Shown here one piece after another: positions 1 to 64,000 of a stretch of 64,000 nt of DNA; the first letter of the stretch is position 1; the number at the start of each line of letters is the position of its first letter. Under the pieces are notes generated by a model. That model saw only the letters and a program-made list of their open reading frames with translations. It was not told the DNA's origin and did not search any database. Source of the DNA: Sediminibacterium sp. TEGAF015 (lineage in GTDB: Bacteria > Bacteroidota > Bacteroidia > Chitinophagales > Chitinophagaceae); NCBI RefSeq assembly GCF_025997995.1, contig NZ_AP026683.1, positions 682,501 through 746,500 on the forward strand. The letters are read 5' to 3'. The translations under genes and the position numbers were made by a program.

Positions 1-341
1 TGATCAATGAGCTGTTGACTCTGAATATGTTCCAGTTGCTCTGCTACTTCATGCACTTCATCCCAATTGAACTTCAATACTTTCACTAAGAATGTTTCCC
101 AAAGCCGGTGTTTCCGCAAAACCATTAAGGCAATTTTCTTACCATCATTATTTAATTTAAAGCCTTTGTATTTTTCATATACCAGTAATTTTTTGCTCTT
201 TAGTTTTTTAAGCATATCTGTAACAGAAGCAGCTGAAGTCTGTAAAACTGTTGCTACCTCGTTGGTACTAACTAACCCGTCTTTAACCTGAAGTTGAAAA
301 ATGGTCTTGATATAATTTTCTTCAGAAGAAGTTAAAGGCAT
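1..341 (-). CDS. DtxR/MntR-family metal-dependent regulator (partial)
   Basis: The minus-strand frame opens at the ATG at 341 and runs off the left edge, so only the first 113 codons are seen. It begins MPLTSSEENYIKTIFQL, followed by a winged helix-turn-helix (TNEVATVLQTSAASVTDMLKKL) and a dimerisation/metal-ligand segment (KHRLWETFLV, then WDEVHEVAEQLEHI), the order typical of the DtxR/MntR/IdeR family. Family members sense Fe(II) or Mn(II) and repress metal-uptake genes. Which metal applies cannot be read here because the C-terminus is missing. A sigma-A-like promoter with an overlapping palindrome lies just upstream, suggesting autoregulation. Confidence 0.88.
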   Translation of the reverse strand, partial: MPLTSSEENYIKTIFQLQVKDGLVSTNEVATVLQTSAASVTDMLKKLKSKKLLVYEKYKGFKLNNDGKKIALMVLRKHRLWETFLVKVLKFNWDEVHEVAEQLEHIQSQQLID

Positions 342-353
342 ATCTAAATAATA

Positions 354-371
354 TTTTAGACAAATCTAAAA
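354..371. promoter_or_regulatory. Putative DtxR/MntR operator
   Basis: A perfect inverted repeat, TTTTAGA-CAAA-TCTAAAA, lies 13 bp upstream of the regulator start codon. Its AT-rich TTTAG/CTAAA half-sites resemble known DtxR/MntR-family operators. It overlaps the -7 element of the regulator's promoter, which fits repression by blocking polymerase. Assignment to this regulator is inferred from position and half-site character. Confidence 0.6.
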
Positions 372-391
372 AATTATTCCATTTTTCTCAA
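361..391 (-). promoter_or_regulatory. Sigma-A-type promoter of the DtxR-family gene
   Basis: On the minus strand the sequence reads TTG (391-389), a 20 bp spacer, then TAGATTTG (368-361), matching the Bacteroidota consensus TTG-N19/20-TAnnTTTG. The -7 box sits inside the 354-371 palindrome. The expected transcript start is about 10-15 bases before the ATG at 341. Confidence 0.65.
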
Positions 392-443
392 ACTATTCTG
401 TAACAAGCTTCAAATCACTTATTTTTATGAAAATATATTCCGA

Positions 444-1406
444 ATGAAGTGGCATCATTTACTCTTCACCCTTTACTGTAGTATTTTATTAGGCTCTTGT
501 TCTGATGCCCCAATTGATTTGTCTGGAAAAACAACCGTAAAGGAAAAGGATTTCCTCAGCGTTTTTAAACCACTTCCACTTCCCTATAGTGTTGCAGATA
601 CCAATCTGGAAAAAAATGCAGATACTCTTAAGATTGCGAAAGAAGTTTTTCTACAGTTTTATCCTGATACTGCTTTGAGCAATATTATGGGAAAGACCAA
701 AATTTATACAATAAGCCCGGTGGGAAAGATTGAAAAGGAAAAAGAAAACTATCTCTTATTCATAATTAAAGAAAACAAAAAGAAAAAGAGGTTAGCAGTA
801 ATAGTTACCGACAATAAGAATAAGTTTCTTGGCAGCAAAGAATTATTAAACAACTCAGAAGAGGCAGGATATCATCGCTCTCTCAATATTAATAAAGAAC
901 CTACTTTCTTAATCAGCAGAGAAAAAATGGGCAGCAACAATGAAATGTTGTTTACCAGAGCAGGATGGGTATACAATGATGCAGGCTTTTTTATGATTGT
1001 GATTAATGATTCTAATGAAGATCCTGCCAAAACTGCTGTTATCAATCCTTTGGATACATTACCCAAATTGAATAAATTAAGTGGAGATTATATTAAGGAT
1101 AAACATAACTATGTTTCTGTAAGAGACGGTAAAGATGAAAATCACTATCTGTTTTTCATTTTATTTGAAAAAAGCAATGGTGCTTGCAAAGGAGAATTAA
1201 AGGGAGAGTTTAAATTGGCTAAACCCATGGAAGGACTTTATTCTAAGAATGGCGATCCCTGCCTAATTGATTTTATATTCACTTCCAATCAACTTAGCAT
1301 CAAAGAACAAGGAAGTTGTGGTAATCATCGTGGAATAAAGTGTTACTTTAATGACCGCTATACCAAGAAAAAAGAACCCAAAAAGAAAAAAGTGAATAAA
1401 CGTTAG
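444..1406 (+). CDS. Lipoprotein of unknown function
   Basis: A 320-residue protein with a lipoprotein signal peptide: hydrophobic stretch followed by the lipobox LLGSC, with the lipidated Cys near residue 19. The remainder is hydrophilic and rich in Lys and Asn. The C-terminus is strongly basic (KKKEPKKKK), which could contact nucleic acid, lipid A or acidic polymer, but this is speculation. I recognise no domain. It is transcribed away from the DtxR-family gene and lies 70 bp before the glucan phosphorylase gene, with no terminator seen between them. Confidence 0.8.
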   Translation: MKWHHLLFTLYCSILLGSCSDAPIDLSGKTTVKEKDFLSVFKPLPLPYSVADTNLEKNADTLKIAKEVFLQFYPDTALSNIMGKTKIYTISPVGKIEKEKENYLLFIIKENKKKKRLAVIVTDNKNKFLGSKELLNNSEEAGYHRSLNINKEPTFLISREKMGSNNEMLFTRAGWVYNDAGFFMIVINDSNEDPAKTAVINPLDTLPKLNKLSGDYIKDKHNYVSVRDGKDENHYLFFILFEKSNGACKGELKGEFKLAKPMEGLYSKNGDPCLIDFIFTSNQLSIKEQGSCGNHRGIKCYFNDRYTKKKEPKKKKVNKR

Positions 1407-1476
1407 TTAGTGTAAAATTTACATTATCGTTTTTTAGCCTTATATTGCCTATCAATTTTTAACCAAACAAGCAGCA

Positions 1477-3129
1477 ATGAATTTTAGAAGTTATCATGTA
1501 CCCTATCAAATTAATGAGCAATACGCCAAGAAAGCTGCGTATTTCTCAATGGAGTTTGCCATACATCAACCTTTAAAAATATACAGTGGTGGATTGGGAT
1601 ATCTGGCTGGTTCACATTTACGCAGTGCTTATGAATTGCGTCAGAATATGATTGGAATCGGGATTCTTTGGAAATACGGCTATTATGACCAAGCTAGAAA
1701 TCAGGATCAGACGTTACAGGTAACTTTCATGGAAAAGATTTACAGTTTTCTGGAAGATACCGGCATTAAGTTTCAGATATTGATTCATGAACATCCGGTT
1801 TGGGTAAAAGCATATTATTTAAATCCGGAGACATTTAACAGCGCCCCTCTCTTTTTATTAAGCACAGACTTACCTGAAAACGATTATGTTTCTCAAACGA
1901 TAACACATAGATTGTATGATGCAAATGTGGCAACTAAAGTTGCACAGTTTATTCTTTTGGGTGTAGGTGGAGCAAAACTGATAGATGAGCTGGGCTTTAA
2001 CCCTGATGTGTATCACTTAAATGAAGCACACGGAATTTCTTCAGCTTTTTATTTGCTTAATAAATTCAAGAGTGTAGAAAAAGTAAGAGAGCACCTTGTC
2101 TTTACAACCCATACTCCTGAAGAAGCTGGTAACGAAAAGCATGATTTATACTTATGCCACAAAATGAGTTACTTCTGTGGGTTAAGCATTGATGAAGTAA
2201 GAAAATTAACAGGTACGCACGATGACCAGTTTAATCATTCACTTGCTGCTTTGCGTTTTGCCAGAAAAGCAAATGGGGTATCAGCCTTGCATGGCGTGGT
2301 AAGCCGTGAAATGTGGAAGAACTACGAGGGAATCTGTCCAATTACTTCAATTACCAATGCCCAGAACTGGCGCTATTGGGCCGACAAACAAATGTATCGT
2401 GCCATGGAGGAAGGCAACGATGAAGTGTATGACGATCGTAAATCTTTCTTGAAGAAACGTGCATTTGAAATTGTAGCAGACCAAACAGGAAAAGTATTTG
2501 ATCCCAAAGTGTTGACCATTGTATGGGCTAGAAGATTTGCGGGTTATAAACGCGCAGATATGCTTACTTACGACATGGAACGTTTTGAAAAAATGCTGAA
2601 TAATGTTAAATATCCGGTGCAAATTATTTGGGCTGGTAAACCTTATCCGGTAGACTACCCTGCTATTTCGCAATTTAACAATCTAGTGCATTTAAGTAAG
2701 AATTATAAAAATGTAGCAGTGGTAATTGGATATGAATTAGCCTTAAGCAAACGTTTAAAACAAGCAGCAGATGTATGGTTAAATAATCCAAGGGTTCCTC
2801 GAGAAGCATCAGGAACCAGTGGTATGACTGCTGCGATGAATGGTGCAGTAAACTTCTCTACAGATGATGGCTGGATACCAGAATTTGTTAACCATGGCAA
2901 TAATGGTTTTGTGGTTCCCAAAGCTGATTATGCAAACATGACTACTCATGACCAGGATGAATATGATCTAAACAAAGCTTATGAGATTCTGGAACAACAG
3001 ATTATTCCTTTGTATTATGAAGATCATGATACCTGGAGACAAATCATGAAGAATGGTATGCGTGATGTGCGTTTCCAGTTCGATAGTAATCGAATGGCCC
3101 ATGAATATTATGAAATCATGTATAAGTAA
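1477..3129 (+). CDS. glgP: Alpha-glucan phosphorylase-like protein (GT35, short form)
   Basis: A 550-residue member of the short alpha-glucan phosphorylase family. Residues 20-65 carry the family N-terminal block (AAYFSMEFAIH, YSGGLGYLAGSH), and the C-terminal half has WARRFAGYKR and EASGTSGM. Family enzymes release glucose-1-phosphate from glycogen or maltodextrins using a PLP bound to a Lys in the GTSGMK or GTGNMK motif. Here that position reads GTSGMT, so Thr451 (codon 2827-2829) replaces the PLP lysine. The fold assignment is firm. Phosphorylase activity should be treated as uncertain. A strong terminator follows. Confidence 0.85.
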   Translation: MNFRSYHVPYQINEQYAKKAAYFSMEFAIHQPLKIYSGGLGYLAGSHLRSAYELRQNMIGIGILWKYGYYDQARNQDQTLQVTFMEKIYSFLEDTGIKFQILIHEHPVWVKAYYLNPETFNSAPLFLLSTDLPENDYVSQTITHRLYDANVATKVAQFILLGVGGAKLIDELGFNPDVYHLNEAHGISSAFYLLNKFKSVEKVREHLVFTTHTPEEAGNEKHDLYLCHKMSYFCGLSIDEVRKLTGTHDDQFNHSLAALRFARKANGVSALHGVVSREMWKNYEGICPITSITNAQNWRYWADKQMYRAMEEGNDEVYDDRKSFLKKRAFEIVADQTGKVFDPKVLTIVWARRFAGYKRADMLTYDMERFEKMLNNVKYPVQIIWAGKPYPVDYPAISQFNNLVHLSKNYKNVAVVIGYELALSKRLKQAADVWLNNPRVPREASGTSGMTAAMNGAVNFSTDDGWIPEFVNHGNNGFVVPKADYANMTTHDQDEYDLNKAYEILEQQIIPLYYEDHDTWRQIMKNGMRDVRFQFDSNRMAHEYYEIMYK

Positions 3130-3145
3130 TCATAAATGACTTTTT

Positions 3146-3177
3146 AATACCCTCCCCAAACAGGAGGGTATTTTTTT
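3146..3177 (+). terminator. Rho-independent terminator after glgP
   Basis: A perfect 10 bp stem (AATACCCTCC/GGAGGGTATT) with a 7-base loop is followed by a T run, directly downstream of the phosphorylase stop codon. Confidence 0.9.
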
Positions 3178-3209
3178 AACCTTTCCTGCCTAGTTTTGTT
3201 AAGTAGTTT

Positions 3210-3770
3210 ATGAAGCATAAAATTATTATAGCCATTACCGGTGCCAGTGGATCTATCTATGCAAAAGGCATATTAGATAAATTGGCTGCCAATCCTGACC
3301 AATACAATGCTGTAGGAATTGTGATGAGCAAAAATGCACAGGATGTATGGGAAACCGAAATTGGTGATAAGTCCTATGCTCAATATCCATTTACCTTTTA
3401 CGGGAAGCAGGACTTTTACGCTCCTTTTGCTTCAGGATCCGCTCAGTATAATACGATGATTGTTGTACCCTGCAGTATGGGAACCATGGGAAGAATTGCA
3501 GCAGGCATTAGTGACGACTTAATTACACGTGCGGCAGATGTAATTTTAAAAGAAAGACGAAAACTGATTCTGGTTGCCCGGGAAACTCCATATAATTTGA
3601 TTCAAATCAAAAACATGGAAACCATTACCCTCGCTGGAGGTATCATTTGTCCAGCAACTCCTTCTTTTTATAGTAAACCTAGCACCATTGCAGAAGTTGC
3701 TGCTACAGTGGTAGACCGTGTGCTGGATCTGGCTGGTATTAAGATTGATACTTATCGTTGGGGAAAGTAA
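3210..3770 (+). CDS. ubiX: Flavin prenyltransferase UbiX
   Basis: A 186-residue flavoprotein of the UbiX/Pad1 family. It begins MKHKIIIAITGASGS, the FMN-binding glycine-rich loop, and has the conserved VPCSMGTMGRIAAGISDDLITRAADV block and the RETP motif. UbiX attaches a dimethylallyl group to reduced FMN to make the cofactor of UbiD-type decarboxylases. No ubiD lies in this window. Length is normal for the family. A possible -7 box (TAGTTTTG, 3191-3198) sits only 11 bases before the ATG and lacks a clear -33 partner. Confidence 0.93.
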   Translation: MKHKIIIAITGASGSIYAKGILDKLAANPDQYNAVGIVMSKNAQDVWETEIGDKSYAQYPFTFYGKQDFYAPFASGSAQYNTMIVVPCSMGTMGRIAAGISDDLITRAADVILKERRKLILVARETPYNLIQIKNMETITLAGGIICPATPSFYSKPSTIAEVAATVVDRVLDLAGIKIDTYRWGK

Positions 3771-3802
3771 AAAGCCCGACACTTAATCAGAATCGGGCTT
3801 TT
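3770..3802. terminator. Bidirectional terminator between ubiX and clpC
   Basis: A 10 bp perfect stem (AAAAGCCCGA/TCGGGCTTTT) separates two convergent genes. Its A and T flanks let it end transcription from either side. Confidence 0.9.
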
Positions 3803-3842
3803 ATTTATATCAAACTGGGTGTGCCCCAATCTGTAGATTAAC

Positions 3843-6392
3843 CTATGAGTTGGTATTCGCTTCTTCAGGCTGACGCGATTTAAATGAAAACTCCAGTAAG
3901 GCGGTTTCTGCATTAAAATCAGCAACCAAAACATCCCCTTGCTTAATAGACATTTTCATTATCTCTTCTGCCAATGGATCTTCCAGATATTTCTGAATGG
4001 CTCTGTGTAAAGGTCTTGCCCCAAATTGGACATCATATCCTTTATCTGCAATAAAGTCTTTTGCAGCCGTAGTTAATTCCAATTCAAACCCCAAATTCTG
4101 AAGACGTTTGGAAACTCCTTTCATCAGAATATCAATGATATTGAAAATATTATCTTTTGTCAAGGAATTAAATACCACCACATCATCAATTCTGTTTAAG
4201 AATTCAGGAGAGAAAGTTTTCTTCAAAGCCTTTTCGATTACTGCTTTGCTGTTTTCTTCCGCATTCTGAATTCTTGTGGCCGTTGCAAAACCTACCCCAT
4301 CTCCAAATTCTTTCAACTGACGAACACCAATATTAGAAGTCATGATGATTAGCGTATTCTTAAAGTCTACTTTTCTTCCTAAACCATCTGTTAATTGACC
4401 ATCGTCTAATACCTGTAATAGAATATTGTAGATATCAGGGTGTGCTTTTTCAATCTCATCCAATAAAATAACAGAATAAGGCTTTCTTCTAACCTTTTCG
4501 GTTAATTGACCACCTTCTTCGTAACCAACGTATCCCGGAGGTGCACCAATCAATCGGCTAACGGTGAATTTTTCCATGTATTCACTCATGTCAATGCGGA
4601 TTAGAGAATCTTCGGAATCGAACATATAACGGGCCAGAGAACGAGCTAATTCAGTTTTACCCACACCTGTAGGGCCAAGGAATATAAAAGTACCAATTGG
4701 CTTTTTAGGGTCTTTCAGTCCTACCCTGTTTCGCTGAATTGCTCTAACTACTTTTTGAATGGCTTCATCTTGACCAATCACCATACCACGCATATCTTCA
4801 TTCATGCGGCGTAGTTTTTCAGTTTCCGCTTCTACCATTCTTTTAACAGGAATACCTGTCATCATAGAGATAACCTCAGCAATATGTTCTTCAGAAATTG
4901 GGTAACGTTTGTTCTTGCTTTCTTCTTCCCATTGTGCTTTAGCTCTTTCTAATTCCTCACCCAGTTTCTTTTCAGTATCTCTTAAAGAAGCTGCTTCTTC
5001 AAAACGTTGGCTTTTCACCACTTTGTTTTTTTCAAGCTTAACTTCCTCAATTTTCTTTTCCAATGCCACAATGGTTTCCGGTACATTGATATTCTTTAAA
5101 TGAACCCTTGCTCCCACTTCATCCATCACATCAATAGCTTTGTCAGGCAATAACCGGTCTGTCATATACCGGTCACTTAGCTTTACACAGGCATCAATTG
5201 CATCATCTCCGTAGTATACATTGTGAAACTCCTCGTATTTAGACTTAATATTATTGAGAATCTGAATGGTTTCATCCACACTTGGCGGCTCAATCAACAC
5301 TTTCTGGAATCTGCGATCCAGGGCGCCATCTTTCTCAATGTACATTCTGTATTCATCTAACGTAGAAGCGCCTATGCATTGCAATTCGCCTCTGGCTAAA
5401 GCAGGTTTGAATATATTGGAAGCATCCAATGAACCGCTGGCTCCACCTGCACCCACAATCGTATGTATCTCATCAATGAAAAGAATAACATCTCTGTTTT
5501 TTTCCAATTCATTCATGATGGCTTTCATTCTTTCTTCAAATTGTCCACGGTATTTAGTGCCGGCAACCAACGCAGCTAAATCAAGGGAGATTACTCTTTT
5601 ATCAAATAATACTCTGCTGACTTTACGTTGAACAATCCTTAAAGCCAATCCTTCTACGATAGCCGTTTTACCTACTCCCGGCTCTCCAATTAAAATAGGA
5701 TTATTCTTTTTACGACGGCTTAAAATCTGGCTGACTCTTTCTATTTCTGCTTCTCGTCCTACTATTGGATCCAAATTACCAGCTTCAGCTAATTTGGTAA
5801 TATCTCTTCCGAAATTATCCAATACAGGCGTTTTACTTTTGGCTCCTCCAACTGCCGGCTTACCGGACTTAGAAGCCTGGAATCCACTCTTTTTGTCTTC
5901 ATCGAACTCATCGTCACCGTCCTCCGGAAATTCGCTTCTGGGGGTTGGATTAGAACTGCCGACCATACCCAAATCGTTGCGGAATATATCGTAGTCGATC
6001 TCAAATTGATTCAGAATCTGTGTTGCTATGTTTTCCTTGTTTTTGAGGATACTTAACATCAGGTGTTCTGTTTCAACCAGAGGGCTTTTCAGCGCTTTGG
6101 CTTCCAATACAGTCACCCTAATCACTTTTTCTGCCTGTTTGGTTAACGGAAGACTATTGATATTGGCAATATTTTTACCAGTTTTATCTTTTACAGCCAA
6201 TTCCACCTCTTTACGCAGTTCGTACAAGTCTACATTAAGCTGTTTCAAAACTTTAATGGCTGTATTATCACCGTCTCTGATTAACCCGAGTAATAAATGT
6301 TCCGTTCCTATGAAGTCATTTCCTAACCTGAGCGCCTCTTCCCTGCTGAAAGAAATGATTTCCTTAACCTGTGCTGAAAAATTATTATCCAT
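3843..6392 (-). CDS. clpC: ClpC, ATP-dependent Clp protease ATPase subunit
   Basis: An 849-residue Hsp100 AAA+ unfoldase that feeds substrates to ClpP. It has an N-terminal double Clp_N repeat (residues about 1-145), a first AAA module with Walker A GEPGVGKT (about 235), a UVR/coiled-coil M-domain (about 430-490) and a second AAA module with GPTGVGKT (about 570). The C-terminal D2-small domain ends near residue 830. The UVR-containing middle domain marks it as ClpC rather than ClpA or ClpB. It is a single-gene unit ending at the shared terminator. No mcsA/mcsB or ctsR lies next to it, unlike in Firmicutes. Confidence 0.95.
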
Positions 6393-6399
6393 ATCTTAT

Positions 6400-6431
6400 T
6401 TGGATTTATACAATTATAACGAATATTTTTG
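6400..6431 (+). promoter_or_regulatory. Sigma-A-type promoter of the STAS/DnaJ pair
   Basis: TTG at 6400-6402, a 21 bp spacer and TATTTTTG at 6424-6431 match the Bacteroidota consensus. The start codon of the STAS gene is 48 bases downstream. Confidence 0.55.
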
Positions 6432-6479
6432 AGTGAAGTTGTGCAGGATTTGTACACAGAATGTTAATATGCCACTCAT

Positions 6480-6893
6480 ATGCTAAATGTCAAAATTGAT
6501 ACCAAGGAAAAATTCACGGTAATAAACCCACTAACCGCATACATTTCTGCAAATATGTCAGCAGATCTACTAGAGAATTGCAGACAAATATTGAATAATC
6601 ACCCTAAGAACCTGATCCTGAATTTATCAGGAGTTACCAAGATGGATGCTGAAGTGGCAGATTCGCTTACTGAAATGCAACAAAATTTCTACGAAAAGAA
6701 TGCCTCGTTTGTTGTTTGTAATATGGAGGAAAGTCTGGAGCAGGAATTAGATCAGCAAGGTGTACTTGAAGTGTGGAATATTACGCCAACAGAGTCTGAA
6801 GCATGGGATATTGTTCAAATGGAAGAAATTGAGAGGGAATTATTAGACAGTGATGATTTCAGTTTTGAAAATCACCCGGAAGAGCCTGCATAA
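6480..6893 (+). CDS. STAS-domain protein (anti-anti-sigma-factor-like)
   Basis: A 137-residue protein. Residues about 1-105 follow the STAS fold pattern: an N-terminal beta strand, then the LILNLSGVTKMDAEVADSL segment, where anti-anti-sigma factors carry the phosphorylatable Ser/Thr. Here the equivalent stretch reads KMDAEVADS, so the usual DSSG motif is absent and partner switching by phosphorylation is doubtful. The C-terminal tail of about 30 residues is very acidic (EEIERELLDSDD). It is 11 bases upstream of the DnaJ-domain gene and probably cotranscribed with it. Confidence 0.7.
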   Translation: MLNVKIDTKEKFTVINPLTAYISANMSADLLENCRQILNNHPKNLILNLSGVTKMDAEVADSLTEMQQNFYEKNASFVVCNMEESLEQELDQQGVLEVWNITPTESEAWDIVQMEEIERELLDSDDFSFENHPEEPA

Positions 6894-6904
6894 ACATTTG
6901 TTCA

Positions 6905-7549
6905 ATGACAGAACCCAATTGGTATGCCATTTTAGGAATACAAAGCAATGCTTCTGTTTCAGAAATTAAAGCTGCTTTCCGAAAATTAGCGCATCAGTAT
7001 CACCCTGATAAAACCCAGAATCCTGTATATACAGAGCAATTCAAACAAATCAAAAAGGCGTACGAAATCTTAGGTAATGCATCGGCAAAAATACAGTACG
7101 ACCGAAGCCTAGCACTCCAGAAAAATTATTCAGTTGCGGCTCCTTCTCTGTTGAATGTATCCGAAATCATGCATTACTTTTTTTTATTTGAAAAAGAAAT
7201 GAAGCAAGCGGATATTCGGTTTATAAATTATGACAGAATTAAATGGAAATTCAACTATGCATATGGGATGCCGCATGTACTAACCTACATACAAAATGCC
7301 AGTAAGGAGGACCAGGATTATTTATTAGCAAGAAAACTATACTGCCTCTCTTTCCTTCCCTATACTGAAAGTGACCCTTTTCTTCAGGTGCTTAAACAGC
7401 ATTTTAAGCATCCAGATCAAATTTACCAAATTCAATTCCTTTCAAATAAACAATTGTGGGAAGCGAGATGGAATCAATGGCAGGTACCATTAGTGGCAAC
7501 TATCAGTATATTGGTTTGTCTCTTTATCTATTGGCTTGTAAAAGAATAG
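6905..7549 (+). CDS. Membrane-anchored DnaJ-domain protein
   Basis: A 214-residue protein with an N-terminal J domain (residues about 5-68) containing the HPD tripeptide at 33-35, which is needed to stimulate the DnaK ATPase. The middle lacks the Gly/Phe and zinc-finger regions of true DnaJ, making this a class C J-protein. The last 20 residues form one transmembrane helix (VPLVATISILVCLFIYWLVKE), so it is probably tail-anchored in the inner membrane with the J domain in the cytoplasm. It would recruit DnaK (encoded at 18338-20239) to the membrane. Its client is unknown. Confidence 0.88.
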   Translation: MTEPNWYAILGIQSNASVSEIKAAFRKLAHQYHPDKTQNPVYTEQFKQIKKAYEILGNASAKIQYDRSLALQKNYSVAAPSLLNVSEIMHYFFLFEKEMKQADIRFINYDRIKWKFNYAYGMPHVLTYIQNASKEDQDYLLARKLYCLSFLPYTESDPFLQVLKQHFKHPDQIYQIQFLSNKQLWEARWNQWQVPLVATISILVCLFIYWLVKE

Positions 7550-7585
7550 TCCCGGCTACTTTCAGCAACCGGGACTATTTATGAT
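7545..7585. terminator. Terminator after the DnaJ-domain gene
   Basis: An 11 bp perfect stem (AATAGTCCCGG/CCGGGACTATT) with a 13-base loop is followed by a T-rich tract, between convergent genes. Confidence 0.85.
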
Positions 7586-7633
7586 TTTATTTTTCAGCGG
7601 GCATTTTCTAAATGTAATGCATGCTAAGGATAT

Positions 7634-8353
7634 TTAGTTATTCGCAACCAAGGTAGAAGAAACCGTATTAGCAGATAACCATGGGGACGGTGTTACAGAA
7701 CCACGAACTACAATCGTGTAAATTTTACCAGAAACAGCTGTCATTGGTTGAGTTCTGATAACTGCATTGGTAGCTGCATTTCTGATTTGAATACTATAAG
7801 AAGTACCCAACAAAGTAGCATCCAAAGCAATAAAACTGCTGGCTCCTTTGTAGCTAATGGCAGAAGGAAATAGTGCAGTTGTAGCGGTACCATTAAAAGC
7901 ATTAACAGCAGGTGCATCTCCACTTGCATGAATAATTCTAAGGTGTGCTTTGCCTGAAGCCGGTGTAGTTAGATTGTCCTGAATCCAAAGTAACTCAGCA
8001 GTTTCTAATTTATTGGCAGCTATTAATGTATACCTGGCAGGTTCATCGCGTAAATCCGAAACATTGAATTTGCCAGTTGAAAAAAGAGTAGGCAATCCAG
8101 CCATTCTAACAATAATATCTTTGGTTCCGGGAGTTGTACTATTGTAAATAGTATTGGATCCGAATGCAATAGGAAGAATATTTTGCTTTAGGTCGCCAAC
8201 AAAAAAGTCTAAACCTGCCGCAACGTCCGGTGCTGCGTTAATAAACATGTATTGAGCATATCCCGGATTAACAGGGTCTTTTGCACAACCAGAAAAAAAC
8301 AGCACGGAAAACAACCCTGCAAAGTATAAAATATATTTTTTCATGATAGTCAT
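7634..8353 (-). CDS. DUF4397-domain lipoprotein, last gene of the SusCD operon
   Basis: A 239-residue lipoprotein with signal peptide and lipobox FSGC (Cys about 23). It contains the DUF4397 pattern: YMFINAAPDVAAGLDFFVG, then a second half starting KAHLRIIHASGDAPAVNAF. The two similar halves suggest an internal repeat of beta-sandwich units. It follows the other DUF4397 lipoprotein by 13 bases. DUF4397 proteins are surface lipoproteins often coded beside SusCD pairs, and their ligand is unknown. A second in-frame ATG at 8344 is also a possible start. Confidence 0.82.
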   Translation of the reverse strand: MTIMKKYILYFAGLFSVLFFSGCAKDPVNPGYAQYMFINAAPDVAAGLDFFVGDLKQNILPIAFGSNTIYNSTTPGTKDIIVRMAGLPTLFSTGKFNVSDLRDEPARYTLIAANKLETAELLWIQDNLTTPASGKAHLRIIHASGDAPAVNAFNGTATTALFPSAISYKGASSFIALDATLLGTSYSIQIRNAATNAVIRTQPMTAVSGKIYTIVVRGSVTPSPWLSANTVSSTLVANN

Positions 8354-8366
8354 TTGAAAGTTTCAA

Positions 8367-9110
8367 TTAATAAGTTGCCATTACGGTAATACCTCTTGAC
8401 ATGGTTCCAGAAGTGGCCTGGTAGCGACCTCTGAATACTACGTTATATACTCTTTTTGAATTAAAAGTAAATCCGTTGAATAATGCCAATGCTGTAGTGG
8501 TTCCGGTAGCTCTTACCTCTAGTGTATCATTTTGTCCACTGATATGAGGGATATAGGCAGATTCACCCAATACGGCAATATTAGAAGCAATATTTGCCCC
8601 TCTGCGTCGGGAGTACAAATCCACATTCGGCACTGCAGAAGTACTAGATATCATATTGACAAATTTCACACTGGCCGTTGTATCCGATGGAACGGTAAAT
8701 ACATCATTCAATATGATTGCTTTTACTGCGTTGCTGGTATCATAAGTATAAACTGTATAAAATTTACCTTGCGCAAATTCAGCAGAAATGCTTACTGGAG
8801 TTTGAGCAGGAATGGCTGCACTGTCATAGATACGAATGGTTCTTGCTCCAGGTGTTATAGTGGCAAAAGCGGTTACTGTTGAAGCTCCAGGGAATACGCT
8901 TCCCATAGAGAGTGCCGAGCCATTCAGCAAAGCTCCATCTAAAGTTGCAAAATTTCTAGTAGCCCCCATACTCGCTGGAACGATTCGAATGAATGCTTTG
9001 TTCTCAGTTCCTACAGACTCATTGGCACGGCCGTCAAAGTCTTTTGTGCATGCGGTGAAAAGACCTACTGCAGCGATAATATAAAAAAGTTTCATTTTCA
9101 TAATTTTCAT
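8367..9110 (-). CDS. DUF4397-like lipoprotein in the SusCD operon
   Basis: A 247-residue lipoprotein (MKLFYIIAAVGLFTAC; Cys about 21). The mature part has the RIVPASMG, TLDGALLNG and VKFVNMISSTSAVPNVDLYS segments that fit a DUF4397-type double beta-sandwich. Fifteen bases separate it from the SusD-like gene, so it is part of the same transcript. By family knowledge it is probably exported to the outer-membrane surface. No catalytic motif is seen. Confidence 0.78.
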   Translation of the reverse strand: MKIMKMKLFYIIAAVGLFTACTKDFDGRANESVGTENKAFIRIVPASMGATRNFATLDGALLNGSALSMGSVFPGASTVTAFATITPGARTIRIYDSAAIPAQTPVSISAEFAQGKFYTVYTYDTSNAVKAIILNDVFTVPSDTTASVKFVNMISSTSAVPNVDLYSRRRGANIASNIAVLGESAYIPHISGQNDTLEVRATGTTTALALFNGFTFNSKRVYNVVFRGRYQATSGTMSRGITVMATY

Positions 9111-9125
9111 TTTTTACGGTAGTAA

Positions 9126-10769
9126 TTAAGGTTTAGAGAACCATTGTTCTACAGTATGATAGTCCAAAGCAATTGCCCCTATTCTATTCAATTCGCTTAC
9201 ATTATATAAATACTCTGAATTGTAACGAGGTCTTGCACGGTAAACCAATTTACCATTATTGTTGGCAAACAAATTAATACCAGTTGGAACTACAAAATCA
9301 GCATATACAGGAGTAGTTTGACCTGCTTCTACGTCTGTGTAGTGGAATCTGCGCATATCTGTCCAGGTTTCCTGAATACCATGTCCGTATAACGCAATGT
9401 ATTTCTGAAGCATGATATGGGATAAAGTCAAATCACTGGCAGCAGGAACAACCGTTGGATTAGCCAGGTAATTATCTCTATCTGTTATGGTAATTACGCG
9501 GCCAGACGGAACAGCCGAACCATAATCGTTGATTAACATATCAAAATTCAAACGGATACCGTCAATATAAGCAGCTCTTGCAGCCGCTTTATTACCCTTT
9601 CTATACTGCGCTTCCGCAATCATGAATTTGATTTCGCTTGCTGTAATTATCGGGAAAGGCGATCCATTTTTGAAAATATATCTGCAATCTGCATCTGAAG
9701 TAGGCGCTGCGGTAGAAGTGAAAACACTACCCCAGAAATTGGCAGGCTGATCATTTACTACCAGACCACTGGTACCACCGTTAGGGCGAATACCTTTATA
9801 CGTGCCGTTGGGATTTTCTCTTATGATATAAGCAGCTCTAGGATCTACTGCACCTTGGAAACGGCTATTGACACCGGTCATCAGATTCGCAATGAATTCT
9901 GTTTGTCTCATGGTTCCTACGTTTGCTCTTACTGGTCCGAAGAAATTGGATGTACCGGTAATACCTGTATTCGCAAAACGCATTACTGCATTGTCGGCAT
10001 TCACATTCATAGCAAGGTTGGCATAAAAAATAACAGAGTCAGCGTTATATGATGCTTTATTACTTAAATGGTGGAATGATCTGGCCATAACTGCATAAAC
10101 AAATTTCTTCCACTTGTTTACATCTCCGTTAAAGAAATAAGCATCCCCCTTAGCCAGATTGGCAGGGCTTGCACTATCACCTGTATTGTTCAGATAGGTA
10201 ATAGCTGTTCTGCAGATCTGACGAACGGTGTCGTATACCAAGGACTGATCATCGTATTTGAAAACCAGTTGATCGGCATTAAAAGCTTCTCTGACAATGA
10301 TGTCACCGTACATTTCAGCCGTTGTTAACCAGCTCCAGGCAGACATGGCATGTCCTACCCCAACATAATCCCATTTCTTTTCTTCAGCAGCCCATTGCAT
10401 CATTCGCTTTAGGTTCTGCCCCATTCCATAATAATGCATGGCCCAGATAGAACCCATCAAATCACTGGCACCAGTGGCACCACCCATTTGATCAAACTGA
10501 TTACCAGTAGTATTGGTAGCCCAGAATTGTACATAACGACCAACCTGCATACCATCATTTTGTAAACCATAAGCGGAACCTGCAGCAGCAGAACTTCCTC
10601 CCATATTGCTGATGATACCAGGCAATAAACTTTCTACCGGAACGCGAACCCCCGCATTGGGGTTGGTAAATGCTTCATCTAACTTTTTTTGGCAAGATGA
10701 AAAAAGTAAACCCGCCACGGCAAGGCTTACTATTGATTTTATATTAATATATGATTTTTTCATGTTCAC
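9126..10769 (-). CDS. SusD/RagB-family nutrient-binding lipoprotein
   Basis: A 547-residue SusD-like protein with a lipoprotein signal (LAVAGLLFSSC, Cys about 26). The mature protein has the helical TPR-like SusD framework, including KGDAYFFNGDVNKWKKFVYAVMARSFHHLS and the C-terminal IMLQKYIALYGHGIQETWTDMRR block of SusD-like_2 proteins. SusD proteins cap the SusC barrel at the cell surface and bind the substrate. It lies 11 bases downstream of the SusC-like gene. The absence of adjacent glycoside hydrolases leaves the ligand open: glycan, peptide or another polymer. Confidence 0.92.
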   Translation of the reverse strand: MNMKKSYINIKSIVSLAVAGLLFSSCQKKLDEAFTNPNAGVRVPVESLLPGIISNMGGSSAAAGSAYGLQNDGMQVGRYVQFWATNTTGNQFDQMGGATGASDLMGSIWAMHYYGMGQNLKRMMQWAAEEKKWDYVGVGHAMSAWSWLTTAEMYGDIIVREAFNADQLVFKYDDQSLVYDTVRQICRTAITYLNNTGDSASPANLAKGDAYFFNGDVNKWKKFVYAVMARSFHHLSNKASYNADSVIFYANLAMNVNADNAVMRFANTGITGTSNFFGPVRANVGTMRQTEFIANLMTGVNSRFQGAVDPRAAYIIRENPNGTYKGIRPNGGTSGLVVNDQPANFWGSVFTSTAAPTSDADCRYIFKNGSPFPIITASEIKFMIAEAQYRKGNKAAARAAYIDGIRLNFDMLINDYGSAVPSGRVITITDRDNYLANPTVVPAASDLTLSHIMLQKYIALYGHGIQETWTDMRRFHYTDVEAGQTTPVYADFVVPTGINLFANNNGKLVYRARPRYNSEYLYNVSELNRIGAIALDYHTVEQWFSKP

Positions 10770-10780
10770 TGTTTTTGAAA

Positions 10781-13700
10781 TTAAAATCCTACTCTTACAC
10801 CAAAGTTTACACCTATTGGAGTGGCTAATGTACCATAGTCAAATCCAAAAGCACCTACCCCTCTTGTGGCAGCAGTATTACCGCTCACTTGTGGGTCAGC
10901 ACCGGTATAATTGGTAATCAGGAACAAGTCGTTACCAGTAATGAATATGCTGGCAGATTTAATGCCATTCAGATTTCTTAATGCACGTTCAGTTAATGAA
11001 TAACTTAAAGTGATATCACGCATTCTTAACCAGTTTACGTTTTTCTGAATGAATGCTTCTTCCGGCATAGAAGACGCTGTATAATACGCATCGTTGTAAG
11101 CTGGTATTACAGAAATAGTATTTCTGGTTGGAGTGGCAGTATTGGCAAAACCATCATTTAAAACTCCATCAATTACACGTGGCACAAAACGATCAATGGT
11201 TCTGTTGCTGCGTCCAAGGCTGGTTAACAACATTTCATTGGCATTGAATATGTCTCCGCCAATCTTAAGATCCCATAAGAAACTCAAACGCCAGTTTTTA
11301 TAACGGAATGAATTCTGGATACCCAATGTGAATGCTGGGTTACGATCACCTCTTAATTTAAATAAACCATCTGTTAATGGTAATCCATTTGATGGGTTGA
11401 TTAAAATTTGACCTGCATTGTTTCTTGCATAACCCCAAGAAGCAATACCTGTTGTAGGACTACCTAAGCCCAATACACTGGCACGCGCGTTACCATATAA
11501 CCATGTATCGGATATATAAAATTCAGAAACGTTAGCAGGGAATCCTACTACTGCATTCCACATTTTATTGAAGTTCAAACGAACATTCCATCCAAAGTCT
11601 TTTTTCTGTGCAACCTGATAATCAATGGCAACTTCAACACCCTCGTTTCTAGTGCTGGCAGCATTCTGTGTGTTTAATACGAAACCTGTACCATAACTCA
11701 AACGCATGTTTTCAATAATCTGACCTTTTGTTAAAGTGTTATAGTAGGTTGCATCAATACTTAATCTGTTCTTGAAGAATTTAAATTCAGTACCTATTTC
11801 ATAAGTGCTCTGACGCTCAGGCTTCAGGTCTGGGTTGTTATTGGTAAATCCATAAGAATACGCAGGGCCGTTGGCACTACCGAAGTTGTTTACAAACACC
11901 GACTGAGTTGAATAAGCAGAATTTAGTCTGGCTGTATTCGCCATTGATCCGCGTAGTTTCCAGTAGTTAAGTACACCACCCTTCTTCAAACCAGGTAAGA
12001 TATCTGTCATGATTGCACTCAAACTTAAACCTGGATAGTTATAATTTCTGTTGGCTGCAGGTAAAGTAGAAGCAGATTCAAAACGATGAGAATAGTTGAA
12101 GAATAATAAATTTTTATAGCTCAGTGCTAATTCTCCGAAGTAAGCAATTTGTCTGATCACACGCAAATTGGGTTCACCAAAATTATTACGTAGCAAACGT
12201 ACTCTTGTGTTTGGCGCAGTATTATTTGAGTCAGTTCTGTTTGGATCAGCAACGTTATTACCACTCACCGCATACACTTCAGTTCTGTAATCCTGCCACA
12301 TGGTTCCCGCCATTGCACGTACACTGAAGTCACCAAATGTTTTCTTGGCAGTAGCATTAATGGTATGGTTATAACCTTTGTAAGTATTCCAGTAGTTATC
12401 CTGAGAACCTCTTAAAGCAGTAGAAACAAAGAATGATTGTGGATGATAGTTCTGGTAACCAATCGTTTTATAAGTATCATATCCAAAACGACCAGTAATG
12501 CTCAACCATTTTGTTGGATTCAGGTTAATTCCTAAAGAGGAGAATAAACGATCTGTTTGATCGCGTCCTCTGTTATTCTGAACGTTCCATAAAGGATTGT
12601 CCACTTCAGCGTTTGCATTTGCAGAAAATAGTGGCAATTTATTACCACCATCGTCTTCGAACTTGGTTACGTCAACTGTATTAGGAAACTGCATTAAACC
12701 AATTAAGTATCCACCTGCAGAACGCAATACCTTTGCTGTATTAGTTCTAGTATAGGCAACAGATGGTGTAATTTCAAGCCACTTGGTAATTTTAGTTGTA
12801 TTTCGTAAACTCAGATTTATTTTCTCCTGATCGTTGTTAGGAACTACACCCTCTTGCTTTAAATAAGAAGCAGAGAAACGGAAAATGGATTTTTTAATAC
12901 CAAAGTCAACTCCCAGATTATGGGTTTGAGACTTACCATTTCTAAAGAAAGCACCTATATTATCATAGAGCCTGGTTCCAGATGGGTAAGCTGGTCCAAA
13001 ATAGCGGAATATATTGCTAGGCTGGTTATTTGTCCCGTTGGTATACGCATCAAATGTGGGTGGAAAACGATTCAGCACCTGTACTCTAAATGCATTATCA
13101 TATTGTACAGCAAGTTTGCTAGTTTTTGCCTTTCTAGTTGTAATAACAATGGCACCGGAACTTGCCTGGCTACCATATAAGGCAGTTGCTTCTGGCCCCT
13201 TTAGAACAGTTACGTTCTCGATATCATTGGGGTTCAGGTCAGAAATACGGTTGCTATAGTCACTTCCACGGTTAGGTCTGTCAGAAGCCAAACCCACACT
13301 ACGACCTCCATCCGATGTTTCGTCAAAAGAAGAGTTATCCATGATAACCCCATCCACTACAAACAAAGGCTGGTTACTTAAAGACAATGAGTTGAAACCG
13401 CGAAGTACAATCTGAGAAGAAGCACCAACGGTTCCGGAAGTAGGGTTAACAGTTAAACCTGCAACGCGCCCCTGTAAACTATTAACAAAGTTGTCGCGCT
13501 GTGTTTCTTGTAATTCTGCTCCTTTTACCTGTTGGGTTGAGTATCCCAATTCTCTGGGCTTTCTTTTCTGATCCATGGCAACAACTACTACATCTTCCAG
13601 TTCTGAAGATTCAGCTTTCAGACGTACGATGATCTTTTGATCATCTTTCACTCCTACACGCTGAGATTCAAATCCCAGAGAAGTAATTAACAGTACCTGG

Positions 13701-13909
13701 CCCTTTGTGGCTTTAATGGTAAAATTACCACGGGCATCGGTTTTGGTGGCGGTAGATTTGCCTACTACACGGATAGAAACCGATTCCAAAGGCGAACCTT
13801 TCTCTAAATCGGAAACATTACCAGTAACGGTAATATCCTGTGCAGAGACTTTCATCACTAGGAAGAAAAGCAAAAATGCAATCCTCCAGGCATAAGCGAG
13901 TTTTCTCAT
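10781..13909 (-). CDS. SusC/RagA-family TonB-linked outer-membrane transporter
   Basis: A 1042-residue protein starting at the ATG at 13909 (MRKLAYAWRIAFLLFF). The longer frame beginning at 13948 adds 13 non-hydrophobic residues before the signal peptide and is less likely. After the signal peptide come a carboxypeptidase-regulatory-like domain (about 25-105), a plug domain with LQGRVAGLTV and FVVDGVIMDN, and a 22-strand-type barrel to the C-terminus. It lacks the STN domain used for anti-sigma signalling, so its own transport state is unlikely to drive an ECF switch. It is the first gene of the susCD-DUF4397-DUF4397 operon. Confidence 0.94.
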   Translation of the reverse strand: MRKLAYAWRIAFLLFFLVMKVSAQDITVTGNVSDLEKGSPLESVSIRVVGKSTATKTDARGNFTIKATKGQVLLITSLGFESQRVGVKDDQKIIVRLKAESSELEDVVVVAMDQKRKPRELGYSTQQVKGAELQETQRDNFVNSLQGRVAGLTVNPTSGTVGASSQIVLRGFNSLSLSNQPLFVVDGVIMDNSSFDETSDGGRSVGLASDRPNRGSDYSNRISDLNPNDIENVTVLKGPEATALYGSQASSGAIVITTRKAKTSKLAVQYDNAFRVQVLNRFPPTFDAYTNGTNNQPSNIFRYFGPAYPSGTRLYDNIGAFFRNGKSQTHNLGVDFGIKKSIFRFSASYLKQEGVVPNNDQEKINLSLRNTTKITKWLEITPSVAYTRTNTAKVLRSAGGYLIGLMQFPNTVDVTKFEDDGGNKLPLFSANANAEVDNPLWNVQNNRGRDQTDRLFSSLGINLNPTKWLSITGRFGYDTYKTIGYQNYHPQSFFVSTALRGSQDNYWNTYKGYNHTINATAKKTFGDFSVRAMAGTMWQDYRTEVYAVSGNNVADPNRTDSNNTAPNTRVRLLRNNFGEPNLRVIRQIAYFGELALSYKNLLFFNYSHRFESASTLPAANRNYNYPGLSLSAIMTDILPGLKKGGVLNYWKLRGSMANTARLNSAYSTQSVFVNNFGSANGPAYSYGFTNNNPDLKPERQSTYEIGTEFKFFKNRLSIDATYYNTLTKGQIIENMRLSYGTGFVLNTQNAASTRNEGVEVAIDYQVAQKKDFGWNVRLNFNKMWNAVVGFPANVSEFYISDTWLYGNARASVLGLGSPTTGIASWGYARNNAGQILINPSNGLPLTDGLFKLRGDRNPAFTLGIQNSFRYKNWRLSFLWDLKIGGDIFNANEMLLTSLGRSNRTIDRFVPRVIDGVLNDGFANTATPTRNTISVIPAYNDAYYTASSMPEEAFIQKNVNWLRMRDITLSYSLTERALRNLNGIKSASIFITGNDLFLITNYTGADPQVSGNTAATRGVGAFGFDYGTLATPIGVNFGVRVGF

Positions 13910-14037
13910 AACTACAGTGTTTGTTTCATAGACAGCAATTTGTTGCAAAAAGCTGCAAAAATTGAAGCGTTTCGTTAGTCAATTAAATGATGACATAAAT
14001 ATATGGTTAATCATCTGTTAAAACCATAAAAATGGCA

Positions 14038-14061
14038 GCAAAAAATTGCACATTTTTTTGC
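14038..14061. promoter_or_regulatory. AT-rich inverted repeat between the DeoR-type gene and susC
   Basis: GCAAAAAA (14038-14045) and TTTTTTGC (14054-14061) form an inverted repeat in the 178 bp upstream of the SusC-like gene. Two copies of TGCAAAAA also occur nearby at about 13943-13961. It may be an operator of the adjacent DeoR-type regulator or a weak terminator of that gene. The sequence does not decide between these. Confidence 0.3.
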
Positions 14062-14087
14062 AGGTATTAAAGTGGCACCATTAAAAT

Positions 14088-14834
14088 TTATAAAATGGTA
14101 ATTCCCCGTTTAGCGTAAGGTTGTAATTTTTCGCTGGAGGGATCCAATTCTGTAATTAATACATCAACCTGCTCAAGGGGACAGACCTGTAATCGCTGAC
14201 TGGAGTTCAATTTTTCGGAAATGGCTAGTGAAACTGTTTTTTGGGCACAGGCGATCATGGCTTTCTTCACTTCAATGATTTCCCATTCCAAATCGGTAAT
14301 GCCCATCTGAAGATCAATACTATTGGTACCCAACAAACACAAATCGGCTTTTAATTGCCCCAGTCGTTGAACAGCCTCGGCTCCTACTGCCATTTGTGCG
14401 CTTTTCAGGAGTTTGTTGCCAAGGAATATCACTTCCGCATTCGGATGTTCCAGCAATTCTAAGGCAATTGGGACATTGGTGGTTACAAAAGTAGCTGTAA
14501 GTCCTGGGGGGAGCATATTCACCAATTCTCGCATAGTGGTCCCGCCAGAAATTACCACCAACATGCCATCTTTTATCAGATCAATGGCTTTATGAGCAAT
14601 AATTTTTTTCTCGGGGAGAGAATAAACTTGTTGGCTTTCTATTGTAAAATGGAAGGATTTGGCCAAAGCGCCTCCATGTACTTTAATCAGTTTTCCTTCT
14701 TCCGCCAACTCTTGCAGGTCTCTGCGGACTGTATCTTCAGAAACATCTAATTGGACACATAAATCAGATGACAATACTTTATTATGAATATTGATTTGCT
14801 GTATGATATACGCCTGACGTTCTTTTTTAAGCAT
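14088..14834 (-). CDS. DeoR/GlpR-family transcriptional regulator
   Basis: A 248-residue protein with an N-terminal DeoR winged helix-turn-helix (residues 1-57; LSSDLCVQLDVSEDTVRRDLQEL, the family signature) and a C-terminal DeoRC sugar-phosphate-sensing domain. The latter includes VISGGTTMRELVNML and LGTNSIDLQMGITD. Family members repress sugar catabolic operons and are relieved by phosphosugars. It lies upstream of, and in the same direction as, the SusCD operon, so it is a plausible regulator of it. This link is positional inference only. Confidence 0.9.
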   Translation of the reverse strand: MLKKERQAYIIQQINIHNKVLSSDLCVQLDVSEDTVRRDLQELAEEGKLIKVHGGALAKSFHFTIESQQVYSLPEKKIIAHKAIDLIKDGMLVVISGGTTMRELVNMLPPGLTATFVTTNVPIALELLEHPNAEVIFLGNKLLKSAQMAVGAEAVQRLGQLKADLCLLGTNSIDLQMGITDLEWEIIEVKKAMIACAQKTVSLAISEKLNSSQRLQVCPLEQVDVLITELDPSSEKLQPYAKRGITIL

Positions 14835-14920
14835 TCTTAAAATTAATGAGTTCCTGCAAAATCACGCAAATATTTTTTTTAGCGTGTACGGACAGCCTTG
14901 CTTAATTTTACTCGCTTAAT

Positions 14921-16849
14921 ATGATATCCGAACAAACCAAACAACAAATAACCAGTAGAATAGACATCATTGATGTTGTTGGGGAATTTGTGAAACTGAA
15001 GAAAAGAGGAACCAATTATCTGGGCTTATGTCCTTTTCATGGAGAAAAATCTCCCTCTTTTACAGTTTCTCCCGTCAAGGAAATCTATAAATGTTTTGGT
15101 TGTGGAAAGAGTGGGAATACCATCACTTTCCTGATGGAACACGAGAAGTACAGTTATGTTGAAGCGCTGAAATGGCTGGCACACAGATACAATGTAGAAA
15201 TTGAGGAAACACAGCGAACCCCTGAGCAGGTGCAACAACAGCAAGTTTCGGAAAGTCTGCATGCCATCAACACATTTGCACAGAAGTTTTTTACAGAGCA
15301 ATTGTTTCAATCCGAAGAAGGACAAATAATTGCAGGCTCCTATTTAAAAGAACGTGGGTTCCGTGATGATGTACTGCAAAAATTTCAGATCGGTTATAAT
15401 CCATCTGCAAAAGACGCATTAACTGCTGCCTTATTACAAAACCAATTCAACAAAGAATTATTGCCCAAGACAGGACTCGTGGCTTTTCGCAACGATGAAC
15501 TGGTAGACAATTACAGAGGCAGAATCATTTTCCCGATACATAATAATACAGGAAAGATTATTGGGTTTGGAGCCAGGGTAATTGGAAAGGCGGATAAAGC
15601 ACCAAAGTATATCAATACCCCGGAAAACGAAGTATATAGCAAAAGCAAGATTCTATACGGATCTTATTTTGCACGACAGGCCATAGACAGAGCTAAAGAA
15701 TGTTTACTCGTGGAAGGGTACACAGATGTGGTAAGCCTTCATCAGGCAGGTATAGAAAATGTAGTGGCTTCCGGAGGAACTTCGCTTACAATAGATCAAC
15801 TCCGTTTAATAAAAAAGTATACCAACAATTTAACTATCATATATGATGGAGATGCAGCAGGGATTAAAGCGGCCCTTCGGGGATTGGATCTGGCTGTGGA
15901 AGAGGGCTTAGACGTTAAGCTCGTATTAATACCAGACGGAGAAGATCCAGATAGTTATGTAAATAAAGTAGGCGCAACTGCTTTCAATGCTTTCATTGCA
16001 GCTTCTAAAAAAGATTTTATCCTCTTTCAGTTGGAAGTATTGTTGAAAGAAGCAGGCAATGATATCAATAAAAAGAGCGGAATTGTTAATCAAATTGCAG
16101 AAACGCTTAGTAAAATAAGTCGTGCAGAAGATTTTACAAGACAACAGGACTATATAAAACAATGTGCGTCCTTATTAAAAATTGACGAAGCCGGTTTTAC
16201 CAATCTGGTAAATAAATTCAAAAGAGATAAAATTGCCAAGGAGGAAAGAAAGCTACCCTTTGATGAAGCAGATTTCATTCATCAGGATTCCATGCAACCC
16301 AATAGGGACATGGATGAAGGACAGCTGTTACTTCAGCAAGATGATCAGGTAGAAAAAAATGTAGTTCGTGTTTTGTATGAATATGGTCTTAAACCATATG
16401 ACGAGTCTCGCACCATTGCTGCCTATATATTTGAAGAATTGGAGAACTACCCTATTGAAAATTCAACCTATGAAAAACTAATTGACTTATATAAGGATGC
16501 ATACAATAAAGGTTTGGAACCCACAACAAAGACTATGCTGTATCACGATGACGCATCCATCAGGGAATTACTGATTAATATTTCTATGTTCCCTTTTGAG
16601 TTAAGCAATCGATGGGACGAAATATTGCCCAACATGAATATTGTAAATAAGGATGTTTCTATTTCAGATACTGAAATGAGTTTGAATTATTTTAAACTAA
16701 GAAAGATTAAGAAAATGTTCGAGCAAAATCAACGGGATATGGAAACTGCCTCATTTGAAGAGCAATTGAAACTAATTGAGCTGCATAAACAGTTAAAAGA
16801 ATTTGAGATTGCCATCACTAAACAGCTTGGCACCGTAATCCTTCGATAA
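14921..16849 (+). CDS. dnaG: DNA primase
   Basis: A 642-residue primase that makes RNA primers at the replication fork. It has a CHC2 zinc-ribbon (Cys37, His40, Cys58, Cys61), the catalytic core with the DnaG N-terminal domain, and the TOPRIM fold (LLVEGYTDVVSLHQAG near 263, YDGDAAGIKAALRG near 310). The C-terminal 200 residues form the DnaB-interaction region and are weakly conserved, as usual. The start ATG lies 86 bp from the divergent DeoR-type gene. A terminator follows directly. Confidence 0.96.
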   Translation: MISEQTKQQITSRIDIIDVVGEFVKLKKRGTNYLGLCPFHGEKSPSFTVSPVKEIYKCFGCGKSGNTITFLMEHEKYSYVEALKWLAHRYNVEIEETQRTPEQVQQQQVSESLHAINTFAQKFFTEQLFQSEEGQIIAGSYLKERGFRDDVLQKFQIGYNPSAKDALTAALLQNQFNKELLPKTGLVAFRNDELVDNYRGRIIFPIHNNTGKIIGFGARVIGKADKAPKYINTPENEVYSKSKILYGSYFARQAIDRAKECLLVEGYTDVVSLHQAGIENVVASGGTSLTIDQLRLIKKYTNNLTIIYDGDAAGIKAALRGLDLAVEEGLDVKLVLIPDGEDPDSYVNKVGATAFNAFIAASKKDFILFQLEVLLKEAGNDINKKSGIVNQIAETLSKISRAEDFTRQQDYIKQCASLLKIDEAGFTNLVNKFKRDKIAKEERKLPFDEADFIHQDSMQPNRDMDEGQLLLQQDDQVEKNVVRVLYEYGLKPYDESRTIAAYIFEELENYPIENSTYEKLIDLYKDAYNKGLEPTTKTMLYHDDASIRELLINISMFPFELSNRWDEILPNMNIVNKDVSISDTEMSLNYFKLRKIKKMFEQNQRDMETASFEEQLKLIELHKQLKEFEIAITKQLGTVILR

Positions 16850-16852
16850 ATA

Positions 16853-16880
16853 AAAAGCCCCGAGTAAACTCAGGGCTTTT
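16853..16880 (+). terminator. Terminator after dnaG
   Basis: The hairpin AAAAGCCC-c-GAG-TAAA-CTC-a-GGGCTTTT ends in a T run, 15 bases before the left end of the insertion sequence. It shields the IS from dnaG transcription. Confidence 0.85.
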
Positions 16881-16895
16881 AAACTTAACTATGTA

Positions 16896-16919
16896 TGTCT
16901 CGTCCTAGTATATCGATAC
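16896..16919 (+). repeat. Left terminal inverted repeat of the IS
   Basis: 24 bp beginning TGTCTCGTCCTAG, paired with 18261-18284 (17 of 24 matches). Confidence 0.8.
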
Positions 16920-16933
16920 ACAAAATGTAAAAT

Positions 16934-17368
16934 ATGCAGGACAATCAAGAGAATCAGTATGTTAAGCGAAAACAAAGTGATTACCCTTTGTCGCTAAAAT
17001 TAGAGATTATTCAAGAAATTGAACGCGGTAAACTATCCACTAGAGGGGCCATGGTCAAGTATGGGGTGCAATCTAGGGCAACTATTATTGCCTGGTTAAG
17101 AAAATATGGGAACTTTAACTGGGAAAACCAAACTCCCTCGTATATGCCCAAAACCCCAGAGCAAAAGCTGCTCGAGATGGAATTAAAGATTAAGCTTCTG
17201 GAAAAGCAAAAAGCTTTTTTAGAACATCAAGTAGAGCAGGCAGATAAAAAAGCCATGATTTTCGATATGATGATCAATTTGGCAGAGAAAGAATATAATA
17301 TTCCAATAAGAAAAAACTCCTCACCCGAACAATCGACCAATATCGATCAGAAAAAAAAGAAACGCTAA
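16934..17368 (+). CDS. IS3-family transposase OrfA (DNA-binding subunit)
   Basis: A 144-residue OrfA. A helix-turn-helix region (SLKLEIIQEIERGKLSTRGAMVKYGV, then SRATIIAWLRKYG) is followed by a leucine-zipper-like coiled coil (KLLEMELKIKLLEKQKAFLEHQV). It ends in a run of Lys codons that is the frameshift site. OrfA alone usually acts as a regulator of transposition. The OrfAB fusion made by -1 frameshifting is the transposase. Confidence 0.9.
   Translation: MQDNQENQYVKRKQSDYPLSLKLEIIQEIERGKLSTRGAMVKYGVQSRATIIAWLRKYGNFNWENQTPSYMPKTPEQKLLEMELKIKLLEKQKAFLEHQVEQADKKAMIFDMMINLAEKEYNIPIRKNSSPEQSTNIDQKKKKR
17353..17359 (+). promoter_or_regulatory. Programmed -1 ribosomal frameshift site (A AAA AAG)
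   Basis: An eight-A run followed by G places the heptamer A-AAA-AAG with AAA and AAG in the OrfA frame, the classic -1 slippery sequence. OrfA stops three codons later (17366-17368). The -1 frame is open from before the slip site through OrfB, giving a predicted OrfAB protein of about 434 residues. Confidence 0.8.
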
Positions 17369-17382
17369 CAGCTACCTGTGCG

Positions 17383-18237
17383 TTGTTCGGGTTAAGCAGA
17401 CAGGTCTATTATCGCAGAATTAGGGCTACCAATAAAAGAAAGACACTAGCTCAGGAGGTAATTGATTTAATTGTTCCTATACGTAGAAGAATGCCACGAA
17501 TTGGCACAAGAAAATTGTATTTCTTACTAAAGCCTAAATTGGAACTACTTGGAATTGGTCGAGATAAGTTATTTGCCATTATGAAAGCCAATCACCTAGA
17601 AGTAAAGCCTGAAAGGAGTTACAGGATAACAACTTTCTCTCACCATAGGTTCAGAAAGCATAAAGATCTGGTAAATGGATTATTTATCACAAGACCAGAA
17701 CAAGTATGGGTGTCCGATATAACTTATATGCAATCTGCCATTGGACACCACTACCTTGCATTGGTTACGGATGCCTACTCAAAGAAAATAGTTGGGTATG
17801 ACCTATCGAATAATTTACAAACGGAAGGGGTTTTAAGAGCAATGAAAATGGCTATTAAAACAAGAAAATATCGAGAAGCAGTACTCATACATCACTCAGA
17901 CAGAGGCCTACAATATTGCTCCAATGAATATCAAAGGTTACTTAGTAATCATAAAATCACTTGTAGTATGACGACAGACTCTGACCCCTACTCAAATGCC
18001 ATAGCTGAAAGAGTCAATGGAATCATTAAAAATGAGTTTTGTATCGAAAACTACAAAGTTGACCTAACTACTCAACAGCAAATTATTAAAGAAACCATTG
18101 ACATCTATAATCAAGAAAGACCACACTATTCTTGCTCCTATTTAACCCCCAATCAAATGCATTGTCAATCTAAACTTCCTATTAAAACCTATAAAAACAA
18201 AAAAGGTAGCAGGAACGCTCCTGCTACCTTTGAATAA
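17383..18237 (+). CDS. IS3-family transposase OrfB (DDE integrase domain)
   Basis: 284 residues counted from a TTG at 17383. It is probably translated as the C-terminal part of OrfAB, because the frame is open back to the slip site. It carries an HTH_21 segment (IGTRKLYFLLKPKLE) and an rve catalytic core with the DDE triad: D in VWVSDITYMQ, D in HHSDRGLQY and E in NAIAERVNGIIKNEF. No internal stop or truncation is seen, so the element may be active. The last codons overlap a 13 bp hairpin. Confidence 0.93.
   Translation: MFGLSRQVYYRRIRATNKRKTLAQEVIDLIVPIRRRMPRIGTRKLYFLLKPKLELLGIGRDKLFAIMKANHLEVKPERSYRITTFSHHRFRKHKDLVNGLFITRPEQVWVSDITYMQSAIGHHYLALVTDAYSKKIVGYDLSNNLQTEGVLRAMKMAIKTRKYREAVLIHHSDRGLQYCSNEYQRLLSNHKITCSMTTDSDPYSNAIAERVNGIIKNEFCIENYKVDLTTQQQIIKETIDIYNQERPHYSCSYLTPNQMHCQSKLPIKTYKNKKGSRNAPATFE
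18202..18231. repeat. Perfect 13 bp hairpin inside the end of orfB
   Basis: AAAGGTAGCAGGA and TCCTGCTACCTTT flank a 4-base loop (ACGC) within the last codons of OrfB. The T run is short (three), so it is a weak terminator at best. It may block transcription entering the IS from the dnaK side or protect the transcript end. Confidence 0.75.
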
Positions 18238-18260
18238 ACTACTTTTATACTTTAATAACC

Positions 18261-18284
18261 GTATCGGTTATTTAGGACGGGTCA
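18261..18284 (-). repeat. Right terminal inverted repeat of the IS
   Basis: 24 bp, reading TGACCCGTCCTAAATAACCG on the minus strand. A second small dyad (AATAACCG/CGGTTATT, 18254-18272) overlaps it. Confidence 0.8.
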
Positions 18285-18337
18285 GTATATCGTGTTTTCA
18301 GAACGGCTAACCGTTTCTTATTTATAAAAGCACAATA

Positions 18338-20239
18338 TTATTTTACTTCTTCGAATTGCGCATCTTCAACAGTGTCAGATTTTGGAGCATCACCGTTTGC
18401 AGTTCCTGCATCAGCACCTGGCTGTGCACCAGCTTCTTGTTGTGCTTTATAGATATCTTCGCTGGCAGCTGTCCAGGCAGTATTCATTTCAGCCATTGCC
18501 GCATCAACTGCAGGGATGTCCTGATTTTTGTGTGCTTCCTTCAGTTTATTTAATGCAGTTTCAATAGCACCTTTTTTATCTGCTGGAATCTTATCACCAA
18601 ACTCTTTAAATTGTTTTTCAGTCTGGAAAATCAAGCTGTCTGCCTGGTTCAATTTTTCAACGCGGCTTCTCGCTTCATTATCGGCAGCTTCATTGGCTTT
18701 TGCTTCAGCTTTCATTTTTTCAACTTCTTCTTTGCTCAAGCCACTACCCGCTTCAATTCTGATTTTTTGTTCTTTACCTGTACCCTTGTCTTTTGCACTT
18801 ACATTCAACAAACCGTTTGCATCAATGTCAAAAGTAACTTCAATTTGAGGAACTCCTCTTGGAGCTGGTGGAATACCATCTAGGTTAAACATACCAAGAC
18901 TCTTATTCTGATTGGCCATTGGACGCTCTCCCTGAAGTACATGAATTTGTACACCTGGCTGATTGTCGCTGGCAGTTGAGTACACTTCTGTTTTCTTGGT
19001 TGGAATGGTTGTATTGGCTGCAATCATGGTTGTCATTACACCACCCATGGTTTCAATACCAAGGCTAAGCGGAGTAACATCTAGCAATAACACATCTTTT
19101 ACTTCACCAGTAAGAACTGCTCCCTGAATCGCAGCACCTAAGGCAACTACTTCATCCGGATTCACACTTCTATTGGGTTTCTTTCCAAAGAACTTTTCTA
19201 CAATTTCCTGAACTTTTGGAATACGGGTTGATCCACCCACCAAAATAACTTCATCAATTTGAGCTGTTGAGTAACCTGCATCTTTTAATGCAGCTTCACA
19301 TGGTTTTAAGCAACGAGCGAATAAATTATCTGATAATTGTTCAAATTTAGCTCTAGACAATTTTAACACTAAGTGCTTAGGAACACCATCTACTGCAGTG
19401 ATATAGGGAAGGTTAATTTCAGTTTCAGAAGAAGAACTCAATTCTACTTTTGCCTTTTCAGCAGCTTCTTTTAAACGCTGTAAAGCCATTGGGTCTTTAC
19501 GCAAATCAATACCTTCCTGTGCTTTGAATTCGTCTGCTAACCAGTCCATGATTACTTTATCAAAATCATCACCCCCTAAGTGCGTGTCACCATTGGTTGA
19601 TTTTACTTCAAATACTCCATCCCCTAATTCAAGAATAGATATATCGAAAGTACCACCACCCAAATCGAATACGGCAATCTTCTGGTCTGCATTTTTCTTG
19701 TCAAGTCCATAAGCAAGTGCTGCAGCAGTTGGTTCATTCACAATTCTTCTTACATTCAAACCAGCAATTTCACCGGCTTCCTTTGTTGCTTGGCGCTGAG
19801 CGTCGTTAAAGTAAGCAGGAACGGTAATTACCGCTTCATTCACTTCATGACCTAAATAATCTTCAGCAGTCTTCTTCATTTTCTGCAAAATCATTGCAGA
19901 AATTTCTTGTGGAGTGTACATACGATCTTCAATCTGTACACGAACGGTATTGTTATCACCTTTGGCAACTTGATAGCTCCAGTGGCTGATTTCTTCAGTT
20001 ACTTCGTCGTAACGACGACCCATAAAACGCTTCACACTGGTAATAGTGTTTTGTGGATTGGTGATAGCCTGTCTTTTTGCAGGATCTCCCACTTTGCGTT
20101 CGCCATTCTTTAAAAATGCTACTATTGAAGGAGTAGTGCGGCGTCCTTCGTCATTGGCAATGACAACCGGTTCATTACCTTCCATTACGGATACACAGCT
20201 ATTAGTGGTTCCGAGGTCTATTCCAATAATTTTTGCCAT
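18338..20239 (-). CDS. dnaK: Chaperone DnaK (Hsp70)
   Basis: A 633-residue Hsp70 starting at the ATG at 20239 ([21 protein letters not shown]). The in-frame ATG at 20272 would add 11 residues before this invariant start and is rejected. It has the complete ATPase domain ([37 protein letters not shown]), the linker [15 protein letters not shown], the substrate-binding domain and a C-terminal tail ending DAQFEEVK. dnaJ and grpE are not adjacent. The IS right end lies 53 bp past its stop codon, so dnaK may have lost its original 3' neighbourhood. Confidence 0.97.
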
Positions 20240-20371
20240 AATATATGTTTTCAATTGCAGTAGTTTATTCAATGATTATGCCACGGGTAAGCAAAGTGCA
20301 ATATTGTCAGATTCACTACCAAATCGTCGTATTATACAGACTTATAAGGACATTTTAGCGTAAATAAGCCC

Positions 20372-20872
20372 TTATTGCAGCTGCTTAGCCTTGAAAGTGA
20401 AGTTCTTTTGAGAGAAATAGCTGAAAATAACCACAAAAACAGTGGTCAGCATTTTGGAGGGGGTTGCGTACCATCCGAAACTATCTACAAATATTTTTAA
20501 AAATATATAATTCAGCAGGATGCAGCCAAAAACAACCAGGAAATACTTGGCTAATTGTGCCCGCTTAGTAACACTTGTTTCCTGAAATACCACATAACGG
20601 CTTAAGTAAAATCCGGTTGGGAAAGTAACCAGAAAACTGAGTATAAACGAGGCAATATGCGGACTAACCGTTACAGAATACATTTGTACAACGGACTTAT
20701 TTAATATATAGTTGTAGGCAACAAAGAATAAACCTATATCCAGAACCGTATTAAACCCACCACAAGCGGCATACCGATAAGTTTGTTTGGGCATGAACCT
20801 GCTGAACAAGGGATAAAACCAGTCAACCACTTGTAGAATAAATCCACTAACGAATTTGTGCAGCTTTTGCAT
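20372..20872 (-). CDS. GtrA-family membrane protein
   Basis: A 166-residue protein with four predicted transmembrane helices and the GtrA signature: YRYAACGGFNTVLDIGLFF at the first helix, then ILSFLVTFPTGFYLSRYVVF. It ends with the conserved SYFSQKNFTFK. GtrA-like proteins help move lipid-linked sugars across the inner membrane, often with a glycosyltransferase, but none is encoded here. It is divergent from argS. Confidence 0.85.
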   Translation of the reverse strand: MQKLHKFVSGFILQVVDWFYPLFSRFMPKQTYRYAACGGFNTVLDIGLFFVAYNYILNKSVVQMYSVTVSPHIASFILSFLVTFPTGFYLSRYVVFQETSVTKRAQLAKYFLVVFGCILLNYIFLKIFVDSFGWYATPSKMLTTVFVVIFSYFSQKNFTFKAKQLQ

Positions 20873-20902
20873 AACGGAGCGCGAAGGTAGTTGATAAATG
20901 GT

Positions 20903-20910
20903 TAGTTTTG
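20903..20910 (+). promoter_or_regulatory. Possible -7 element of the argS promoter
   Basis: TAGTTTTG matches TAnnTTTG, 21 bases before the ATG at 20932. No TTG lies at the usual -33 distance. It overlaps a TTG codon at 20908, which argues against that codon as the argS start. Confidence 0.35.
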
Positions 20911-20931
20911 CAACCCGAAATTGTTAAGATT

Positions 20932-22719
20932 ATGAGTGTGGTCAATCAAATAAAACTGGCAGCGGCCAGCAGTATACAGGCACTATACGGAGAATCCGTT
21001 ACTGCAGATCAGGTATTGGTAAATCAAACCAAGCCTGAATTTGAAGGAGATTATACTGTGGTATTGTTTGCTTTTGTAAAAACACTCAGGAAATCACCCG
21101 AACAATTGGGTAAAGAGCTGGGAGACTATCTTGTGAACCAATATCCATCTTTGTTTTCCAGCTACAACCTGGTTAAAGGCTTTTTAAATCTAACCATTCC
21201 GGAAGTATATTGGTCAGAGAAGTTGGCTGGTAATTACGCCAATACTTGCTACGGTTTTGCTCCGCTTAATGGAAATAAGGTAATGGTGGAGTACTCCTCT
21301 CCCAACACGAATAAACCTTTACATCTGGGGCATTTGAGAAATAATTTTCTTGGAAGAAGCATTGCAGAAATTTTAAAAGCTACCGGAAATGAAGTAGTAA
21401 AAACCTGTATTGTGAATGACAGGGGCATACATATCTGTAAAAGTATGATTGCCTGGCAGCGATACGCCAATGGAGCTACGCCTGCAAGTACAGGGAAAAA
21501 AGGCGATCATTTTGTTGGAGATTACTATGTAAGGTTCAATGATGCCTATAAAGCTGAAATGGCAGATCTTAAAGCAAAAGGACTAACAGATGAACAGGCC
21601 GAAAAAGAAGCGCCCATAATGAAAGAAGCCCAGCAAATGTTGTTGGACTGGGAAGCCGGAAAGCCTGAAGTTATTCAGTTGTGGAAAGAGATGAACAGTT
21701 GGGTTTATGAAGGATTTGATACCACATATAAAAGAATTGGTACTGACTTCGATAAAATTTATTACGAGAGTAATACGTATTTATTAGGTAAGGATCTGGT
21801 AGATAAAGGACTGGATCAAAAAGTGTTTTATCAAAAAGAAGATCAGAGTGTTTGGATTGATTTAACCGGAGATGGCTTAGATGAAAAGCTCGTTAGAAGA
21901 AAAGATGGCACTTCAGTTTATATAACACAAGACATTGGTCTTGCTGAACAAAAGCAAAAGGAGTTCAATGCTCAACAGAGTATTTATGTGGTTGGTGATG
22001 AGCAGAATTATCATTTTAAAGTATTAAAACTGATTTGTCAGAAGCTACAATTACCATCTGCAGATGGAATATATCACCTTAGTTATGGTATGGTTGAATT
22101 GCCAACCGGCAAAATGAAAAGCCGGGAAGGTACGGTGGTAGACGCAGATGACCTGGTTGATGAAATGATTCGAATTGCCCGGGAGAAAACCGAGGAGTTG
22201 GGGAAGGTCAATGACTTTACGGAAGAAGAAAGAGTGGCATTGTATGATACTATTGGATTGGGAGCTTTGAAATTCTTCCTTCTTAGGGTAGATCCAAAGA
22301 AAAAAATGATTTTTAATCCAGAGGAAAGCATCGATTTTCATGGATTTACAGGGCCTTTTATTCAATATACCTATGCAAGAATCAGCAGTATTCTCAGGAA
22401 ATTACAATATACTCCAGATACCAAGCTGACTCCGGATGATTCGGTTACTTTTACTCCACTTGAAAAGGAACTAATGGTGGCATTGGAACAGTTTCCTGAA
22501 ACATTGCAGGATGCAGCTAAAGAACAGGATCCTTCAAAAGTTGCCATTTACATTTATACGATTGCCAAAATTTTCAGTTCTTTCTACGCTGAACATTCCA
22601 TTGCCAATGCTGAAAGTACTAGCAAACAGCAATTACGAATTATGTTATCTGTATTAACAGCAACAACAATTAAAAACGGAATGGAAGTACTGGGAATTAA
22701 AGTACCCGAAAGGATGTAA
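20932..22719 (+). CDS. argS: Arginyl-tRNA synthetase
   Basis: A 595-residue class I synthetase charging tRNA-Arg. It has the N-terminal Arg_tRNA_synt_N domain (about 1-95), the HIGH-type motif NTNKPLHLGHLRNN, the KMSKS-equivalent KMKSREGT, and a C-terminal DALR anticodon-binding domain ending IKVPERM. I prefer the ATG at 20932 (MSVVNQIKLAAASSIQALYG) over a TTG at 20908, because a -7-like element overlaps the TTG. Confidence 0.95.
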   Translation: MSVVNQIKLAAASSIQALYGESVTADQVLVNQTKPEFEGDYTVVLFAFVKTLRKSPEQLGKELGDYLVNQYPSLFSSYNLVKGFLNLTIPEVYWSEKLAGNYANTCYGFAPLNGNKVMVEYSSPNTNKPLHLGHLRNNFLGRSIAEILKATGNEVVKTCIVNDRGIHICKSMIAWQRYANGATPASTGKKGDHFVGDYYVRFNDAYKAEMADLKAKGLTDEQAEKEAPIMKEAQQMLLDWEAGKPEVIQLWKEMNSWVYEGFDTTYKRIGTDFDKIYYESNTYLLGKDLVDKGLDQKVFYQKEDQSVWIDLTGDGLDEKLVRRKDGTSVYITQDIGLAEQKQKEFNAQQSIYVVGDEQNYHFKVLKLICQKLQLPSADGIYHLSYGMVELPTGKMKSREGTVVDADDLVDEMIRIAREKTEELGKVNDFTEEERVALYDTIGLGALKFFLLRVDPKKKMIFNPEESIDFHGFTGPFIQYTYARISSILRKLQYTPDTKLTPDDSVTFTPLEKELMVALEQFPETLQDAAKEQDPSKVAIYIYTIAKIFSSFYAEHSIANAESTSKQQLRIMLSVLTATTIKNGMEVLGIKVPERM

Positions 22720-22752
22720 AAAAAATATTTTAATATTGCAACCTGGTAAGGC

Positions 22753-22836
22753 GCCCGGGTGTTGAAATTGGTAGACAAGCCACCTTGAGGTGGTGGTGCT
22801 GGAAACGGCGTGCTGGTTCGAATCCAGTCTCGGGCA
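22753..22836 (+). tRNA. tRNA-Leu (anticodon GAG)
   Basis: An 84-base cloverleaf. The acceptor GCCCGGG pairs with CTCGGGC (one G-U), and the D arm contains the TGAAATTGGTAGACA segment. The anticodon stem CCACC/GGTGG holds the loop TTGAGGT with GAG at positions 34-36. A long variable arm (TGCTGGAAACGGCG region) and the T-loop GGTTCGAATCC follow. The long variable arm and A discriminator are Leu features. The CCA end is not encoded. Confidence 0.95.
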
Positions 22837-22843
22837 CAGAGAA

Positions 22844-22872
22844 AAGTCCTGCACAAAGTGCGGGATTTTTTT
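22844..22872 (+). terminator. Terminator after tRNA-Leu
   Basis: The stem AAGTCCTGCAC/GTGCGGGATTT (two G-U pairs, 3-base loop) is followed by seven T residues, eight bases past the tRNA 3' end. Confidence 0.85.
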
Positions 22873-22962
22873 ATGGATTCAATCGAAGCTTGTTACAGAG
22901 ATTCGACAATCTTTTTCAAATACTTTCATTTTTCCTTATTTTCAAATTGAAACTGTAAATCT

Positions 22963-23352
22963 ATGTCTACTACCAGCCATCACGATGAAAGAATAGCAAA
23001 AATGAGTTTTGCTTCAGTCTATCCACTTTATGTGGCTAAGATTGAAAAAAAAGGAAGATCCGTTACAGAATTAAATACAATCATTGAGTGGTTAACTGGT
23101 TATTCAGTAGAACAAATTAATCAACTGATTACCAACAAAGTAAGTTTTGCTGAATTCTTTTCAAAAGCTCAACTTAACCCCAATGCTACTTTAATTACAG
23201 GCACGATTTGCGGATATAGAATTGAAGACATTGAGAATCAATTAACCAGAGAAGTAAGATACCTAGACAAAGTGGTAGATGAATTGGCAAAAGGAAAAAA
23301 ACTAGAGAAAATTATGCGCCAAAATCTGTTTTCCAATACGCCTAAAATTTAA
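22963..23352 (+). CDS. DUF2200-family protein
   Basis: A 129-residue cytoplasmic protein. The segments HHDERIAKMSFASVYPLYVAKIEKKGRS and VIEWLTGY, followed by LNPNATLITGTICGYRIEDIENQLTREVRYLDKVVDELAKGK, match the DUF2200 family. The family is small and soluble, and its function is unknown. It lies 90 bp downstream of the tRNA terminator and 40 bp before the pentapeptide-repeat gene, so it may lead that operon. Confidence 0.82.
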   Translation: MSTTSHHDERIAKMSFASVYPLYVAKIEKKGRSVTELNTIIEWLTGYSVEQINQLITNKVSFAEFFSKAQLNPNATLITGTICGYRIEDIENQLTREVRYLDKVVDELAKGKKLEKIMRQNLFSNTPKI

Positions 23353-23392
23353 TTAAGTTACAGTTGTAAATTTTGAAAACTAACATTTTTAC

Positions 23393-23947
23393 ATGAAAGA
23401 AGTTATAGGTGCGCAATATAATAAGATACAATTGATTGAAAATGCAGAATATGAGAACTGTACTTTTAATCAGTGTGATTTCAGCACCCAGGATTTGTCG
23501 GGTTATCATTTCATCAAATGCGTCTTTCAAGGTTGTAACTTAAGCAATGTAAAATCTGTAAAAACGATTTTTCAGGACATTCAATTTATAGACGCTAAAT
23601 TAATAGGTGTTAGATTTGAAGATTGTAATCCTTTCTCACTTTCTTTTTCCTTTATGGGGTGTCAAATGAATCATGTTTCATTTTTTAATGCGAAAATTCC
23701 GAAAGCGGTTTTTAAAAATTGCTCATTACAAAATGTGGATTTCTCAGGAACTGATTTATCTGGTGCCATTTTTGACAATTGTGATTTAACTGGATCTGTA
23801 TTTGACCAGTCCAATTTGGAAAAAACAGATTTTAGAACCGCTTGGGGATACTCAATAGATCCAGATAGTAATCGATTGAAAAATGCGAAGTTCTCAAATA
23901 CTGGTTTATCTGGCTTGTTGCTTAAATACAAACTACATATTGAATAA
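23393..23947 (+). CDS. Pentapeptide-repeat protein
   Basis: A 184-residue protein with a run of A(D/N)LXX-type five-residue repeats: CTFNQCDFSTQDLSGYHFIK, then CNLSNV, AVFKNCSLQNVDFSGTDLSGAIFDNCDLTGSVFDQSNLEKTDF. These predict a right-handed quadrilateral beta helix. Some pentapeptide proteins mimic DNA and protect gyrase (Qnr, MfpA), but many have no known role. This one lacks the Qnr loop pattern, so a resistance role is not claimed. Its stop overlaps the next start by one base (TAATG). Confidence 0.88.
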   Translation: MKEVIGAQYNKIQLIENAEYENCTFNQCDFSTQDLSGYHFIKCVFQGCNLSNVKSVKTIFQDIQFIDAKLIGVRFEDCNPFSLSFSFMGCQMNHVSFFNAKIPKAVFKNCSLQNVDFSGTDLSGAIFDNCDLTGSVFDQSNLEKTDFRTAWGYSIDPDSNRLKNAKFSNTGLSGLLLKYKLHIE

Positions 23948-24336
23948 TGAGTAAAGATATAGTTCAATACAACAAGGCTCAGACAATTGAGGATTCGGCA
24001 ATATGCGATTTACTTGCCAATGCCATTGACGCAGTATTGAAAGAATCTGATTCAAAAATATGGCATGCGCATCCTGTTTGGTTCATCAATGACAACCCAA
24101 TAGTGGGTTATTCCAAACAAAAAAAAGGAATCCGACTCATGTTTTGGAGCGGTTCAAGTTTTGATGAGGAAGAGTTGTCTGTTAAAGGAGGTAAGTTTAA
24201 AGATGCATCTGTCTTTTATCAAAACAGTCATGAAATAAATATGACACTATTAAATAGATGGCTAAAAAAATCAAGAGAAATACAGTGGGATTATAAAAAT
24301 ATTATTAAACGAAAAGGAAAACTCGAAAAAATATAA
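23947..24336 (+). CDS. DUF1801-family protein
   Basis: A 129-residue protein. The pattern VLKESDSKIWHAHPVWFINDNPIVGYSKQKKGIRLMFWSGSSFDEEELSVKGGKFKDASVFY resembles the DUF1801/YdhG-like fold, which is related to frataxin-like proteins. Biochemical function is unknown. It is translationally coupled at both ends by one-base TAATG overlaps, so it is produced together with its neighbours. Confidence 0.75.
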   Translation: MSKDIVQYNKAQTIEDSAICDLLANAIDAVLKESDSKIWHAHPVWFINDNPIVGYSKQKKGIRLMFWSGSSFDEEELSVKGGKFKDASVFYQNSHEINMTLLNRWLKKSREIQWDYKNIIKRKGKLEKI

Positions 24337-25046
24337 TGAAAAAATTAATGATGATATGTTTGTTAACCGGTTTGCAATTAGCATCAAATGCACAACAAAA
24401 ATGGTTTACATTAATTACAGATTCTGCCTCACTGGTAAACGAAGGAAGTAGTATAACCAATCAATTTATTAAAGACATAAAAAAGGTTGAACCTGCCATT
24501 CAGTTTAATGCGAAAGCAGTACTAAACACAACCCCCTATTTAATATATTATGATTACAGAGATATTTCTGCCAATCTTCCGATTTGGGAGCAAGTAATTC
24601 CCGATCAAAAACAATTCTTTTATAGTTTGGCGGGCAATGAAATAGAAGGCAAAAAAGCCTTTGGTTTGTTTTTCAATGGGTTTTATTTGCCTCATGAATT
24701 AGGCCATGCGCTTCAACATGCTGTAGAGAAAAAAGTGGGTTTATCCTATAATAATGAATACTTAGCAAACACAATTGCCATTCTCTGGTGGCGTAAAGCA
24801 GGGCAGCAGAAAGCACTGGCGGATTGTTATGAAACCGCAAAAACATTTTGGAGTAAATTACCTAATCCTGTACCCGAAGGGATTTCTATGGAAGAGTATT
24901 TTACCAAAAATTATGAAAAAGCTACACAAAATCCATTTATTTATGGGTACATGCAGTTCAAACAATTTATGATGGTATATGAGGATACATCACTTCCCGA
25001 TTTTGATGCATTTATTTTAAATTATATAAACAAAAACAAAAAATAA
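24336..25046 (+). CDS. Secreted protein with an HExxH metal-binding motif
   Basis: A 236-residue protein with a Sec signal peptide (MKKLMMICLLTGLQLASNAQQ, cleavage near residue 20). HELGHALQH at residues 120-128 is a zincin-type HExxH motif. The following segment contains NEYLANTIAILWWRK, where the Glu could be a third zinc ligand. I recognise no named family. A periplasmic metallopeptidase is the simplest reading, but activity is inferred only from the motif. It is coupled by one-base overlaps to both neighbours. Confidence 0.7.
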   Translation: MKKLMMICLLTGLQLASNAQQKWFTLITDSASLVNEGSSITNQFIKDIKKVEPAIQFNAKAVLNTTPYLIYYDYRDISANLPIWEQVIPDQKQFFYSLAGNEIEGKKAFGLFFNGFYLPHELGHALQHAVEKKVGLSYNNEYLANTIAILWWRKAGQQKALADCYETAKTFWSKLPNPVPEGISMEEYFTKNYEKATQNPFIYGYMQFKQFMMVYEDTSLPDFDAFILNYINKNKK

Positions 25047-25954
25047 TGCAACAACAGCTAGCACAGATTGCTATTGTTGTGGATGATTACGATAAAGCAA
25101 TCGCTTTTTACACTCAAAAACTTCAATTTGAATTAATTGAAGACACCCAATTAAGCGAAACGAAAAGATGGGTAAAAGTAAAGCCAAGAGGTAAAGGATA
25201 TTGCAGTTTGTTATTGGCTAAAGCGGCCAACGAAGAACAAAGTTCCAGAATTGGTAACCAGACAGGAGGCAGAGTATTTCTTTTTTTACATACAGACAAT
25301 TTTCAGCGAGACTATCAGAACTTATTGGATAACAATATAACCATCATTCGAGAGCCTTGCAAAGAATCCTATGGAACAGTTGCCGTATTTCAGGATATTT
25401 TCGGAAATCTCTGGGACTTAATAGAGCCCATATCTTTCACCAACCAAACGATTGCTATAAGCGAAGTTCCGCAGTATGCTAACTCTTTGCTTCAGCCTGT
25501 TGAATTTACCTACAAGAAAGTACTTTACATTGGATGGTCTGTATTTTTTGTCATTGCAATTGCAATCGCAATACCCCTGTTTTTTTGGATAGATGCATTA
25601 CAAAAAAACTGGATTATTTTTGGTACTATAGGCGTCATTGTGCTTTGGCTATTTATCATAATTGGATTGATTGAAATCGGTTTTAAAAATCTTGCATGGG
25701 CGCTTCGAGAAAAAGATATCATCTGTAGAAAAGGTTGGATTTTTCAGGACACGCATATTATCCCCTTTGGAAAAGTTCAAAATTGTGTTATACAAACGGG
25801 CCCCATCGGCAGAAAATTTGGTTTGGCTTCTATTAAATTAATGACTGCTGCTAGCCATCTGGGAGACATCAGTATTCACGGTCTTAAAAAGGAAACAGCG
25901 GAAAAACTTAAAGATTGGATGATGGATAAAATGAAAAAAAATGAGTCGAATTAA
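25046..25954 (+). CDS. Fusion of a VOC (glyoxalase-like) domain and a membrane bPH2 domain
   Basis: A 302-residue protein in two parts. Residues 1-130 are a VOC-superfamily domain (AQIAIVVDDYDKAIAFYTQKLQFEL near the start, VFQDIFGNLWDLIEP at the end). Residues about 150-220 hold two transmembrane helices. Residues 225-300 are a YdbS-like bacterial PH domain (IICRKGWIFQDTHIIPFGKVQNCVIQTGPIGRKFGLASIKLMTA). YdbS and YdbT normally occur as a pair, and the YdbT-like partner follows with a 14-base overlap. The VOC part on a YdbS-type protein is unusual. The reading frame is continuous with no sign of a frameshift. Confidence 0.8.
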   Translation: MQQQLAQIAIVVDDYDKAIAFYTQKLQFELIEDTQLSETKRWVKVKPRGKGYCSLLLAKAANEEQSSRIGNQTGGRVFLFLHTDNFQRDYQNLLDNNITIIREPCKESYGTVAVFQDIFGNLWDLIEPISFTNQTIAISEVPQYANSLLQPVEFTYKKVLYIGWSVFFVIAIAIAIPLFFWIDALQKNWIIFGTIGVIVLWLFIIIGLIEIGFKNLAWALREKDIICRKGWIFQDTHIIPFGKVQNCVIQTGPIGRKFGLASIKLMTAASHLGDISIHGLKKETAEKLKDWMMDKMKKNESN

Positions 25955-27419
25955 AACCGATTGGACCCAACCCCAAAAGCTTTCGCTGGTTGCTTTACTA
26001 TTCATTATTTTAAAAACATTAAGAGAGAGCTGGGTATTAATCATCTATTTTATTTATCGTAGCTTTTCTAAAGAGGATGAAATGACTGAAGATCGTTCTC
26101 CCAGACTTCTTTATTTTCTATTAATTTCAGCTGGGATTCTCATTCTATTTCATATTCAAAAATTCATTCTCTTCTTTAAGACCCGAGTATATATTGCAGA
26201 TAATGAACTAGTTGAGCAAACAGGAATTTTTACCAAAAAAACAAAGACTATTCCAATTCATAAAATTCAATCGGTTCATCTCGTTCAAAATTATATTCAT
26301 CGATTCACTAATACTTGTACCTTAAGAATTGAGACTGCAGGAAGTGAAAAGACTGAATTAGAAATCGCAGCGATTAACCACCATAAAGCCTTGGATTTGC
26401 AAGAGCTGCTGCAAGAAAAAGAAGCTTTATCACTTGCGAAATCATCCATTGATAAAGGAATTCGGTTGATGGGGCTCAGCAACAAAGACTTATTGAAACT
26501 CGCTATTTCAGAAAACCATCTCAAAACCCTTTCTTTAATTTTTGCATTTTCCCTGTCTCGGCTAGATGATCTTAGACAATTTTTCGGCAAAAAAACAGAT
26601 GCTATTATTGATGAGCAAGTAAATCAAATCAATTTCAGCGCAAGCAATATCGCCAGCTTACTTACAATAGGTGTAATTATTACACTTGCCTTCTCAATCA
26701 TTCGGGTCTTGCTCCGATACAATGATATGGAGTTAACAGCCAACCAAAAAGGTTTTCAGGTAAAATGGGGGTTCCTGCAAACCCAGCAGAAAATGATGCT
26801 ACAGCAGAAAGTCCAATTGATTAGCTGGAATAGTAATTGGTTACGTAAGATTTTAGGCATCCGCATTTTCAGATTCTATATGCTGGGTGAAAATATCTTG
26901 AAAGATGATCAATATATTAAGCTTCCTGTATTACAAAAACAATTATTGAGCCAGTTGGGGGCTTATTATCAGCCAGTCTGGCCGTCCCTTTTAGAAAGGC
27001 AAAATAGACTTCATTCGTCGTATGCATGGCGCCCTACTGTGCTCTATATTTTACCATTGTTTATAGTTTCGTCAATTGCTTTATATTTCTGGAAACCTTG
27101 GGTAATTGCTTTCCCATTAATGATACTTGCTTATTTTTCCATTGCATACAAAATCCGTCAATCTAATTTTGTTTTTTGGTTTAATGAACAAACCATACAG
27201 ATACAAAAAGGTATTTGGGGTGAAGAGATGATCTTGTTAAACTTTAACAAGGTTCAACATATTGCCATAGAAACCAGCCCTTACCAACGTAAGAAACAAT
27301 TAGCTACATTGGTGCTACATACAGCTGGATTAAGTGTAACAATACCTTATATCCCTTTGACACAAGCAAATTTTATTGCTGACTATTGTCTTTATACAAT
27401 TGAAAAAAATCCATCCTAA
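25941..27419 (+). CDS. YdbT-like membrane protein with repeated bPH2 domains
   Basis: A 492-residue membrane protein with several transmembrane helices (residues about 15-75, 230-260 and 360-400). It has bPH2 (DUF304) domains such as VYIADNELVEQTGIFTKKTKTIPIHKIQSVHLVQNYIHRFTNTCTLRIET near 85, and a further copy at the C-terminus (FWFNEQTIQIQKGIWGEEMILLNFNKVQHIAIE). It pairs with the preceding YdbS-like fusion (14-base overlap). In Bacillus, YdbST protects against heterologous bacteriocins, though the general role is open. Its 3' end overlaps the convergent avidin-like gene by 47 bases. Confidence 0.82.
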   Translation: MSRIKTDWTQPQKLSLVALLFIILKTLRESWVLIIYFIYRSFSKEDEMTEDRSPRLLYFLLISAGILILFHIQKFILFFKTRVYIADNELVEQTGIFTKKTKTIPIHKIQSVHLVQNYIHRFTNTCTLRIETAGSEKTELEIAAINHHKALDLQELLQEKEALSLAKSSIDKGIRLMGLSNKDLLKLAISENHLKTLSLIFAFSLSRLDDLRQFFGKKTDAIIDEQVNQINFSASNIASLLTIGVIITLAFSIIRVLLRYNDMELTANQKGFQVKWGFLQTQQKMMLQQKVQLISWNSNWLRKILGIRIFRFYMLGENILKDDQYIKLPVLQKQLLSQLGAYYQPVWPSLLERQNRLHSSYAWRPTVLYILPLFIVSSIALYFWKPWVIAFPLMILAYFSIAYKIRQSNFVFWFNEQTIQIQKGIWGEEMILLNFNKVQHIAIETSPYQRKKQLATLVLHTAGLSVTIPYIPLTQANFIADYCLYTIEKNPS

Positions 27420-28185
27420 CTTGTGTATAATTGGCGTCATTTGAAGTTGCATTTGCATGTAATGAATTGAGGTATAATTTACCTGTGTCAATTTCAAAGT
27501 ATCCAGCAAAACTAATACAGGTTCTGCTTCCAACGTTGTCAATATAAGATGAAAATCCAATGGACTGTTTTGAAAGTTTACTGTTTGTTGCATAATTATC
27601 TGTAAATCCAATCAATGCAAATTGACTTCCATCTTTGTATTTTAAAAAGCCATTGATAGTACAACTATGAATATCGGATTGTACAATTTGTAATGATTGT
27701 AATTCAGAGCTGTCATTATCATTTAGCCAAATCCCCTCTACATTTACACCTTCTATCCTATCATCTGGATTTGCAGGACCAATATTACTTGACAAACTAG
27801 GAGTTGATTCTTTAGGTAAAAAAATTAATTTATCTGGATAAAATCCAGCTTCTATTTTGGCACTATTGGGATCTGTTTCCACAAAAATATGGACCAAGGA
27901 TAGTTGAAGCTTATTATCCATATTGATTACTTGTCCTGCCATAGCAGATACTTCATGACTTGGATCAGACTTGCCTCCGTCATCTGATCTCCATAACACA
28001 GAAATAGCCATAGGCTGACCTGCTTGCTCTGTTGGTTCATGCAAAGACGCCCATCCTACTACATCATAAGTTCCTATCCCCCCTGTAGTAGAACTATACA
28101 ATCCAGACAACATTCCAGTTGTAGGATCTTGTTTCAATTGGAGTAATGAGTGATATTCATTTACCCAAGAATTATTGATACTCAT
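27373..28185 (-). CDS. Tandem avidin-like domain protein
   Basis: A 270-residue protein without a signal peptide, with two avidin-fold repeats. Repeat 1 (about 5-125) follows streptavidin strand by strand: SWVNEYHS (streptavidin TWYNQLGS), GMLSGLYSSTTG (GALTGTYESAVG), YDVVGW, QPMAISVLW and AGQVI. Biotin ligands with equivalents are Asn9, Ser13, Tyr30, Ser32 and Trp65. Two of the streptavidin Trp residues (92 and 108) appear lost. Repeat 2 (about 148-266) keeps the pattern (GIWLNDNDS, INGFLKY, QSIGFSSYIDN, SFAGYF) but few biotin residues. The repeats may form an internal dimer. The gene overlaps the pepsin gene by four bases (ATGA). Homology is judged by eye. Confidence 0.68.
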   Translation of the reverse strand: MSINNSWVNEYHSLLQLKQDPTTGMLSGLYSSTTGGIGTYDVVGWASLHEPTEQAGQPMAISVLWRSDDGGKSDPSHEVSAMAGQVINMDNKLQLSLVHIFVETDPNSAKIEAGFYPDKLIFLPKESTPSLSSNIGPANPDDRIEGVNVEGIWLNDNDSSELQSLQIVQSDIHSCTINGFLKYKDGSQFALIGFTDNYATNSKLSKQSIGFSSYIDNVGSRTCISFAGYFEIDTGKLYLNSLHANATSNDANYTQVRMDFFQLYKDNSQQ

Positions 28186-29270
28186 AGGTCAAATTTGGGA
28201 TTAGCCAGAATAATATATTTATTATCAAAATCAAATGTGGAATGTACCGTTTCCAGAAAGGTAGTACCCACTAAAAATTCATTTTCACAATCAGCTAAAA
28301 ATTGAAACGCCAGATGCCATTCTGTTGGCGAAACCTGTATAAAATACTGTTCTGGTTGTAAAGGATATATTACACCATTAATAGTTAACTGTAAGGTTGG
28401 ATATGCAAAATCTTGTATACGTTGAGGGCTTTGGATTTTTTCAGGAAATTTTCCATTAGATGTAATCACCGATTTACAGTGATTAATAAAGTCAGCATCA
28501 CCTTTAAATTGAGAAGATCCAGTGTCTAGTGCAAAAGCTACATTAGAAAGAATACGTTCTGTATTCCCATCAGGGAAAATACCATCTAGGGATTGCAAAT
28601 TAATTAACCAACATTCTTGATCTGATGGAAATTCAATTAGACTAATGATATTTAGACTATCGGGGTCAATTTTATCAAAATCTATACCTCCCATTAAAAC
28701 TTCTCCTTGTAATTTTTTGCGGTTATACCAAAAGGAAACAATACTATTTTGGATATCCCCATTTTCCTTTAAAGCGGGTAAAAGTAAAGTTGAACTGGGA
28801 TTGACAGTTGGATAATGAGCGGGAATGCCTACTCCTCCATCTGGAATCAATTCCTCAAACTGTTTACCATTGTATTCAATGCTTACATCAAAATTTACCT
28901 TCAGTTTGGCTTGATTGGTTAGATGAAAATAATCACTACTGAATAATACAGACATAGAACCCCATGCTCCAAAATCAATCTTGCTTGCAGGTACGTTATT
29001 GGAAAAACTGCTAGAAAGCTTAGAATCAAATTTTTGATGTGGCTTACAGGCGTCAGTTGTACAAGCAGTTGAACTTACCCAAGTATTTTTGGTTCCAGTA
29101 TCAATCATGAACTTACATTGATATTGTGAAGGTGTACCAATGCCAATATCCTCGGTATACCAAGCCGTTGCACCATTATCAGGTTCAAACTCAGGTCTTT
29201 TCAGGGCTATTTTTATACATTTCTCTTTTGATATGGGTTCTATTATATATTTAGGAGGTTTAGGCTTCAT
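28182..29270 (-). CDS. Pepsin-like aspartic protease (family A1)
   Basis: A 362-residue bilobal A1 protease. The catalytic motifs are MIDTGTKNTWVSS (Asp57) and ALDTGSS (Asp249). Further pepsin landmarks are YTEDIGIGTPSQ before the first Asp, the CTTDAC loop (Cys70 and Cys75, matching the pepsin CSSLAC disulfide), and GEVLMGGID near 189. The flap Tyr of pepsin aligns with Phe100 (KIDFGAWGSM). A short basic IKIALKRPE segment resembles the end of a pepsinogen prosegment. No signal peptide is visible. A1 enzymes are mainly eukaryotic, with few bacterial examples known (shewasin type). The start codon lies inside the end of the cyclase gene (11-base overlap). Confidence 0.85.
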   Translation of the reverse strand: MKPKPPKYIIEPISKEKCIKIALKRPEFEPDNGATAWYTEDIGIGTPSQYQCKFMIDTGTKNTWVSSTACTTDACKPHQKFDSKLSSSFSNNVPASKIDFGAWGSMSVLFSSDYFHLTNQAKLKVNFDVSIEYNGKQFEELIPDGGVGIPAHYPTVNPSSTLLLPALKENGDIQNSIVSFWYNRKKLQGEVLMGGIDFDKIDPDSLNIISLIEFPSDQECWLINLQSLDGIFPDGNTERILSNVAFALDTGSSQFKGDADFINHCKSVITSNGKFPEKIQSPQRIQDFAYPTLQLTINGVIYPLQPEQYFIQVSPTEWHLAFQFLADCENEFLVGTTFLETVHSTFDFDNKYIILANPKFDL

Positions 29271-32200
29271 ATTTTTTAAGTTTTTCTAAATAAAAAAGTG
29301 TGGGACCATCTTCTGGATAAATCTGGCAAACTTGCTCGAACAAATATGTGGCTTGTTTATAATCATTTAATTCATAAGCCGAAACTCCTTTCTCAAAAAA
29401 CAGCTTGCTCTTTTGTTTTAATTCTAATGTTTCTTGGCTGTCTCCATCAAATATTTCTGCAATAGAAACTACTTGCTCTTTCCCTTTAACCCTTACTCGA
29501 TCTATAATGCGATAATGGAAGCTTTCTGCATGTTTTAATTTTTGTATGGAATATTCACTTGCCAGAATAGAAACTCCATATATTTTAGTTAACCCTTCAA
29601 GTCTGGAACCCAAGTTCACAGCATCCGAAATAACCGTACTTTCCATTCGCTCTAATTCTCCAATAGTTCCTAATATCATTGAACCAGTATGAATTCCAAA
29701 ACCTATATTGATTGGTGGCTTAGCATCTATGATTCGATTCTTGTTATAGGCTTCTAGGTATTGGCAAATAGAAATAGCAGCCTTAATTGCATCGTCCGGG
29801 CCACTGGGAAATAATGCCATAATTGCATCCCCAATATATTTATCAATAAAACCGTTATGGCTCCTGATAATTGGGCCAATTTGTTCCAGATAGCCATTTA
29901 AAAAGTCAAAATTTTCTTTAGGAGACATTTTTTCAGACAAACTAGTAAAATCTCTAATGTCTGAAAACAGGACAGTCATTTCATATTGTTGTTGATCACC
30001 CAGTTTAATATCTATAATACTATCTCTGTTTAATAAATTTAAAAATTCATTTGGAACAAATCGACTATACGCTTTATTAATTAATGAAAGGCTGAGATGT
30101 GTTTTAATTCTTGTTAATAGTTCACGTTTCGAAAATGGCTTAACGAGATAATCATTGGCACCTGAATTAAATCCTTCTGTAAGGTCGGAAATACGGTCTT
30201 TTGCAGTTAGAAGGATAACAGGCATATTGCTCAATGGGTACTCATCTCTAATTTTTCTACAAACTTCAAAGCCAGACATTTTCGGCATCATAACATCAAG
30301 AATTATCAAATTCGGTTCGCCCTCGTTGTGAATTAGTCTTAAAGCCTCCTCTCCACTCAATGCTGTTTTAACCTTGTAATTATTTGTTTTTAAGTGATTA
30401 GATAAAACCTGAAGATTTATGGGTTCGTCATCAATAACTAAAACCGTATAGATCTGCTCTTGAAGCATTTCAGTTTCTATAATTTCTTCTTCTGTAATAT
30501 CCGACTCCTTAACTCTTGTTATTTCTCGTTCTTCACTTGTTGAAGCGGATAAGGTCTCAATCCCTTTGGGCAAAGTAAAAGTAAAAGTAGACCCCACCCC
30601 TATTTCAGAGGAAACCATTATTGTTCCGCCGTGCAACTCTATTAGTTTTTTTGTGATGGAAAGTCCTAAGCCTGTACCTTGATATTGTCGATCATCAGAT
30701 GAAGTTTCAACTTGTTCAAAACTGTTAAATATGTCTTTGAATTTATCCTTTGGTATTCCAATACCCGTATCAGATACAGCCACTTCTATCCACTCGCCTG
30801 CCAACTTTGCCCGAACTGCTATTTCTCCATTTTCAGTAAACTTAATTGCGTTACCAATCAAATTAAACATAATTTGTTCCACTCTTCTATCATCTGCAAA
30901 TGCTGGTGGTAGATCCGAAGAAATTTCGTTAACTAACTGGAGTGGTTTTACACTCCACAATGGTTTGGTCAATAGTATAACCTGGTCTGTTATTTTGTTC
31001 AAATAAACGGCTCCTTTATACAGCGTAAACTTGTCATTCTTTATTTGCGAAAAATCAAGTATATCGCCAATTAGTGAAGTAAGTCTTTTTCCACTGTGCA
31101 CAATCATATCTAGATTATATATGGTAGATTGTTTCAGTTGACCTGTTGCGCCATCAATTAGTGATTCGGCAATCCCAATAATGCCGTTTAGAGGAGTTCT
31201 AAGTTCATGCGATGTATTGGCTAAAAATTGATCTTTCAATTTATCCAATTTAGTAAGATCAATATTTTTAGCTTCTATTTCTACGTTTTTCTGATCTAAC
31301 GTTACAGTCAATTGTTCAATTTCATAGTTGGCATCTACATATTGATTGATAATAATTAGGCCCAAACCGGTTAAATAAAGTGGAACGGCAATTGGTGCAA
31401 AATATGGTAAGTAAAGATTAAAAATATCAATTAATACATCCGTAATAGAAAGGCCTGTGAAAATTGTGTAAACAACAAAAACACTTTTAGCATATTGAAC
31501 CTTGTCTTTAATAGCAGTAACCGTCCAATACGCAGTAAGAACAACAAGAACAAGCGAACCCAGAAAGGCAAGTTTTCGAATACTTTCAAGTGACTGTGGC
31601 GACCAAGCAATGATAATACCTAAGGTTGTTAAAAACATTAACGACTTTACTATTTTCAGATGAATTACATATTTATGCCGATTTAAAAATTCGTACAAAA
31701 ACAAAGCGTTAAAAAAACTGAACAAAAACAATGCTATCCAAAGTATTTTTTGAAAAAGAACCGAATCAAAAAAAGAAATATCCGACAAAAAAGGCAGAGA
31801 CCAAATAAAGTGATAAAGACTCCAAATTGCGAATAAGAAGATCGCGATTGTATAATAAAGAAATTTTTTATCTATACCACGTTTGAAAAATATGGGTAAA
31901 AAGATGATGGAAGCAAGAAAACTGATGACTGCTGAAATTTTGTATGTATCAACGTAATAGAAAGTTCTCAGTCTAGATAAATTCTCAAGGTATTTTCGGT
32001 TGGCTATAATAGGGGCATCAAAAATACCACCTCTGCCAGGTTCAAAATATATTTTTACCAGTAATTCGTTCCCTTTTCTTTTTATCAATTCATTGGGAAT
32101 CGGATAGTTTCTATTAATATTCCAAGGGTTTGTTTTATTGGGTGGAAAATTGCCGGTGCTTCCTAAATAGCTACCATTCAAATAAGTAATGTCTGCCTTT

Positions 32201-32496
32201 ACAATTCTGCCCAACATTAAGCCAAGATTCAATGATGGCATCGAGTCTCTTAAATCAAAACGCTTTCTAAGAACAACAAATCCACCTACAGAATCTGCAG
32301 CTGTTAAGTCGGATATTTGTAAAAGTGGTTTGAATAGCAAATCTTTTGTTACAATTAAAGTTGAACTACTATCTGCTATAGCAATTTCCCACCCTTTTGT
32401 TAATTGAACAGCATACTCTTTTTTAGCCTGACAGCCTGAAAGACAGCTTACAGTTAAAATAGAAACAATAACAATTAAGACGGGGTGTAATCTCAT
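29260..32496 (-). CDS. Membrane hybrid: histidine kinase, response regulator and adenylate cyclase
   Basis: 1078 residues. A lipoprotein-like signal (CLSGC) precedes a periplasmic jelly-roll sensor (about 25-185) and seven hydrophobic helices (about 195-395), the 7TMR-DISM layout. A coiled coil, HisKA (SHELRTPLNG, His430) and HATPase_c (NLIGNAIKFTENG, DTGIGIP, GTGLGLS) follow. Next come a receiver domain (LVIDDEP, ILDVMMPKMSG; about 682-800), a class III cyclase (VLFSDIRDFT, KYIGDAIMALF; about 835-1000) and a TPR-like tail. The Lys in DKYIGD and the Asp in SDAVNLGSR favour ATP over GTP. The chain thus links an external signal to cAMP. It starts six bases after the orphan gene's stop. Confidence 0.92.
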   Translation of the reverse strand: MRLHPVLIVIVSILTVSCLSGCQAKKEYAVQLTKGWEIAIADSSSTLIVTKDLLFKPLLQISDLTAADSVGGFVVLRKRFDLRDSMPSLNLGLMLGRIVKADITYLNGSYLGSTGNFPPNKTNPWNINRNYPIPNELIKRKGNELLVKIYFEPGRGGIFDAPIIANRKYLENLSRLRTFYYVDTYKISAVISFLASIIFLPIFFKRGIDKKFLYYTIAIFLFAIWSLYHFIWSLPFLSDISFFDSVLFQKILWIALFLFSFFNALFLYEFLNRHKYVIHLKIVKSLMFLTTLGIIIAWSPQSLESIRKLAFLGSLVLVVLTAYWTVTAIKDKVQYAKSVFVVYTIFTGLSITDVLIDIFNLYLPYFAPIAVPLYLTGLGLIIINQYVDANYEIEQLTVTLDQKNVEIEAKNIDLTKLDKLKDQFLANTSHELRTPLNGIIGIAESLIDGATGQLKQSTIYNLDMIVHSGKRLTSLIGDILDFSQIKNDKFTLYKGAVYLNKITDQVILLTKPLWSVKPLQLVNEISSDLPPAFADDRRVEQIMFNLIGNAIKFTENGEIAVRAKLAGEWIEVAVSDTGIGIPKDKFKDIFNSFEQVETSSDDRQYQGTGLGLSITKKLIELHGGTIMVSSEIGVGSTFTFTLPKGIETLSASTSEEREITRVKESDITEEEIIETEMLQEQIYTVLVIDDEPINLQVLSNHLKTNNYKVKTALSGEEALRLIHNEGEPNLIILDVMMPKMSGFEVCRKIRDEYPLSNMPVILLTAKDRISDLTEGFNSGANDYLVKPFSKRELLTRIKTHLSLSLINKAYSRFVPNEFLNLLNRDSIIDIKLGDQQQYEMTVLFSDIRDFTSLSEKMSPKENFDFLNGYLEQIGPIIRSHNGFIDKYIGDAIMALFPSGPDDAIKAAISICQYLEAYNKNRIIDAKPPINIGFGIHTGSMILGTIGELERMESTVISDAVNLGSRLEGLTKIYGVSILASEYSIQKLKHAESFHYRIIDRVRVKGKEQVVSIAEIFDGDSQETLELKQKSKLFFEKGVSAYELNDYKQATYLFEQVCQIYPEDGPTLFYLEKLKKYEA

Positions 32497-32502
32497 CTTA
32501 TT

Positions 32503-34329
32503 TTATGAAGATTCTTTTAATTGTAATTCTTTTATATCCACTGCAGTGCAAATCGTCTCGATTGTTACCCATTCATTAGCTTTGTAAAGTCCGTTAGAGA
32601 TTAAGTTAAAAGCAGCTGGCATTATATTATCTTGTATCCCTGTTGCGCTAGTTACTACTAGATGTTCTGCTTTTAAGAAATCCCCTTCACTTGATTGCAT
32701 AAAATTGATATAAGCCTCTTCTCTTGTAAGTACAGGAGATTGTTGAATCTCATTCCAATTGACTACAACAGTTAGCATACAAAAACTTGCCAGAAGAGCT
32801 GGTTGGGACGAAAATTTATCCATGTTTTTTGAAACAAAGTCCTCAACACTTGGGTTCTCTTTTACTAAATCTTGGAAGAAAGCGATATCTAGGTTTGTTA
32901 CAACATCAGGACTTGGTTGGTTCGAATTACCAGTACTAAACATTTTTACTAATGTTGCATAGGTAGCCTGAAACCAGGCACTTTTATCCCAGCTAGGCTT
33001 TTTTGGGTCAACAGCAAATTGTCTTGCATCTGAATAAACCAGTTTTTGGAACAATCCAACCGTATAAGATAAATATGCTAAAGGTGTTATGCCAAGTCTT
33101 TGTGTAATAGGTTTTACAAATGCCGCCAAAACACCAATAGTCGTTAATGCACCCGCATCGTAAGGGTCTGCATAAATTTGAATGAATTCATTGATAACAT
33201 CAGCAGTTTGTTGCGGACTACAAATTACAGCTGTGGGTGGTAGCACAGGCATTGGGCCTGTATATGGAGCGCCTGTTCTACGACAGGCATCGTATGCATC
33301 ATATTGCTCTTTGGTAAAAGGGATTATTTGTTGAGGTGTTAAGCCTTGTAGTTTCCATAAAGGAGTAAAATCAGTTTGTTGATTGGGATAATAATCAAAG
33401 GGGAAACCAGTTGCATTGGTATACCTTAATAGAAATTGATTCCAAAGTGCCCCTCCTTCTTTTTCGCCATAGATTTCTTTAAATGCTGCAGGGTTATGAG
33501 GTAAATTACAGGCAATATTTAAGACAGTTAATTTATTGGCTGCACAATAAAAATACCAAGTGGTGTCTTGTAATAAATAAGTCTCTTGATAAAGCCAGTC
33601 CCGATAGAACATCAATGCCGCATTGATGAATACTGGTCTAAACATGGAACTTTCATAATTTCCGGGGAATTGAATCCCATTACCCAATATTAAATCAACC
33701 AATTGACAATTTTGGTTGAATACTGCCTGGTCAATGCCTTTTATCGAGACAGTATGAATGTTACAAGGATAACCGTAATGGGTATTAAGCACTCCACCCC
33801 ATGCGCAGCCAAATCGATGATTGTGATAAGCTGCGGGAGAATTACTTGTTATTGCGTTACCTAAATAGGCTCCCATATGGGTAAATCCCAATTGAGTCTT
33901 AACCATTCCATCTCCACATAACTGTTCTAGCGTTCCTCTATTTTCTTCTGGATGCATGTAAGAAATCAATGCATAAATAGGGTCAGTTTCCTTTAATTGG
34001 GTTTTATTCCTGATGAAATTGTCTATCACTTGACCTGCAGGAACCCATTTACCTGAACTGTCTGGTACACTTGCATCGTCACTTACAGGAATGAAATACA
34101 TACCTACTTCAGTAATATTACCATTCTCATCCTTGCTTAAGGCATACTGGTAATCTTTAACGTTAAATTGAATTGTATCTGATACAATAATGGTGGTAGA
34201 CCCAAATAATTCGGCGGTTACATTGTATTGTTGTAAGGCTTCAGTTTTCATGGCATAAGGACCCGGAAAACTGGAGGCACCGCGAAAATGATAAATGGGG
34301 TTTCTGAATTTATCAAGTTCTGATGGCAT
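32503..34329 (-). CDS. Protein of unknown function, first gene of the pepsin/avidin operon
   Basis: A 608-residue protein with no signal peptide or clear membrane segment. I recognise no family. Visible features are a conserved-looking core near residues 140-200 (LGFTHMGAYLGNA with His151, HRFGCAWGGVL and GYPCNIHTVSIKG), which loosely resembles the HxGIYLG motif of NlpC/P60 or permuted papain-like amidases. The sequence is rich in Tyr, Trp, Asn and Pro, with a helical C-terminal third. It heads a tight four-gene operon, so it probably acts with the sensor-cyclase, pepsin and avidin-like proteins. A hydrolase role is only a guess. Confidence 0.75.
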   Translation of the reverse strand: MPSELDKFRNPIYHFRGASSFPGPYAMKTEALQQYNVTAELFGSTTIIVSDTIQFNVKDYQYALSKDENGNITEVGMYFIPVSDDASVPDSSGKWVPAGQVIDNFIRNKTQLKETDPIYALISYMHPEENRGTLEQLCGDGMVKTQLGFTHMGAYLGNAITSNSPAAYHNHRFGCAWGGVLNTHYGYPCNIHTVSIKGIDQAVFNQNCQLVDLILGNGIQFPGNYESSMFRPVFINAALMFYRDWLYQETYLLQDTTWYFYCAANKLTVLNIACNLPHNPAAFKEIYGEKEGGALWNQFLLRYTNATGFPFDYYPNQQTDFTPLWKLQGLTPQQIIPFTKEQYDAYDACRRTGAPYTGPMPVLPPTAVICSPQQTADVINEFIQIYADPYDAGALTTIGVLAAFVKPITQRLGITPLAYLSYTVGLFQKLVYSDARQFAVDPKKPSWDKSAWFQATYATLVKMFSTGNSNQPSPDVVTNLDIAFFQDLVKENPSVEDFVSKNMDKFSSQPALLASFCMLTVVVNWNEIQQSPVLTREEAYINFMQSSEGDFLKAEHLVVTSATGIQDNIMPAAFNLISNGLYKANEWVTIETICTAVDIKELQLKESS

Positions 34330-34466
34330 AATTTGAAAATGCTGTTTGGAGGAAAAAATGATAGTTCGTTCTTACAATTTAATACTATTTTCCATTACGA
34401 GCAATCCAAAGACCATTTTAAGCTGTTTTTAAAAATCAATACCTTTACAGACTACAATAGAAAAAT

Positions 34467-35666
34467 ATGTCCAGTTTTATTATAACCTGCCCTAATTGCA
34501 ACCACCAATTTGAACCGGGTGACACCATGCGTGAAGAAATTGAGAAAGAATTAAGAGGAAAAATGATTGATTGGCAGAAGAAAAAAGAAATTGAAACTGC
34601 TGAAATACTGGAAGCCGAGAAAAAGCGATTACACGCAGAAATGCAGGATTCAGTTAAAAAATCCCTAGCTGCTGACTATGAAAATCAATTGAAACTCCTA
34701 CAACAAAAAGCAGCAGAATCTGAAGAAAAACTAAGAGAATCGAGGAAAAAGGAATTAGAATTTTTACAAAAGGAACAAGCCTTAAAAGCCAAAGAAGAAG
34801 AAATTCAAATTACCATTCAGCGTCAGTTGCTAGAAGAAAGAGCCAAACTAAAAGAACAATTACAAAAGGAAGAAGCAGATAAGATCAGTTTGAAAGAACA
34901 AGAATACCAATTAAGAACTAAGGAACTGGAAAAGCAGATTGAAGACCAGAAAAAACTGGTTGAAGAAATGCGCAGAAAACAGGAACAGGGCAGTATGCAA
35001 TTGCAAGGAGAAGTGCAAGAGTTGATGCTGGAAGAAATGCTTCAATCTACTTTCCCTTTTGATAAAATTGAAGAAGTTGGTAAAGGCGTGCGGGGTGCAG
35101 ATTGTATTCAAATTGTACGAAACCAGTTTGGTAATGAATCTGGAAAAATCATTTACGAAAGTAAGCGTACGAAGGACTTCTCAAATGAGTGGATAGAGAA
35201 ATTAAAAAAAGATATGCGCAGTTTTGGCGCTGATGTGGCTGTTATTGTTACCCAGACTTTTCCAAAAGATATGGACCGGTTCGGAGAAAAGGACGGCGTA
35301 TACATTTGTACATTTTCGGAAGTCAGATCCGTTGCACTTTTACTTAGAAATGCCTTATTAAAAATTGCAGATGCCAGAAAAAGCCAGGAAAATAAAGGAG
35401 ACAAAATGGTCATGTTGTACGACTATTTAACCGGCACTGAATTCAGTGAACAGTGGAAAGCTATTCGGGAAGGTTTTATGACCATGCGTCAGAGTATTCA
35501 AAGGGAAAGAGACACCATGGAGAAACTTTGGAAAGCACGGGAAAAACAGTTGGAAAAAGTATTATTGAATGCTGCGCATATACAAGGCTCTGTTGAAGGA
35601 ATAGCGGGCGCGGATGCGGTTAATCTTAATTTGTTGGAAGACAATGACTCCTTGCTAATTGAATAA
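34467..35666 (+). CDS. DUF2130-family protein
   Basis: A 399-residue cytoplasmic protein. It has an N-terminal CPNCNHQF zinc-ribbon-like half motif, a long charged coiled coil (about residues 25-190), then the conserved DUF2130 domain. That domain includes LMLEEMLQSTFPFDKIEEVGKGVRGADCIQ and GKIIYESKRTKDFSNEWIEKLKKDMR. The E-x-K motif (IIYESKRT) resembles a PD-(D/E)XK nuclease core, a link that has been proposed for this domain type but which I cannot test here. It is divergent from the pepsin/avidin operon and overlaps the start of the following gene. Confidence 0.88.
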   Translation: MSSFIITCPNCNHQFEPGDTMREEIEKELRGKMIDWQKKKEIETAEILEAEKKRLHAEMQDSVKKSLAADYENQLKLLQQKAAESEEKLRESRKKELEFLQKEQALKAKEEEIQITIQRQLLEERAKLKEQLQKEEADKISLKEQEYQLRTKELEKQIEDQKKLVEEMRRKQEQGSMQLQGEVQELMLEEMLQSTFPFDKIEEVGKGVRGADCIQIVRNQFGNESGKIIYESKRTKDFSNEWIEKLKKDMRSFGADVAVIVTQTFPKDMDRFGEKDGVYICTFSEVRSVALLLRNALLKIADARKSQENKGDKMVMLYDYLTGTEFSEQWKAIREGFMTMRQSIQRERDTMEKLWKAREKQLEKVLLNAAHIQGSVEGIAGADAVNLNLLEDNDSLLIE

Positions 35667-36756
35667 TTCCTTTAATCATACCAATCAGGATGGGCAAACG
35701 GCTAGTCCTTCAAAAAGGAAACCCATGTTTCCAGTTAAGGAAGATTTGCGTCAATATCTTAAACGTTATGGCAGAGAAGTATCGCTACCCTTCAGTTACC
35801 AGGATTTACAACGGTTTACCTATACTACACCCTTAAAAGACAAATTCGGAAACGACACGGCCTGGGAAAAAGTGTCGTATGATATGAAAGAATGGGAGTT
35901 TCTTCGAAAGAGTCTTGTTAAAGTATATGCGATTTTAAAAACTGAGGGGGATTTTAGTTTTGTTAATCATCTGGATGTAGCCAGAATTGATTATTGTTAT
36001 TTCGGAAATAGCCAACCGTTCAGGATTCGCATCGTAAATAAATTCAACGACAACTACGATCATTACTATATTAAAAAAGCCGATGCAAGCAGGATTTATG
36101 GTCTTGAATTGGAGCATATGTTATCTCCCAATCGCATCACTTATTTTACCAGTAAAGACACGTTGATAGAGGAACATACACCAGGCATTCCCGGAGACTT
36201 ATTTGTCAATGAATATTTAAATGCAGCAAACACGAATAAAATAAGGCTTGCAAAAGAGTTCGTAAAATTCAATGAACGATGCTTTATCCAATTATTAGGA
36301 GATATGCGTTCCTATAATTTTGTTGTAAATATTATTCCCGACATTGAAGATTTTCAGTATCGCATCAGAGCCATCGATTTTGATCAACAAAGTTATGAGG
36401 GACGAAAAAATTTATATCTCCCGCAGTTTTTTAAAGACAATCAAGCATTTGTAAAAATGGTTTTAAGTCACCTGGATAATAAATCTATTGAGCAGTACCA
36501 GGTTGAGGAAAAAACCATGATGACCTTTAGGCTGGTATCTGCTCGTTATCGGATAAAGGAACTTTTAGATATCATGGACGATGATCCCATTTCAACGCCT
36601 GAAAAAATTGCTGAGTTAAGAAAGGCATTGTACGAACATTTTGATCACGCACCTTATTTGAAAGCCAATACGATGGGACAGTTGCTAAAAACCCATCTAA
36701 AATGTTCACTCCGGAAATACCTGAAAAAAATGTCGCAAACCGGTAAATACGATTAG
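35659..36756 (+). CDS. Unrecognised protein with kinase-like catalytic motifs
   Basis: 365 residues from a TTG at 35659. An ATG at 35725 preceded by AAAGGAAA is a credible alternative start giving 343 residues. The order of motifs suggests a protein-kinase-like fold: YYIKKADA (possible beta-3 Lys), LELEHML, then GDMRSYNF (Asp215 and Asn220, spacing as in HRDxxxxN) and IDFDQ (Asp240, in the DFG position). The kinase HRD appears as LGD and DFG as DFD, so activity is uncertain. The gene is coupled to the DUF2130 gene. Function is unknown. Confidence 0.65.
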   Translation: MNNSFNHTNQDGQTASPSKRKPMFPVKEDLRQYLKRYGREVSLPFSYQDLQRFTYTTPLKDKFGNDTAWEKVSYDMKEWEFLRKSLVKVYAILKTEGDFSFVNHLDVARIDYCYFGNSQPFRIRIVNKFNDNYDHYYIKKADASRIYGLELEHMLSPNRITYFTSKDTLIEEHTPGIPGDLFVNEYLNAANTNKIRLAKEFVKFNERCFIQLLGDMRSYNFVVNIIPDIEDFQYRIRAIDFDQQSYEGRKNLYLPQFFKDNQAFVKMVLSHLDNKSIEQYQVEEKTMMTFRLVSARYRIKELLDIMDDDPISTPEKIAELRKALYEHFDHAPYLKANTMGQLLKTHLKCSLRKYLKKMSQTGKYD

Positions 36757-36757
36757 T

Positions 36758-37393
36758 TTAGTCTTTAAACAGCCAAACCAGACTCAGTTCATCTGTTAAT
36801 TGATAGTTCAAATCAAGTGCTGTAGTAAAATCACCTTTTTGAAATAAGGCATCTAAATTTCCAGCCGCTTGTAACTCCTTTCTCTTAACCTGCATACATT
36901 CACTGAAATCTATATCCCCCCTGCCCCACCATTTGAACATCGCTTCTTTGGCACTCCACAGAAGGGTGAGCGTTCTGAATCTTTCAACAGTTTCCAATCC
37001 CTCAATATTCCATTCTGACAATTCTGTGGGATGCAAAAATTTGTGCCTGATTTTATCAACTCTATAGGTAACCAGTTCTACATCAATTCCCACCCTGCAA
37101 TTGGAACTAACAATGGCTGCAGCATAATCCCCGCAATGCGAAATGGAGAAATGATAGCTTTCGTTTGGCAAATAAGGCTTACGGGTATCCGCAATTTGAA
37201 TCAATTCTGAAGGAAAATCAGGAAATAAAAAAGGTAACAGATATCTTCCTGCCAGGTGCTGCAAACGTTTGTGAGGATGGGAAACTGACTGTTGTAGAGG
37301 TACTTTTTGCAAGAAAAATTCCTCCGGCTCTTCAATCTTCCAGACGGCCAACCGGGTAAAATCGTTGATATTATGTTGATAATGCAGCGGCAC
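36758..37393 (-). CDS. 4'-phosphopantetheinyl transferase (Sfp type)
   Basis: A 211-residue Sfp-superfamily enzyme that transfers phosphopantetheine from CoA to carrier proteins. Core motifs are present: FSISHCGDYAAAIVS, VGIDVE (Mg-binding Asp and Glu) and LLWSAKEAMFKWWG. The length and the W-x-x-KEA motif place it in the Sfp rather than the AcpS group. No NRPS or PKS genes are nearby, so fatty acid or flexirubin-type carrier proteins are more likely targets. It ends two bases from the convergent gene at 36756. Confidence 0.9.
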   Translation of the reverse strand: MPLHYQHNINDFTRLAVWKIEEPEEFFLQKVPLQQSVSHPHKRLQHLAGRYLLPFLFPDFPSELIQIADTRKPYLPNESYHFSISHCGDYAAAIVSSNCRVGIDVELVTYRVDKIRHKFLHPTELSEWNIEGLETVERFRTLTLLWSAKEAMFKWWGRGDIDFSECMQVKRKELQAAGNLDALFQKGDFTTALDLNYQLTDELSLVWLFKD

Positions 37394-37462
37394 TCAAAAA
37401 ATTTTTATCTGTTGTATGCAGAATTAGTATTTTTTTGCAATACAACTGTAAAATTAAACAGA

Positions 37463-37999
37463 ATGATTTTAAGCGACTTACGTATACTGGAGGAAATAGC
37501 CAAAGGAACCATCATTATTGAACCTTATAATCGTGCGGATCTGGGTAGCAATAGTTATGATGTTCATCTAGGCAAATGGTTGGCCACCTATACAGATGAA
37601 GTACTGGATGCCAAAAAGCACAACACCATTACGTATTTCGAGATTCCCGAAGAAGGATATGTTTTGCAGCCCAGTGGTTTTTATCTGGGTGTAACAGAAG
37701 AGTATACAGAAACCCATGCACATGTCCCCTTTTTAGAAGGCAAGTCTTCTACAGGTAGATTGGGTATTGATATACATGCCACTGCCGGTAAGGGTGATGT
37801 TGGATTCTGCGGAAACTGGACATTGGAAATTTCCTGTAAGCAACCAGTTCGCGTTTACAGAGGTATGCCAATTGGGCAATTGATTTATTTCCCGGTTGAT
37901 GGCGAAATAGGTGTCAAATACAATCAGAAAGGCAATGCCAAATACAGTGGCCAACCGAACAAGCCAATCGAAAGCATGATGTGGAAGAACAAATTTTAA
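37463..37999 (+). CDS. dcd: dCTP deaminase
   Basis: A 178-residue enzyme converting dCTP to dUTP for thymidylate synthesis. It starts MILSDLRILEEIAKGTIIIEPYN and has GSNSYDVHLG, the substrate-binding FLEGKSSTGRLGI and the tail GNAKYSGQ. The frame is open back to 37307, but that would overlap the divergent transferase gene by 87 bases and add non-family sequence, so the ATG at 37463 is used. The stop codon overlaps the convergent tspO by four bases. Confidence 0.94.
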   Translation: MILSDLRILEEIAKGTIIIEPYNRADLGSNSYDVHLGKWLATYTDEVLDAKKHNTITYFEIPEEGYVLQPSGFYLGVTEEYTETHAHVPFLEGKSSTGRLGIDIHATAGKGDVGFCGNWTLEISCKQPVRVYRGMPIGQLIYFPVDGEIGVKYNQKGNAKYSGQPNKPIESMMWKNKF

Positions 38000-38469
38000 T
38001 TGAGCTTCCAGATACTTGCAGTAAGAATAGTGGCAAAACTAACCCAGGCAATATAGGGCACCAGCAACCATGCGGCTATTTTTGAAAGCTTACTGAATTG
38101 TATGATGGTTAACAATATAAAAATCCACATAACAATGATTTCAATTAATGCCGATCCAATCGCATGTATAGAAAAGAAAATAATTGACCAGAAAAAATTT
38201 AGTACAAATTGAATCATAAAAAGCTGAATGGCTTTTTTTCTGGTTTCATTTGCAGGCTGTTTCCAGATTAAATAAAAAGAAACGCCCATCATGGTGTATA
38301 AGCTAGTCCAGACTGGACCAAATAACCAATTGGGGGGATTGAAAGAAGGTTTGTTTAAACCCGCATACCAATTCGGTATTTCCGAGATGGTAAATATTCC
38401 GCCCAGGGATCCTATTCCTACAGTTGCTACTATGGAAATAATTAATTTCTGTATTCTAGTTATACTCAT
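37996..38469 (-). CDS. tspO: TspO/MBR-family membrane protein
   Basis: A 157-residue five-helix membrane protein of the TspO/peripheral benzodiazepine receptor family. Signature segments are WYAGLNKPSFNPPNWLFGPVWTSLYTMMG, followed by NFFWSIIFF. TspO proteins bind porphyrins and take part in stress responses. The start overlaps the DUF3810 stop by four bases, so translation is coupled. Confidence 0.93.
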   Translation of the reverse strand: MSITRIQKLIISIVATVGIGSLGGIFTISEIPNWYAGLNKPSFNPPNWLFGPVWTSLYTMMGVSFYLIWKQPANETRKKAIQLFMIQFVLNFFWSIIFFSIHAIGSALIEIIVMWIFILLTIIQFSKLSKIAAWLLVPYIAWVSFATILTASIWKLN

Positions 38470-39521
38470 GATTTTGTTTTTTGATAGTTGATATACCAGG
38501 CAATGATTTCATTATAACTCTTAATGCCTGCAGCTTGTTGTTGCATTTTTAAAAATTGGTCATACAGTTCATTACTGATGGGACTGATTGCATTTTTTCG
38601 CTGATTAAAAAAATCCCTGATTTCCTTTCTGTCTTTTTTTACCAGGGTGTCCATTCTGCTTCTGTTTTCAATAACAATATTTTCAAAATCAGCATAGGGT
38701 AAAGAAGCGGAAAGCAGATATTGTTCGTACAATGCATATCCAAGCAAATCCAAATAAAGTGAATATTTCAGGGTGGGATTAGAACTGGCTTCAGCAGCCA
38801 GCAGTCCCACAAAACTAGCTTCACTCTCACTGGCATAGCCCAGCTGATGTGCAATTTCGTGACAGACGATATATGGATTAAGCACCGCTGGCAAATCATC
38901 TCTCAGATTGGCTTCGCCGGTAAAAGGAATAAAGTAACCTGAAAAACCAATATAGTCCGCAATAGGTGTAAGCCAACTTCTTTTTACAGACTTAACCTCA
39001 ATGGCTAAAAACGGGAAACGATAGGATGCGTTCCGGTAACCTTTCTGAGCTTCCTGCACCAATTGCTCAATAGTCATATGAGGTAAAGACCCGTTTCCAA
39101 TTATTTTGCGATAGTAATTGGCTGAATCAATCAATTGATGGGTGATTGCATTGATTTCATTGTTGGAATAAGTTGCTTTAGTCAGTTTCAACTGAGCTGC
39201 TATGCCCTTTCGGTAATAATTGATCCCCCAGCAAAGCTGGAAAACAATAAGTGTACTAAAAAGTAGGATACCCAAATTGGCCCATTTTCTTTGAAAAAAC
39301 AGTCGGATGATGAGGATAATAATACCGGCATACATCCAGTCTCCAATATTAAAAGGGAAAAAATGGGAGAAGGATCTTAGCCAATTGGACAAAAGTGGAT
39401 AAATAGTAGCCACGTAACAGTTTTCCACAAATCCCTCCCATGACCCTAAAAACAAGCTTATAATTGCCAAAATACCCAGTGAAATACAGATTTTCAGGTT
39501 ATTTTGATCTTTTACAAGCAT
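38466..39521 (-). CDS. DUF3810 membrane protein with HExxH motif
   Basis: A 351-residue protein. Three N-terminal transmembrane helices are followed by a soluble domain with CHEIAHQLGYASESEA (His221), a zinc-metallopeptidase motif with a downstream Glu ligand candidate. This is the DUF3810 family. The frame is open back to 40043, but that would run antisense through the DUF177 gene. The ATG at 39521 fits the first hydrophobic helix (LKICISLGILAIISLFLGSW) and is chosen. The substrate is unknown. Confidence 0.86.
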   Translation of the reverse strand: MLVKDQNNLKICISLGILAIISLFLGSWEGFVENCYVATIYPLLSNWLRSFSHFFPFNIGDWMYAGIIILIIRLFFQRKWANLGILLFSTLIVFQLCWGINYYRKGIAAQLKLTKATYSNNEINAITHQLIDSANYYRKIIGNGSLPHMTIEQLVQEAQKGYRNASYRFPFLAIEVKSVKRSWLTPIADYIGFSGYFIPFTGEANLRDDLPAVLNPYIVCHEIAHQLGYASESEASFVGLLAAEASSNPTLKYSLYLDLLGYALYEQYLLSASLPYADFENIVIENRSRMDTLVKKDRKEIRDFFNQRKNAISPISNELYDQFLKMQQQAAGIKSYNEIIAWYINYQKTKS

Positions 39522-39590
39522 TTTTAAGCATCCTTTACAAAGTAAAGTTACTGCTGCAAATGCAAGATTGAGGCTTATTTTTAGTTTACT

Positions 39591-39621
39591 TTGGCAAATT
39601 CCCTTGTTTTTTCTACCTTTG
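39591..39621 (+). promoter_or_regulatory. Sigma-A-type promoter of DUF177-rpmF-plsX
   Basis: TTG (39591-39593, within TTTGG), a 20 bp spacer and TACCTTTG (39614-39621) match the Bacteroidota consensus exactly. The ATG is 21 bases beyond. Confidence 0.8.
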
Positions 39622-39641
39622 CAAACCCTTAAAACGTGGAT

Positions 39642-40187
39642 ATGAATCATCGGCGCGAATATGAGATCGCATTTGTGGGTTTGAAGCCGGGTGTTCATTT
39701 GTACGAATACAAGGTAGACGACAAGTTCTTTATTCCGTATGGCGAGCAGGATTTCAGCCAGTGTGATGCAACCGTAAAACTGTATCTCGACAAAAAATCG
39801 GGATTCATGCAGTTGAAATTCGATATTGACGGTAGCATTCAGGCAGGTTGCGATCGTTGTGGCAACACACTTCCACTTCAACTCTGGGACGAGTTCAACA
39901 TCATCGTAAAAATGGTGGACGAACCCGAAACCATGAATGAGCAGGAAGAAGATCCCGATGTATATTATATCGGAAGAAATGAAAGCCACCTGATGGTTGC
40001 AGATTGGATTTACGAGTTTGTAAACCTGAGCATCCCATTGCAAAAAATCTGTTCACCAGAAGAAATGGGTGGGCCAAAATGCAATAAAGAAGTGTTAGAG
40101 AAGTTAAAAAAGATGGAAGAAGATGCTACCAAAGACAGCACTCCTACTATCTGGAAAGGGTTAGAAAAATTTAAAGACCTAGAATAA
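39642..40187 (+). CDS. DUF177 (YceD-like) protein
   Basis: A 181-residue protein of the DUF177/YceD family, almost always encoded just before rpmF. It has the paired-Cys segment GCDRCGNTLPL and a second Cys pair region (KICSPEEMGGPKCN). A role linked to 23S rRNA or ribosome assembly has been proposed for the plant and bacterial relatives. The ATG at 39642 is preferred to a GTG at 39636 because it fits the promoter spacing and is the stronger codon. Confidence 0.88.
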   Translation: MNHRREYEIAFVGLKPGVHLYEYKVDDKFFIPYGEQDFSQCDATVKLYLDKKSGFMQLKFDIDGSIQAGCDRCGNTLPLQLWDEFNIIVKMVDEPETMNEQEEDPDVYYIGRNESHLMVADWIYEFVNLSIPLQKICSPEEMGGPKCNKEVLEKLKKMEEDATKDSTPTIWKGLEKFKDLE

Positions 40188-40215
40188 AAATTTTTGATAT
40201 TATAAATTTTGAGCA

Positions 40216-40410
40216 ATGCCAAATCCAAAACGCAGACATTCACAGCAAAGAAGTGCTAAAAGAAGAACGCACTATGTAGCACAGGAAGTTACTTTAAGCA
40301 AAGATTCTACTACTGGAGAAATTCATGTTCGCCACCGTGCGCATGTAAGCGAAGGTAAATTGTTCTATAAGGGAAAACTGGTAGCTGAGAAAGCTCCATT
40401 GAAAGCGTAA
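40216..40410 (+). CDS. rpmF: 50S ribosomal protein L32
   Basis: A 64-residue L32 (MPNPKRRHSQQRSAKRRTHY). The Cys-free C-terminus (no CxxC pairs) marks the zinc-independent form. It sits between the DUF177 gene and plsX, the common bacterial order. Confidence 0.96.
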   Translation: MPNPKRRHSQQRSAKRRTHYVAQEVTLSKDSTTGEIHVRHRAHVSEGKLFYKGKLVAEKAPLKA

Positions 40411-40442
40411 CCTTATAGTTCAACATACCACAGCTTGCTGAA

Positions 40443-41390
40443 ATGAATATAGGATTAGACATGATGGGAGGTGATTTTGCACCGTTAGAAGCGGTGAAAG
40501 GGATACGCTTATACCTGAACAATCCTGTTAATTCAGTAAACTTATATTGTATAGGTGATGAAAACCTGGTACAACCTCTTTTAAATGAGTACCAGCTTTC
40601 ATCACCTAATTTGCATTTTGTACATGCTCCTGAAACCATTGGTTATCATGAGCACCCGACCAAAGCCCTGAAGGAAAAACAAAAATCATCCATTGCCATT
40701 GGATTTCACTTATTGGCTACTGGGAAAATTGATGCATTCATCAGTGCTGGTAATACAGGAGCGATGTTGGTGGGAGCCATGTTCAGCATCAAAGCAATTG
40801 AAGGCGTAAACAGACCAACCATTGCTACGGTTATGCCTAAATTAAATGGTCAAACAGGCGTTTTACTGGATGTGGGTCTTAATGCAGATTGCAAACCCGA
40901 AGTATTGAACCAATTTGCCGTATTGGGCAGTTTATATGCTGAACATATTCTTGGTATACAAACGCCCAGTGTTGGTTTAATTAATGTAGGTGAAGAAGAA
41001 GGCAAAGGAAATATTCTTGCACAGGCAACCTATCCCCTGTTAAAAGACAACAATCAGATACGGTTTGTTGGGAATATTGAGGGAAGGGATTTCTTCAATG
41101 ACAAAGCTGACGTAATGGTTTGCGATGGATTCACTGGTAATATCGTTTTAAAAATGGCTGAATCCTTTTATGACATTGCAAAAGAAAGGAACCTTACCAA
41201 TGACGCATATTTAAATCGTTTTCACTACGAGAACTATGGTGGTACTCCGGTTCTTGGAGTTGCAAAGCCTGTTATTATTGGACACGGTATTAGTAATGAT
41301 AAAGCCTTCTCCAATATGATTACATTGGCAGAAAAAATGATCAGCAGTGATATCTGCAATAAAATGGCTGCATCATTTAAAGCCTCCTAA
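40443..41390 (+). CDS. plsX: Phosphate acyltransferase PlsX
   Basis: A 315-residue PlsX that makes acyl-phosphate from acyl-ACP, the first step of phosphatidic acid synthesis via PlsY. Signature segments are GLDMMGGDFAPLEAVKG, ISAGNTGAMLVGAM, GLINVGEEEGKGN and FVGNIEGRD with VCDGFTGNIVLK. Its start follows rpmF by 32 bases, and the unit is probably cotranscribed with the next acyltransferase gene. Confidence 0.96.
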   Translation: MNIGLDMMGGDFAPLEAVKGIRLYLNNPVNSVNLYCIGDENLVQPLLNEYQLSSPNLHFVHAPETIGYHEHPTKALKEKQKSSIAIGFHLLATGKIDAFISAGNTGAMLVGAMFSIKAIEGVNRPTIATVMPKLNGQTGVLLDVGLNADCKPEVLNQFAVLGSLYAEHILGIQTPSVGLINVGEEEGKGNILAQATYPLLKDNNQIRFVGNIEGRDFFNDKADVMVCDGFTGNIVLKMAESFYDIAKERNLTNDAYLNRFHYENYGGTPVLGVAKPVIIGHGISNDKAFSNMITLAEKMISSDICNKMAASFKAS

Positions 41391-41412
41391 TTTAACCTTC
41401 TAATCATATTTC

Positions 41413-41985
41413 ATGTTCCGCGATCTTTGCAGAATTCTCTTACGATTAAGCGGATGGAAATTGGATCCCAATCTACCCAAGGATATACACAAATCAATTG
41501 TTATAGCTGCTCCACATACCAGTAACTGGGATTTCTGGTATATGATACTGTCATTTGGTATCTATGGTTTACAGATTAGATTTACTGTAAAAAAAGAGTG
41601 GATGCGGTTCCCTTTCAATATCATCATGCGCCCTTTGGGTGGCATTGCTATTGACAGAAGTCCCAGACAAGACGGAAATAGGCCCAGTTTGGTAGAAGGA
41701 ATGGTTCAATTGTTTAATGATAATACTGACTTAATAATTGTCATTACACCAGAGGGAACTCGCAGTAAACAAGCTGCCTGGAAAACCGGTTTCTTTTATG
41801 TAGCTCAAAATGCCAATGTCCCAATTCTTTTAGGTTATGTAGATTATAAAACCAAAACCGCTGGCATTGGGAAAAAAATAATTCCTACCAGTTACGAATC
41901 AACCATGAAAGAGATCATGGATTTTTATCAGCATATACATCCCAAATTCCCCGAAAAATTTGCGTTAGATCAAAGCTTTTTGTAG
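41413..41985 (+). CDS. PlsC-like 1-acylglycerol-3-phosphate acyltransferase
   Basis: A 190-residue membrane-associated acyltransferase with the HX4D catalytic motif (PHTSNWDFW), the glycerol-phosphate-binding GGIAIDRS region and PEGTRS. It is shorter than E. coli PlsC and belongs to the short glycerol-acyltransferase-like group. Its place 23 bases after plsX supports a role in phosphatidic acid formation, though ornithine-lipid or other lysolipid acylation cannot be excluded. Confidence 0.88.
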   Translation: MFRDLCRILLRLSGWKLDPNLPKDIHKSIVIAAPHTSNWDFWYMILSFGIYGLQIRFTVKKEWMRFPFNIIMRPLGGIAIDRSPRQDGNRPSLVEGMVQLFNDNTDLIIVITPEGTRSKQAAWKTGFFYVAQNANVPILLGYVDYKTKTAGIGKKIIPTSYESTMKEIMDFYQHIHPKFPEKFALDQSFL

Positions 41986-42011
41986 AAGCGGCATCATCAG
42001 CAAATAAACAA

Positions 42012-42033
42012 TATCTTTGAACAAACATTTGTT
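42012..42033 (+). promoter_or_regulatory. -7 element and operator-like dyad before cbs
   Basis: TATCTTTG (42012-42019) matches the -7 consensus. Immediately after it lies the dyad AACAAA-CA-TTTGTT (42020-42033), covering the likely transcript start, followed by the ATG at 42039. No clear -33 TTG is seen at the usual distance. The dyad could be a repressor site. Confidence 0.4.
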
Positions 42034-42038
42034 AGTTT

Positions 42039-43394
42039 ATGTGGAAGAAAAACGTATTGGAGACAATTGGTAACACGCCAATGATTCAGTTGAATAAAGT
42101 ATCAAAGGGTTTACCAGGAACCATTTTAGCCAAAGTAGATTATTTTAATCCAGGTAATTCCATCAAAGATCGTATGGCATTGAAAATGGTGGAAGTGGCA
42201 GAACAGGAAGGGAAATTAAAACCCGGCGGAACCATTATTGAGGGCACCAGTGGAAATACAGGTATGGGGCTTGCCTTAGCAGCGTGTGTAAAAGGTTACA
42301 AGTGTATTTTCGTTACTACTGACAAACAATCCAAGGAAAAAGTAGACATATTAAAAGCTGTGGGTGCCGAAGTAATTGTTTGCCCTACGAATGTAATGCC
42401 AGATGACCCCAGAAGCTATTACAGTGTTGCAAAAAGACTGGGAAAGGAAATTCCCAATTCTATGTACATGAACCAGTACGACAATCTAGCCAATCGTCAG
42501 GCGCATTACGAAAGCACGGGTCCTGAAATATGGGAACAGACTGAAGGTAAAATAACACACCTAGTTTGCACCGCTGGTACAGGTGGCACCATTACAGGTA
42601 CAGCCATGTATTTAAAAGAAAAAAATCCAAATATTCAAATATGGGCTATTGACGTGTACGGTTCTTTGCTAACGAATTATTATCAGACCGGAGAAGTGAA
42701 TATGGATTATGTACATCCCTATATCAGTGAAGGCTTTGGGGAAGATTTTGTTCCTCAAAACTACGACATGAGTGTAATTGATCATTTTGAACAGGTAACC
42801 GATAAGGATGGTGCAGTTATGGCAAGACGAATTGCCAAAGAAGAAGGCCTGTTCTGTGGATACAGTGCTGGCAGTTGTTTGCAGGGATTGATGCAATTAA
42901 AAGATAAATTACCTTCAGATGCCGTTGTGGTTTGTATATTCCATGATCATGGAAGCCGATATGTAGGTAAAGTGTACAATGATCAGTGGATGATGGAGAG
43001 AGGATTTCTGGATGTAAAAACCTTCAAGGATATTGTGAATGGCAGACAAGCCAAGCGTTTGATTTCTGTGGGTATTGATGATACCGTTGCAGAAGCAGTA
43101 TCGCTCATGAAAAAATACGATATTGAACATATCCCAGTAATGCAGGATGGACAGCCTATTGGTGCGGTTTCGGAAAATGGATTGTTTCAAAAAGTTTTTG
43201 GCAACCCTGACATAAAAGATGCTAAAGTAGGCAGTGTTACCGAGCATCCCTACCCTGTTGTAGACTTTGACACACCCGTTGAAAGATTGGGAAGTCTGAT
43301 AAATAAGGAAACAGGTGCAGTGCTGGCAAAGGATGAAAAAGGCGACTACCATATAGTAACCAAGTATGATGTATTGCAGAGTTTAGCTAAATAA
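42039..43394 (+). CDS. cbs: Cystathionine beta-synthase
   Basis: A 451-residue PLP enzyme joining serine and homocysteine to cystathionine. The N-terminal part is the cysteine synthase fold with the PLP Lys in NPGNSIKDRMAL, the EGTSGNTG loop and the GTGGTITGT phosphate-binding loop. The C-terminal 120 residues carry two CBS domains, VSLMKKYDIEHIPVMQDGQPIGAVSENG being the first. The CBS pair separates it from CysK. It is followed seven bases later by a LysR-type gene. Confidence 0.9.
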   Translation: MWKKNVLETIGNTPMIQLNKVSKGLPGTILAKVDYFNPGNSIKDRMALKMVEVAEQEGKLKPGGTIIEGTSGNTGMGLALAACVKGYKCIFVTTDKQSKEKVDILKAVGAEVIVCPTNVMPDDPRSYYSVAKRLGKEIPNSMYMNQYDNLANRQAHYESTGPEIWEQTEGKITHLVCTAGTGGTITGTAMYLKEKNPNIQIWAIDVYGSLLTNYYQTGEVNMDYVHPYISEGFGEDFVPQNYDMSVIDHFEQVTDKDGAVMARRIAKEEGLFCGYSAGSCLQGLMQLKDKLPSDAVVVCIFHDHGSRYVGKVYNDQWMMERGFLDVKTFKDIVNGRQAKRLISVGIDDTVAEAVSLMKKYDIEHIPVMQDGQPIGAVSENGLFQKVFGNPDIKDAKVGSVTEHPYPVVDFDTPVERLGSLINKETGAVLAKDEKGDYHIVTKYDVLQSLAK

Positions 43395-43400
43395 ACCAAT

Positions 43401-44300
43401 ATGATATCTACGCGACACATGGTTTTCATGCATGTTGCAGAACTGCAGAGTTTCTCAAAAGCCAGTCAGGTATTGTTTATTTCACAACCTGCTATCAGCA
43501 AGCATATTCAATTACTGGAAGCTCATTATCAGACCAAACTTTTTGAGAGAAAGGGATTACAAATTGAGTTGACTGCAGCAGGTCAGTTGCTGCTTAATCG
43601 TTTACAAACTGTAAAAACCATTGAGCAACAAACTGAATTTGATATTTCTGTTTTACAGGATGCTTTGCAGGCAAGGGGTAATTTAAAATTAGGTGCAAGT
43701 ACAACGGTAGCCCTGTATATATTACCAAAAGTTTTATCTGCTTTTAATCAGCAATTTCAGCAGATTGAAATAAGTCTATTGAATCGCAATTCAGAATCGG
43801 TTAAAGAAGCTTTACTCAATAAACAAATCAATTTAGGTATTATAGAAGAAAATAGTAAAGTACCACAAATTCAATATACCCAATTCATTACCGACAAAGT
43901 CATTGCAGTATGCAGCAGCAATAGCAGGGTACTCAAGAAAAAAAACTATTCAATCCAGGAACTCATAGAGTTACCTGTTGCTTTGAGAGAAGTAGGTAGT
44001 GGCACTTTGGCTGTACTAAAAAGAGGATTATCTAAACACAAGATTAATATATCCCAATTAAAAGTAAAAGTTAGACTGGGGGGAACAGAAGCGCTAAAAA
44101 ACTTCTTATTGGCATCAGATGCCATAGGATTCCTTCCCAATATTTCTGTTCAAAAAGAACTGAAAGCGGGTGAATTAAAAGAAATACAAATTGAAGGACT
44201 TCATTTACAAAGACAGTTTTTCTTTATAGAAAGAAGAGGTGAAAAAAGTGAACTGAATAAAGTTTTTATAAAATTAGCTAAATCAATATATAACTATTAG
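43401..44300 (+). CDS. LysR-family transcriptional regulator
   Basis: A 299-residue LysR-type regulator. The N-terminal winged HTH (residues 1-60) contains SFSKASQVLFISQPAISKHIQLLEAHYQTKLFER, and the C-terminal substrate-binding domain (about 90-295) follows. Unusually for LysR proteins it is not divergent from its likely target. It follows cbs in the same direction after six bases, which suggests it monitors sulfur amino acid metabolism (a CysB- or MetR-like role). This is inferred from position. Confidence 0.92.
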   Translation: MISTRHMVFMHVAELQSFSKASQVLFISQPAISKHIQLLEAHYQTKLFERKGLQIELTAAGQLLLNRLQTVKTIEQQTEFDISVLQDALQARGNLKLGASTTVALYILPKVLSAFNQQFQQIEISLLNRNSESVKEALLNKQINLGIIEENSKVPQIQYTQFITDKVIAVCSSNSRVLKKKNYSIQELIELPVALREVGSGTLAVLKRGLSKHKINISQLKVKVRLGGTEALKNFLLASDAIGFLPNISVQKELKAGELKEIQIEGLHLQRQFFFIERRGEKSELNKVFIKLAKSIYNY

Positions 44301-44358
44301 TTATCGACTATAATTATATAATCATTTCAAATTATTATGTCGGGGTTAGTTTTGGTGA

Positions 44359-45528
44359 ATGAAAATCCAATCAACAATCAGTTTGTCCTTATCTACAATC
44401 AAATCACTGGAATGCAGCAGTTGTGGCAAATCTTATGATCATACTATTATTCAGACTTTTTCAACCTGTTGCAACGTGCCCTTGAGTGCAGCGTATGATT
44501 TACCAACAGCAGGTACAAATTTTATAAGAACCGAAGACTATTCTATGTGGAGATACCGGCAGGTATTGCCTGTATTGAGTAAGGCAAATATTGTAACGCT
44601 TGGTGAAGGATTTACACCTATGAGTCAATTGAAAAAATTAGCAACACAATTAGGATTGCAGGAATTGTGGTTAAAAGACGATGCTAAAAACCCTACCGGG
44701 TCATTTAAAGCAAGAGGGCTGAGTATGGGCGTCTCCAAAGCAAAGGAATTGGGTATCCGCAAAATGGTAATACCTACCGCAGGTAACGCCGGAGGTGCTT
44801 TGAGTGCCTATTGTGCCAAAGCTGAAATTGAAGCTACTGTTATTATGCCAAGGCACACTGCTGATACATTAAAAGAAGAATGCCGTTTGTATGGAGCACA
44901 ATTAATTCTTCTTGACGGATTAATTGATGCATGCGGTAAAATGGCAAGATCCATTGCTGCAGAAACTGGAGCATTTGACATGTCAACAATGAAAGAGCCA
45001 TACCGGTTAGAGGGAAAAAAAACACTGGGTTATGAAATTGCTGAACAATTCAACTGGTCATTACCCGATATTATCATTTATCCCGCTGGAGGCGGAACCG
45101 GGTTGATTGGCATTTGGAAAGCTTTTAAAGAATTAGTTAGCATGGGAATTGTAGACGGCCCTCTACCGAAAATGGTTTTAGTTCAATCCGATCAATGTGC
45201 ACCAATGGTGCATCTTTTTAAGGATGGAAAGCTGCCTGACAATTATGCGCCACAGTCTTCAGCGGCATATGGATTGGCAGTCCCCTATCCATTTGCCACA
45301 CAAATGATGCTGAACGTACTAAGCGAAAGTAAAGGAACTGCATTAACAGTTTCAGAAAACGAAATGGACGAAGGCATTCAGCATATTGCAGGCATTGAGG
45401 GACAATTACTGAGTCCTGAAGGTGCCGCTACATATATTGCTGCAAAAAAATTATTACATGCCCAATTTATTCAACCTTCCGACCGAGTTGTAATGGTGAA
45501 TACCGGATCATGGTACAAATACAGATAA
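44359..45528 (+). CDS. thrC: Threonine synthase
   Basis: A 389-residue PLP enzyme converting O-phosphohomoserine to threonine. An N-terminal Cys-rich segment (LECSSCGKSY, then FSTCCNVPL) precedes the catalytic core with the PLP Lys in NPTGSFKARGLSMGVSKA, the TAGNAGGALSAYCAK loop and PAGGGTGLIG. The Cys-rich start fits the thermophile/plant-like threonine synthase group. A TAGTTTTG box lies only four bases before the ATG, so a leaderless or short-leader transcript is possible. Confidence 0.88.
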   Translation: MKIQSTISLSLSTIKSLECSSCGKSYDHTIIQTFSTCCNVPLSAAYDLPTAGTNFIRTEDYSMWRYRQVLPVLSKANIVTLGEGFTPMSQLKKLATQLGLQELWLKDDAKNPTGSFKARGLSMGVSKAKELGIRKMVIPTAGNAGGALSAYCAKAEIEATVIMPRHTADTLKEECRLYGAQLILLDGLIDACGKMARSIAAETGAFDMSTMKEPYRLEGKKTLGYEIAEQFNWSLPDIIIYPAGGGTGLIGIWKAFKELVSMGIVDGPLPKMVLVQSDQCAPMVHLFKDGKLPDNYAPQSSAAYGLAVPYPFATQMMLNVLSESKGTALTVSENEMDEGIQHIAGIEGQLLSPEGAATYIAAKKLLHAQFIQPSDRVVMVNTGSWYKYR

Positions 45529-45552
45529 AGCTTTTGTATTTTGCAAGCGTAA

Positions 45553-46317
45553 ATGGCATACTTGCAAAACCAAAGAATCGTTTCTCTCGTTCCCAGTATT
45601 ACAGAGCTTTTATATGAGCTTGGTTTGGGGGATCAGGTAGTTGGTATCACAAAATTCTGTGTACACCCTGAATCTTGGTTTTGTAGCAAAACCAGAATTG
45701 GAGGCACCAAACAAATTCATATTGGGAAAATCAAATCCCTTAACCCAACACTGATTATTGCAAGTAAGGAAGAAAATGTAAAAGATCAGGTTGAGGCTTT
45801 AATGGATTGTGCGGAAATGCTGGTTACGGATGTTGTTGACTATGATTCTGCTTTAGAAATGATTGCATCAATTGGAAAAGCAACCTGTAAGTCAACAATC
45901 GCCAGTACAATCATCACTAATATTCAAAAAGAATTTCAGCACCTTGCGGCAGTTTTGAAATACAAGCAGTTACACTCCCTCCCATGTGCTTATCTTATTT
46001 GGAAAGATCCTTATATGGTTGCAGGTGGAGATACCTTTATTCATGCCATGCTACAGAAAATAAATTGCCACAATACCTATATGAATCATTTACGATATCC
46101 CATCGTTCAATTTCAGGATCAGGAATGGCAAAATGCTCAGATCGTTTTCTTATCCAGTGAACCCTACCCTTTTAAAGAAATCCATCTCAACGAACTGCGG
46201 AGTTTATATCCTGAGAAAACATTTGTATTGGCAGACGGAGAAATGTTTAGCTGGTATGGCAGCAGAATGTTGTACGCCCCTTCGTATTTTATAAAGCTGT
46301 TGGAACTGTTAAAGTAA
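45553..46317 (+). CDS. BtuF-like helical-backbone metal receptor
   Basis: A 254-residue protein of the cobalamin/siderophore-binding ABC receptor superfamily. Family features are RIVSLVPSITELLYELGLGDQVVGITKFCVHP, the IGKIKSLNPTLIIASKEEN segment and a C-terminal domain ending YGSRMLYAPSYF. It has no signal peptide or lipobox and no neighbouring BtuC/D-type genes, which is typical of orphan Bacteroidota members. The ligand is unknown. Confidence 0.85.
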   Translation: MAYLQNQRIVSLVPSITELLYELGLGDQVVGITKFCVHPESWFCSKTRIGGTKQIHIGKIKSLNPTLIIASKEENVKDQVEALMDCAEMLVTDVVDYDSALEMIASIGKATCKSTIASTIITNIQKEFQHLAAVLKYKQLHSLPCAYLIWKDPYMVAGGDTFIHAMLQKINCHNTYMNHLRYPIVQFQDQEWQNAQIVFLSSEPYPFKEIHLNELRSLYPEKTFVLADGEMFSWYGSRMLYAPSYFIKLLELLK

Positions 46318-46333
46318 CCAGAATAGAGGCTTT

Positions 46334-46341
46334 TATTTTTG
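46334..46341 (+). promoter_or_regulatory. Possible -7 element of the aldolase promoter
   Basis: TATTTTTG matches TAnnTTTG, 25 bases before the ATG at 46366. No clear -33 partner is seen. Confidence 0.35.
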
Positions 46342-46365
46342 TGCGCTTTTCATTATCTTAGCCAT

Positions 46366-47433
46366 ATGAAAAAATACAGCTCTGGGATACTATTTGGAGC
46401 AGAACTGGAAGCATTGTATAACGATGCAAAGGAAAACCAGTTTGCACTCCCTGCCGTTAATACCATCGGCACCAACACGATTAATGCAACTTTAGAAACT
46501 GCAGCTAAAGTTAACTCTCCTGTAATTATTCAGTTTTCTAATGGGGGAGCTCAGTTTGTAGCAGGAAAAGGAATGCCGAATGATGCTTTACAGGGAAATA
46601 TCTCTGGCGGTATTTCAGGTGCCTTACATATTCACAATGTAGCCAAGCATTATGGCGTACCCGTAGTTTTACACACTGACCATGCAGCAAAAAAATGGTT
46701 ACCATGGGTAAGCGGTTTAATTGATGCTGGTGAGCAATTTTATAAGGAAAAAGGTCGTCCTCTATTCAGCTCACATATGCTGGATTTGTCAGAAGAGCCA
46801 ATTGAAGAAAACATTGCCACTTCAGTTGAATTTTACAAGCGAATGGCTCCTTTAGGAATGAGCATTGAAATTGAACTTGGTGTAACCGGCGGAGAAGAAG
46901 ATGGTGTAGACAATAGTGATGTTGAAAACGACAAATTATATACACAACCACAACATGTTGCGTATGCTTATACTGAATTGAGTAAAGTGGGCAATATGTT
47001 CACGGTTGCCGCTGCATTCGGTAATGTGCACGGTGTGTATAAACCAGGAAATGTTGAATTGCGTCCTGAAATATTAAAGAATAGCCAGGACTATATACAA
47101 GCTGAATTAAAGACAGGCCCTAAACCTGTTTATTTCGTATTTCATGGCGGAAGCGGCTCACCTCAAAGCCAAATCAGAGAAGCAATTGGGTACGGTGCTA
47201 TCAAAATGAATATCGATACAGACCTACAGTGGGCTTTCTGGGAAGGAATTAAAGATTTTTACCAGAAAAACCAAGACTATTTGCAAGGGCAGTTGGGAAA
47301 TCCTGAAGGTGCAGATAAGCCCAATAAAAAATTCTATGATCCTAGGGTTTGGTTGAGAAAAGCAGAAGAAAGCTTTTCAAAACGCCTAGAAGTGGCTTTT
47401 GAAGACCTGAACTGCATCAATCGTAACGCTTAG
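46366..47433 (+). CDS. fbaA: Fructose-bisphosphate aldolase, class II
   Basis: A 355-residue zinc-dependent aldolase splitting fructose-1,6-bisphosphate in glycolysis. It contains the VVLHTDHAAKK zinc-binding block, SIEIELGVTGGEEDGVDN, FGNVHGVYKPGNV and FHGGSGSPQSQI. This is the E. coli FbaA-type (class IIA) rather than the GatY type. The start is the ATG at 46366, because the upstream TTG at 46339 overlaps a -7-like element. Confidence 0.95.
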   Translation: MKKYSSGILFGAELEALYNDAKENQFALPAVNTIGTNTINATLETAAKVNSPVIIQFSNGGAQFVAGKGMPNDALQGNISGGISGALHIHNVAKHYGVPVVLHTDHAAKKWLPWVSGLIDAGEQFYKEKGRPLFSSHMLDLSEEPIEENIATSVEFYKRMAPLGMSIEIELGVTGGEEDGVDNSDVENDKLYTQPQHVAYAYTELSKVGNMFTVAAAFGNVHGVYKPGNVELRPEILKNSQDYIQAELKTGPKPVYFVFHGGSGSPQSQIREAIGYGAIKMNIDTDLQWAFWEGIKDFYQKNQDYLQGQLGNPEGADKPNKKFYDPRVWLRKAEESFSKRLEVAFEDLNCINRNA

Positions 47434-47454
47434 TAGTAACAAAATCAATTACAT

Positions 47455-47488
47455 GAACTCCAAACCGTTGAAAAACAGTTTGGAGTTC
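47455..47488 (+). terminator. Terminator after fbaA
   Basis: An 11 bp perfect stem (GAACTCCAAAC/GTTTGGAGTTC) with a 12-base loop is followed by a T/A-rich tract without a long T run. Confidence 0.75.
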
Positions 47489-47552
47489 TATATTTTAGCG
47501 CCTATTATTTGATAATTGATTATCTTTCCGCCCCAATTTGATTGCACGATAT

Positions 47553-48479
47553 ATGAAAAAAGAGCGTGAAGAAGACTTCGAACAAAATTTAACTGGAGCC
47601 GAATCCAATCCGCAGCCAGCTGAACCTGCAAAGTCAAGATGGTTTACCCGTAAGAATAGAAATATCCTTACTTCTACTGCAGATAAAAAGGAAACACCGG
47701 AAGGTTTATGGAGTAAATGTCCTGAGTGTAACTATATCTGCACCACAAACGAATTAAAAGAAAATTTATTTGTTTGCCTTAAGTGCAACCATCACCATCG
47801 TATTGGAAGCGAAGAATATTTTGATATCATATTTGACAATGGTGAGTATGAGGTCTTATACGATGAAATCAAGAGCAAGGATTTCCTTGGATTCACCGAT
47901 TTGAAACCCTACCAGAAGCGTCTAGATGATATTCATGCAAAAACAGACCTGAAAGATTCCATGCGAGTTGGTGTTGGTAAAGCCAACGGCGAAGCATTGG
48001 TGGTTGCCTGTATGGATTTTGAATTTATTGGCGGTTCGCTGGGTAGTGTAATGGGTGAAAAATTCAGCCGTGCGGTAGATTATTGTATTGAACATAAGCT
48101 ACCCTACCTGGTAATTAGTAAAAGTGGCGGAGCCCGTATGATGGAGAGCGCTTTCAGCTTAATGCAGTTAGCTAAAACTAGCGGCAAACTTTCGCAACTT
48201 AGCGATGCTGGCTTACCATATATTTCTATGTTAACCGATCCAACTTTTGGAGGTATTTCAGCCAGCTTTGGTATGCTAGGCGACTTAAATATTGCTGAAC
48301 CTGGCGCATTGATTGGGTTTGCGGGTCCTAGGGTAATTAAGGAAACCATTAAAAAAGATCTTCCGGAAGGATTCCAACGCAGTGAATTCCTATTGGAACA
48401 TGGTTTTCTTGACTTTATTATCGATCGGAAAAATCTGAAAGAAAAGCTCGCACAACTGGTGCAATTATTCAGAAGCTAA
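47553..48479 (+). CDS. accD: Acetyl-CoA carboxylase carboxyltransferase subunit beta
   Basis: A 308-residue subunit that, with AccA, transfers CO2 from biotin to acetyl-CoA. An N-terminal zinc ribbon (Cys56, Cys59, Cys75, Cys78) precedes the crotonase-like domain with ISKSGGARMMESAFSLMQLAKTS and GFAGPRVIKETI. The ATG at 47553 is preferred over the TTG at 47538. Its stop overlaps the smpB start by one base. Confidence 0.96.
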   Translation: MKKEREEDFEQNLTGAESNPQPAEPAKSRWFTRKNRNILTSTADKKETPEGLWSKCPECNYICTTNELKENLFVCLKCNHHHRIGSEEYFDIIFDNGEYEVLYDEIKSKDFLGFTDLKPYQKRLDDIHAKTDLKDSMRVGVGKANGEALVVACMDFEFIGGSLGSVMGEKFSRAVDYCIEHKLPYLVISKSGGARMMESAFSLMQLAKTSGKLSQLSDAGLPYISMLTDPTFGGISASFGMLGDLNIAEPGALIGFAGPRVIKETIKKDLPEGFQRSEFLLEHGFLDFIIDRKNLKEKLAQLVQLFRS

Positions 48480-48910
48480 TGATGAACAATAGACAGGCTT
48501 ATTTTAACTACCATATAGAAGAAAAATATGTGGCTGGTATTGTTTTACTTGGAACGGAAGTAAAATCCATACGGGATGGTAAGCTGAGTTTCAATGATGC
48601 TTTCTGCCTTTTTGATGACGGGGAACTCTGGGTGCGTGGTCTATACATTGCCGAATATAGTCATGGCACTTCTAATAATCATATTGCGGTTCATGACAGA
48701 AAATTATTACTGAAAAAAAGAGAACTCAAAAAGCTTCAATTGAAATTAAAAGACAAAGGCTATACTGTAGTTCCTTTGAAAGTTTTCTTTACAGATAAAG
48801 GGTTTGTAAAAGTAGAAATTGGTTTGGCAAGAGGTAAAAAATTACATGACAAGAGAGAGACCATCAAAAACCGGGATGTAGAAAAGCAAATCAAAAGATT
48901 CTTAGGATAA
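48479..48910 (+). CDS. smpB: SsrA-binding protein SmpB
   Basis: A 143-residue tmRNA partner for ribosome rescue. Signature segments are YHIEEKYVAGIVLLGTEVKSIR and LARGKKLHDKRETIK, with a basic C-terminal tail. It is coupled to accD upstream and to the methyltransferase gene downstream, each by one shared base (TAATG). The tmRNA gene itself is not in the window. Confidence 0.96.
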   Translation: MMNNRQAYFNYHIEEKYVAGIVLLGTEVKSIRDGKLSFNDAFCLFDDGELWVRGLYIAEYSHGTSNNHIAVHDRKLLLKKRELKKLQLKLKDKGYTVVPLKVFFTDKGFVKVEIGLARGKKLHDKRETIKNRDVEKQIKRFLG

Positions 48911-49497
48911 TGTCAGCATTTTTATCAGCCGATTACTGGAATCAGCGCTACATAAACAATGCAGCGCAATGGGATTTAGGCAGAGTTTCGCCTCCATTGA
49001 AAGCTTATTTTGATCAACTAACCGATAAAGATATTCCCATTTTAATTCCAGGTGCCGGTAATAGCTATGAAGCCATTTATTTATTGGATCATGGATTCAC
49101 GAATATTTCAGTAATTGATATTGCTCCTGCAGTTATTCAACCCTTACAAGAGAAATTTAAAAATCAATCTGCCATCCGGTTTATACAAACTGACTTTTTT
49201 GATTGGGAAGGAAAATATGATTTGATAGTAGAACAGACATTTTTCTGTGCAATCAATCCGGATCTGAGAGAAAAGTATGTAGCTAAAATGGCCAGTCTTT
49301 TGTCCGCTAATGGCAAATTGGCTGGCTTATTATTTAACAGACAATTTGAGGGAGGCCCTCCGTTTGGTGGAGATAAAAATGCTTATCAGGTTCTATTTAA
49401 AAAATATTTTCAAATAGACATAATGGCTCCCTGCTTTAATTCTGTACCCCCACGAGCCGGTACAGAACTTTTTTTTAAGATGTCAAGAAAAAAATAA
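48910..49497 (+). CDS. TPMT-family SAM-dependent methyltransferase
   Basis: A 195-residue class I methyltransferase resembling thiopurine S-methyltransferases. It opens with the family pattern YWNQRYINNAAQWDLGRVSPPLK, has the SAM loop ILIPGAGNSYEAIYLLDHGF, and continues EQTFFCAINP and GGPPFGGD. Bacterial members methylate thiols, tellurite or selenium compounds. The substrate is unknown. It is the third gene of the accD-smpB unit. Confidence 0.86.
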   Translation: MSAFLSADYWNQRYINNAAQWDLGRVSPPLKAYFDQLTDKDIPILIPGAGNSYEAIYLLDHGFTNISVIDIAPAVIQPLQEKFKNQSAIRFIQTDFFDWEGKYDLIVEQTFFCAINPDLREKYVAKMASLLSANGKLAGLLFNRQFEGGPPFGGDKNAYQVLFKKYFQIDIMAPCFNSVPPRAGTELFFKMSRKK

Positions 49498-49550
49498 ACC
49501 GCTTGCTTTACTTCAACTAGTATAGCGGATTCTTACATGAAACTTTCTTT

Positions 49551-50594
49551 CTAGACAGCTGGCTCCTGCTGACTCAGGCAATGAAAGCTTCCCAGTCCCC
49601 AGATAATATCGGTTGAATCAATACCAACAACTTCTCTGTCTGTAAAACAGGATTGAATAATCTGCAAAGCTTTATCATCCTTTTTGCAACGGAAAGTGGG
49701 TACAATCACATGTTGATTGCTGATGTAAAAATTGGCATAAGAAGCAGGCAGCCGTTGGTCTTCGTAAATTACTTCGTCTGGCATGGGCAGTTCCACAATA
49801 TTCAATTGCTTACCTGATAAAAGCCGCATAGACTTCAATTCTTTTAGATTAGTTTGAAGCAACTCGTAATTCTCGTCTGATTTATTTTCTTCAATTACTG
49901 TGATAACCGTGTCTTCGTTCACAAAGCGAACCGTGTCATCAATATGACCATCTGTATCATCTCCAACAATTCCTTCCGATACCCATAGCACTTGCTTTAC
50001 TCCGTAATAGTTTTGTAAATAGGATTCAATTTGTTCCTTTGACAGATGCGGATTCCTGTTGGGGTTTAATAAACAGCAGGTAGAAGTTAACACTGTCCCG
50101 GCTCCGTTAAATTCAACAGATCCCCCTTCCATAATAATACCCGGATGGTAAACTGGAATATTATATTGTTTACCAATTAAAGTCGGAATCACATCATCAA
50201 GATCGTATGGAGGGTACTTATTTCCCCATGCATTGTAATTCCAGTCAACAATCACTTTCTTAAATTCCGCATTTGGATTAATTAAAAAGGCCGGTCCATG
50301 ATCTCTGCACCAGGCATCATTGGTAGGATGATGAAAAAACTGCACTTTATCCATGTTCACCCCTGCCTTATACAAATGTTCTTTGGCAATTTTTTCCATT
50401 GCTGCATCGGCCACATTGATTCTCACAAATTCGCTCATGGCCAGGTACTTTACAAACTGGCTGTAATTCGGATAAATACTATTGATTTTTCCGGGCCAGC
50501 TCGCTTCTTTATGCGGCCAGCTTAACCAGGTAGCTTCATGTTTGGCAAATTCAGCAGGGAAAATATATCCTAGATGTGCAGGTATCTGATCCAT
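49551..50594 (-). CDS. aguA: Agmatine deiminase
   Basis: A 347-residue peptidyl-arginine-deiminase-type enzyme hydrolysing agmatine to N-carbamoylputrescine. Key motifs are NDAWCRDHGPAFLIN, IIMEGGSVEFNG, DDTDGHIDDTVRF and the nucleophile Cys in GLGSFHCLSQQEP. The ATG at 50594 is used (MDQIPAHLGYIFPAEF) in place of the TTG at 50603. It lies 33 bases downstream of aguB, in an operon with bshB1. Confidence 0.94.
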   Translation of the reverse strand: MDQIPAHLGYIFPAEFAKHEATWLSWPHKEASWPGKINSIYPNYSQFVKYLAMSEFVRINVADAAMEKIAKEHLYKAGVNMDKVQFFHHPTNDAWCRDHGPAFLINPNAEFKKVIVDWNYNAWGNKYPPYDLDDVIPTLIGKQYNIPVYHPGIIMEGGSVEFNGAGTVLTSTCCLLNPNRNPHLSKEQIESYLQNYYGVKQVLWVSEGIVGDDTDGHIDDTVRFVNEDTVITVIEENKSDENYELLQTNLKELKSMRLLSGKQLNIVELPMPDEVIYEDQRLPASYANFYISNQHVIVPTFRCKKDDKALQIIQSCFTDREVVGIDSTDIIWGLGSFHCLSQQEPAV

Positions 50595-50627
50595 AAAAAG
50601 CAATTCTATACAAATAAACTTTGTTAA

Positions 50628-51503
50628 TTAATCTTCGTCGATAAATCTTTTGGTAATGGGCTGATAAGAATCTATACGGCGGTCTCTCAGGAACGGCCAG
50701 TGAGTTCTGTACTGATCTGTTTTTGAAAGGTCGAGTTCAACAACAGTTGTTTCCTCTTTATCATGTGACGCTTTAAACAATAAGCTGCCAAATGGATTAG
50801 CCACAAAGGAGCCTCCCCAGAATTGCATGGCTCCGTTTTGTTCCATGCCTACCCTGTTTACACTAACAACATGGATGCCATTGGCTACAGCATGGCTTCG
50901 CTGAATGGTCTGCCATGCATTGTATTGTTCAATATTAGTAGCTTCATCCTGACTTGTTGCCCAACCGATTGCGGTAGGATAAAATAAAATTTCGGCACCC
51001 ATTAATGCAGTAATCCTGGCAGCTTCCGGATACCATTGATCCCAGCATATCAAAACACCAAGAGTGGCAAATTTTGTTTTAAATACTTTATACCCTAAAT
51101 CACCAGGAGTAAAATAAAATTTCTCGTAATAAGCAGGATCATCGGGAATATGCATTTTCCGGTACTTGCCCAAATAGCTTCCATCTGCGTCTATCACTGC
51201 AGTAGTATTGTGATACAAACCCTGTGTTCTTTTTTCAAACAGAGAAGCAATAATAACCACATTCAATTCTGCAGCAAGTTCACTTAGTGCATTGGTAGTT
51301 GCACCCGGGATGGCTTCTGCCAATGTAAAGTTCTCATAATCTTCCACATCACAGAAATACAAGGAGGTGAACAGTTCCTGCAAACAAACAATTTGAGCAC
51401 CCTTTGCAGCTGCATCTCGAATACCTTGCATTGCTTTACTTAAGTTATCCTGCTTTACGTTGGAACAGGTCATTTGTACCATGCCCACTTTTACTTTTGC
51501 CAT
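50628..51503 (-). CDS. aguB: N-carbamoylputrescine amidase
   Basis: A 291-residue nitrilase-superfamily enzyme releasing putrescine, CO2 and ammonia from N-carbamoylputrescine. The catalytic Glu-Lys-Cys set is visible: LQELFTSLYFC (Glu), GKYRKMHIPDD (Lys) and LGVLICWDQWYPEAAR (Cys). It pairs with aguA. Its start is one base from the bshB1 stop. Confidence 0.94.
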   Translation of the reverse strand: MAKVKVGMVQMTCSNVKQDNLSKAMQGIRDAAAKGAQIVCLQELFTSLYFCDVEDYENFTLAEAIPGATTNALSELAAELNVVIIASLFEKRTQGLYHNTTAVIDADGSYLGKYRKMHIPDDPAYYEKFYFTPGDLGYKVFKTKFATLGVLICWDQWYPEAARITALMGAEILFYPTAIGWATSQDEATNIEQYNAWQTIQRSHAVANGIHVVSVNRVGMEQNGAMQFWGGSFVANPFGSLLFKASHDKEETTVVELDLSKTDQYRTHWPFLRDRRIDSYQPITKRFIDED

Positions 51504-51504
51504 A

Positions 51505-52236
51505 TTATGTTGTTATCTGAATGATATGATTAAAATCCTGGATACCGACTGTCTTTTCCGTAATAAATCCCTCTCCGTATAAAACCCCTATTTTCTTACC
51601 CATCATCATGTCCCTTCCCTTTACTGTTTCTAGGAATTGAGGAGATGAAATATAAGTGCTTGGTTCGTTTGAATCCGCGCTATAAAATTGAGTGGTATAC
51701 GCCCTGATGGATTCCATTTTCTTTTCATAGAACGGGGTTACATCAAATACAAAATCGGGCATCAATACTCTGTCCTGTATATAATGGAATACCTGTGTAG
51801 GTCTGAAAGCCTTTTGAGGATTCCCATTTTCATCAAAAGTTTCAATCTTTTGCAAACCAGCCAGAAAAGCAGCATCAGCTAACAATTTGGCGCTTCTTCC
51901 ATGATCCGGATGCCGGTCTTCTACTGCATTAGCCAAAATAACAGAAGGGCGAAATTTACGTAAGACAACAATGATTTTTTTTATATTCTCTTCAGAATGC
52001 GTAAAAAAACCATCTGCCATCCTGAGATTTTCTCGATGATGAACGCCTAAGATTTTAGCTGCATCTGCAGCTTCTTTATCTCTTATTTCAGCAGAACCTC
52101 TGGTGCCAAGTTCACCACGGGTTAAGTCGACAATGCCGACTTTTTTGCCTTGATGAATAGAGGCAAGTATGGTTCCTGAACAACTCAGTTCTACATCATC
52201 CGGATGAACACCAAAAGCCAGAATATCTAATTGCAT
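51505..52236 (-). CDS. bshB1: Bacillithiol biosynthesis deacetylase BshB1
   Basis: A 243-residue zinc-dependent PIG-L/LmbE deacetylase that removes acetyl from GlcNAc-malate. It has AFGVHPDDVELSCSGT (His11, Asp13, Asp14), DLTRGELGTRGS and ANAVEDRHPDHGRSA. The match to the BshB1 form used by Bacteroidota and Firmicutes is good. The organism therefore probably uses bacillithiol, consistent with the bacilliredoxin at 57188-57604. It leads the bshB1-aguB-aguA transcript. Confidence 0.92.
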   Translation of the reverse strand: MQLDILAFGVHPDDVELSCSGTILASIHQGKKVGIVDLTRGELGTRGSAEIRDKEAADAAKILGVHHRENLRMADGFFTHSEENIKKIIVVLRKFRPSVILANAVEDRHPDHGRSAKLLADAAFLAGLQKIETFDENGNPQKAFRPTQVFHYIQDRVLMPDFVFDVTPFYEKKMESIRAYTTQFYSADSNEPSTYISSPQFLETVKGRDMMMGKKIGVLYGEGFITEKTVGIQDFNHIIQITT

Positions 52237-52269
52237 AAAATGAAATTAATAAAAGGGTTCCATTGAACA

Positions 52270-52306
52270 TAAATAAAAAATCCTGCACCCGTGAAGGAGC
52301 AGGATT
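52270..52306 (-). terminator. Terminator after rpmE2
   Basis: On the minus strand the stem AATCCTGC/GCAGGATT is followed by TTTTTTATTT, 20 bases past the L31 stop codon. Confidence 0.85.
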
Positions 52307-52326
52307 GAATGATATGCTGCAAAGCA

Positions 52327-52578
52327 TTAGTCTTTTTTAGCGTAACGCTTCTTGAATTTGTCAATTCTACCTGCAGTATCCACCAATACGTTCTTACCAG
52401 TATAGAAAGGGTGAGAAGTATTAGAAATTTCCAATTTAATTACTGGATACTCTTTACCATCTTCGTGAAGAATGGTTTCTTTGGTAGCTGCAGTTGACTT
52501 GCACAAGAAAGATGTACCATTACTCATGTCTTTGAAGACAACGAAACGGTAATTTTCAGGATGGATACCTTTTTTCAT
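52327..52578 (-). CDS. rpmE2: 50S ribosomal protein L31, type B
   Basis: An 83-residue L31 ([29 protein letters not shown]) with the type B insertion and [24 protein letters not shown]. It lacks the CxxC zinc-binding pairs of type A L31, so it functions without zinc. It is a single-gene unit with its own promoter and terminator. Confidence 0.96.
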
Positions 52579-52634
52579 GTTATTTGGTTTAGGTTATACG
52601 GATTTGGCCGTATGATTATGTAAAATTTGGATTG

Positions 52635-52665
52635 CAAATGTACGGGAATTCCCTTTTTTATCCAA
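52635..52665 (-). promoter_or_regulatory. Sigma-A-type promoter of rpmE2
   Basis: On the minus strand TTG (52665-52663, in TTTGG), a 20 bp spacer and TACATTTG (52642-52635) give an exact consensus. The leader is about 50 bases long. Confidence 0.75.
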
Positions 52666-52677
52666 AAAATAGCTTTT

Positions 52678-53169
52678 TTAGCTCTTCATATTGGTAAATT
52701 GGAGTGGAACACCAAAGTCACTCGACTTACAACGGGCAATAATATCCTGTAAATCATCGATCTTCTTACCAGTAACCCGAATGATATCGTCCATAATGGC
52801 TGCCTGCACTTTGGCACCACTATCTTTAATCATTTTTACAATTTTTTTGGCATCTTCCTGTCTGAGTCCGTTTTTAACGGAGACTTCCTTTTTAATGACC
52901 TTTCCGCTTGGATATGCATCTTTGGAAAAATCAAAAGCATTTCCATCGATACCTTGCTTCATAGAACGACTGATTAGAATATCAATCAGTTGTTTCATTT
53001 GCATTTCAGTATTTACTTCCAACTGAATGATATAATCCTTTTTATTCAAGTCTACTTTTACATCGGTATCTCTGAAGTCGTACCTGGTGGCCACTTCTTT
53101 TTTAACTGTATTGATGGCATTGTCTAACACCTGAATGTCTACACTACTGGCAATATCGAATGATGGCAT
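52678..53169 (-). CDS. yajQ: YajQ-family nucleotide-binding protein (DUF520)
   Basis: A 163-residue protein with the two RNP-like domains of the family: MPSFDIASSVDIQVLDNAINTVKKEVATRYDFR at the start and IDGNAFDFSKDAYPSGKVIKKEVSVKNGL in the middle. Some members bind cyclic di-GMP and act as co-regulators, while E. coli YajQ binds GTP or tRNA. Which applies here is unknown. It is a single-gene unit with its own promoter. Confidence 0.94.
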   Translation of the reverse strand: MPSFDIASSVDIQVLDNAINTVKKEVATRYDFRDTDVKVDLNKKDYIIQLEVNTEMQMKQLIDILISRSMKQGIDGNAFDFSKDAYPSGKVIKKEVSVKNGLRQEDAKKIVKMIKDSGAKVQAAIMDDIIRVTGKKIDDLQDIIARCKSSDFGVPLQFTNMKS

Positions 53170-53184
53170 ATGCTATTTTTTTTA

Positions 53185-53218
53185 CAAAGTTACAAAAAAA
53201 GGCCCTGGTAGACACCAA
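53185..53218 (-). promoter_or_regulatory. Sigma-A-type promoter of yajQ
   Basis: On the minus strand TTG (53218-53216), a 23 bp spacer and TAACTTTG (53192-53185) match the consensus at the upper spacing limit. The ATG is 16 bases beyond the -7 box. It overlaps the upstream gene's terminator. Confidence 0.5.
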
Positions 53219-53222
53219 GGCC
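53194..53222 (-). terminator. Terminator after the TonB-linked receptor gene
   Basis: On the minus strand the stem GGCCTTGGT/ACCAGGGCC (one G-U, 4-base loop) runs straight into seven T residues. Confidence 0.85.
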
Positions 53223-53247
53223 GTATTATACGACATGAGAGAAAAAC

Positions 53248-55704
53248 TTATTTGCCGGAGTCTACGCCTACCCTGCTTTGTTCATCTTCCGCACCCCCTC
53301 TTTTTCTGGGTCCAGCGGCTCCCTTTCCTTTACTGAAACGATAGCTGAAAGTGATATTGGCTATCCTGTTATCATTAAACTGTCTGAAGTTGGCATCTAC
53401 CGTACCATATTTGCTTTCCCCTTTAATTTTCTGAGACCAGAAAATATCCCTCACATTCAAGCGAATAGTTCCTTTATTCTTCATGATTTGCTTGCTAACA
53501 CCAATATTGACTAAGCCGAATGGCTTGATTCTAAAAACCCCTTCAATACTTTCAGTTCTATAAAAACCACTAATTTCTGCGCTATAACCTTTATTAAATT
53601 TGAATTGCTGACTAATATTTGCCATAAAGGATGTAGCTGAAATATTTACAAGCGCATTGTTTATGGGACCGGATAGCTGATTATTGGCCACGTTCAGGTA
53701 GATATTTCCACTCCACCATTTGGTATACTGATTGAAAGCATTTACTGACAAACCCAATTGCTCTTGTGTGGCTATATTATCCTGTTTAATAAATGTTTCA
53801 TTCTTACTGTCATCTTGCATGATAACCTGTTGAATCATATCAGTTGTTTTGGTATAATTCAAAGTCGTAGTCAGGAATCCTTTGAATGTATGACTCAATT
53901 CAATATTATGGCTAAACTGAGGTTTCAAATATGGGTTACCTTGTTCATATGTATACCTGTCCAGGAATTCAACAAAAGGATTAAGACTTTGATAATCAGG
54001 CCTTCTGATTCTTTTTCCATAATTTAATACGAAACTATTCTTTTCATTGGCGGCAAACTGTATATAAGCAGTTGGAAAAACCTGAATATAGTTTCTGTTA
54101 AACTGAACATTGGTTGTTTTCTGATCACCTTTAGCTAATGTTTGTTCTGCTCTTACACCTAATTGCAGATTCCACTTTTTATTAATTGCTTTGTTATAAT
54201 TAATATATGCCGCATTGATGTTTTCTCTATAGACAAAATGGTTGCTTCTATTGTAGTCTCTCATAACAACACCATTGGAAATGGTATCATATACTGCGTT
54301 GGCATCGGTGGTTACAAAACTGGTTTTTAGACCTGCCTCCAGTTTGGCATTGTTTTTTAAAGGGTGCACATAGTCTAGCTTTGCTGAATAAATATCAATA
54401 ACTTGAGGAAGTTTGCCCAGTAAACTGTCTGTTTTGGCAATCTTTTGACCCAGACTATTTTGATAAGCATTGTTTAAGTAGAGATTAGTATTCCCGGTAT
54501 AATTGAGGTAATCTGCATCAAAAGTTAATTCACGTCCAGTAGAATCCAGCTGGTGTCTCATATTAAAGTTTAAGCTATTGTTCTTCCATGAATCTGCGTT
54601 AACATTAATGGCAACTGTTTTATTCACCAGTGTATGTTGTGCATTGAATATATCAATATTCCCCACAGAAAACCCTCCTCCCTTATTATTGAATCCGGTA
54701 TATACCAAACCCATGGTTGTTTTATTATTTACATAATAATCTACGCCCAACTTTCCGTTGTAAGAATGATTGTACGTATTTCTATCAGTTATCTGTTCAA
54801 AGAATGAAACAATTTGCTTACTGTTACCATCTATGAATCTCCTGTCTATATCAATGTTCTGAAAACCTATTCTTTCATTTCGGCCAATGTTTCCAAAGAA
54901 ATTGAGCTTGTTTTTTCTATAATTCAATTGTACGTTCTGATTATTACGGGCAAAAACGCCCTGACCGTATCCGGCTGTAACAGAACCATTAAAACCAACC
55001 ACTTTCGACTTCTTGGTTCTGATATTAATTACCCCGGCATTACCTGCAGCATCATACTTGGCAGGAGGATTGGTCATAATTTCAATTTGATCCAATTGAC
55101 TACCCTGTGTATTTTTCAAAAGATTTACCAAATCGGGGCCAGACAGATACGTGGGTCTTCCATCCATATAAATTACCACACCTTCCTTTCCTTTTAAACT
55201 AATATTCCCGTCTTTATCAACAGAAATACCGGGTGATTTCTCTAAAATCTCCATGGCATTGGCTCCAGCATTGGTTGGGGAAGCTTCTACATTTACGATG
55301 GTTCTGTCCGCTTTCATTTCAATTAATGGCTTTTTAGAACTCACGGTAACTTCAGCAAGACCATTTGATTTTACAGATAATTGGATATCCGGTAACATTT
55401 TTGTTGCTGATCCGTTCCATTCAAACGGTCCCGAATAAGCCTTTTCAAAACCAACCATATTGGCTAACAAAAGGTACTTACCACTGCCAACCTGCTGAAA
55501 TCGAAACACTCCAGCTTTATCAGCTAGCGTTGTTTTTACAGTAGAAGAATCTTTGGCAAGCAGTAAACTAACCATGGCGGATTCTATCGGTTGTTGTTTA
55601 TTGAGGACTTTACCCTGTAATTCAGGGCTTTTTTGTTGAGCATTTCCCGCAATCGTAACGATTGAGAGATTCAACAGTAATACGGATTTGAGTAAATTTT
55701 TCAT
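53248..55704 (-). CDS. TonB-linked outer-membrane beta-barrel receptor
   Basis: An 818-residue outer-membrane protein. It has a signal peptide (MKNLLKSVLLLNLSIVTIAGNAQQ), a carboxypeptidase-regulatory-like domain (about 27-110), a plug (VNVEASPTNAGANAMEILEKSPGISVDKDGNISLKGKEGVVIYMDG; about 135-230) and an OMP_b-brl_3-type barrel to the C-terminus. It is not SusC-like and has no SusD partner. The ligand is unknown. The upstream region carries repeated ACATAG elements around a -7 box. Confidence 0.9.
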   Translation of the reverse strand: MKNLLKSVLLLNLSIVTIAGNAQQKSPELQGKVLNKQQPIESAMVSLLLAKDSSTVKTTLADKAGVFRFQQVGSGKYLLLANMVGFEKAYSGPFEWNGSATKMLPDIQLSVKSNGLAEVTVSSKKPLIEMKADRTIVNVEASPTNAGANAMEILEKSPGISVDKDGNISLKGKEGVVIYMDGRPTYLSGPDLVNLLKNTQGSQLDQIEIMTNPPAKYDAAGNAGVINIRTKKSKVVGFNGSVTAGYGQGVFARNNQNVQLNYRKNKLNFFGNIGRNERIGFQNIDIDRRFIDGNSKQIVSFFEQITDRNTYNHSYNGKLGVDYYVNNKTTMGLVYTGFNNKGGGFSVGNIDIFNAQHTLVNKTVAINVNADSWKNNSLNFNMRHQLDSTGRELTFDADYLNYTGNTNLYLNNAYQNSLGQKIAKTDSLLGKLPQVIDIYSAKLDYVHPLKNNAKLEAGLKTSFVTTDANAVYDTISNGVVMRDYNRSNHFVYRENINAAYINYNKAINKKWNLQLGVRAEQTLAKGDQKTTNVQFNRNYIQVFPTAYIQFAANEKNSFVLNYGKRIRRPDYQSLNPFVEFLDRYTYEQGNPYLKPQFSHNIELSHTFKGFLTTTLNYTKTTDMIQQVIMQDDSKNETFIKQDNIATQEQLGLSVNAFNQYTKWWSGNIYLNVANNQLSGPINNALVNISATSFMANISQQFKFNKGYSAEISGFYRTESIEGVFRIKPFGLVNIGVSKQIMKNKGTIRLNVRDIFWSQKIKGESKYGTVDANFRQFNDNRIANITFSYRFSKGKGAAGPRKRGGAEDEQSRVGVDSGK

Positions 55705-55926
55705 TGCACTTATTTATTAATTAGTTCTATGTTTTATTGATTACAAAACAAAACTAACTACTGTGCTTTACATAGTACATTGTTTTAACATAGGCGGTTA
55801 ATAGCAATGCTAAATGGTATCCCCAAAAGGATTAACGGAAATTGTTTTTTCAGAAACTGGTCAAAAATTGATGAAAACCTAATAAAAACATCATCAACAA
55901 TAAGTCATTACAGAAGTAACTACTAA
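55705..55926. other. Intergenic region with repeated ACATAG elements and a -7 box
   Basis: 222 bases between lgt and the receptor gene. A minus-strand -7 element TAGTTTTG lies at 55756-55749, 45 bases before the receptor start, without a normal -33 box. Around it are CTATGTT (55727-55733), TACATAGTACAT (55769-55780) and AACATAG (55787-55793), forming direct and inverted repeats. This looks like an operator for an unlinked regulator. The rest of the region (55800-55926) shows nothing I can name. Confidence 0.35.
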
Positions 55927-57075
55927 CTACTTATTGGCACCCTGAATCTTATTGAAATAACGCCAGCTAATAATACCAGCTATTACGAGTACTGCTGAAA
56001 TAAGCTCTGCCTGAGTAGGATTGAAGGGTAGATTATATTCCGTATTTACTCTGATTTTTTCAATAAAAAATCTTTCTAATCCATTAAAAATCAAATAAAT
56101 ACTAAATAGCTGACCGGGTATTTTTATTTTATTTCTAAGGAAAATCAGTACGCCGAATAATGCAAAACAAATTAGCAATTCATAAAGCGGTGTTGGATAT
56201 ACCGGAATAGGTAGCTGATTGCAATAAGGCCCAGCACAACCAGGAATGGCAACGCCATCTTGTACAACATTGTGCGGATAGGTATATGACCAGAAAAAAT
56301 CGGGTAACCATTTGTATGGATTGGGTGCAGGATTGGCTATACCCCAATCTCCATCACCACTAATCTGACAGCCTATTCTTCCAAAGGCATAAGCAAACAT
56401 CATGGTGGGAGCAAATGCATCCAATAAAGGAATTAGAGCTATTTTATTTTTACGGGCATACCAGATGATGGCAGCACCTGCACAAATTAATCCCCCATAA
56501 AAAGTAAGACCACTAAAGGCAATAAGAGAGCCAATTGGATCAGCTGCAAACTCATTCCAGTTTTCCAGGTTATGAAAAATTTTAGCACCTAGAAATCCAA
56601 ATAGGGCTGCATAAATAACAATATCTCCTACCCTGTCTTGCGGCCAGATTCGAATGATTCTTTCCTCTGGGGTATTCAATTGCACTTTCTTTTTTTCCCA
56701 CCATTTAAGCAAGCCAAAACCCAATGCAGCAAGCATTCCTGTCAGAAAGTTTCCTTCCCCAGATAAAATAAAAGCCTGTGGATCTTGTAAAGCATCTTTA
56801 ATAGTAAAAGCCCCAATAATTTTATATCCGAATAAAAATCCCATCACCCCGTTGGTGATTAATTCAGAAAGGCTTGCTGGCTCACCAATTTTTATCTTCT
56901 CCTCTGTAAATTGAAACAGTCCTTGTTTCTGTTTCCTTCTCAACTCCATGGATAAAATCCATGCAGAAAGAATAAACGAAATCGCTACAAAAAAACCGAA
57001 ACTATTAATGAGTTTAAGACCGTTGATTTCAATACCAAATAAATCTTTGAAAGCGTAGTATAAATTAGGATACAT
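55927..57075 (-). CDS. lgt: Prolipoprotein diacylglyceryl transferase
   Basis: A 382-residue membrane protein that moves diacylglycerol from phosphatidylglycerol to lipoprotein Cys. It has seven to eight transmembrane helices, the FYGGLICAG segment (canonical HGG region), AYAFGRIGCQISGDGDWG and PTPLYE near the C-terminus. The usual GRxGNFxNxE signature is altered, with Cys for Asn in GRIGC. An extra Cys-containing loop follows (about 270-290). The ATG at 57075 is preferred over the TTG at 57102. The many lipoproteins in the window would be substrates. Confidence 0.87.
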   Translation of the reverse strand: MYPNLYYAFKDLFGIEINGLKLINSFGFFVAISFILSAWILSMELRRKQKQGLFQFTEEKIKIGEPASLSELITNGVMGFLFGYKIIGAFTIKDALQDPQAFILSGEGNFLTGMLAALGFGLLKWWEKKKVQLNTPEERIIRIWPQDRVGDIVIYAALFGFLGAKIFHNLENWNEFAADPIGSLIAFSGLTFYGGLICAGAAIIWYARKNKIALIPLLDAFAPTMMFAYAFGRIGCQISGDGDWGIANPAPNPYKWLPDFFWSYTYPHNVVQDGVAIPGCAGPYCNQLPIPVYPTPLYELLICFALFGVLIFLRNKIKIPGQLFSIYLIFNGLERFFIEKIRVNTEYNLPFNPTQAELISAVLVIAGIISWRYFNKIQGANK

Positions 57076-57118
57076 AAAGCTGTGCGATAAGATATTGTGC
57101 AATGATAATCAGAAAATA

Positions 57119-57151
57119 GCAAAAAAAGCAAGGCCTCACAAAAGTGAGGCC
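57119..57151 (-). terminator. Terminator after the bacilliredoxin gene
   Basis: An 8 bp perfect stem (GGCCTCAC/GTGAGGCC, 4-base loop) is followed on the minus strand by TTGCTTTTTTT. Confidence 0.85.
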
Positions 57152-57187
57152 CATACTTACTAACCCATCTAAAAACAAATTACGAAA

Positions 57188-57604
57188 TTAATTGCAATGA
57201 GCATCGAATGCTGCAATTAAATGTTGAGCAATGGCTTGCGCTGGTCTTCCTTCAATCTGGTGTCTTTCTACCATTGTTACCAGTTCTCCATTCTTAAATA
57301 AAGCAATGGCTGGTGAAGAAGGAGGATGCGGCAATAAATGCTCACGAATCTTATTAACGGCTTCTACATCAAATCCTGCGAAGCTGGTCATTAAACGATC
57401 TGGACGCTTGGTTGCATTTTGTACAGCCATTAAAACTCCTGGTCTGCAGGCACCTGCTGCACAACCACAAACAGAATTGATCACTACCAATGTAGTTCCC
57501 TCCTGTTGCAAAGTCTGGTCTACCTCTGCTGCAGTTAGCAATTCGCCAAAACCCTCGTCTGTTAACTCTGCCTTCATTGGCAATACTATTTCTGCTGGAT
57601 ACAT
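57188..57604 (-). CDS. BrxA/BrxB-family bacilliredoxin
   Basis: A 138-residue thioredoxin-fold protein of the YphP/YqiW family (DUF1094). The active site is the CGC motif in VCGCAAGACRPG. Family members reduce bacillithiol-protein mixed disulfides. The ATG at 57604 (MYPAEIVLPMKAELTDEGF) is supported by the promoter at 57623-57653, which lies upstream of it and overlaps the alternative TTG at 57625. Confidence 0.93.
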   Translation of the reverse strand: MYPAEIVLPMKAELTDEGFGELLTAAEVDQTLQQEGTTLVVINSVCGCAAGACRPGVLMAVQNATKRPDRLMTSFAGFDVEAVNKIREHLLPHPPSSPAIALFKNGELVTMVERHQIEGRPAQAIAQHLIAAFDAHCN

Positions 57605-57622
57605 AATTTCAATTTTGGAGGT

Positions 57623-57653
57623 CAAAGTTACAACAATCCATTAAATAAACCAA
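57623..57653 (-). promoter_or_regulatory. Sigma-A-type promoter of the bacilliredoxin gene
   Basis: On the minus strand TTG (57653-57651), a 20 bp spacer and TAACTTTG (57630-57623) give an exact consensus, 18 bases before the ATG. It decides the start codon. Confidence 0.75.
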
Positions 57654-57814
57654 TGGGTAATCAAAAATACAGCCAGAATGGCATGTTAAAATTTTATTTA
57701 TGCCTTTGTGGCATTTAAAATACTTCGCTAGATGCCAAATTGTTTTATTTTCCGGGATGGAATAAGCTTTGATGGTATAACAGAAAATATGTTAACCATT
57801 CAAAAATTATAACC

Positions 57815-58234
57815 ATGGCAATTTTAAAACAAACCAACACCCATTTATTCGATGAGTTATTCAATTCTTTCCCTACCGGATTTGTAAATCCAGCAAACAA
57901 TGGTTATCCGGTAGCTGCAGTAAACATCCATGAAACCGCCGATGCTTTTCACCTTGAATTAAATGCACCTGGCAGAAAAAAAGAAGACTTCTCTATTCAG
58001 GTTGATAAGGGATTATTGACTATTTCTTATGAGAAGAAAGATGCATTGGAAGAAAAAAATTATACAACCATTCGCAGGGAATTTACTTATAAAAGCTTCA
58101 AGAGAAGTTTTTCAGTAGATGAAAAAATTAATACTGAAGGCATTCAGGCCAGTTACGAAAATGGTGTATTAAAATTATTACTTCCTAAAAAAGAAGAAGT
58201 AAAAAATTCACCACGTTTAATTTCAATTAATTAA
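57815..58234 (+). CDS. Small heat shock protein (Hsp20/alpha-crystallin)
   Basis: A 139-residue holdase chaperone. The alpha-crystallin domain spans about 35-125 and includes VAAVNIHETADAFHLELNAPGRKKEDFSIQVDKGLLTISYEKK, ending with the beta-9 segment ASYENGVLKLLLPK. The A-x-x-x-N-G-V-L signature is intact. A single-gene unit with a strong terminator. The 189 bp upstream show no clear sigma-A box on this strand, which fits control by an alternative sigma or heat-shock regulator. Confidence 0.94.
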   Translation: MAILKQTNTHLFDELFNSFPTGFVNPANNGYPVAAVNIHETADAFHLELNAPGRKKEDFSIQVDKGLLTISYEKKDALEEKNYTTIRREFTYKSFKRSFSVDEKINTEGIQASYENGVLKLLLPKKEEVKNSPRLISIN

Positions 58235-58259
58235 GCGAAAATTCAATCCCCTATTTACA

Positions 58260-58289
58260 GGCTCCGAAATAAAATCGGAGCCTTTTTTT
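58260..58289 (+). terminator. Terminator after hsp20
   Basis: An 8 bp perfect stem (GGCTCCGA/TCGGAGCC) with a 7-base loop is followed by seven T residues. Confidence 0.92.
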
Positions 58290-58295
58290 CTGTCA

Positions 58296-58502
58296 CTAAG
58301 ATTTTTTAGAGCAAGTATTAATGCCAAACAAAGTGTACAGAGGACAGAAACTTACCAGACTTGTTAATACAAATACGCCGGCCAAAGCTAAAAGTACAAT
58401 GCCGAATGTTCCAGAAATAATCTCTTTGTAGTACAATCCTGCAACTACTGCAGCAACAATAACTCGTATAGTTTTATCCACAGATCCCATATTCTTTTTC
58501 AT
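58296..58502 (-). CDS. DUF2892-family small membrane protein
   Basis: A 68-residue protein starting at the ATG at 58502 (MKKNMGSVDKTIRVIVAAVVAG). Two transmembrane helices and the ending SFCPLYTLFGINTC match DUF2892 (YgaP-C-like). Some relatives are fused to rhodanese domains, suggesting sulfur metabolism, but the role is unknown. The longer frame from 58547 adds a non-family N-terminus and is rejected. Confidence 0.86.
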   Translation of the reverse strand: MKKNMGSVDKTIRVIVAAVVAGLYYKEIISGTFGIVLLALAGVFVLTSLVSFCPLYTLFGINTCSKKS

Positions 58503-58596
58503 ATCAAATGTTTTCTTGAATTTACAAATTATTTTAGATAACATCAATTGTAATATTTGAACTGTTTTGATGACTTATGTTTTAAATTTTAGTTTC

Positions 58597-59448
58597 ATGA
58601 AATGGATATTGGGTCTTTTGATTGGCTTGTTCAGCATAGATGCGCATGCTCAGTCATCTGGCAGCAGTGTGTTATGGGAAATCAGTGGAAAAGAGCTTAC
58701 AAGTCCTTCCTATTTATTCGGCACTTTCCATATGCTATGTGCCACAGATTATACAATGAGTGAAGGTTTAAAGCAAAAACTACTTAAGACCAATCAACTC
58801 TATCTTGAAGTAGACATAACAAAACCTGGTTTGCAACAGGAACTCATGACACAAATGATGCTTACTGAGACATCATTAGACAAAGAGCTTGGAACAGATT
58901 TTCATATAGCAGATCAGGCATTTCAGAAAATTACAGGCTTGTCTTTAAGCCTTTTTAAACAATTCAAACCTTTTGTAAGCATCAGTATGCTTGCTTTACA
59001 AACACTGAATTGTCCGGATAAAATTCAACCTGAAACAATATTATCCAATTTGGCCAAAAATGCAAAGATAAGAATTGGGGGATTGGAAACCGTAGCAGAG
59101 CAGGCTGCCGCTATAAATGCAGAACCTTTAGACAGTCAGATTACCTCTTTAAAGAAAATGATTCTGCAATTTGAGCGTTCAAAAAAAGAAATGAATGAAC
59201 TGGTAAGGGTTTACCAATTGAATAATGCTGATAGTATTTATGCTTACTTACAAACCCAATCTATGTCTACTGAATTTGAACAAACTATGCTTATCAGGCG
59301 AAACCGAAACTGGATACCCAAAATGCTCAATGCTATGCAAAGCGCTCCTACTTTTTTTGCGGTTGGTGCCGGACATTTGGGAGGAAAAGAAGGATTACTT
59401 GTACTGCTGAAAGAAAAAGGATACCAACTGAAACCTTTAGAACTTTGA
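58597..59448 (+). CDS. TraB/GumN-family secreted protein
   Basis: A 283-residue protein from the ATG at 58597, beginning with a signal peptide (MKWILGLLIGLFSIDAHAQ). TraB/GumN-fold landmarks are SGKELTSPSYLFGTFHMLC, LYLEVDI, GGLETVAEQ and the C-terminal FFAVGAGHLGGKEGLLVLL. The conserved GTFH and GAGHL histidines could bind metal, in line with a proposed metallopeptidase relation to EreA. The upstream ATG at 58567 would extend the signal peptide. It is four bases from the sigma-factor gene. Confidence 0.87.
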   Translation: MKWILGLLIGLFSIDAHAQSSGSSVLWEISGKELTSPSYLFGTFHMLCATDYTMSEGLKQKLLKTNQLYLEVDITKPGLQQELMTQMMLTETSLDKELGTDFHIADQAFQKITGLSLSLFKQFKPFVSISMLALQTLNCPDKIQPETILSNLAKNAKIRIGGLETVAEQAAAINAEPLDSQITSLKKMILQFERSKKEMNELVRVYQLNNADSIYAYLQTQSMSTEFEQTMLIRRNRNWIPKMLNAMQSAPTFFAVGAGHLGGKEGLLVLLKEKGYQLKPLEL

Positions 59449-59452
59449 AACA

Positions 59453-59956
59453 ATGACTGAATCGGAAAAGGAATTCCTGCATCAATTAAATGAACACCAG
59501 AAAATCATTCATAAGGTGTGCAATTTATATATGCAGTTTCCAGAAGATAAGGAAGACCTGTTTCAGGAAGTTACTTTACAAGCATGGAAAGCATATCATA
59601 AGTTCAGAGGGGATTCAAAATTTTCAACCTGGCTGTACCGTGTTGCCTTAAACACTGCTATTACTTTTTTCAGAAAAGATAAGCGCACGAATTTTATTGA
59701 TACAGTTGCTGAAATTCCTGAAAAATCTTTTTCGAATGAGAAGGATCCTGTAGAAGAACAAATAAAAGCCATGTATATGGCAATAGGAGAATTATCCAAA
59801 ATTGACAAAGCCATCATAATGCTTTATCTGGAAGACTATAGTTATGCCGAAATCAGTGATATTATTGGGATCACAGCCAACAATATTGCCGTTAAAATGA
59901 ACAGAATTAAAGGAAAACTTAGAGAAGCAACTTTAAAAAAAATCCAAACCTTTTAA
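59453..59956 (+). CDS. ECF-type RNA polymerase sigma factor
   Basis: A 167-residue sigma-70 family protein. Region 2 spans about 20-90 (EDLFQEVTLQAWKAYHKFRGDSKFSTWLYRVALNTAITFFRKD) and region 4 about 115-162 (IDKAIIMLYLEDYSYAEISDIIGITANNIAVKMNRIKGKLRE). It lies between a GumN-family gene and a membrane-protein gene. The latter may be its anti-sigma factor, although it lacks a recognisable anti-sigma domain. Confidence 0.92.
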   Translation: MTESEKEFLHQLNEHQKIIHKVCNLYMQFPEDKEDLFQEVTLQAWKAYHKFRGDSKFSTWLYRVALNTAITFFRKDKRTNFIDTVAEIPEKSFSNEKDPVEEQIKAMYMAIGELSKIDKAIIMLYLEDYSYAEISDIIGITANNIAVKMNRIKGKLREATLKKIQTF

Positions 59957-59966
59957 ATGAAAAATC

Positions 59967-60599
59967 ATGGAACTAGATGAACTGAAAGGACAATTGAATC
60001 AGCAGCTGCTCAGTGGTTTCTCAAATAAAACTGAAAATAAACTGGCAGAATTAATGAATGGGAAAGCCTGTTCCTTATTATGTAAAATTAAAAAGAGCAT
60101 ATTATTTGAAATAACCTGTTGCATTATTGGCATAGTGGGAGCCCTCTACATTTCACTCACCTATCAGGTAGCTCAGGTGAGAATTTATTTTGCAATTTTT
60201 GGGATGCTGTTTGTTCCTCTCGGTTTTGTACTCTGGTATTTATTCAGAAAAATTGTTGCTTTTGAAAATCTGCTCTTACCTGTAAAAAACAACTTAAAAG
60301 AGTTAATAGACCTTTTAAGTTTATTTGAAAAGCGGTATTTTCAATTCAACATGGCTTTATTACCTATATGTTTCTTTTTTGCGCTGGCATTAGGTCTACA
60401 GAAGAATGCATCGGTTCAGGAAATTGATAAGTTATACATAAAGCTCAAGGGCATTACCAGCTATTACTGGATTATCATTATAGCCTATGTATCCATAACA
60501 ATGGTAGCATTGGTTTATTTTACCAAATGGTATATCAAGAAATTATACGGTAATTATATCAATCAGCTAAAACAACTGCTGGCAGAATTAAAAGAGTAA
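59967..60599 (+). CDS. Membrane protein, possible partner of the ECF sigma factor
   Basis: A 210-residue protein. A 45-residue cytoplasmic N-terminus is followed by four predicted helices (about 47-65, 70-90, 125-142 and 160-185) and a charged tail. No named family is recognised. Being 10 bases downstream of the sigma-factor gene suggests a regulatory partnership, as do the small soluble head and membrane body. No HxxxCxxC zinc motif typical of ZAS anti-sigma factors is present. Confidence 0.7.
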   Translation: MELDELKGQLNQQLLSGFSNKTENKLAELMNGKACSLLCKIKKSILFEITCCIIGIVGALYISLTYQVAQVRIYFAIFGMLFVPLGFVLWYLFRKIVAFENLLLPVKNNLKELIDLLSLFEKRYFQFNMALLPICFFFALALGLQKNASVQEIDKLYIKLKGITSYYWIIIIAYVSITMVALVYFTKWYIKKLYGNYINQLKQLLAELKE

Positions 60600-60608
60600 G
60601 GATTGACA

Positions 60609-61064
60609 TTATTCTGCGCATCCAGATTTTCTGCGCGTATCAATAATGTATTGAATCCGCCATTTATCATTGTTGCGCACTAACTGAAATGAGTTGACAC
60701 CACAATGGCTGAATTCCGTTCTTCTGAAAAACCGATAAGGTGTCCAAACCGTTGCTAGCGGTCCATCTACTTTTACTACATCAAATACAATTCTTTCATC
60801 TGCAAGACCTTTGGGTAAATTAGACACTTGTTTTACAAAACCAGCAACTGAATCTGTTCTCACTATCAGCTTCCCTTCTTTATTAGTAGTAATAGTTTGC
60901 ATGATTGCATTATCAGCAAAACAGTCCTGCAACATGGCTCCGTCTGCCTCCATCATAGCAAAAAACATTTTACGGATGGTAGATTTCACAGAGTCTTCTG
61001 CTGATTGAGCATTTGCAGCCATCGAAAACGCACTCATCACAATAAACAGAAAATATTTTTTCAT
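60609..61064 (-). CDS. Secreted NTF2-like (SnoaL-type) protein
   Basis: A 151-residue protein with a Sec signal peptide (MKKYFLFIVMSAFSMAANAQ). The mature part has the NTF2-like cone fold pattern: VKSTIRKMFFAMMEADGAMLQDCFADNAIMQT at the start and a final strand NDKWRIQYIIDTRRK. Family members are ligand-binding or isomerase-like proteins of mostly unknown role. It is a convergent neighbour of the sigma-factor operon. Confidence 0.82.
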   Translation of the reverse strand: MKKYFLFIVMSAFSMAANAQSAEDSVKSTIRKMFFAMMEADGAMLQDCFADNAIMQTITTNKEGKLIVRTDSVAGFVKQVSNLPKGLADERIVFDVVKVDGPLATVWTPYRFFRRTEFSHCGVNSFQLVRNNDKWRIQYIIDTRRKSGCAE

Positions 61065-61102
61065 AGCAATGATTTAAATCCAAAAAAATAAAAAAAAAAG
61101 CC

Positions 61103-62536
61103 CTACAGATATCCGAGGATTTTCAACATGCTTTGTGCAGTTTGCTCCTTCGCGTATACCCAATCAATCAGCTTACCATTCTTATCATATTCCACAATTA
61201 CGTGTTTAGGTGAAGGAATCAGACAGTGTTTAATCCCACCATATCCGCTAATTTGATCCTGATAAGCTCCTGTGTGGAAGAAACCTACATACAAAGGTTC
61301 TTTGTTTGATTCTTCTTCTTTTTTGTCAGTAGTTGTAAGCTTAGGAAGGAATACCTCATTAATATGTTCCTCCGAATCATAATAATCATGACTATCACAA
61401 GTGATACCCCCTAGCACCACACGCTGGTATTCGTTGTCCCATTTATTTACAGGTAACATTAGGAACTTTTCTCCAATACCCCAGGTGTCTGGCAATGTGG
61501 TAATAAAGGAAGAATCAATCATATACCAACACTCACGGTCATTCTGAATTTTCTGTCCAATCACACTGTATATATGAGCCATACTCTCACCTACGGTATA
61601 ACTTCCGAATTCAGTATAAATATTCGGCATCGGTACTTTTGCTTTCTTGCAAGCTTTCTTAATGTTACCTACAATCTCATTGATCATGAACTGATAATCA
61701 TATTCAAAACCCAAAGAATGCTTAATAGGGAAACCTCCGCCAATGTTAATGGAATCCAGTTCTGGACAAATCTTTTTTAATTGACAATAAAGGTTAATTA
61801 TTTTATTTAATTCACTCCAATAATAGATATCATCCTTAATGCCTTTATTTAAGAAGATATGCAACATTTTCAACTGAAACTTATCTTCATATCCTTCAAT
61901 TTCATCTACATAAAATTCAAGAATATCTTTGGCTCTAATTCCTAAACGAGAGGTATAGAATGGGAAATTGGGTTCTTCTTCAGCAGCAACCCTGATTCCC
62001 AAAGAGAATGGCGTACTGCTTCTTACACTTCTTTTGTATGCCTGTAACTCTTCTTTATTGTCCAAGATCGGAACTACATTTTTAAATCCTGAATTAATCA
62101 ACTTGGCAATTCTGGATGTATATTGTTTTTGCTTATAGCCATTGCAGATAATAAAAGTTTCCTTGTTTATTTTTCTGCGCTGGTAAAGACGGTTGATAAT
62201 TTCAATATCGTATGCATAAGAAGTTTCCAAATGAATATTGTGTTTCAACGCCTCTTCTACAATAAAGGAAAAATGAGAACTCTTGGTACAATAACAATAG
62301 AAATACTCCCCTTCATATTTATGCTTTTTAAACGCATTGGCAAACATGTTTTTTGCCTTGTTGATTTGCATACCTATTTTAGGTAAATAAGTCAACTTCA
62401 AAGGTGTTCCATGCTTATCAATCAATTTCTTGACATCAACGCCATTGAATTCTAAATATCCATTGTCACTAACTTCAAAACCTTCTTGGGGGAAGTGGAA
62501 TGTCTGGTTTACCAGAGAAGTATAGGTATTATTCAT
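61103..62536 (-). CDS. speA: Arginine decarboxylase (alanine-racemase fold)
   Basis: A 477-residue PLP enzyme of the fold III decarboxylase group. It has the PLP Lys in FYCYCTKSSHF (Lys85), the phosphate-binding SINIGGGFPIKHS and the C-terminal YVGFFHTGAYQDQISGYGG. It is shorter than E. coli SpeA but typical of Bacteroidota. It makes agmatine for aguA and aguB at 49551-51503, so the pathway to putrescine is complete but split over 11 kb. Diaminopimelate or carboxynorspermidine decarboxylase is a less likely alternative. Confidence 0.85.
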   Translation of the reverse strand: MNNTYTSLVNQTFHFPQEGFEVSDNGYLEFNGVDVKKLIDKHGTPLKLTYLPKIGMQINKAKNMFANAFKKHKYEGEYFYCYCTKSSHFSFIVEEALKHNIHLETSYAYDIEIINRLYQRRKINKETFIICNGYKQKQYTSRIAKLINSGFKNVVPILDNKEELQAYKRSVRSSTPFSLGIRVAAEEEPNFPFYTSRLGIRAKDILEFYVDEIEGYEDKFQLKMLHIFLNKGIKDDIYYWSELNKIINLYCQLKKICPELDSINIGGGFPIKHSLGFEYDYQFMINEIVGNIKKACKKAKVPMPNIYTEFGSYTVGESMAHIYSVIGQKIQNDRECWYMIDSSFITTLPDTWGIGEKFLMLPVNKWDNEYQRVVLGGITCDSHDYYDSEEHINEVFLPKLTTTDKKEEESNKEPLYVGFFHTGAYQDQISGYGGIKHCLIPSPKHVIVEYDKNGKLIDWVYAKEQTAQSMLKILGYL

Positions 62537-62593
62537 CAGCCGAAATTTCCTTTTAAATTAGAATGTAAAAATAGTCCTTGTTGAGGACAATGG

Positions 62594-62629
62594 AAATAAA
62601 AAAAGCCGGATGCAGTTGCAACCGGCTTT
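62594..62629 (-). terminator. Terminator after rplT
   Basis: The stem AAAGCCGG/CCGGCTTT (12-base loop) is followed on the minus strand by TTTTTTATTT, 20 bases past the rplT stop. Confidence 0.88.
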
Positions 62630-62648
62630 AATTTTTTTATTTGCTCAA

Positions 62649-62993
62649 TTATTTAACTGAAGCAATCAAAGCTTTGAAAGAAGCTGGTTCGTTCATTGCT
62701 AAGTCAGCCAATACTTTACGGTTTAAGTCGATTCCTTTAACAGACAACTTGTTGATGAACTGGCTGTAAGTCATACCTTCTTCTCTTACAGCCGCATTGA
62801 TACGTGCAATCCACAACTGGCGGTATTCACGCTTTTTCAATTTACGACCTACATAGCTATAGGTAAGACCTTTTTCAACAATATTTTTGGCTACGGTATA
62901 AACGTTTTTACGTTTACCATAGTATCCTTTGGCTTGATCAAGAATTTTCTTTCTCCTTGCTCTTGATGCAACTGCATTTTTTGAACGTGGCAT
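62649..62993 (-). CDS. rplT: 50S ribosomal protein L20
   Basis: A 114-residue L20 ([36 protein letters not shown]) with the family [11 protein letters not shown] motif. L20 binds 23S rRNA and, in other bacteria, represses its own operon by binding the leader. It is the last gene of infC-rpmI-rplT. Confidence 0.97.
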
Positions 62994-63056
62994 ACTTAAA
63001 TGTTTTGAAGTTAGCGGAGCTAACGGTTAATAATCGGTTTTGTTAAGCGGGGCTTA

Positions 63057-63257
63057 TTAGCCTTTCAAGCGTAATAAACGTAAAACGAAATCCTTGTTGG
63101 TAGATCCAACAATACCTTTTTGTCTTAGTGCGCGCTTACGCTTTTTAGACTTTTTGGTTAGGATGTGACGCTTGAACGCCTTCTGGAAACTGATTTCTCC
63201 GGTACCGGTCACTTTAAAACGCTTCTTTGCGCTGGAGTTTGTTTTAACTTTTGGCAT
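63057..63257 (-). CDS. rpmI: 50S ribosomal protein L35
   Basis: A 66-residue basic protein ([42 protein letters not shown]) with full family length. It is preceded by its own promoter and a structured leader, and is followed by rplT after 63 bases. Confidence 0.96.
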
Positions 63258-63261
63258 ATAA

Positions 63262-63309
63262 TAATCTCTAAAAGATTACTCCCTGCTGGCGTTCCACCAC
63301 CGGGTGGAA
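63262..63309 (-). promoter_or_regulatory. Structured leader of rpmI-rplT (candidate L20 control site)
   Basis: In the roughly 80-base leader two hairpins are seen on the minus strand: TTCCACC-CGGT-GGTGGAA (63309-63292) and TAATCT-TTTAG-AGATTA (63278-63262). The latter ends five bases before the ATG and could mask the ribosome-binding site. The layout fits r-protein feedback control. No specific Rfam family is claimed. Confidence 0.5.
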
Positions 63310-63343
63310 ACTTGTTTTGGCCTTACGGGAAAATTTTGGATTG

Positions 63344-63374
63344 CAAAAGTATCATTTTTGCTGGAAAACACCAA
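63344..63374 (-). promoter_or_regulatory. Internal sigma-A-type promoter of rpmI-rplT
   Basis: On the minus strand TTG (63374-63372), a 20 bp spacer and TACTTTTG (63351-63344) match the consensus. It lies just past the infC stop, so rpmI-rplT can be transcribed apart from infC. Confidence 0.7.
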
Positions 63375-63378
63375 AATA

Positions 63379-63945
63379 TTACTTCTTTTTACCTGTTTTA
63401 GGTGTAAATATGGCAAACATTCGCTTTCCTTCCAGTTTGGGCATACTTTCTAATGAACCTACTTCAGCCAATCTTTCTGCAAATTTCAATAACAATAACT
63501 GACCGCGGTCCTGGAACATGATAGCTCTACCCTTAAACTGTACATAAGCTTTTACTTTATTGCCATCTTTCAGAAAACCTTCTGCGTGCTTGGCTTTAAA
63601 GTTGAAATCGTGATCATCCGTGCTGGGAGTGAAACGAATTTCCTTGATTTCGCTCTGCTTGGAGTTGGCTTTCATTTCCTTCTCCTTCTTCTTCTTCTCG
63701 TATAAGAATTTCTTATAATCAATGATTTTACATACAGGAGGATCTGCTGTCGGAGAAATTTCCACCAGGTCCAGTTCCTGCTCCTGGGCAATTTTTAATG
63801 CTTCCTGCACGGAGTAAATACCAACAGTTACGTTGTCTCCTACCAATCTGATTTGTTGAGCACGAATTCTTTCGTTGATGCGATGTTCAGGCTCTGGTTG
63901 CCTGTTGAACCTAGGATTAAATCTTCCTTTGGGTGGTAATGCCAT
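63379..63945 (-). CDS. infC: Translation initiation factor IF-3
   Basis: A 188-residue IF-3. The N-terminal domain has RINERIRAQQIRLVGDNVTVGIYSVQEAL, the linker is KFLYEKKKKEKEMK, and the C-terminal domain includes KEIRFTPSTDDHDFNFKAKHAEGFL. The start is an ATG, not the rare AUU used for autoregulation in E. coli. The usual upstream thrS would lie beyond the right edge. Confidence 0.96.
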   Translation of the reverse strand: MALPPKGRFNPRFNRQPEPEHRINERIRAQQIRLVGDNVTVGIYSVQEALKIAQEQELDLVEISPTADPPVCKIIDYKKFLYEKKKKEKEMKANSKQSEIKEIRFTPSTDDHDFNFKAKHAEGFLKDGNKVKAYVQFKGRAIMFQDRGQLLLLKFAERLAEVGSLESMPKLEGKRMFAIFTPKTGKKK

Positions 63946-64000
63946 TAAAACTTGTTTGGTTTAAAATTTTTGGTAAAGATATACGATATTATGTACTATT

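Follow-up and report, generated by a model that had tools for sequence, protein, structure and literature searches.

The window analysed here, a 64,000-nucleotide stretch of the genome of Sediminibacterium sp. TEGAF015, contains at positions 1477–3129 of the forward strand an intact open reading frame of 550 codons, which starts with ATG and encodes a short GT35-like protein. Judged by profile scores, the 550-aa product belongs to the alpha-glucan family phosphorylases (TIGR02094; 434.1 bits vs a cut-off of 191.7) and also matches PF00343 (56.2 bits vs 27). Its score of 48.9 bits against TIGR02095, the profile of GT5 synthases (GlgA), lies far under the cut-off of 328.45 and does not qualify it as a GlgA. 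Searches by sequence and profile found no other GT35-type protein in the same genome. The closest named relatives, 97% identical, come from Sediminibacterium and related Chitinophagaceae, and the nearest solved structures are those of the Segatella copri phosphorylase (9l6i and 20yr; phmmer, E ~1e-68). The gene directly upstream, on the same strand (444–1406), encodes a 320-aa lipoprotein-like protein with no Pfam match over the cut-off.

The distinguishing feature of the protein lies in the motif EASGTSGMTAAMN (residues 443–455; 2803–2841, forward strand, as for all features below), which matches that of the lysine-containing homologs except at position 451. Codon 451 (2827–2829) is ACT and encodes Thr at the column of the lysine that forms the Schiff base with pyridoxal phosphate (PLP); in the phmmer alignments, the residue opposite Thr451 is the Lys that ends GTSGEK in 9l6i/20yr and GTGNMK in 9maq/9vbl. 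To our knowledge, the PLP lysine is a textbook invariant of glycogen phosphorylases. With Thr451 at the attachment position, the protein lacks the lysine expected of a PLP-dependent glycogen phosphorylase (EC 2.4.1.1), and the absence of this residue from an otherwise intact motif, noted in the initial annotation, is borne out. Other recognizable elements of the active site are the glycine loop GGLG (residues 38–41; 1588–1599), identified by alignment, His212 (2110–2112), the segment from N294 to W301 (2356–2379), and the basic cluster R352-R353...K358 (2530–2550). Hereafter, proteins with Thr or Ser at column 451 are referred to as T-type and those with Lys as K-type.

The replacement extends far beyond the window. 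Threonine occupies position 451 in all 31 loci L001–L031 (two of them being the window's own gene) and in all 80 named loci, which are the top-scoring 80 among 595 confirmed stretches and hence near relatives. Another 20 loci uniformly carry Thr or Ser, and among 138 distinct T-group proteins, more distant short relatives included, 135 have Thr and three have Ser. In an even sample of the class, a T-type gene is present in 49 of 396 genomes (31 of 198 genera), amounting to 52 genes with 52–100% identity, and the residue is Thr or Ser in each of the 50 genes read (all except that of G688 and one of the two in G674). Matches at E ≤1e-80 occur in 45 of 395 genomes of the phylum sample; those in G072, G289, and G297 are proteins of other classes with 38–40% identity, and the G289 protein, when read, has Lys. 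Outside the clade, Lys is found in all 30 long TIGR02094 loci of the phylum, in all six relatives of 545–773 aa (L184–L189), and in all ten K-type proteins from plasmid records. The initial annotation had surmised that related Bacteroidota proteins share the change and proposed an alignment of short GT35 proteins at this column; that alignment has Thr or Ser in each clade member read (at least 138 proteins) and Lys in every relative read from outside the clade. The loss of the lysine is thus confirmed as a fixed trait of one large Bacteroidota clade. A literature search, from which subscription journals were mostly beyond reach, retrieved no publication on a lysine-less GT35 clade. Two T-type paralogs coexist in G003, G157, G248, G674, and G779, and in three of these genomes (G003, G157, and G674) one read copy has Ser; the match in G005 carries an internal TGA.

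A phylogeny built from 53 T-type and 24 K-type sequences, drawn from a larger set and stripped of columns 428 and 451, has a single branch separating all T-type proteins from the rest (SH-aLRT 100; stem length, 1.51), which shows that the lysine loss had one origin; long branches, including the T-type stem and the sister row L184, are flagged in the tree. Because the group labels were assigned with the PLP column known, all counts out of 53 and 24 are to be read as descriptions of the two groups. Comparison of the window gene with seven relatives yielded dN values of 0.025–0.126 against pS values of 0.70–0.92, that is, the T-type gene is under strong purifying selection. Sequencing error and pseudogenization were considered and rejected, because residue 451 is constant in the clade members read (Thr or, rarely, Ser), the frames are open, and dN is far below pS.

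Apart from the anchor, the active site is largely retained. The glycines of GGLG, H212, N294, W301, R353, K358, E443, T447, S448, and G449 are invariant in all 53 T-type proteins; GGLG, His212, Asn294, Trp301, Arg353, Lys358, Glu443, and Thr447 are also present in all 24 K-type proteins, so that the T-type proteins possess the residues characteristic of the family, and Lys388, Ser448, and Gly449 are likewise invariant in both groups. Nearly invariant in the T-type are Y419 (52/53), N436 (52/53), and R352 (50/53, with Lys in the remaining three). We take R352, R353, and K358 to be the equivalents of rabbit K568, R569, and K574, which hold the PLP phosphate and the substrate phosphate, and His212 to be the counterpart of the His in the glucose site of glycogen phosphorylase, whereas N436, Y419, and W301 are presumably neighbors of the PLP ring. 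If these assignments are right, the conserved set includes the residues that hold the PLP phosphate, the substrate phosphate, and glucose in rabbit phosphorylase. Alongside these are fixed differences between the K-type and the T-type, namely, D46 to S, G349 to V, A389 to P, H390 to Y, W478 to F, and Lys451 to Thr/Ser, and further shifts at position 296 (V/I/T to Q, specific to the T-type), position 428 (V/T/I/Y to K), and, in most proteins, position 215 (V to E).

Such coordinated pocket changes, together with the long stem of 1.51, would fit a move of the clade to a different alpha-glucan reaction, for example, that of a sugar-nucleotide-dependent, GT5-like glucosyltransferase, a transglucosylase, or a hydrolase. 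The weak GlgA-type profile similarity (48.9 bits, far under the cut-off) points the same way. Many nucleotide-sugar enzymes of the GT-B fold carry an EX7E motif; the T-type proteins keep its first Glu (E443), but the residue eight positions on, 451, is Thr or Ser, which speaks against a return to nucleotide-sugar chemistry via EX7E. The literature contains the proposal that a proto-GT35 enzyme exchanged a nucleotide for PLP (PMC11046441), which would provide a background for such a change. On balance, we regard this possibility, one of the two raised in the initial annotation, as a surviving rival that is unlikely to be correct.

The AlphaFold2 model, computed from 46 input sequences with ≥81% identity, has a mean pLDDT of 77.7 and a pTM of 0.78, but its active-site loops have pLDDT <50, and the segments under this value include 28–44, 213–222, 354–356, 391–394, and 443–445. 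The top Foldseek match is the phosphorylase 9l6i (query TM 0.79). VIA-align places GT5 synthases just ahead of the nearest phosphorylase (Z 27.4 vs 26.1), an order that says little because the model loops are predicted with low confidence; the modeled likeness to ADP-bound GT5 synthases nevertheless counts among the points in favor of a changed reaction.

The pocket differences include one that mirrors the lost anchor. Position 428, encoded by AAA (2758–2760), is Lys in all 53 T-type proteins and in none of the 24 K-type proteins (Val in 18, Thr in 4, Ile and Tyr in one each), whereas column 451 displays the reverse, with Thr or Ser in 53/53 and Lys in 24/24. The reciprocal pattern also holds in a larger comparison of 138 T-type proteins, all of them with Lys428, with a subset of 15 of the 36 K-type proteins. 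Five columns are Lys in at least 95% of the T-type proteins (322, 326, 358, 388, and 428); among these, 326, 358, and 388 are shared with the K-type, most of whose proteins have His or Arg at 322, leaving 428 as the only column without any K-type lysine, that is, as a wholly new invariant lysine of the clade. There is no indel between 428 and 451, and 9maq has Ile at the former position and Lys at the latter; in the rabbit enzyme, position 428 presumably corresponds to Ile657, 23 residues ahead of Lys680. The new lysine is part of a conserved face E420-S424-K428 (i, i+4, i+8; 2734–2760), with E420 and S424 each present in 52/53 T-type proteins, whereas positions 422, 425, 426, 429, and 431 are variable; the model has a helix at 421–430, ahead of the PLP-site motif. 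The initial annotation had named, as a possible objection to its reading, a nearby lysine that takes over the role of the missing one, and the alignment provides a concrete candidate for it in Lys428. A comparable anchor shift is known from WNK kinases, in which the ATP-binding lysine has moved. Since Lys428 is reciprocal to the lost Lys451, a moved anchor is the most economical idea; that Lys428 serves as the PLP anchor is nonetheless a proposal that we advance tentatively.

What such a protein might do depends on how much of the chemistry rests on the lysine. Borohydride-reduced phosphorylase stays active, so the Schiff base is dispensable for catalysis. In phosphorylase, the acid-base work is performed by the PLP phosphate, and the lysine K646 holds PLP in MalP (PMC11046441). 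Because the PLP phosphate does the chemistry and the lysine anchors, a lysine-less T-type protein could still be a phosphorylase if PLP were held otherwise. Under the scheme we favor, with a confidence somewhat short of even, the T-type protein would be a short alpha-glucan phosphorylase with a changed PLP anchor, for which Lys428 is the candidate: it would still release glucose 1-phosphate from a glycogen-like glucan and bind PLP by means other than the canonical lysine. The phosphate and glucose pockets are retained, Thr/Ser stands in place of the anchor, and Lys428 would hold PLP from the other side, perhaps with the help of Ser424 and Thr451. A moved anchor alone leaves the other pocket changes (D46S, G349V, A389P, H390Y, W478F, V296Q and, in most proteins, V215E) unexplained.

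The same retention of the phosphate-site residues despite the loss of Lys could also be read as a sign that phosphorolysis proceeds with no covalently bound PLP at all, the cofactor either sitting in the retained phosphate pocket through non-covalent binding or being replaced by a second phosphate or by the side chains of Thr/Ser and Lys428. GT4 trehalose phosphorylases share the general fold and are not known to use PLP for phosphorolysis. Consistent with this possibility, GT4 and GT35 both comprise retaining phosphorylases with a front-side mechanism (PMC8950772), and, as noted above, phosphorylase catalysis goes via the PLP phosphate. Yet N436, Y419, and W301, the presumed neighbors of the PLP ring, are kept, and the fixed Lys428 would need another explanation; we therefore consider the absence of covalent PLP rather unlikely. 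The bolder version, in which a large Bacteroidota branch of GT35 phosphorolyses alpha-glucan without any PLP and side chains (Lys428, Thr451) or a second phosphate ion take over the role of its phosphate, appears quite unlikely; if true, it would amount to a reversal of PLP's entry into this fold. Phosphorolysis by whatever means is, in our estimate, probable. We propose the name lysine-less GT35 clade, with a function that is probably phosphorolytic.

The genomic setting bears on whether the protein is an enzyme in the first place. In all 49 class genomes carrying a T-type gene, every PF00343 match (E ≤0.001) falls on that gene; in G038, a genome from outside the class sample, an 874-aa frame that is probably a classical phosphorylase gives a second, weak match. 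The initial annotation had raised a regulatory role as well, and a phosphorylase descendant that binds glucan or regulates but has no catalytic activity would be in line with the disappearance of a lysine present in every K-type protein read and with the lipoprotein gene conserved upstream in Chitinophagaceae. A homolog of this gene was detected in 76 of the 116 loci examined, nearly always immediately preceding the T-type gene. Against a non-catalytic role stand the glucose- and phosphate-site residues, invariant across a deep radiation, the status as sole GT35 in 49/49 sampled carriers, the purifying selection, and the glgP-like neighbors described below for a few genomes, all of which make it improbable.

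Glycogen genes were compared between 39 hand-picked carriers and 11 genomes without TIGR02094 using Fisher tests. GlgB over the cut-off is present in 34/39 carriers vs 5/11 non-carriers (p 0.008), a difference in favor of the phosphorylase reading; full-length GlgA is present in 29/39 vs 5/11 (p 0.14, not significant) and GlgE in 9/39 vs 0/11 (p 0.18). Of the ten carriers that lack full-length GlgA, five have GlgE. The separate full-length GlgA in 29/39 carriers, the window genome included, is a further argument against a changed, GT5-like reaction. The window genome has full-length GlgA, GlgB, and two phosphoglucomutase-type genes; the presence of GlgA eliminates the idea that the T-type protein substitutes there for a missing GlgA-type synthase. 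In five of the 39 carriers (G130, G134, G169, G224, and G252), no GlgA or GlgB over the cut-off and no GlgE match were found; these genomes have weaker GH13 matches in frames of ~670–900 aa. Across the 50 Bacteroidota genomes examined, short frames of ~260–400 aa match the N-terminal half of GlgA alone, even in genomes in which no other glycogen gene was found.

Neighboring genes link some T-type loci to those of short K-type glgP. Phosphoketolase adjoins four T-type genes (G138, G319, G573, and G675), all of family f22, in which nine loci were examined; acetate kinase lies beside two of these four and a UspA-like pair (so labeled by eye, with no Pfam match) at three. On the Pontibacter plasmid, type II GAPDH and DUF1622 genes are found upstream of the T-type gene. 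Correspondingly, short K-type glgP genes have as neighbors phosphoketolase (Criblamydia), type II GAPDH and phosphoglucomutase (Indioceanicola), and DUF1622 (Methylophaga). Within the flanking DNA examined, such neighbors (phosphoketolase, type II GAPDH, DUF1622) are absent from all 80 named Chitinophagaceae loci; the neighbors in Chitinophagaceae, the hypothetical lipoprotein, an Nramp-like transporter, and an isocitrate-dehydrogenase-like gene (the latter two labeled by eye from the first residues), offer no functional hint. The confinement of the phosphoketolase neighborhood to one family, the GlgA association at p 0.14, and the five carriers without GlgA, GlgB, or GlgE weigh against the favored reading of a phosphorylase with a changed anchor, as does the VIA-align order.

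Two T-type genes lie on plasmid records, one of Pontibacter actiniarum and one of Runella rosea. On the Runella rosea plasmid, the T-type gene is followed by one for a PNPOx-like protein (PF12900; L213:9642–10079), and homologs of this protein occur in the vicinity of a further four T-type genes (L235, L239, L248, and L262), of which L248 is close to the Runella gene; because the family is broad, this neighbor was given no weight. The IMG/VR search with the alignment returned no relative. Two unannotated fecal contigs labeled "Bacteriophage sp." (MT835921.1 and MT836851.1), possibly mislabeled bacterial sequences, encode a protein that matches glucan phosphorylase over the full length with ~30% identity; the phage collection also yielded three Salmonella records as matches.

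In records with feature names, T-type genes are labeled simply glgP, and "glycogen phosphorylase" labels in many Bacteroidota thus rest on a protein that lacks the canonical PLP lysine. As a natural, ancient, lysine-less clade whose members are the sole GT35 proteins found in the sampled carriers, the T-type offers a direct test of whether glucan phosphorolysis requires covalent PLP, and bears on the ways in which a cofactor anchor may shift from one helix to another and on whether GT35 can do without PLP.

Among known systems, the GT5 glycogen and starch synthases share with the window protein the GT-B fold, a weak profile match (48.9 bits), and a structural Z of 27, but are only 14–18% identical to it in structural alignments, and the window genome has its own GlgA besides. 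Classical GT35 enzymes, such as E. coli MalP and the rabbit muscle enzyme, have in common with it the EASGT motif, the basic phosphate residues, the glucose-site residues, and, as judged from the model, the fold, whereas they are longer (~800 aa) and bind PLP covalently on the Lys that is replaced by Thr in the window protein. Closer is the K-type alpha-glucan family phosphorylase of Segatella copri (9l6i, 20yr), which has the GT-B fold and the phosphate and glucose motifs and is homologous along the T-type protein except for the first residues of the latter; it differs in its length of 852 aa, with N- and C-terminal parts absent from the window protein, and in having Lys (GTSGEK) at the Thr451 column and Val at 428. 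The short K-type glgP proteins (560–620 aa in Indioceanicola, Methylophaga, Microvirga, and Criblamydia; 545 aa in L184) resemble the T-type in length and share some of its neighbors (phosphoketolase, type II GAPDH, and DUF1622), but are 30–40% identical to the window protein and have the lysine at 451 and none at 428.
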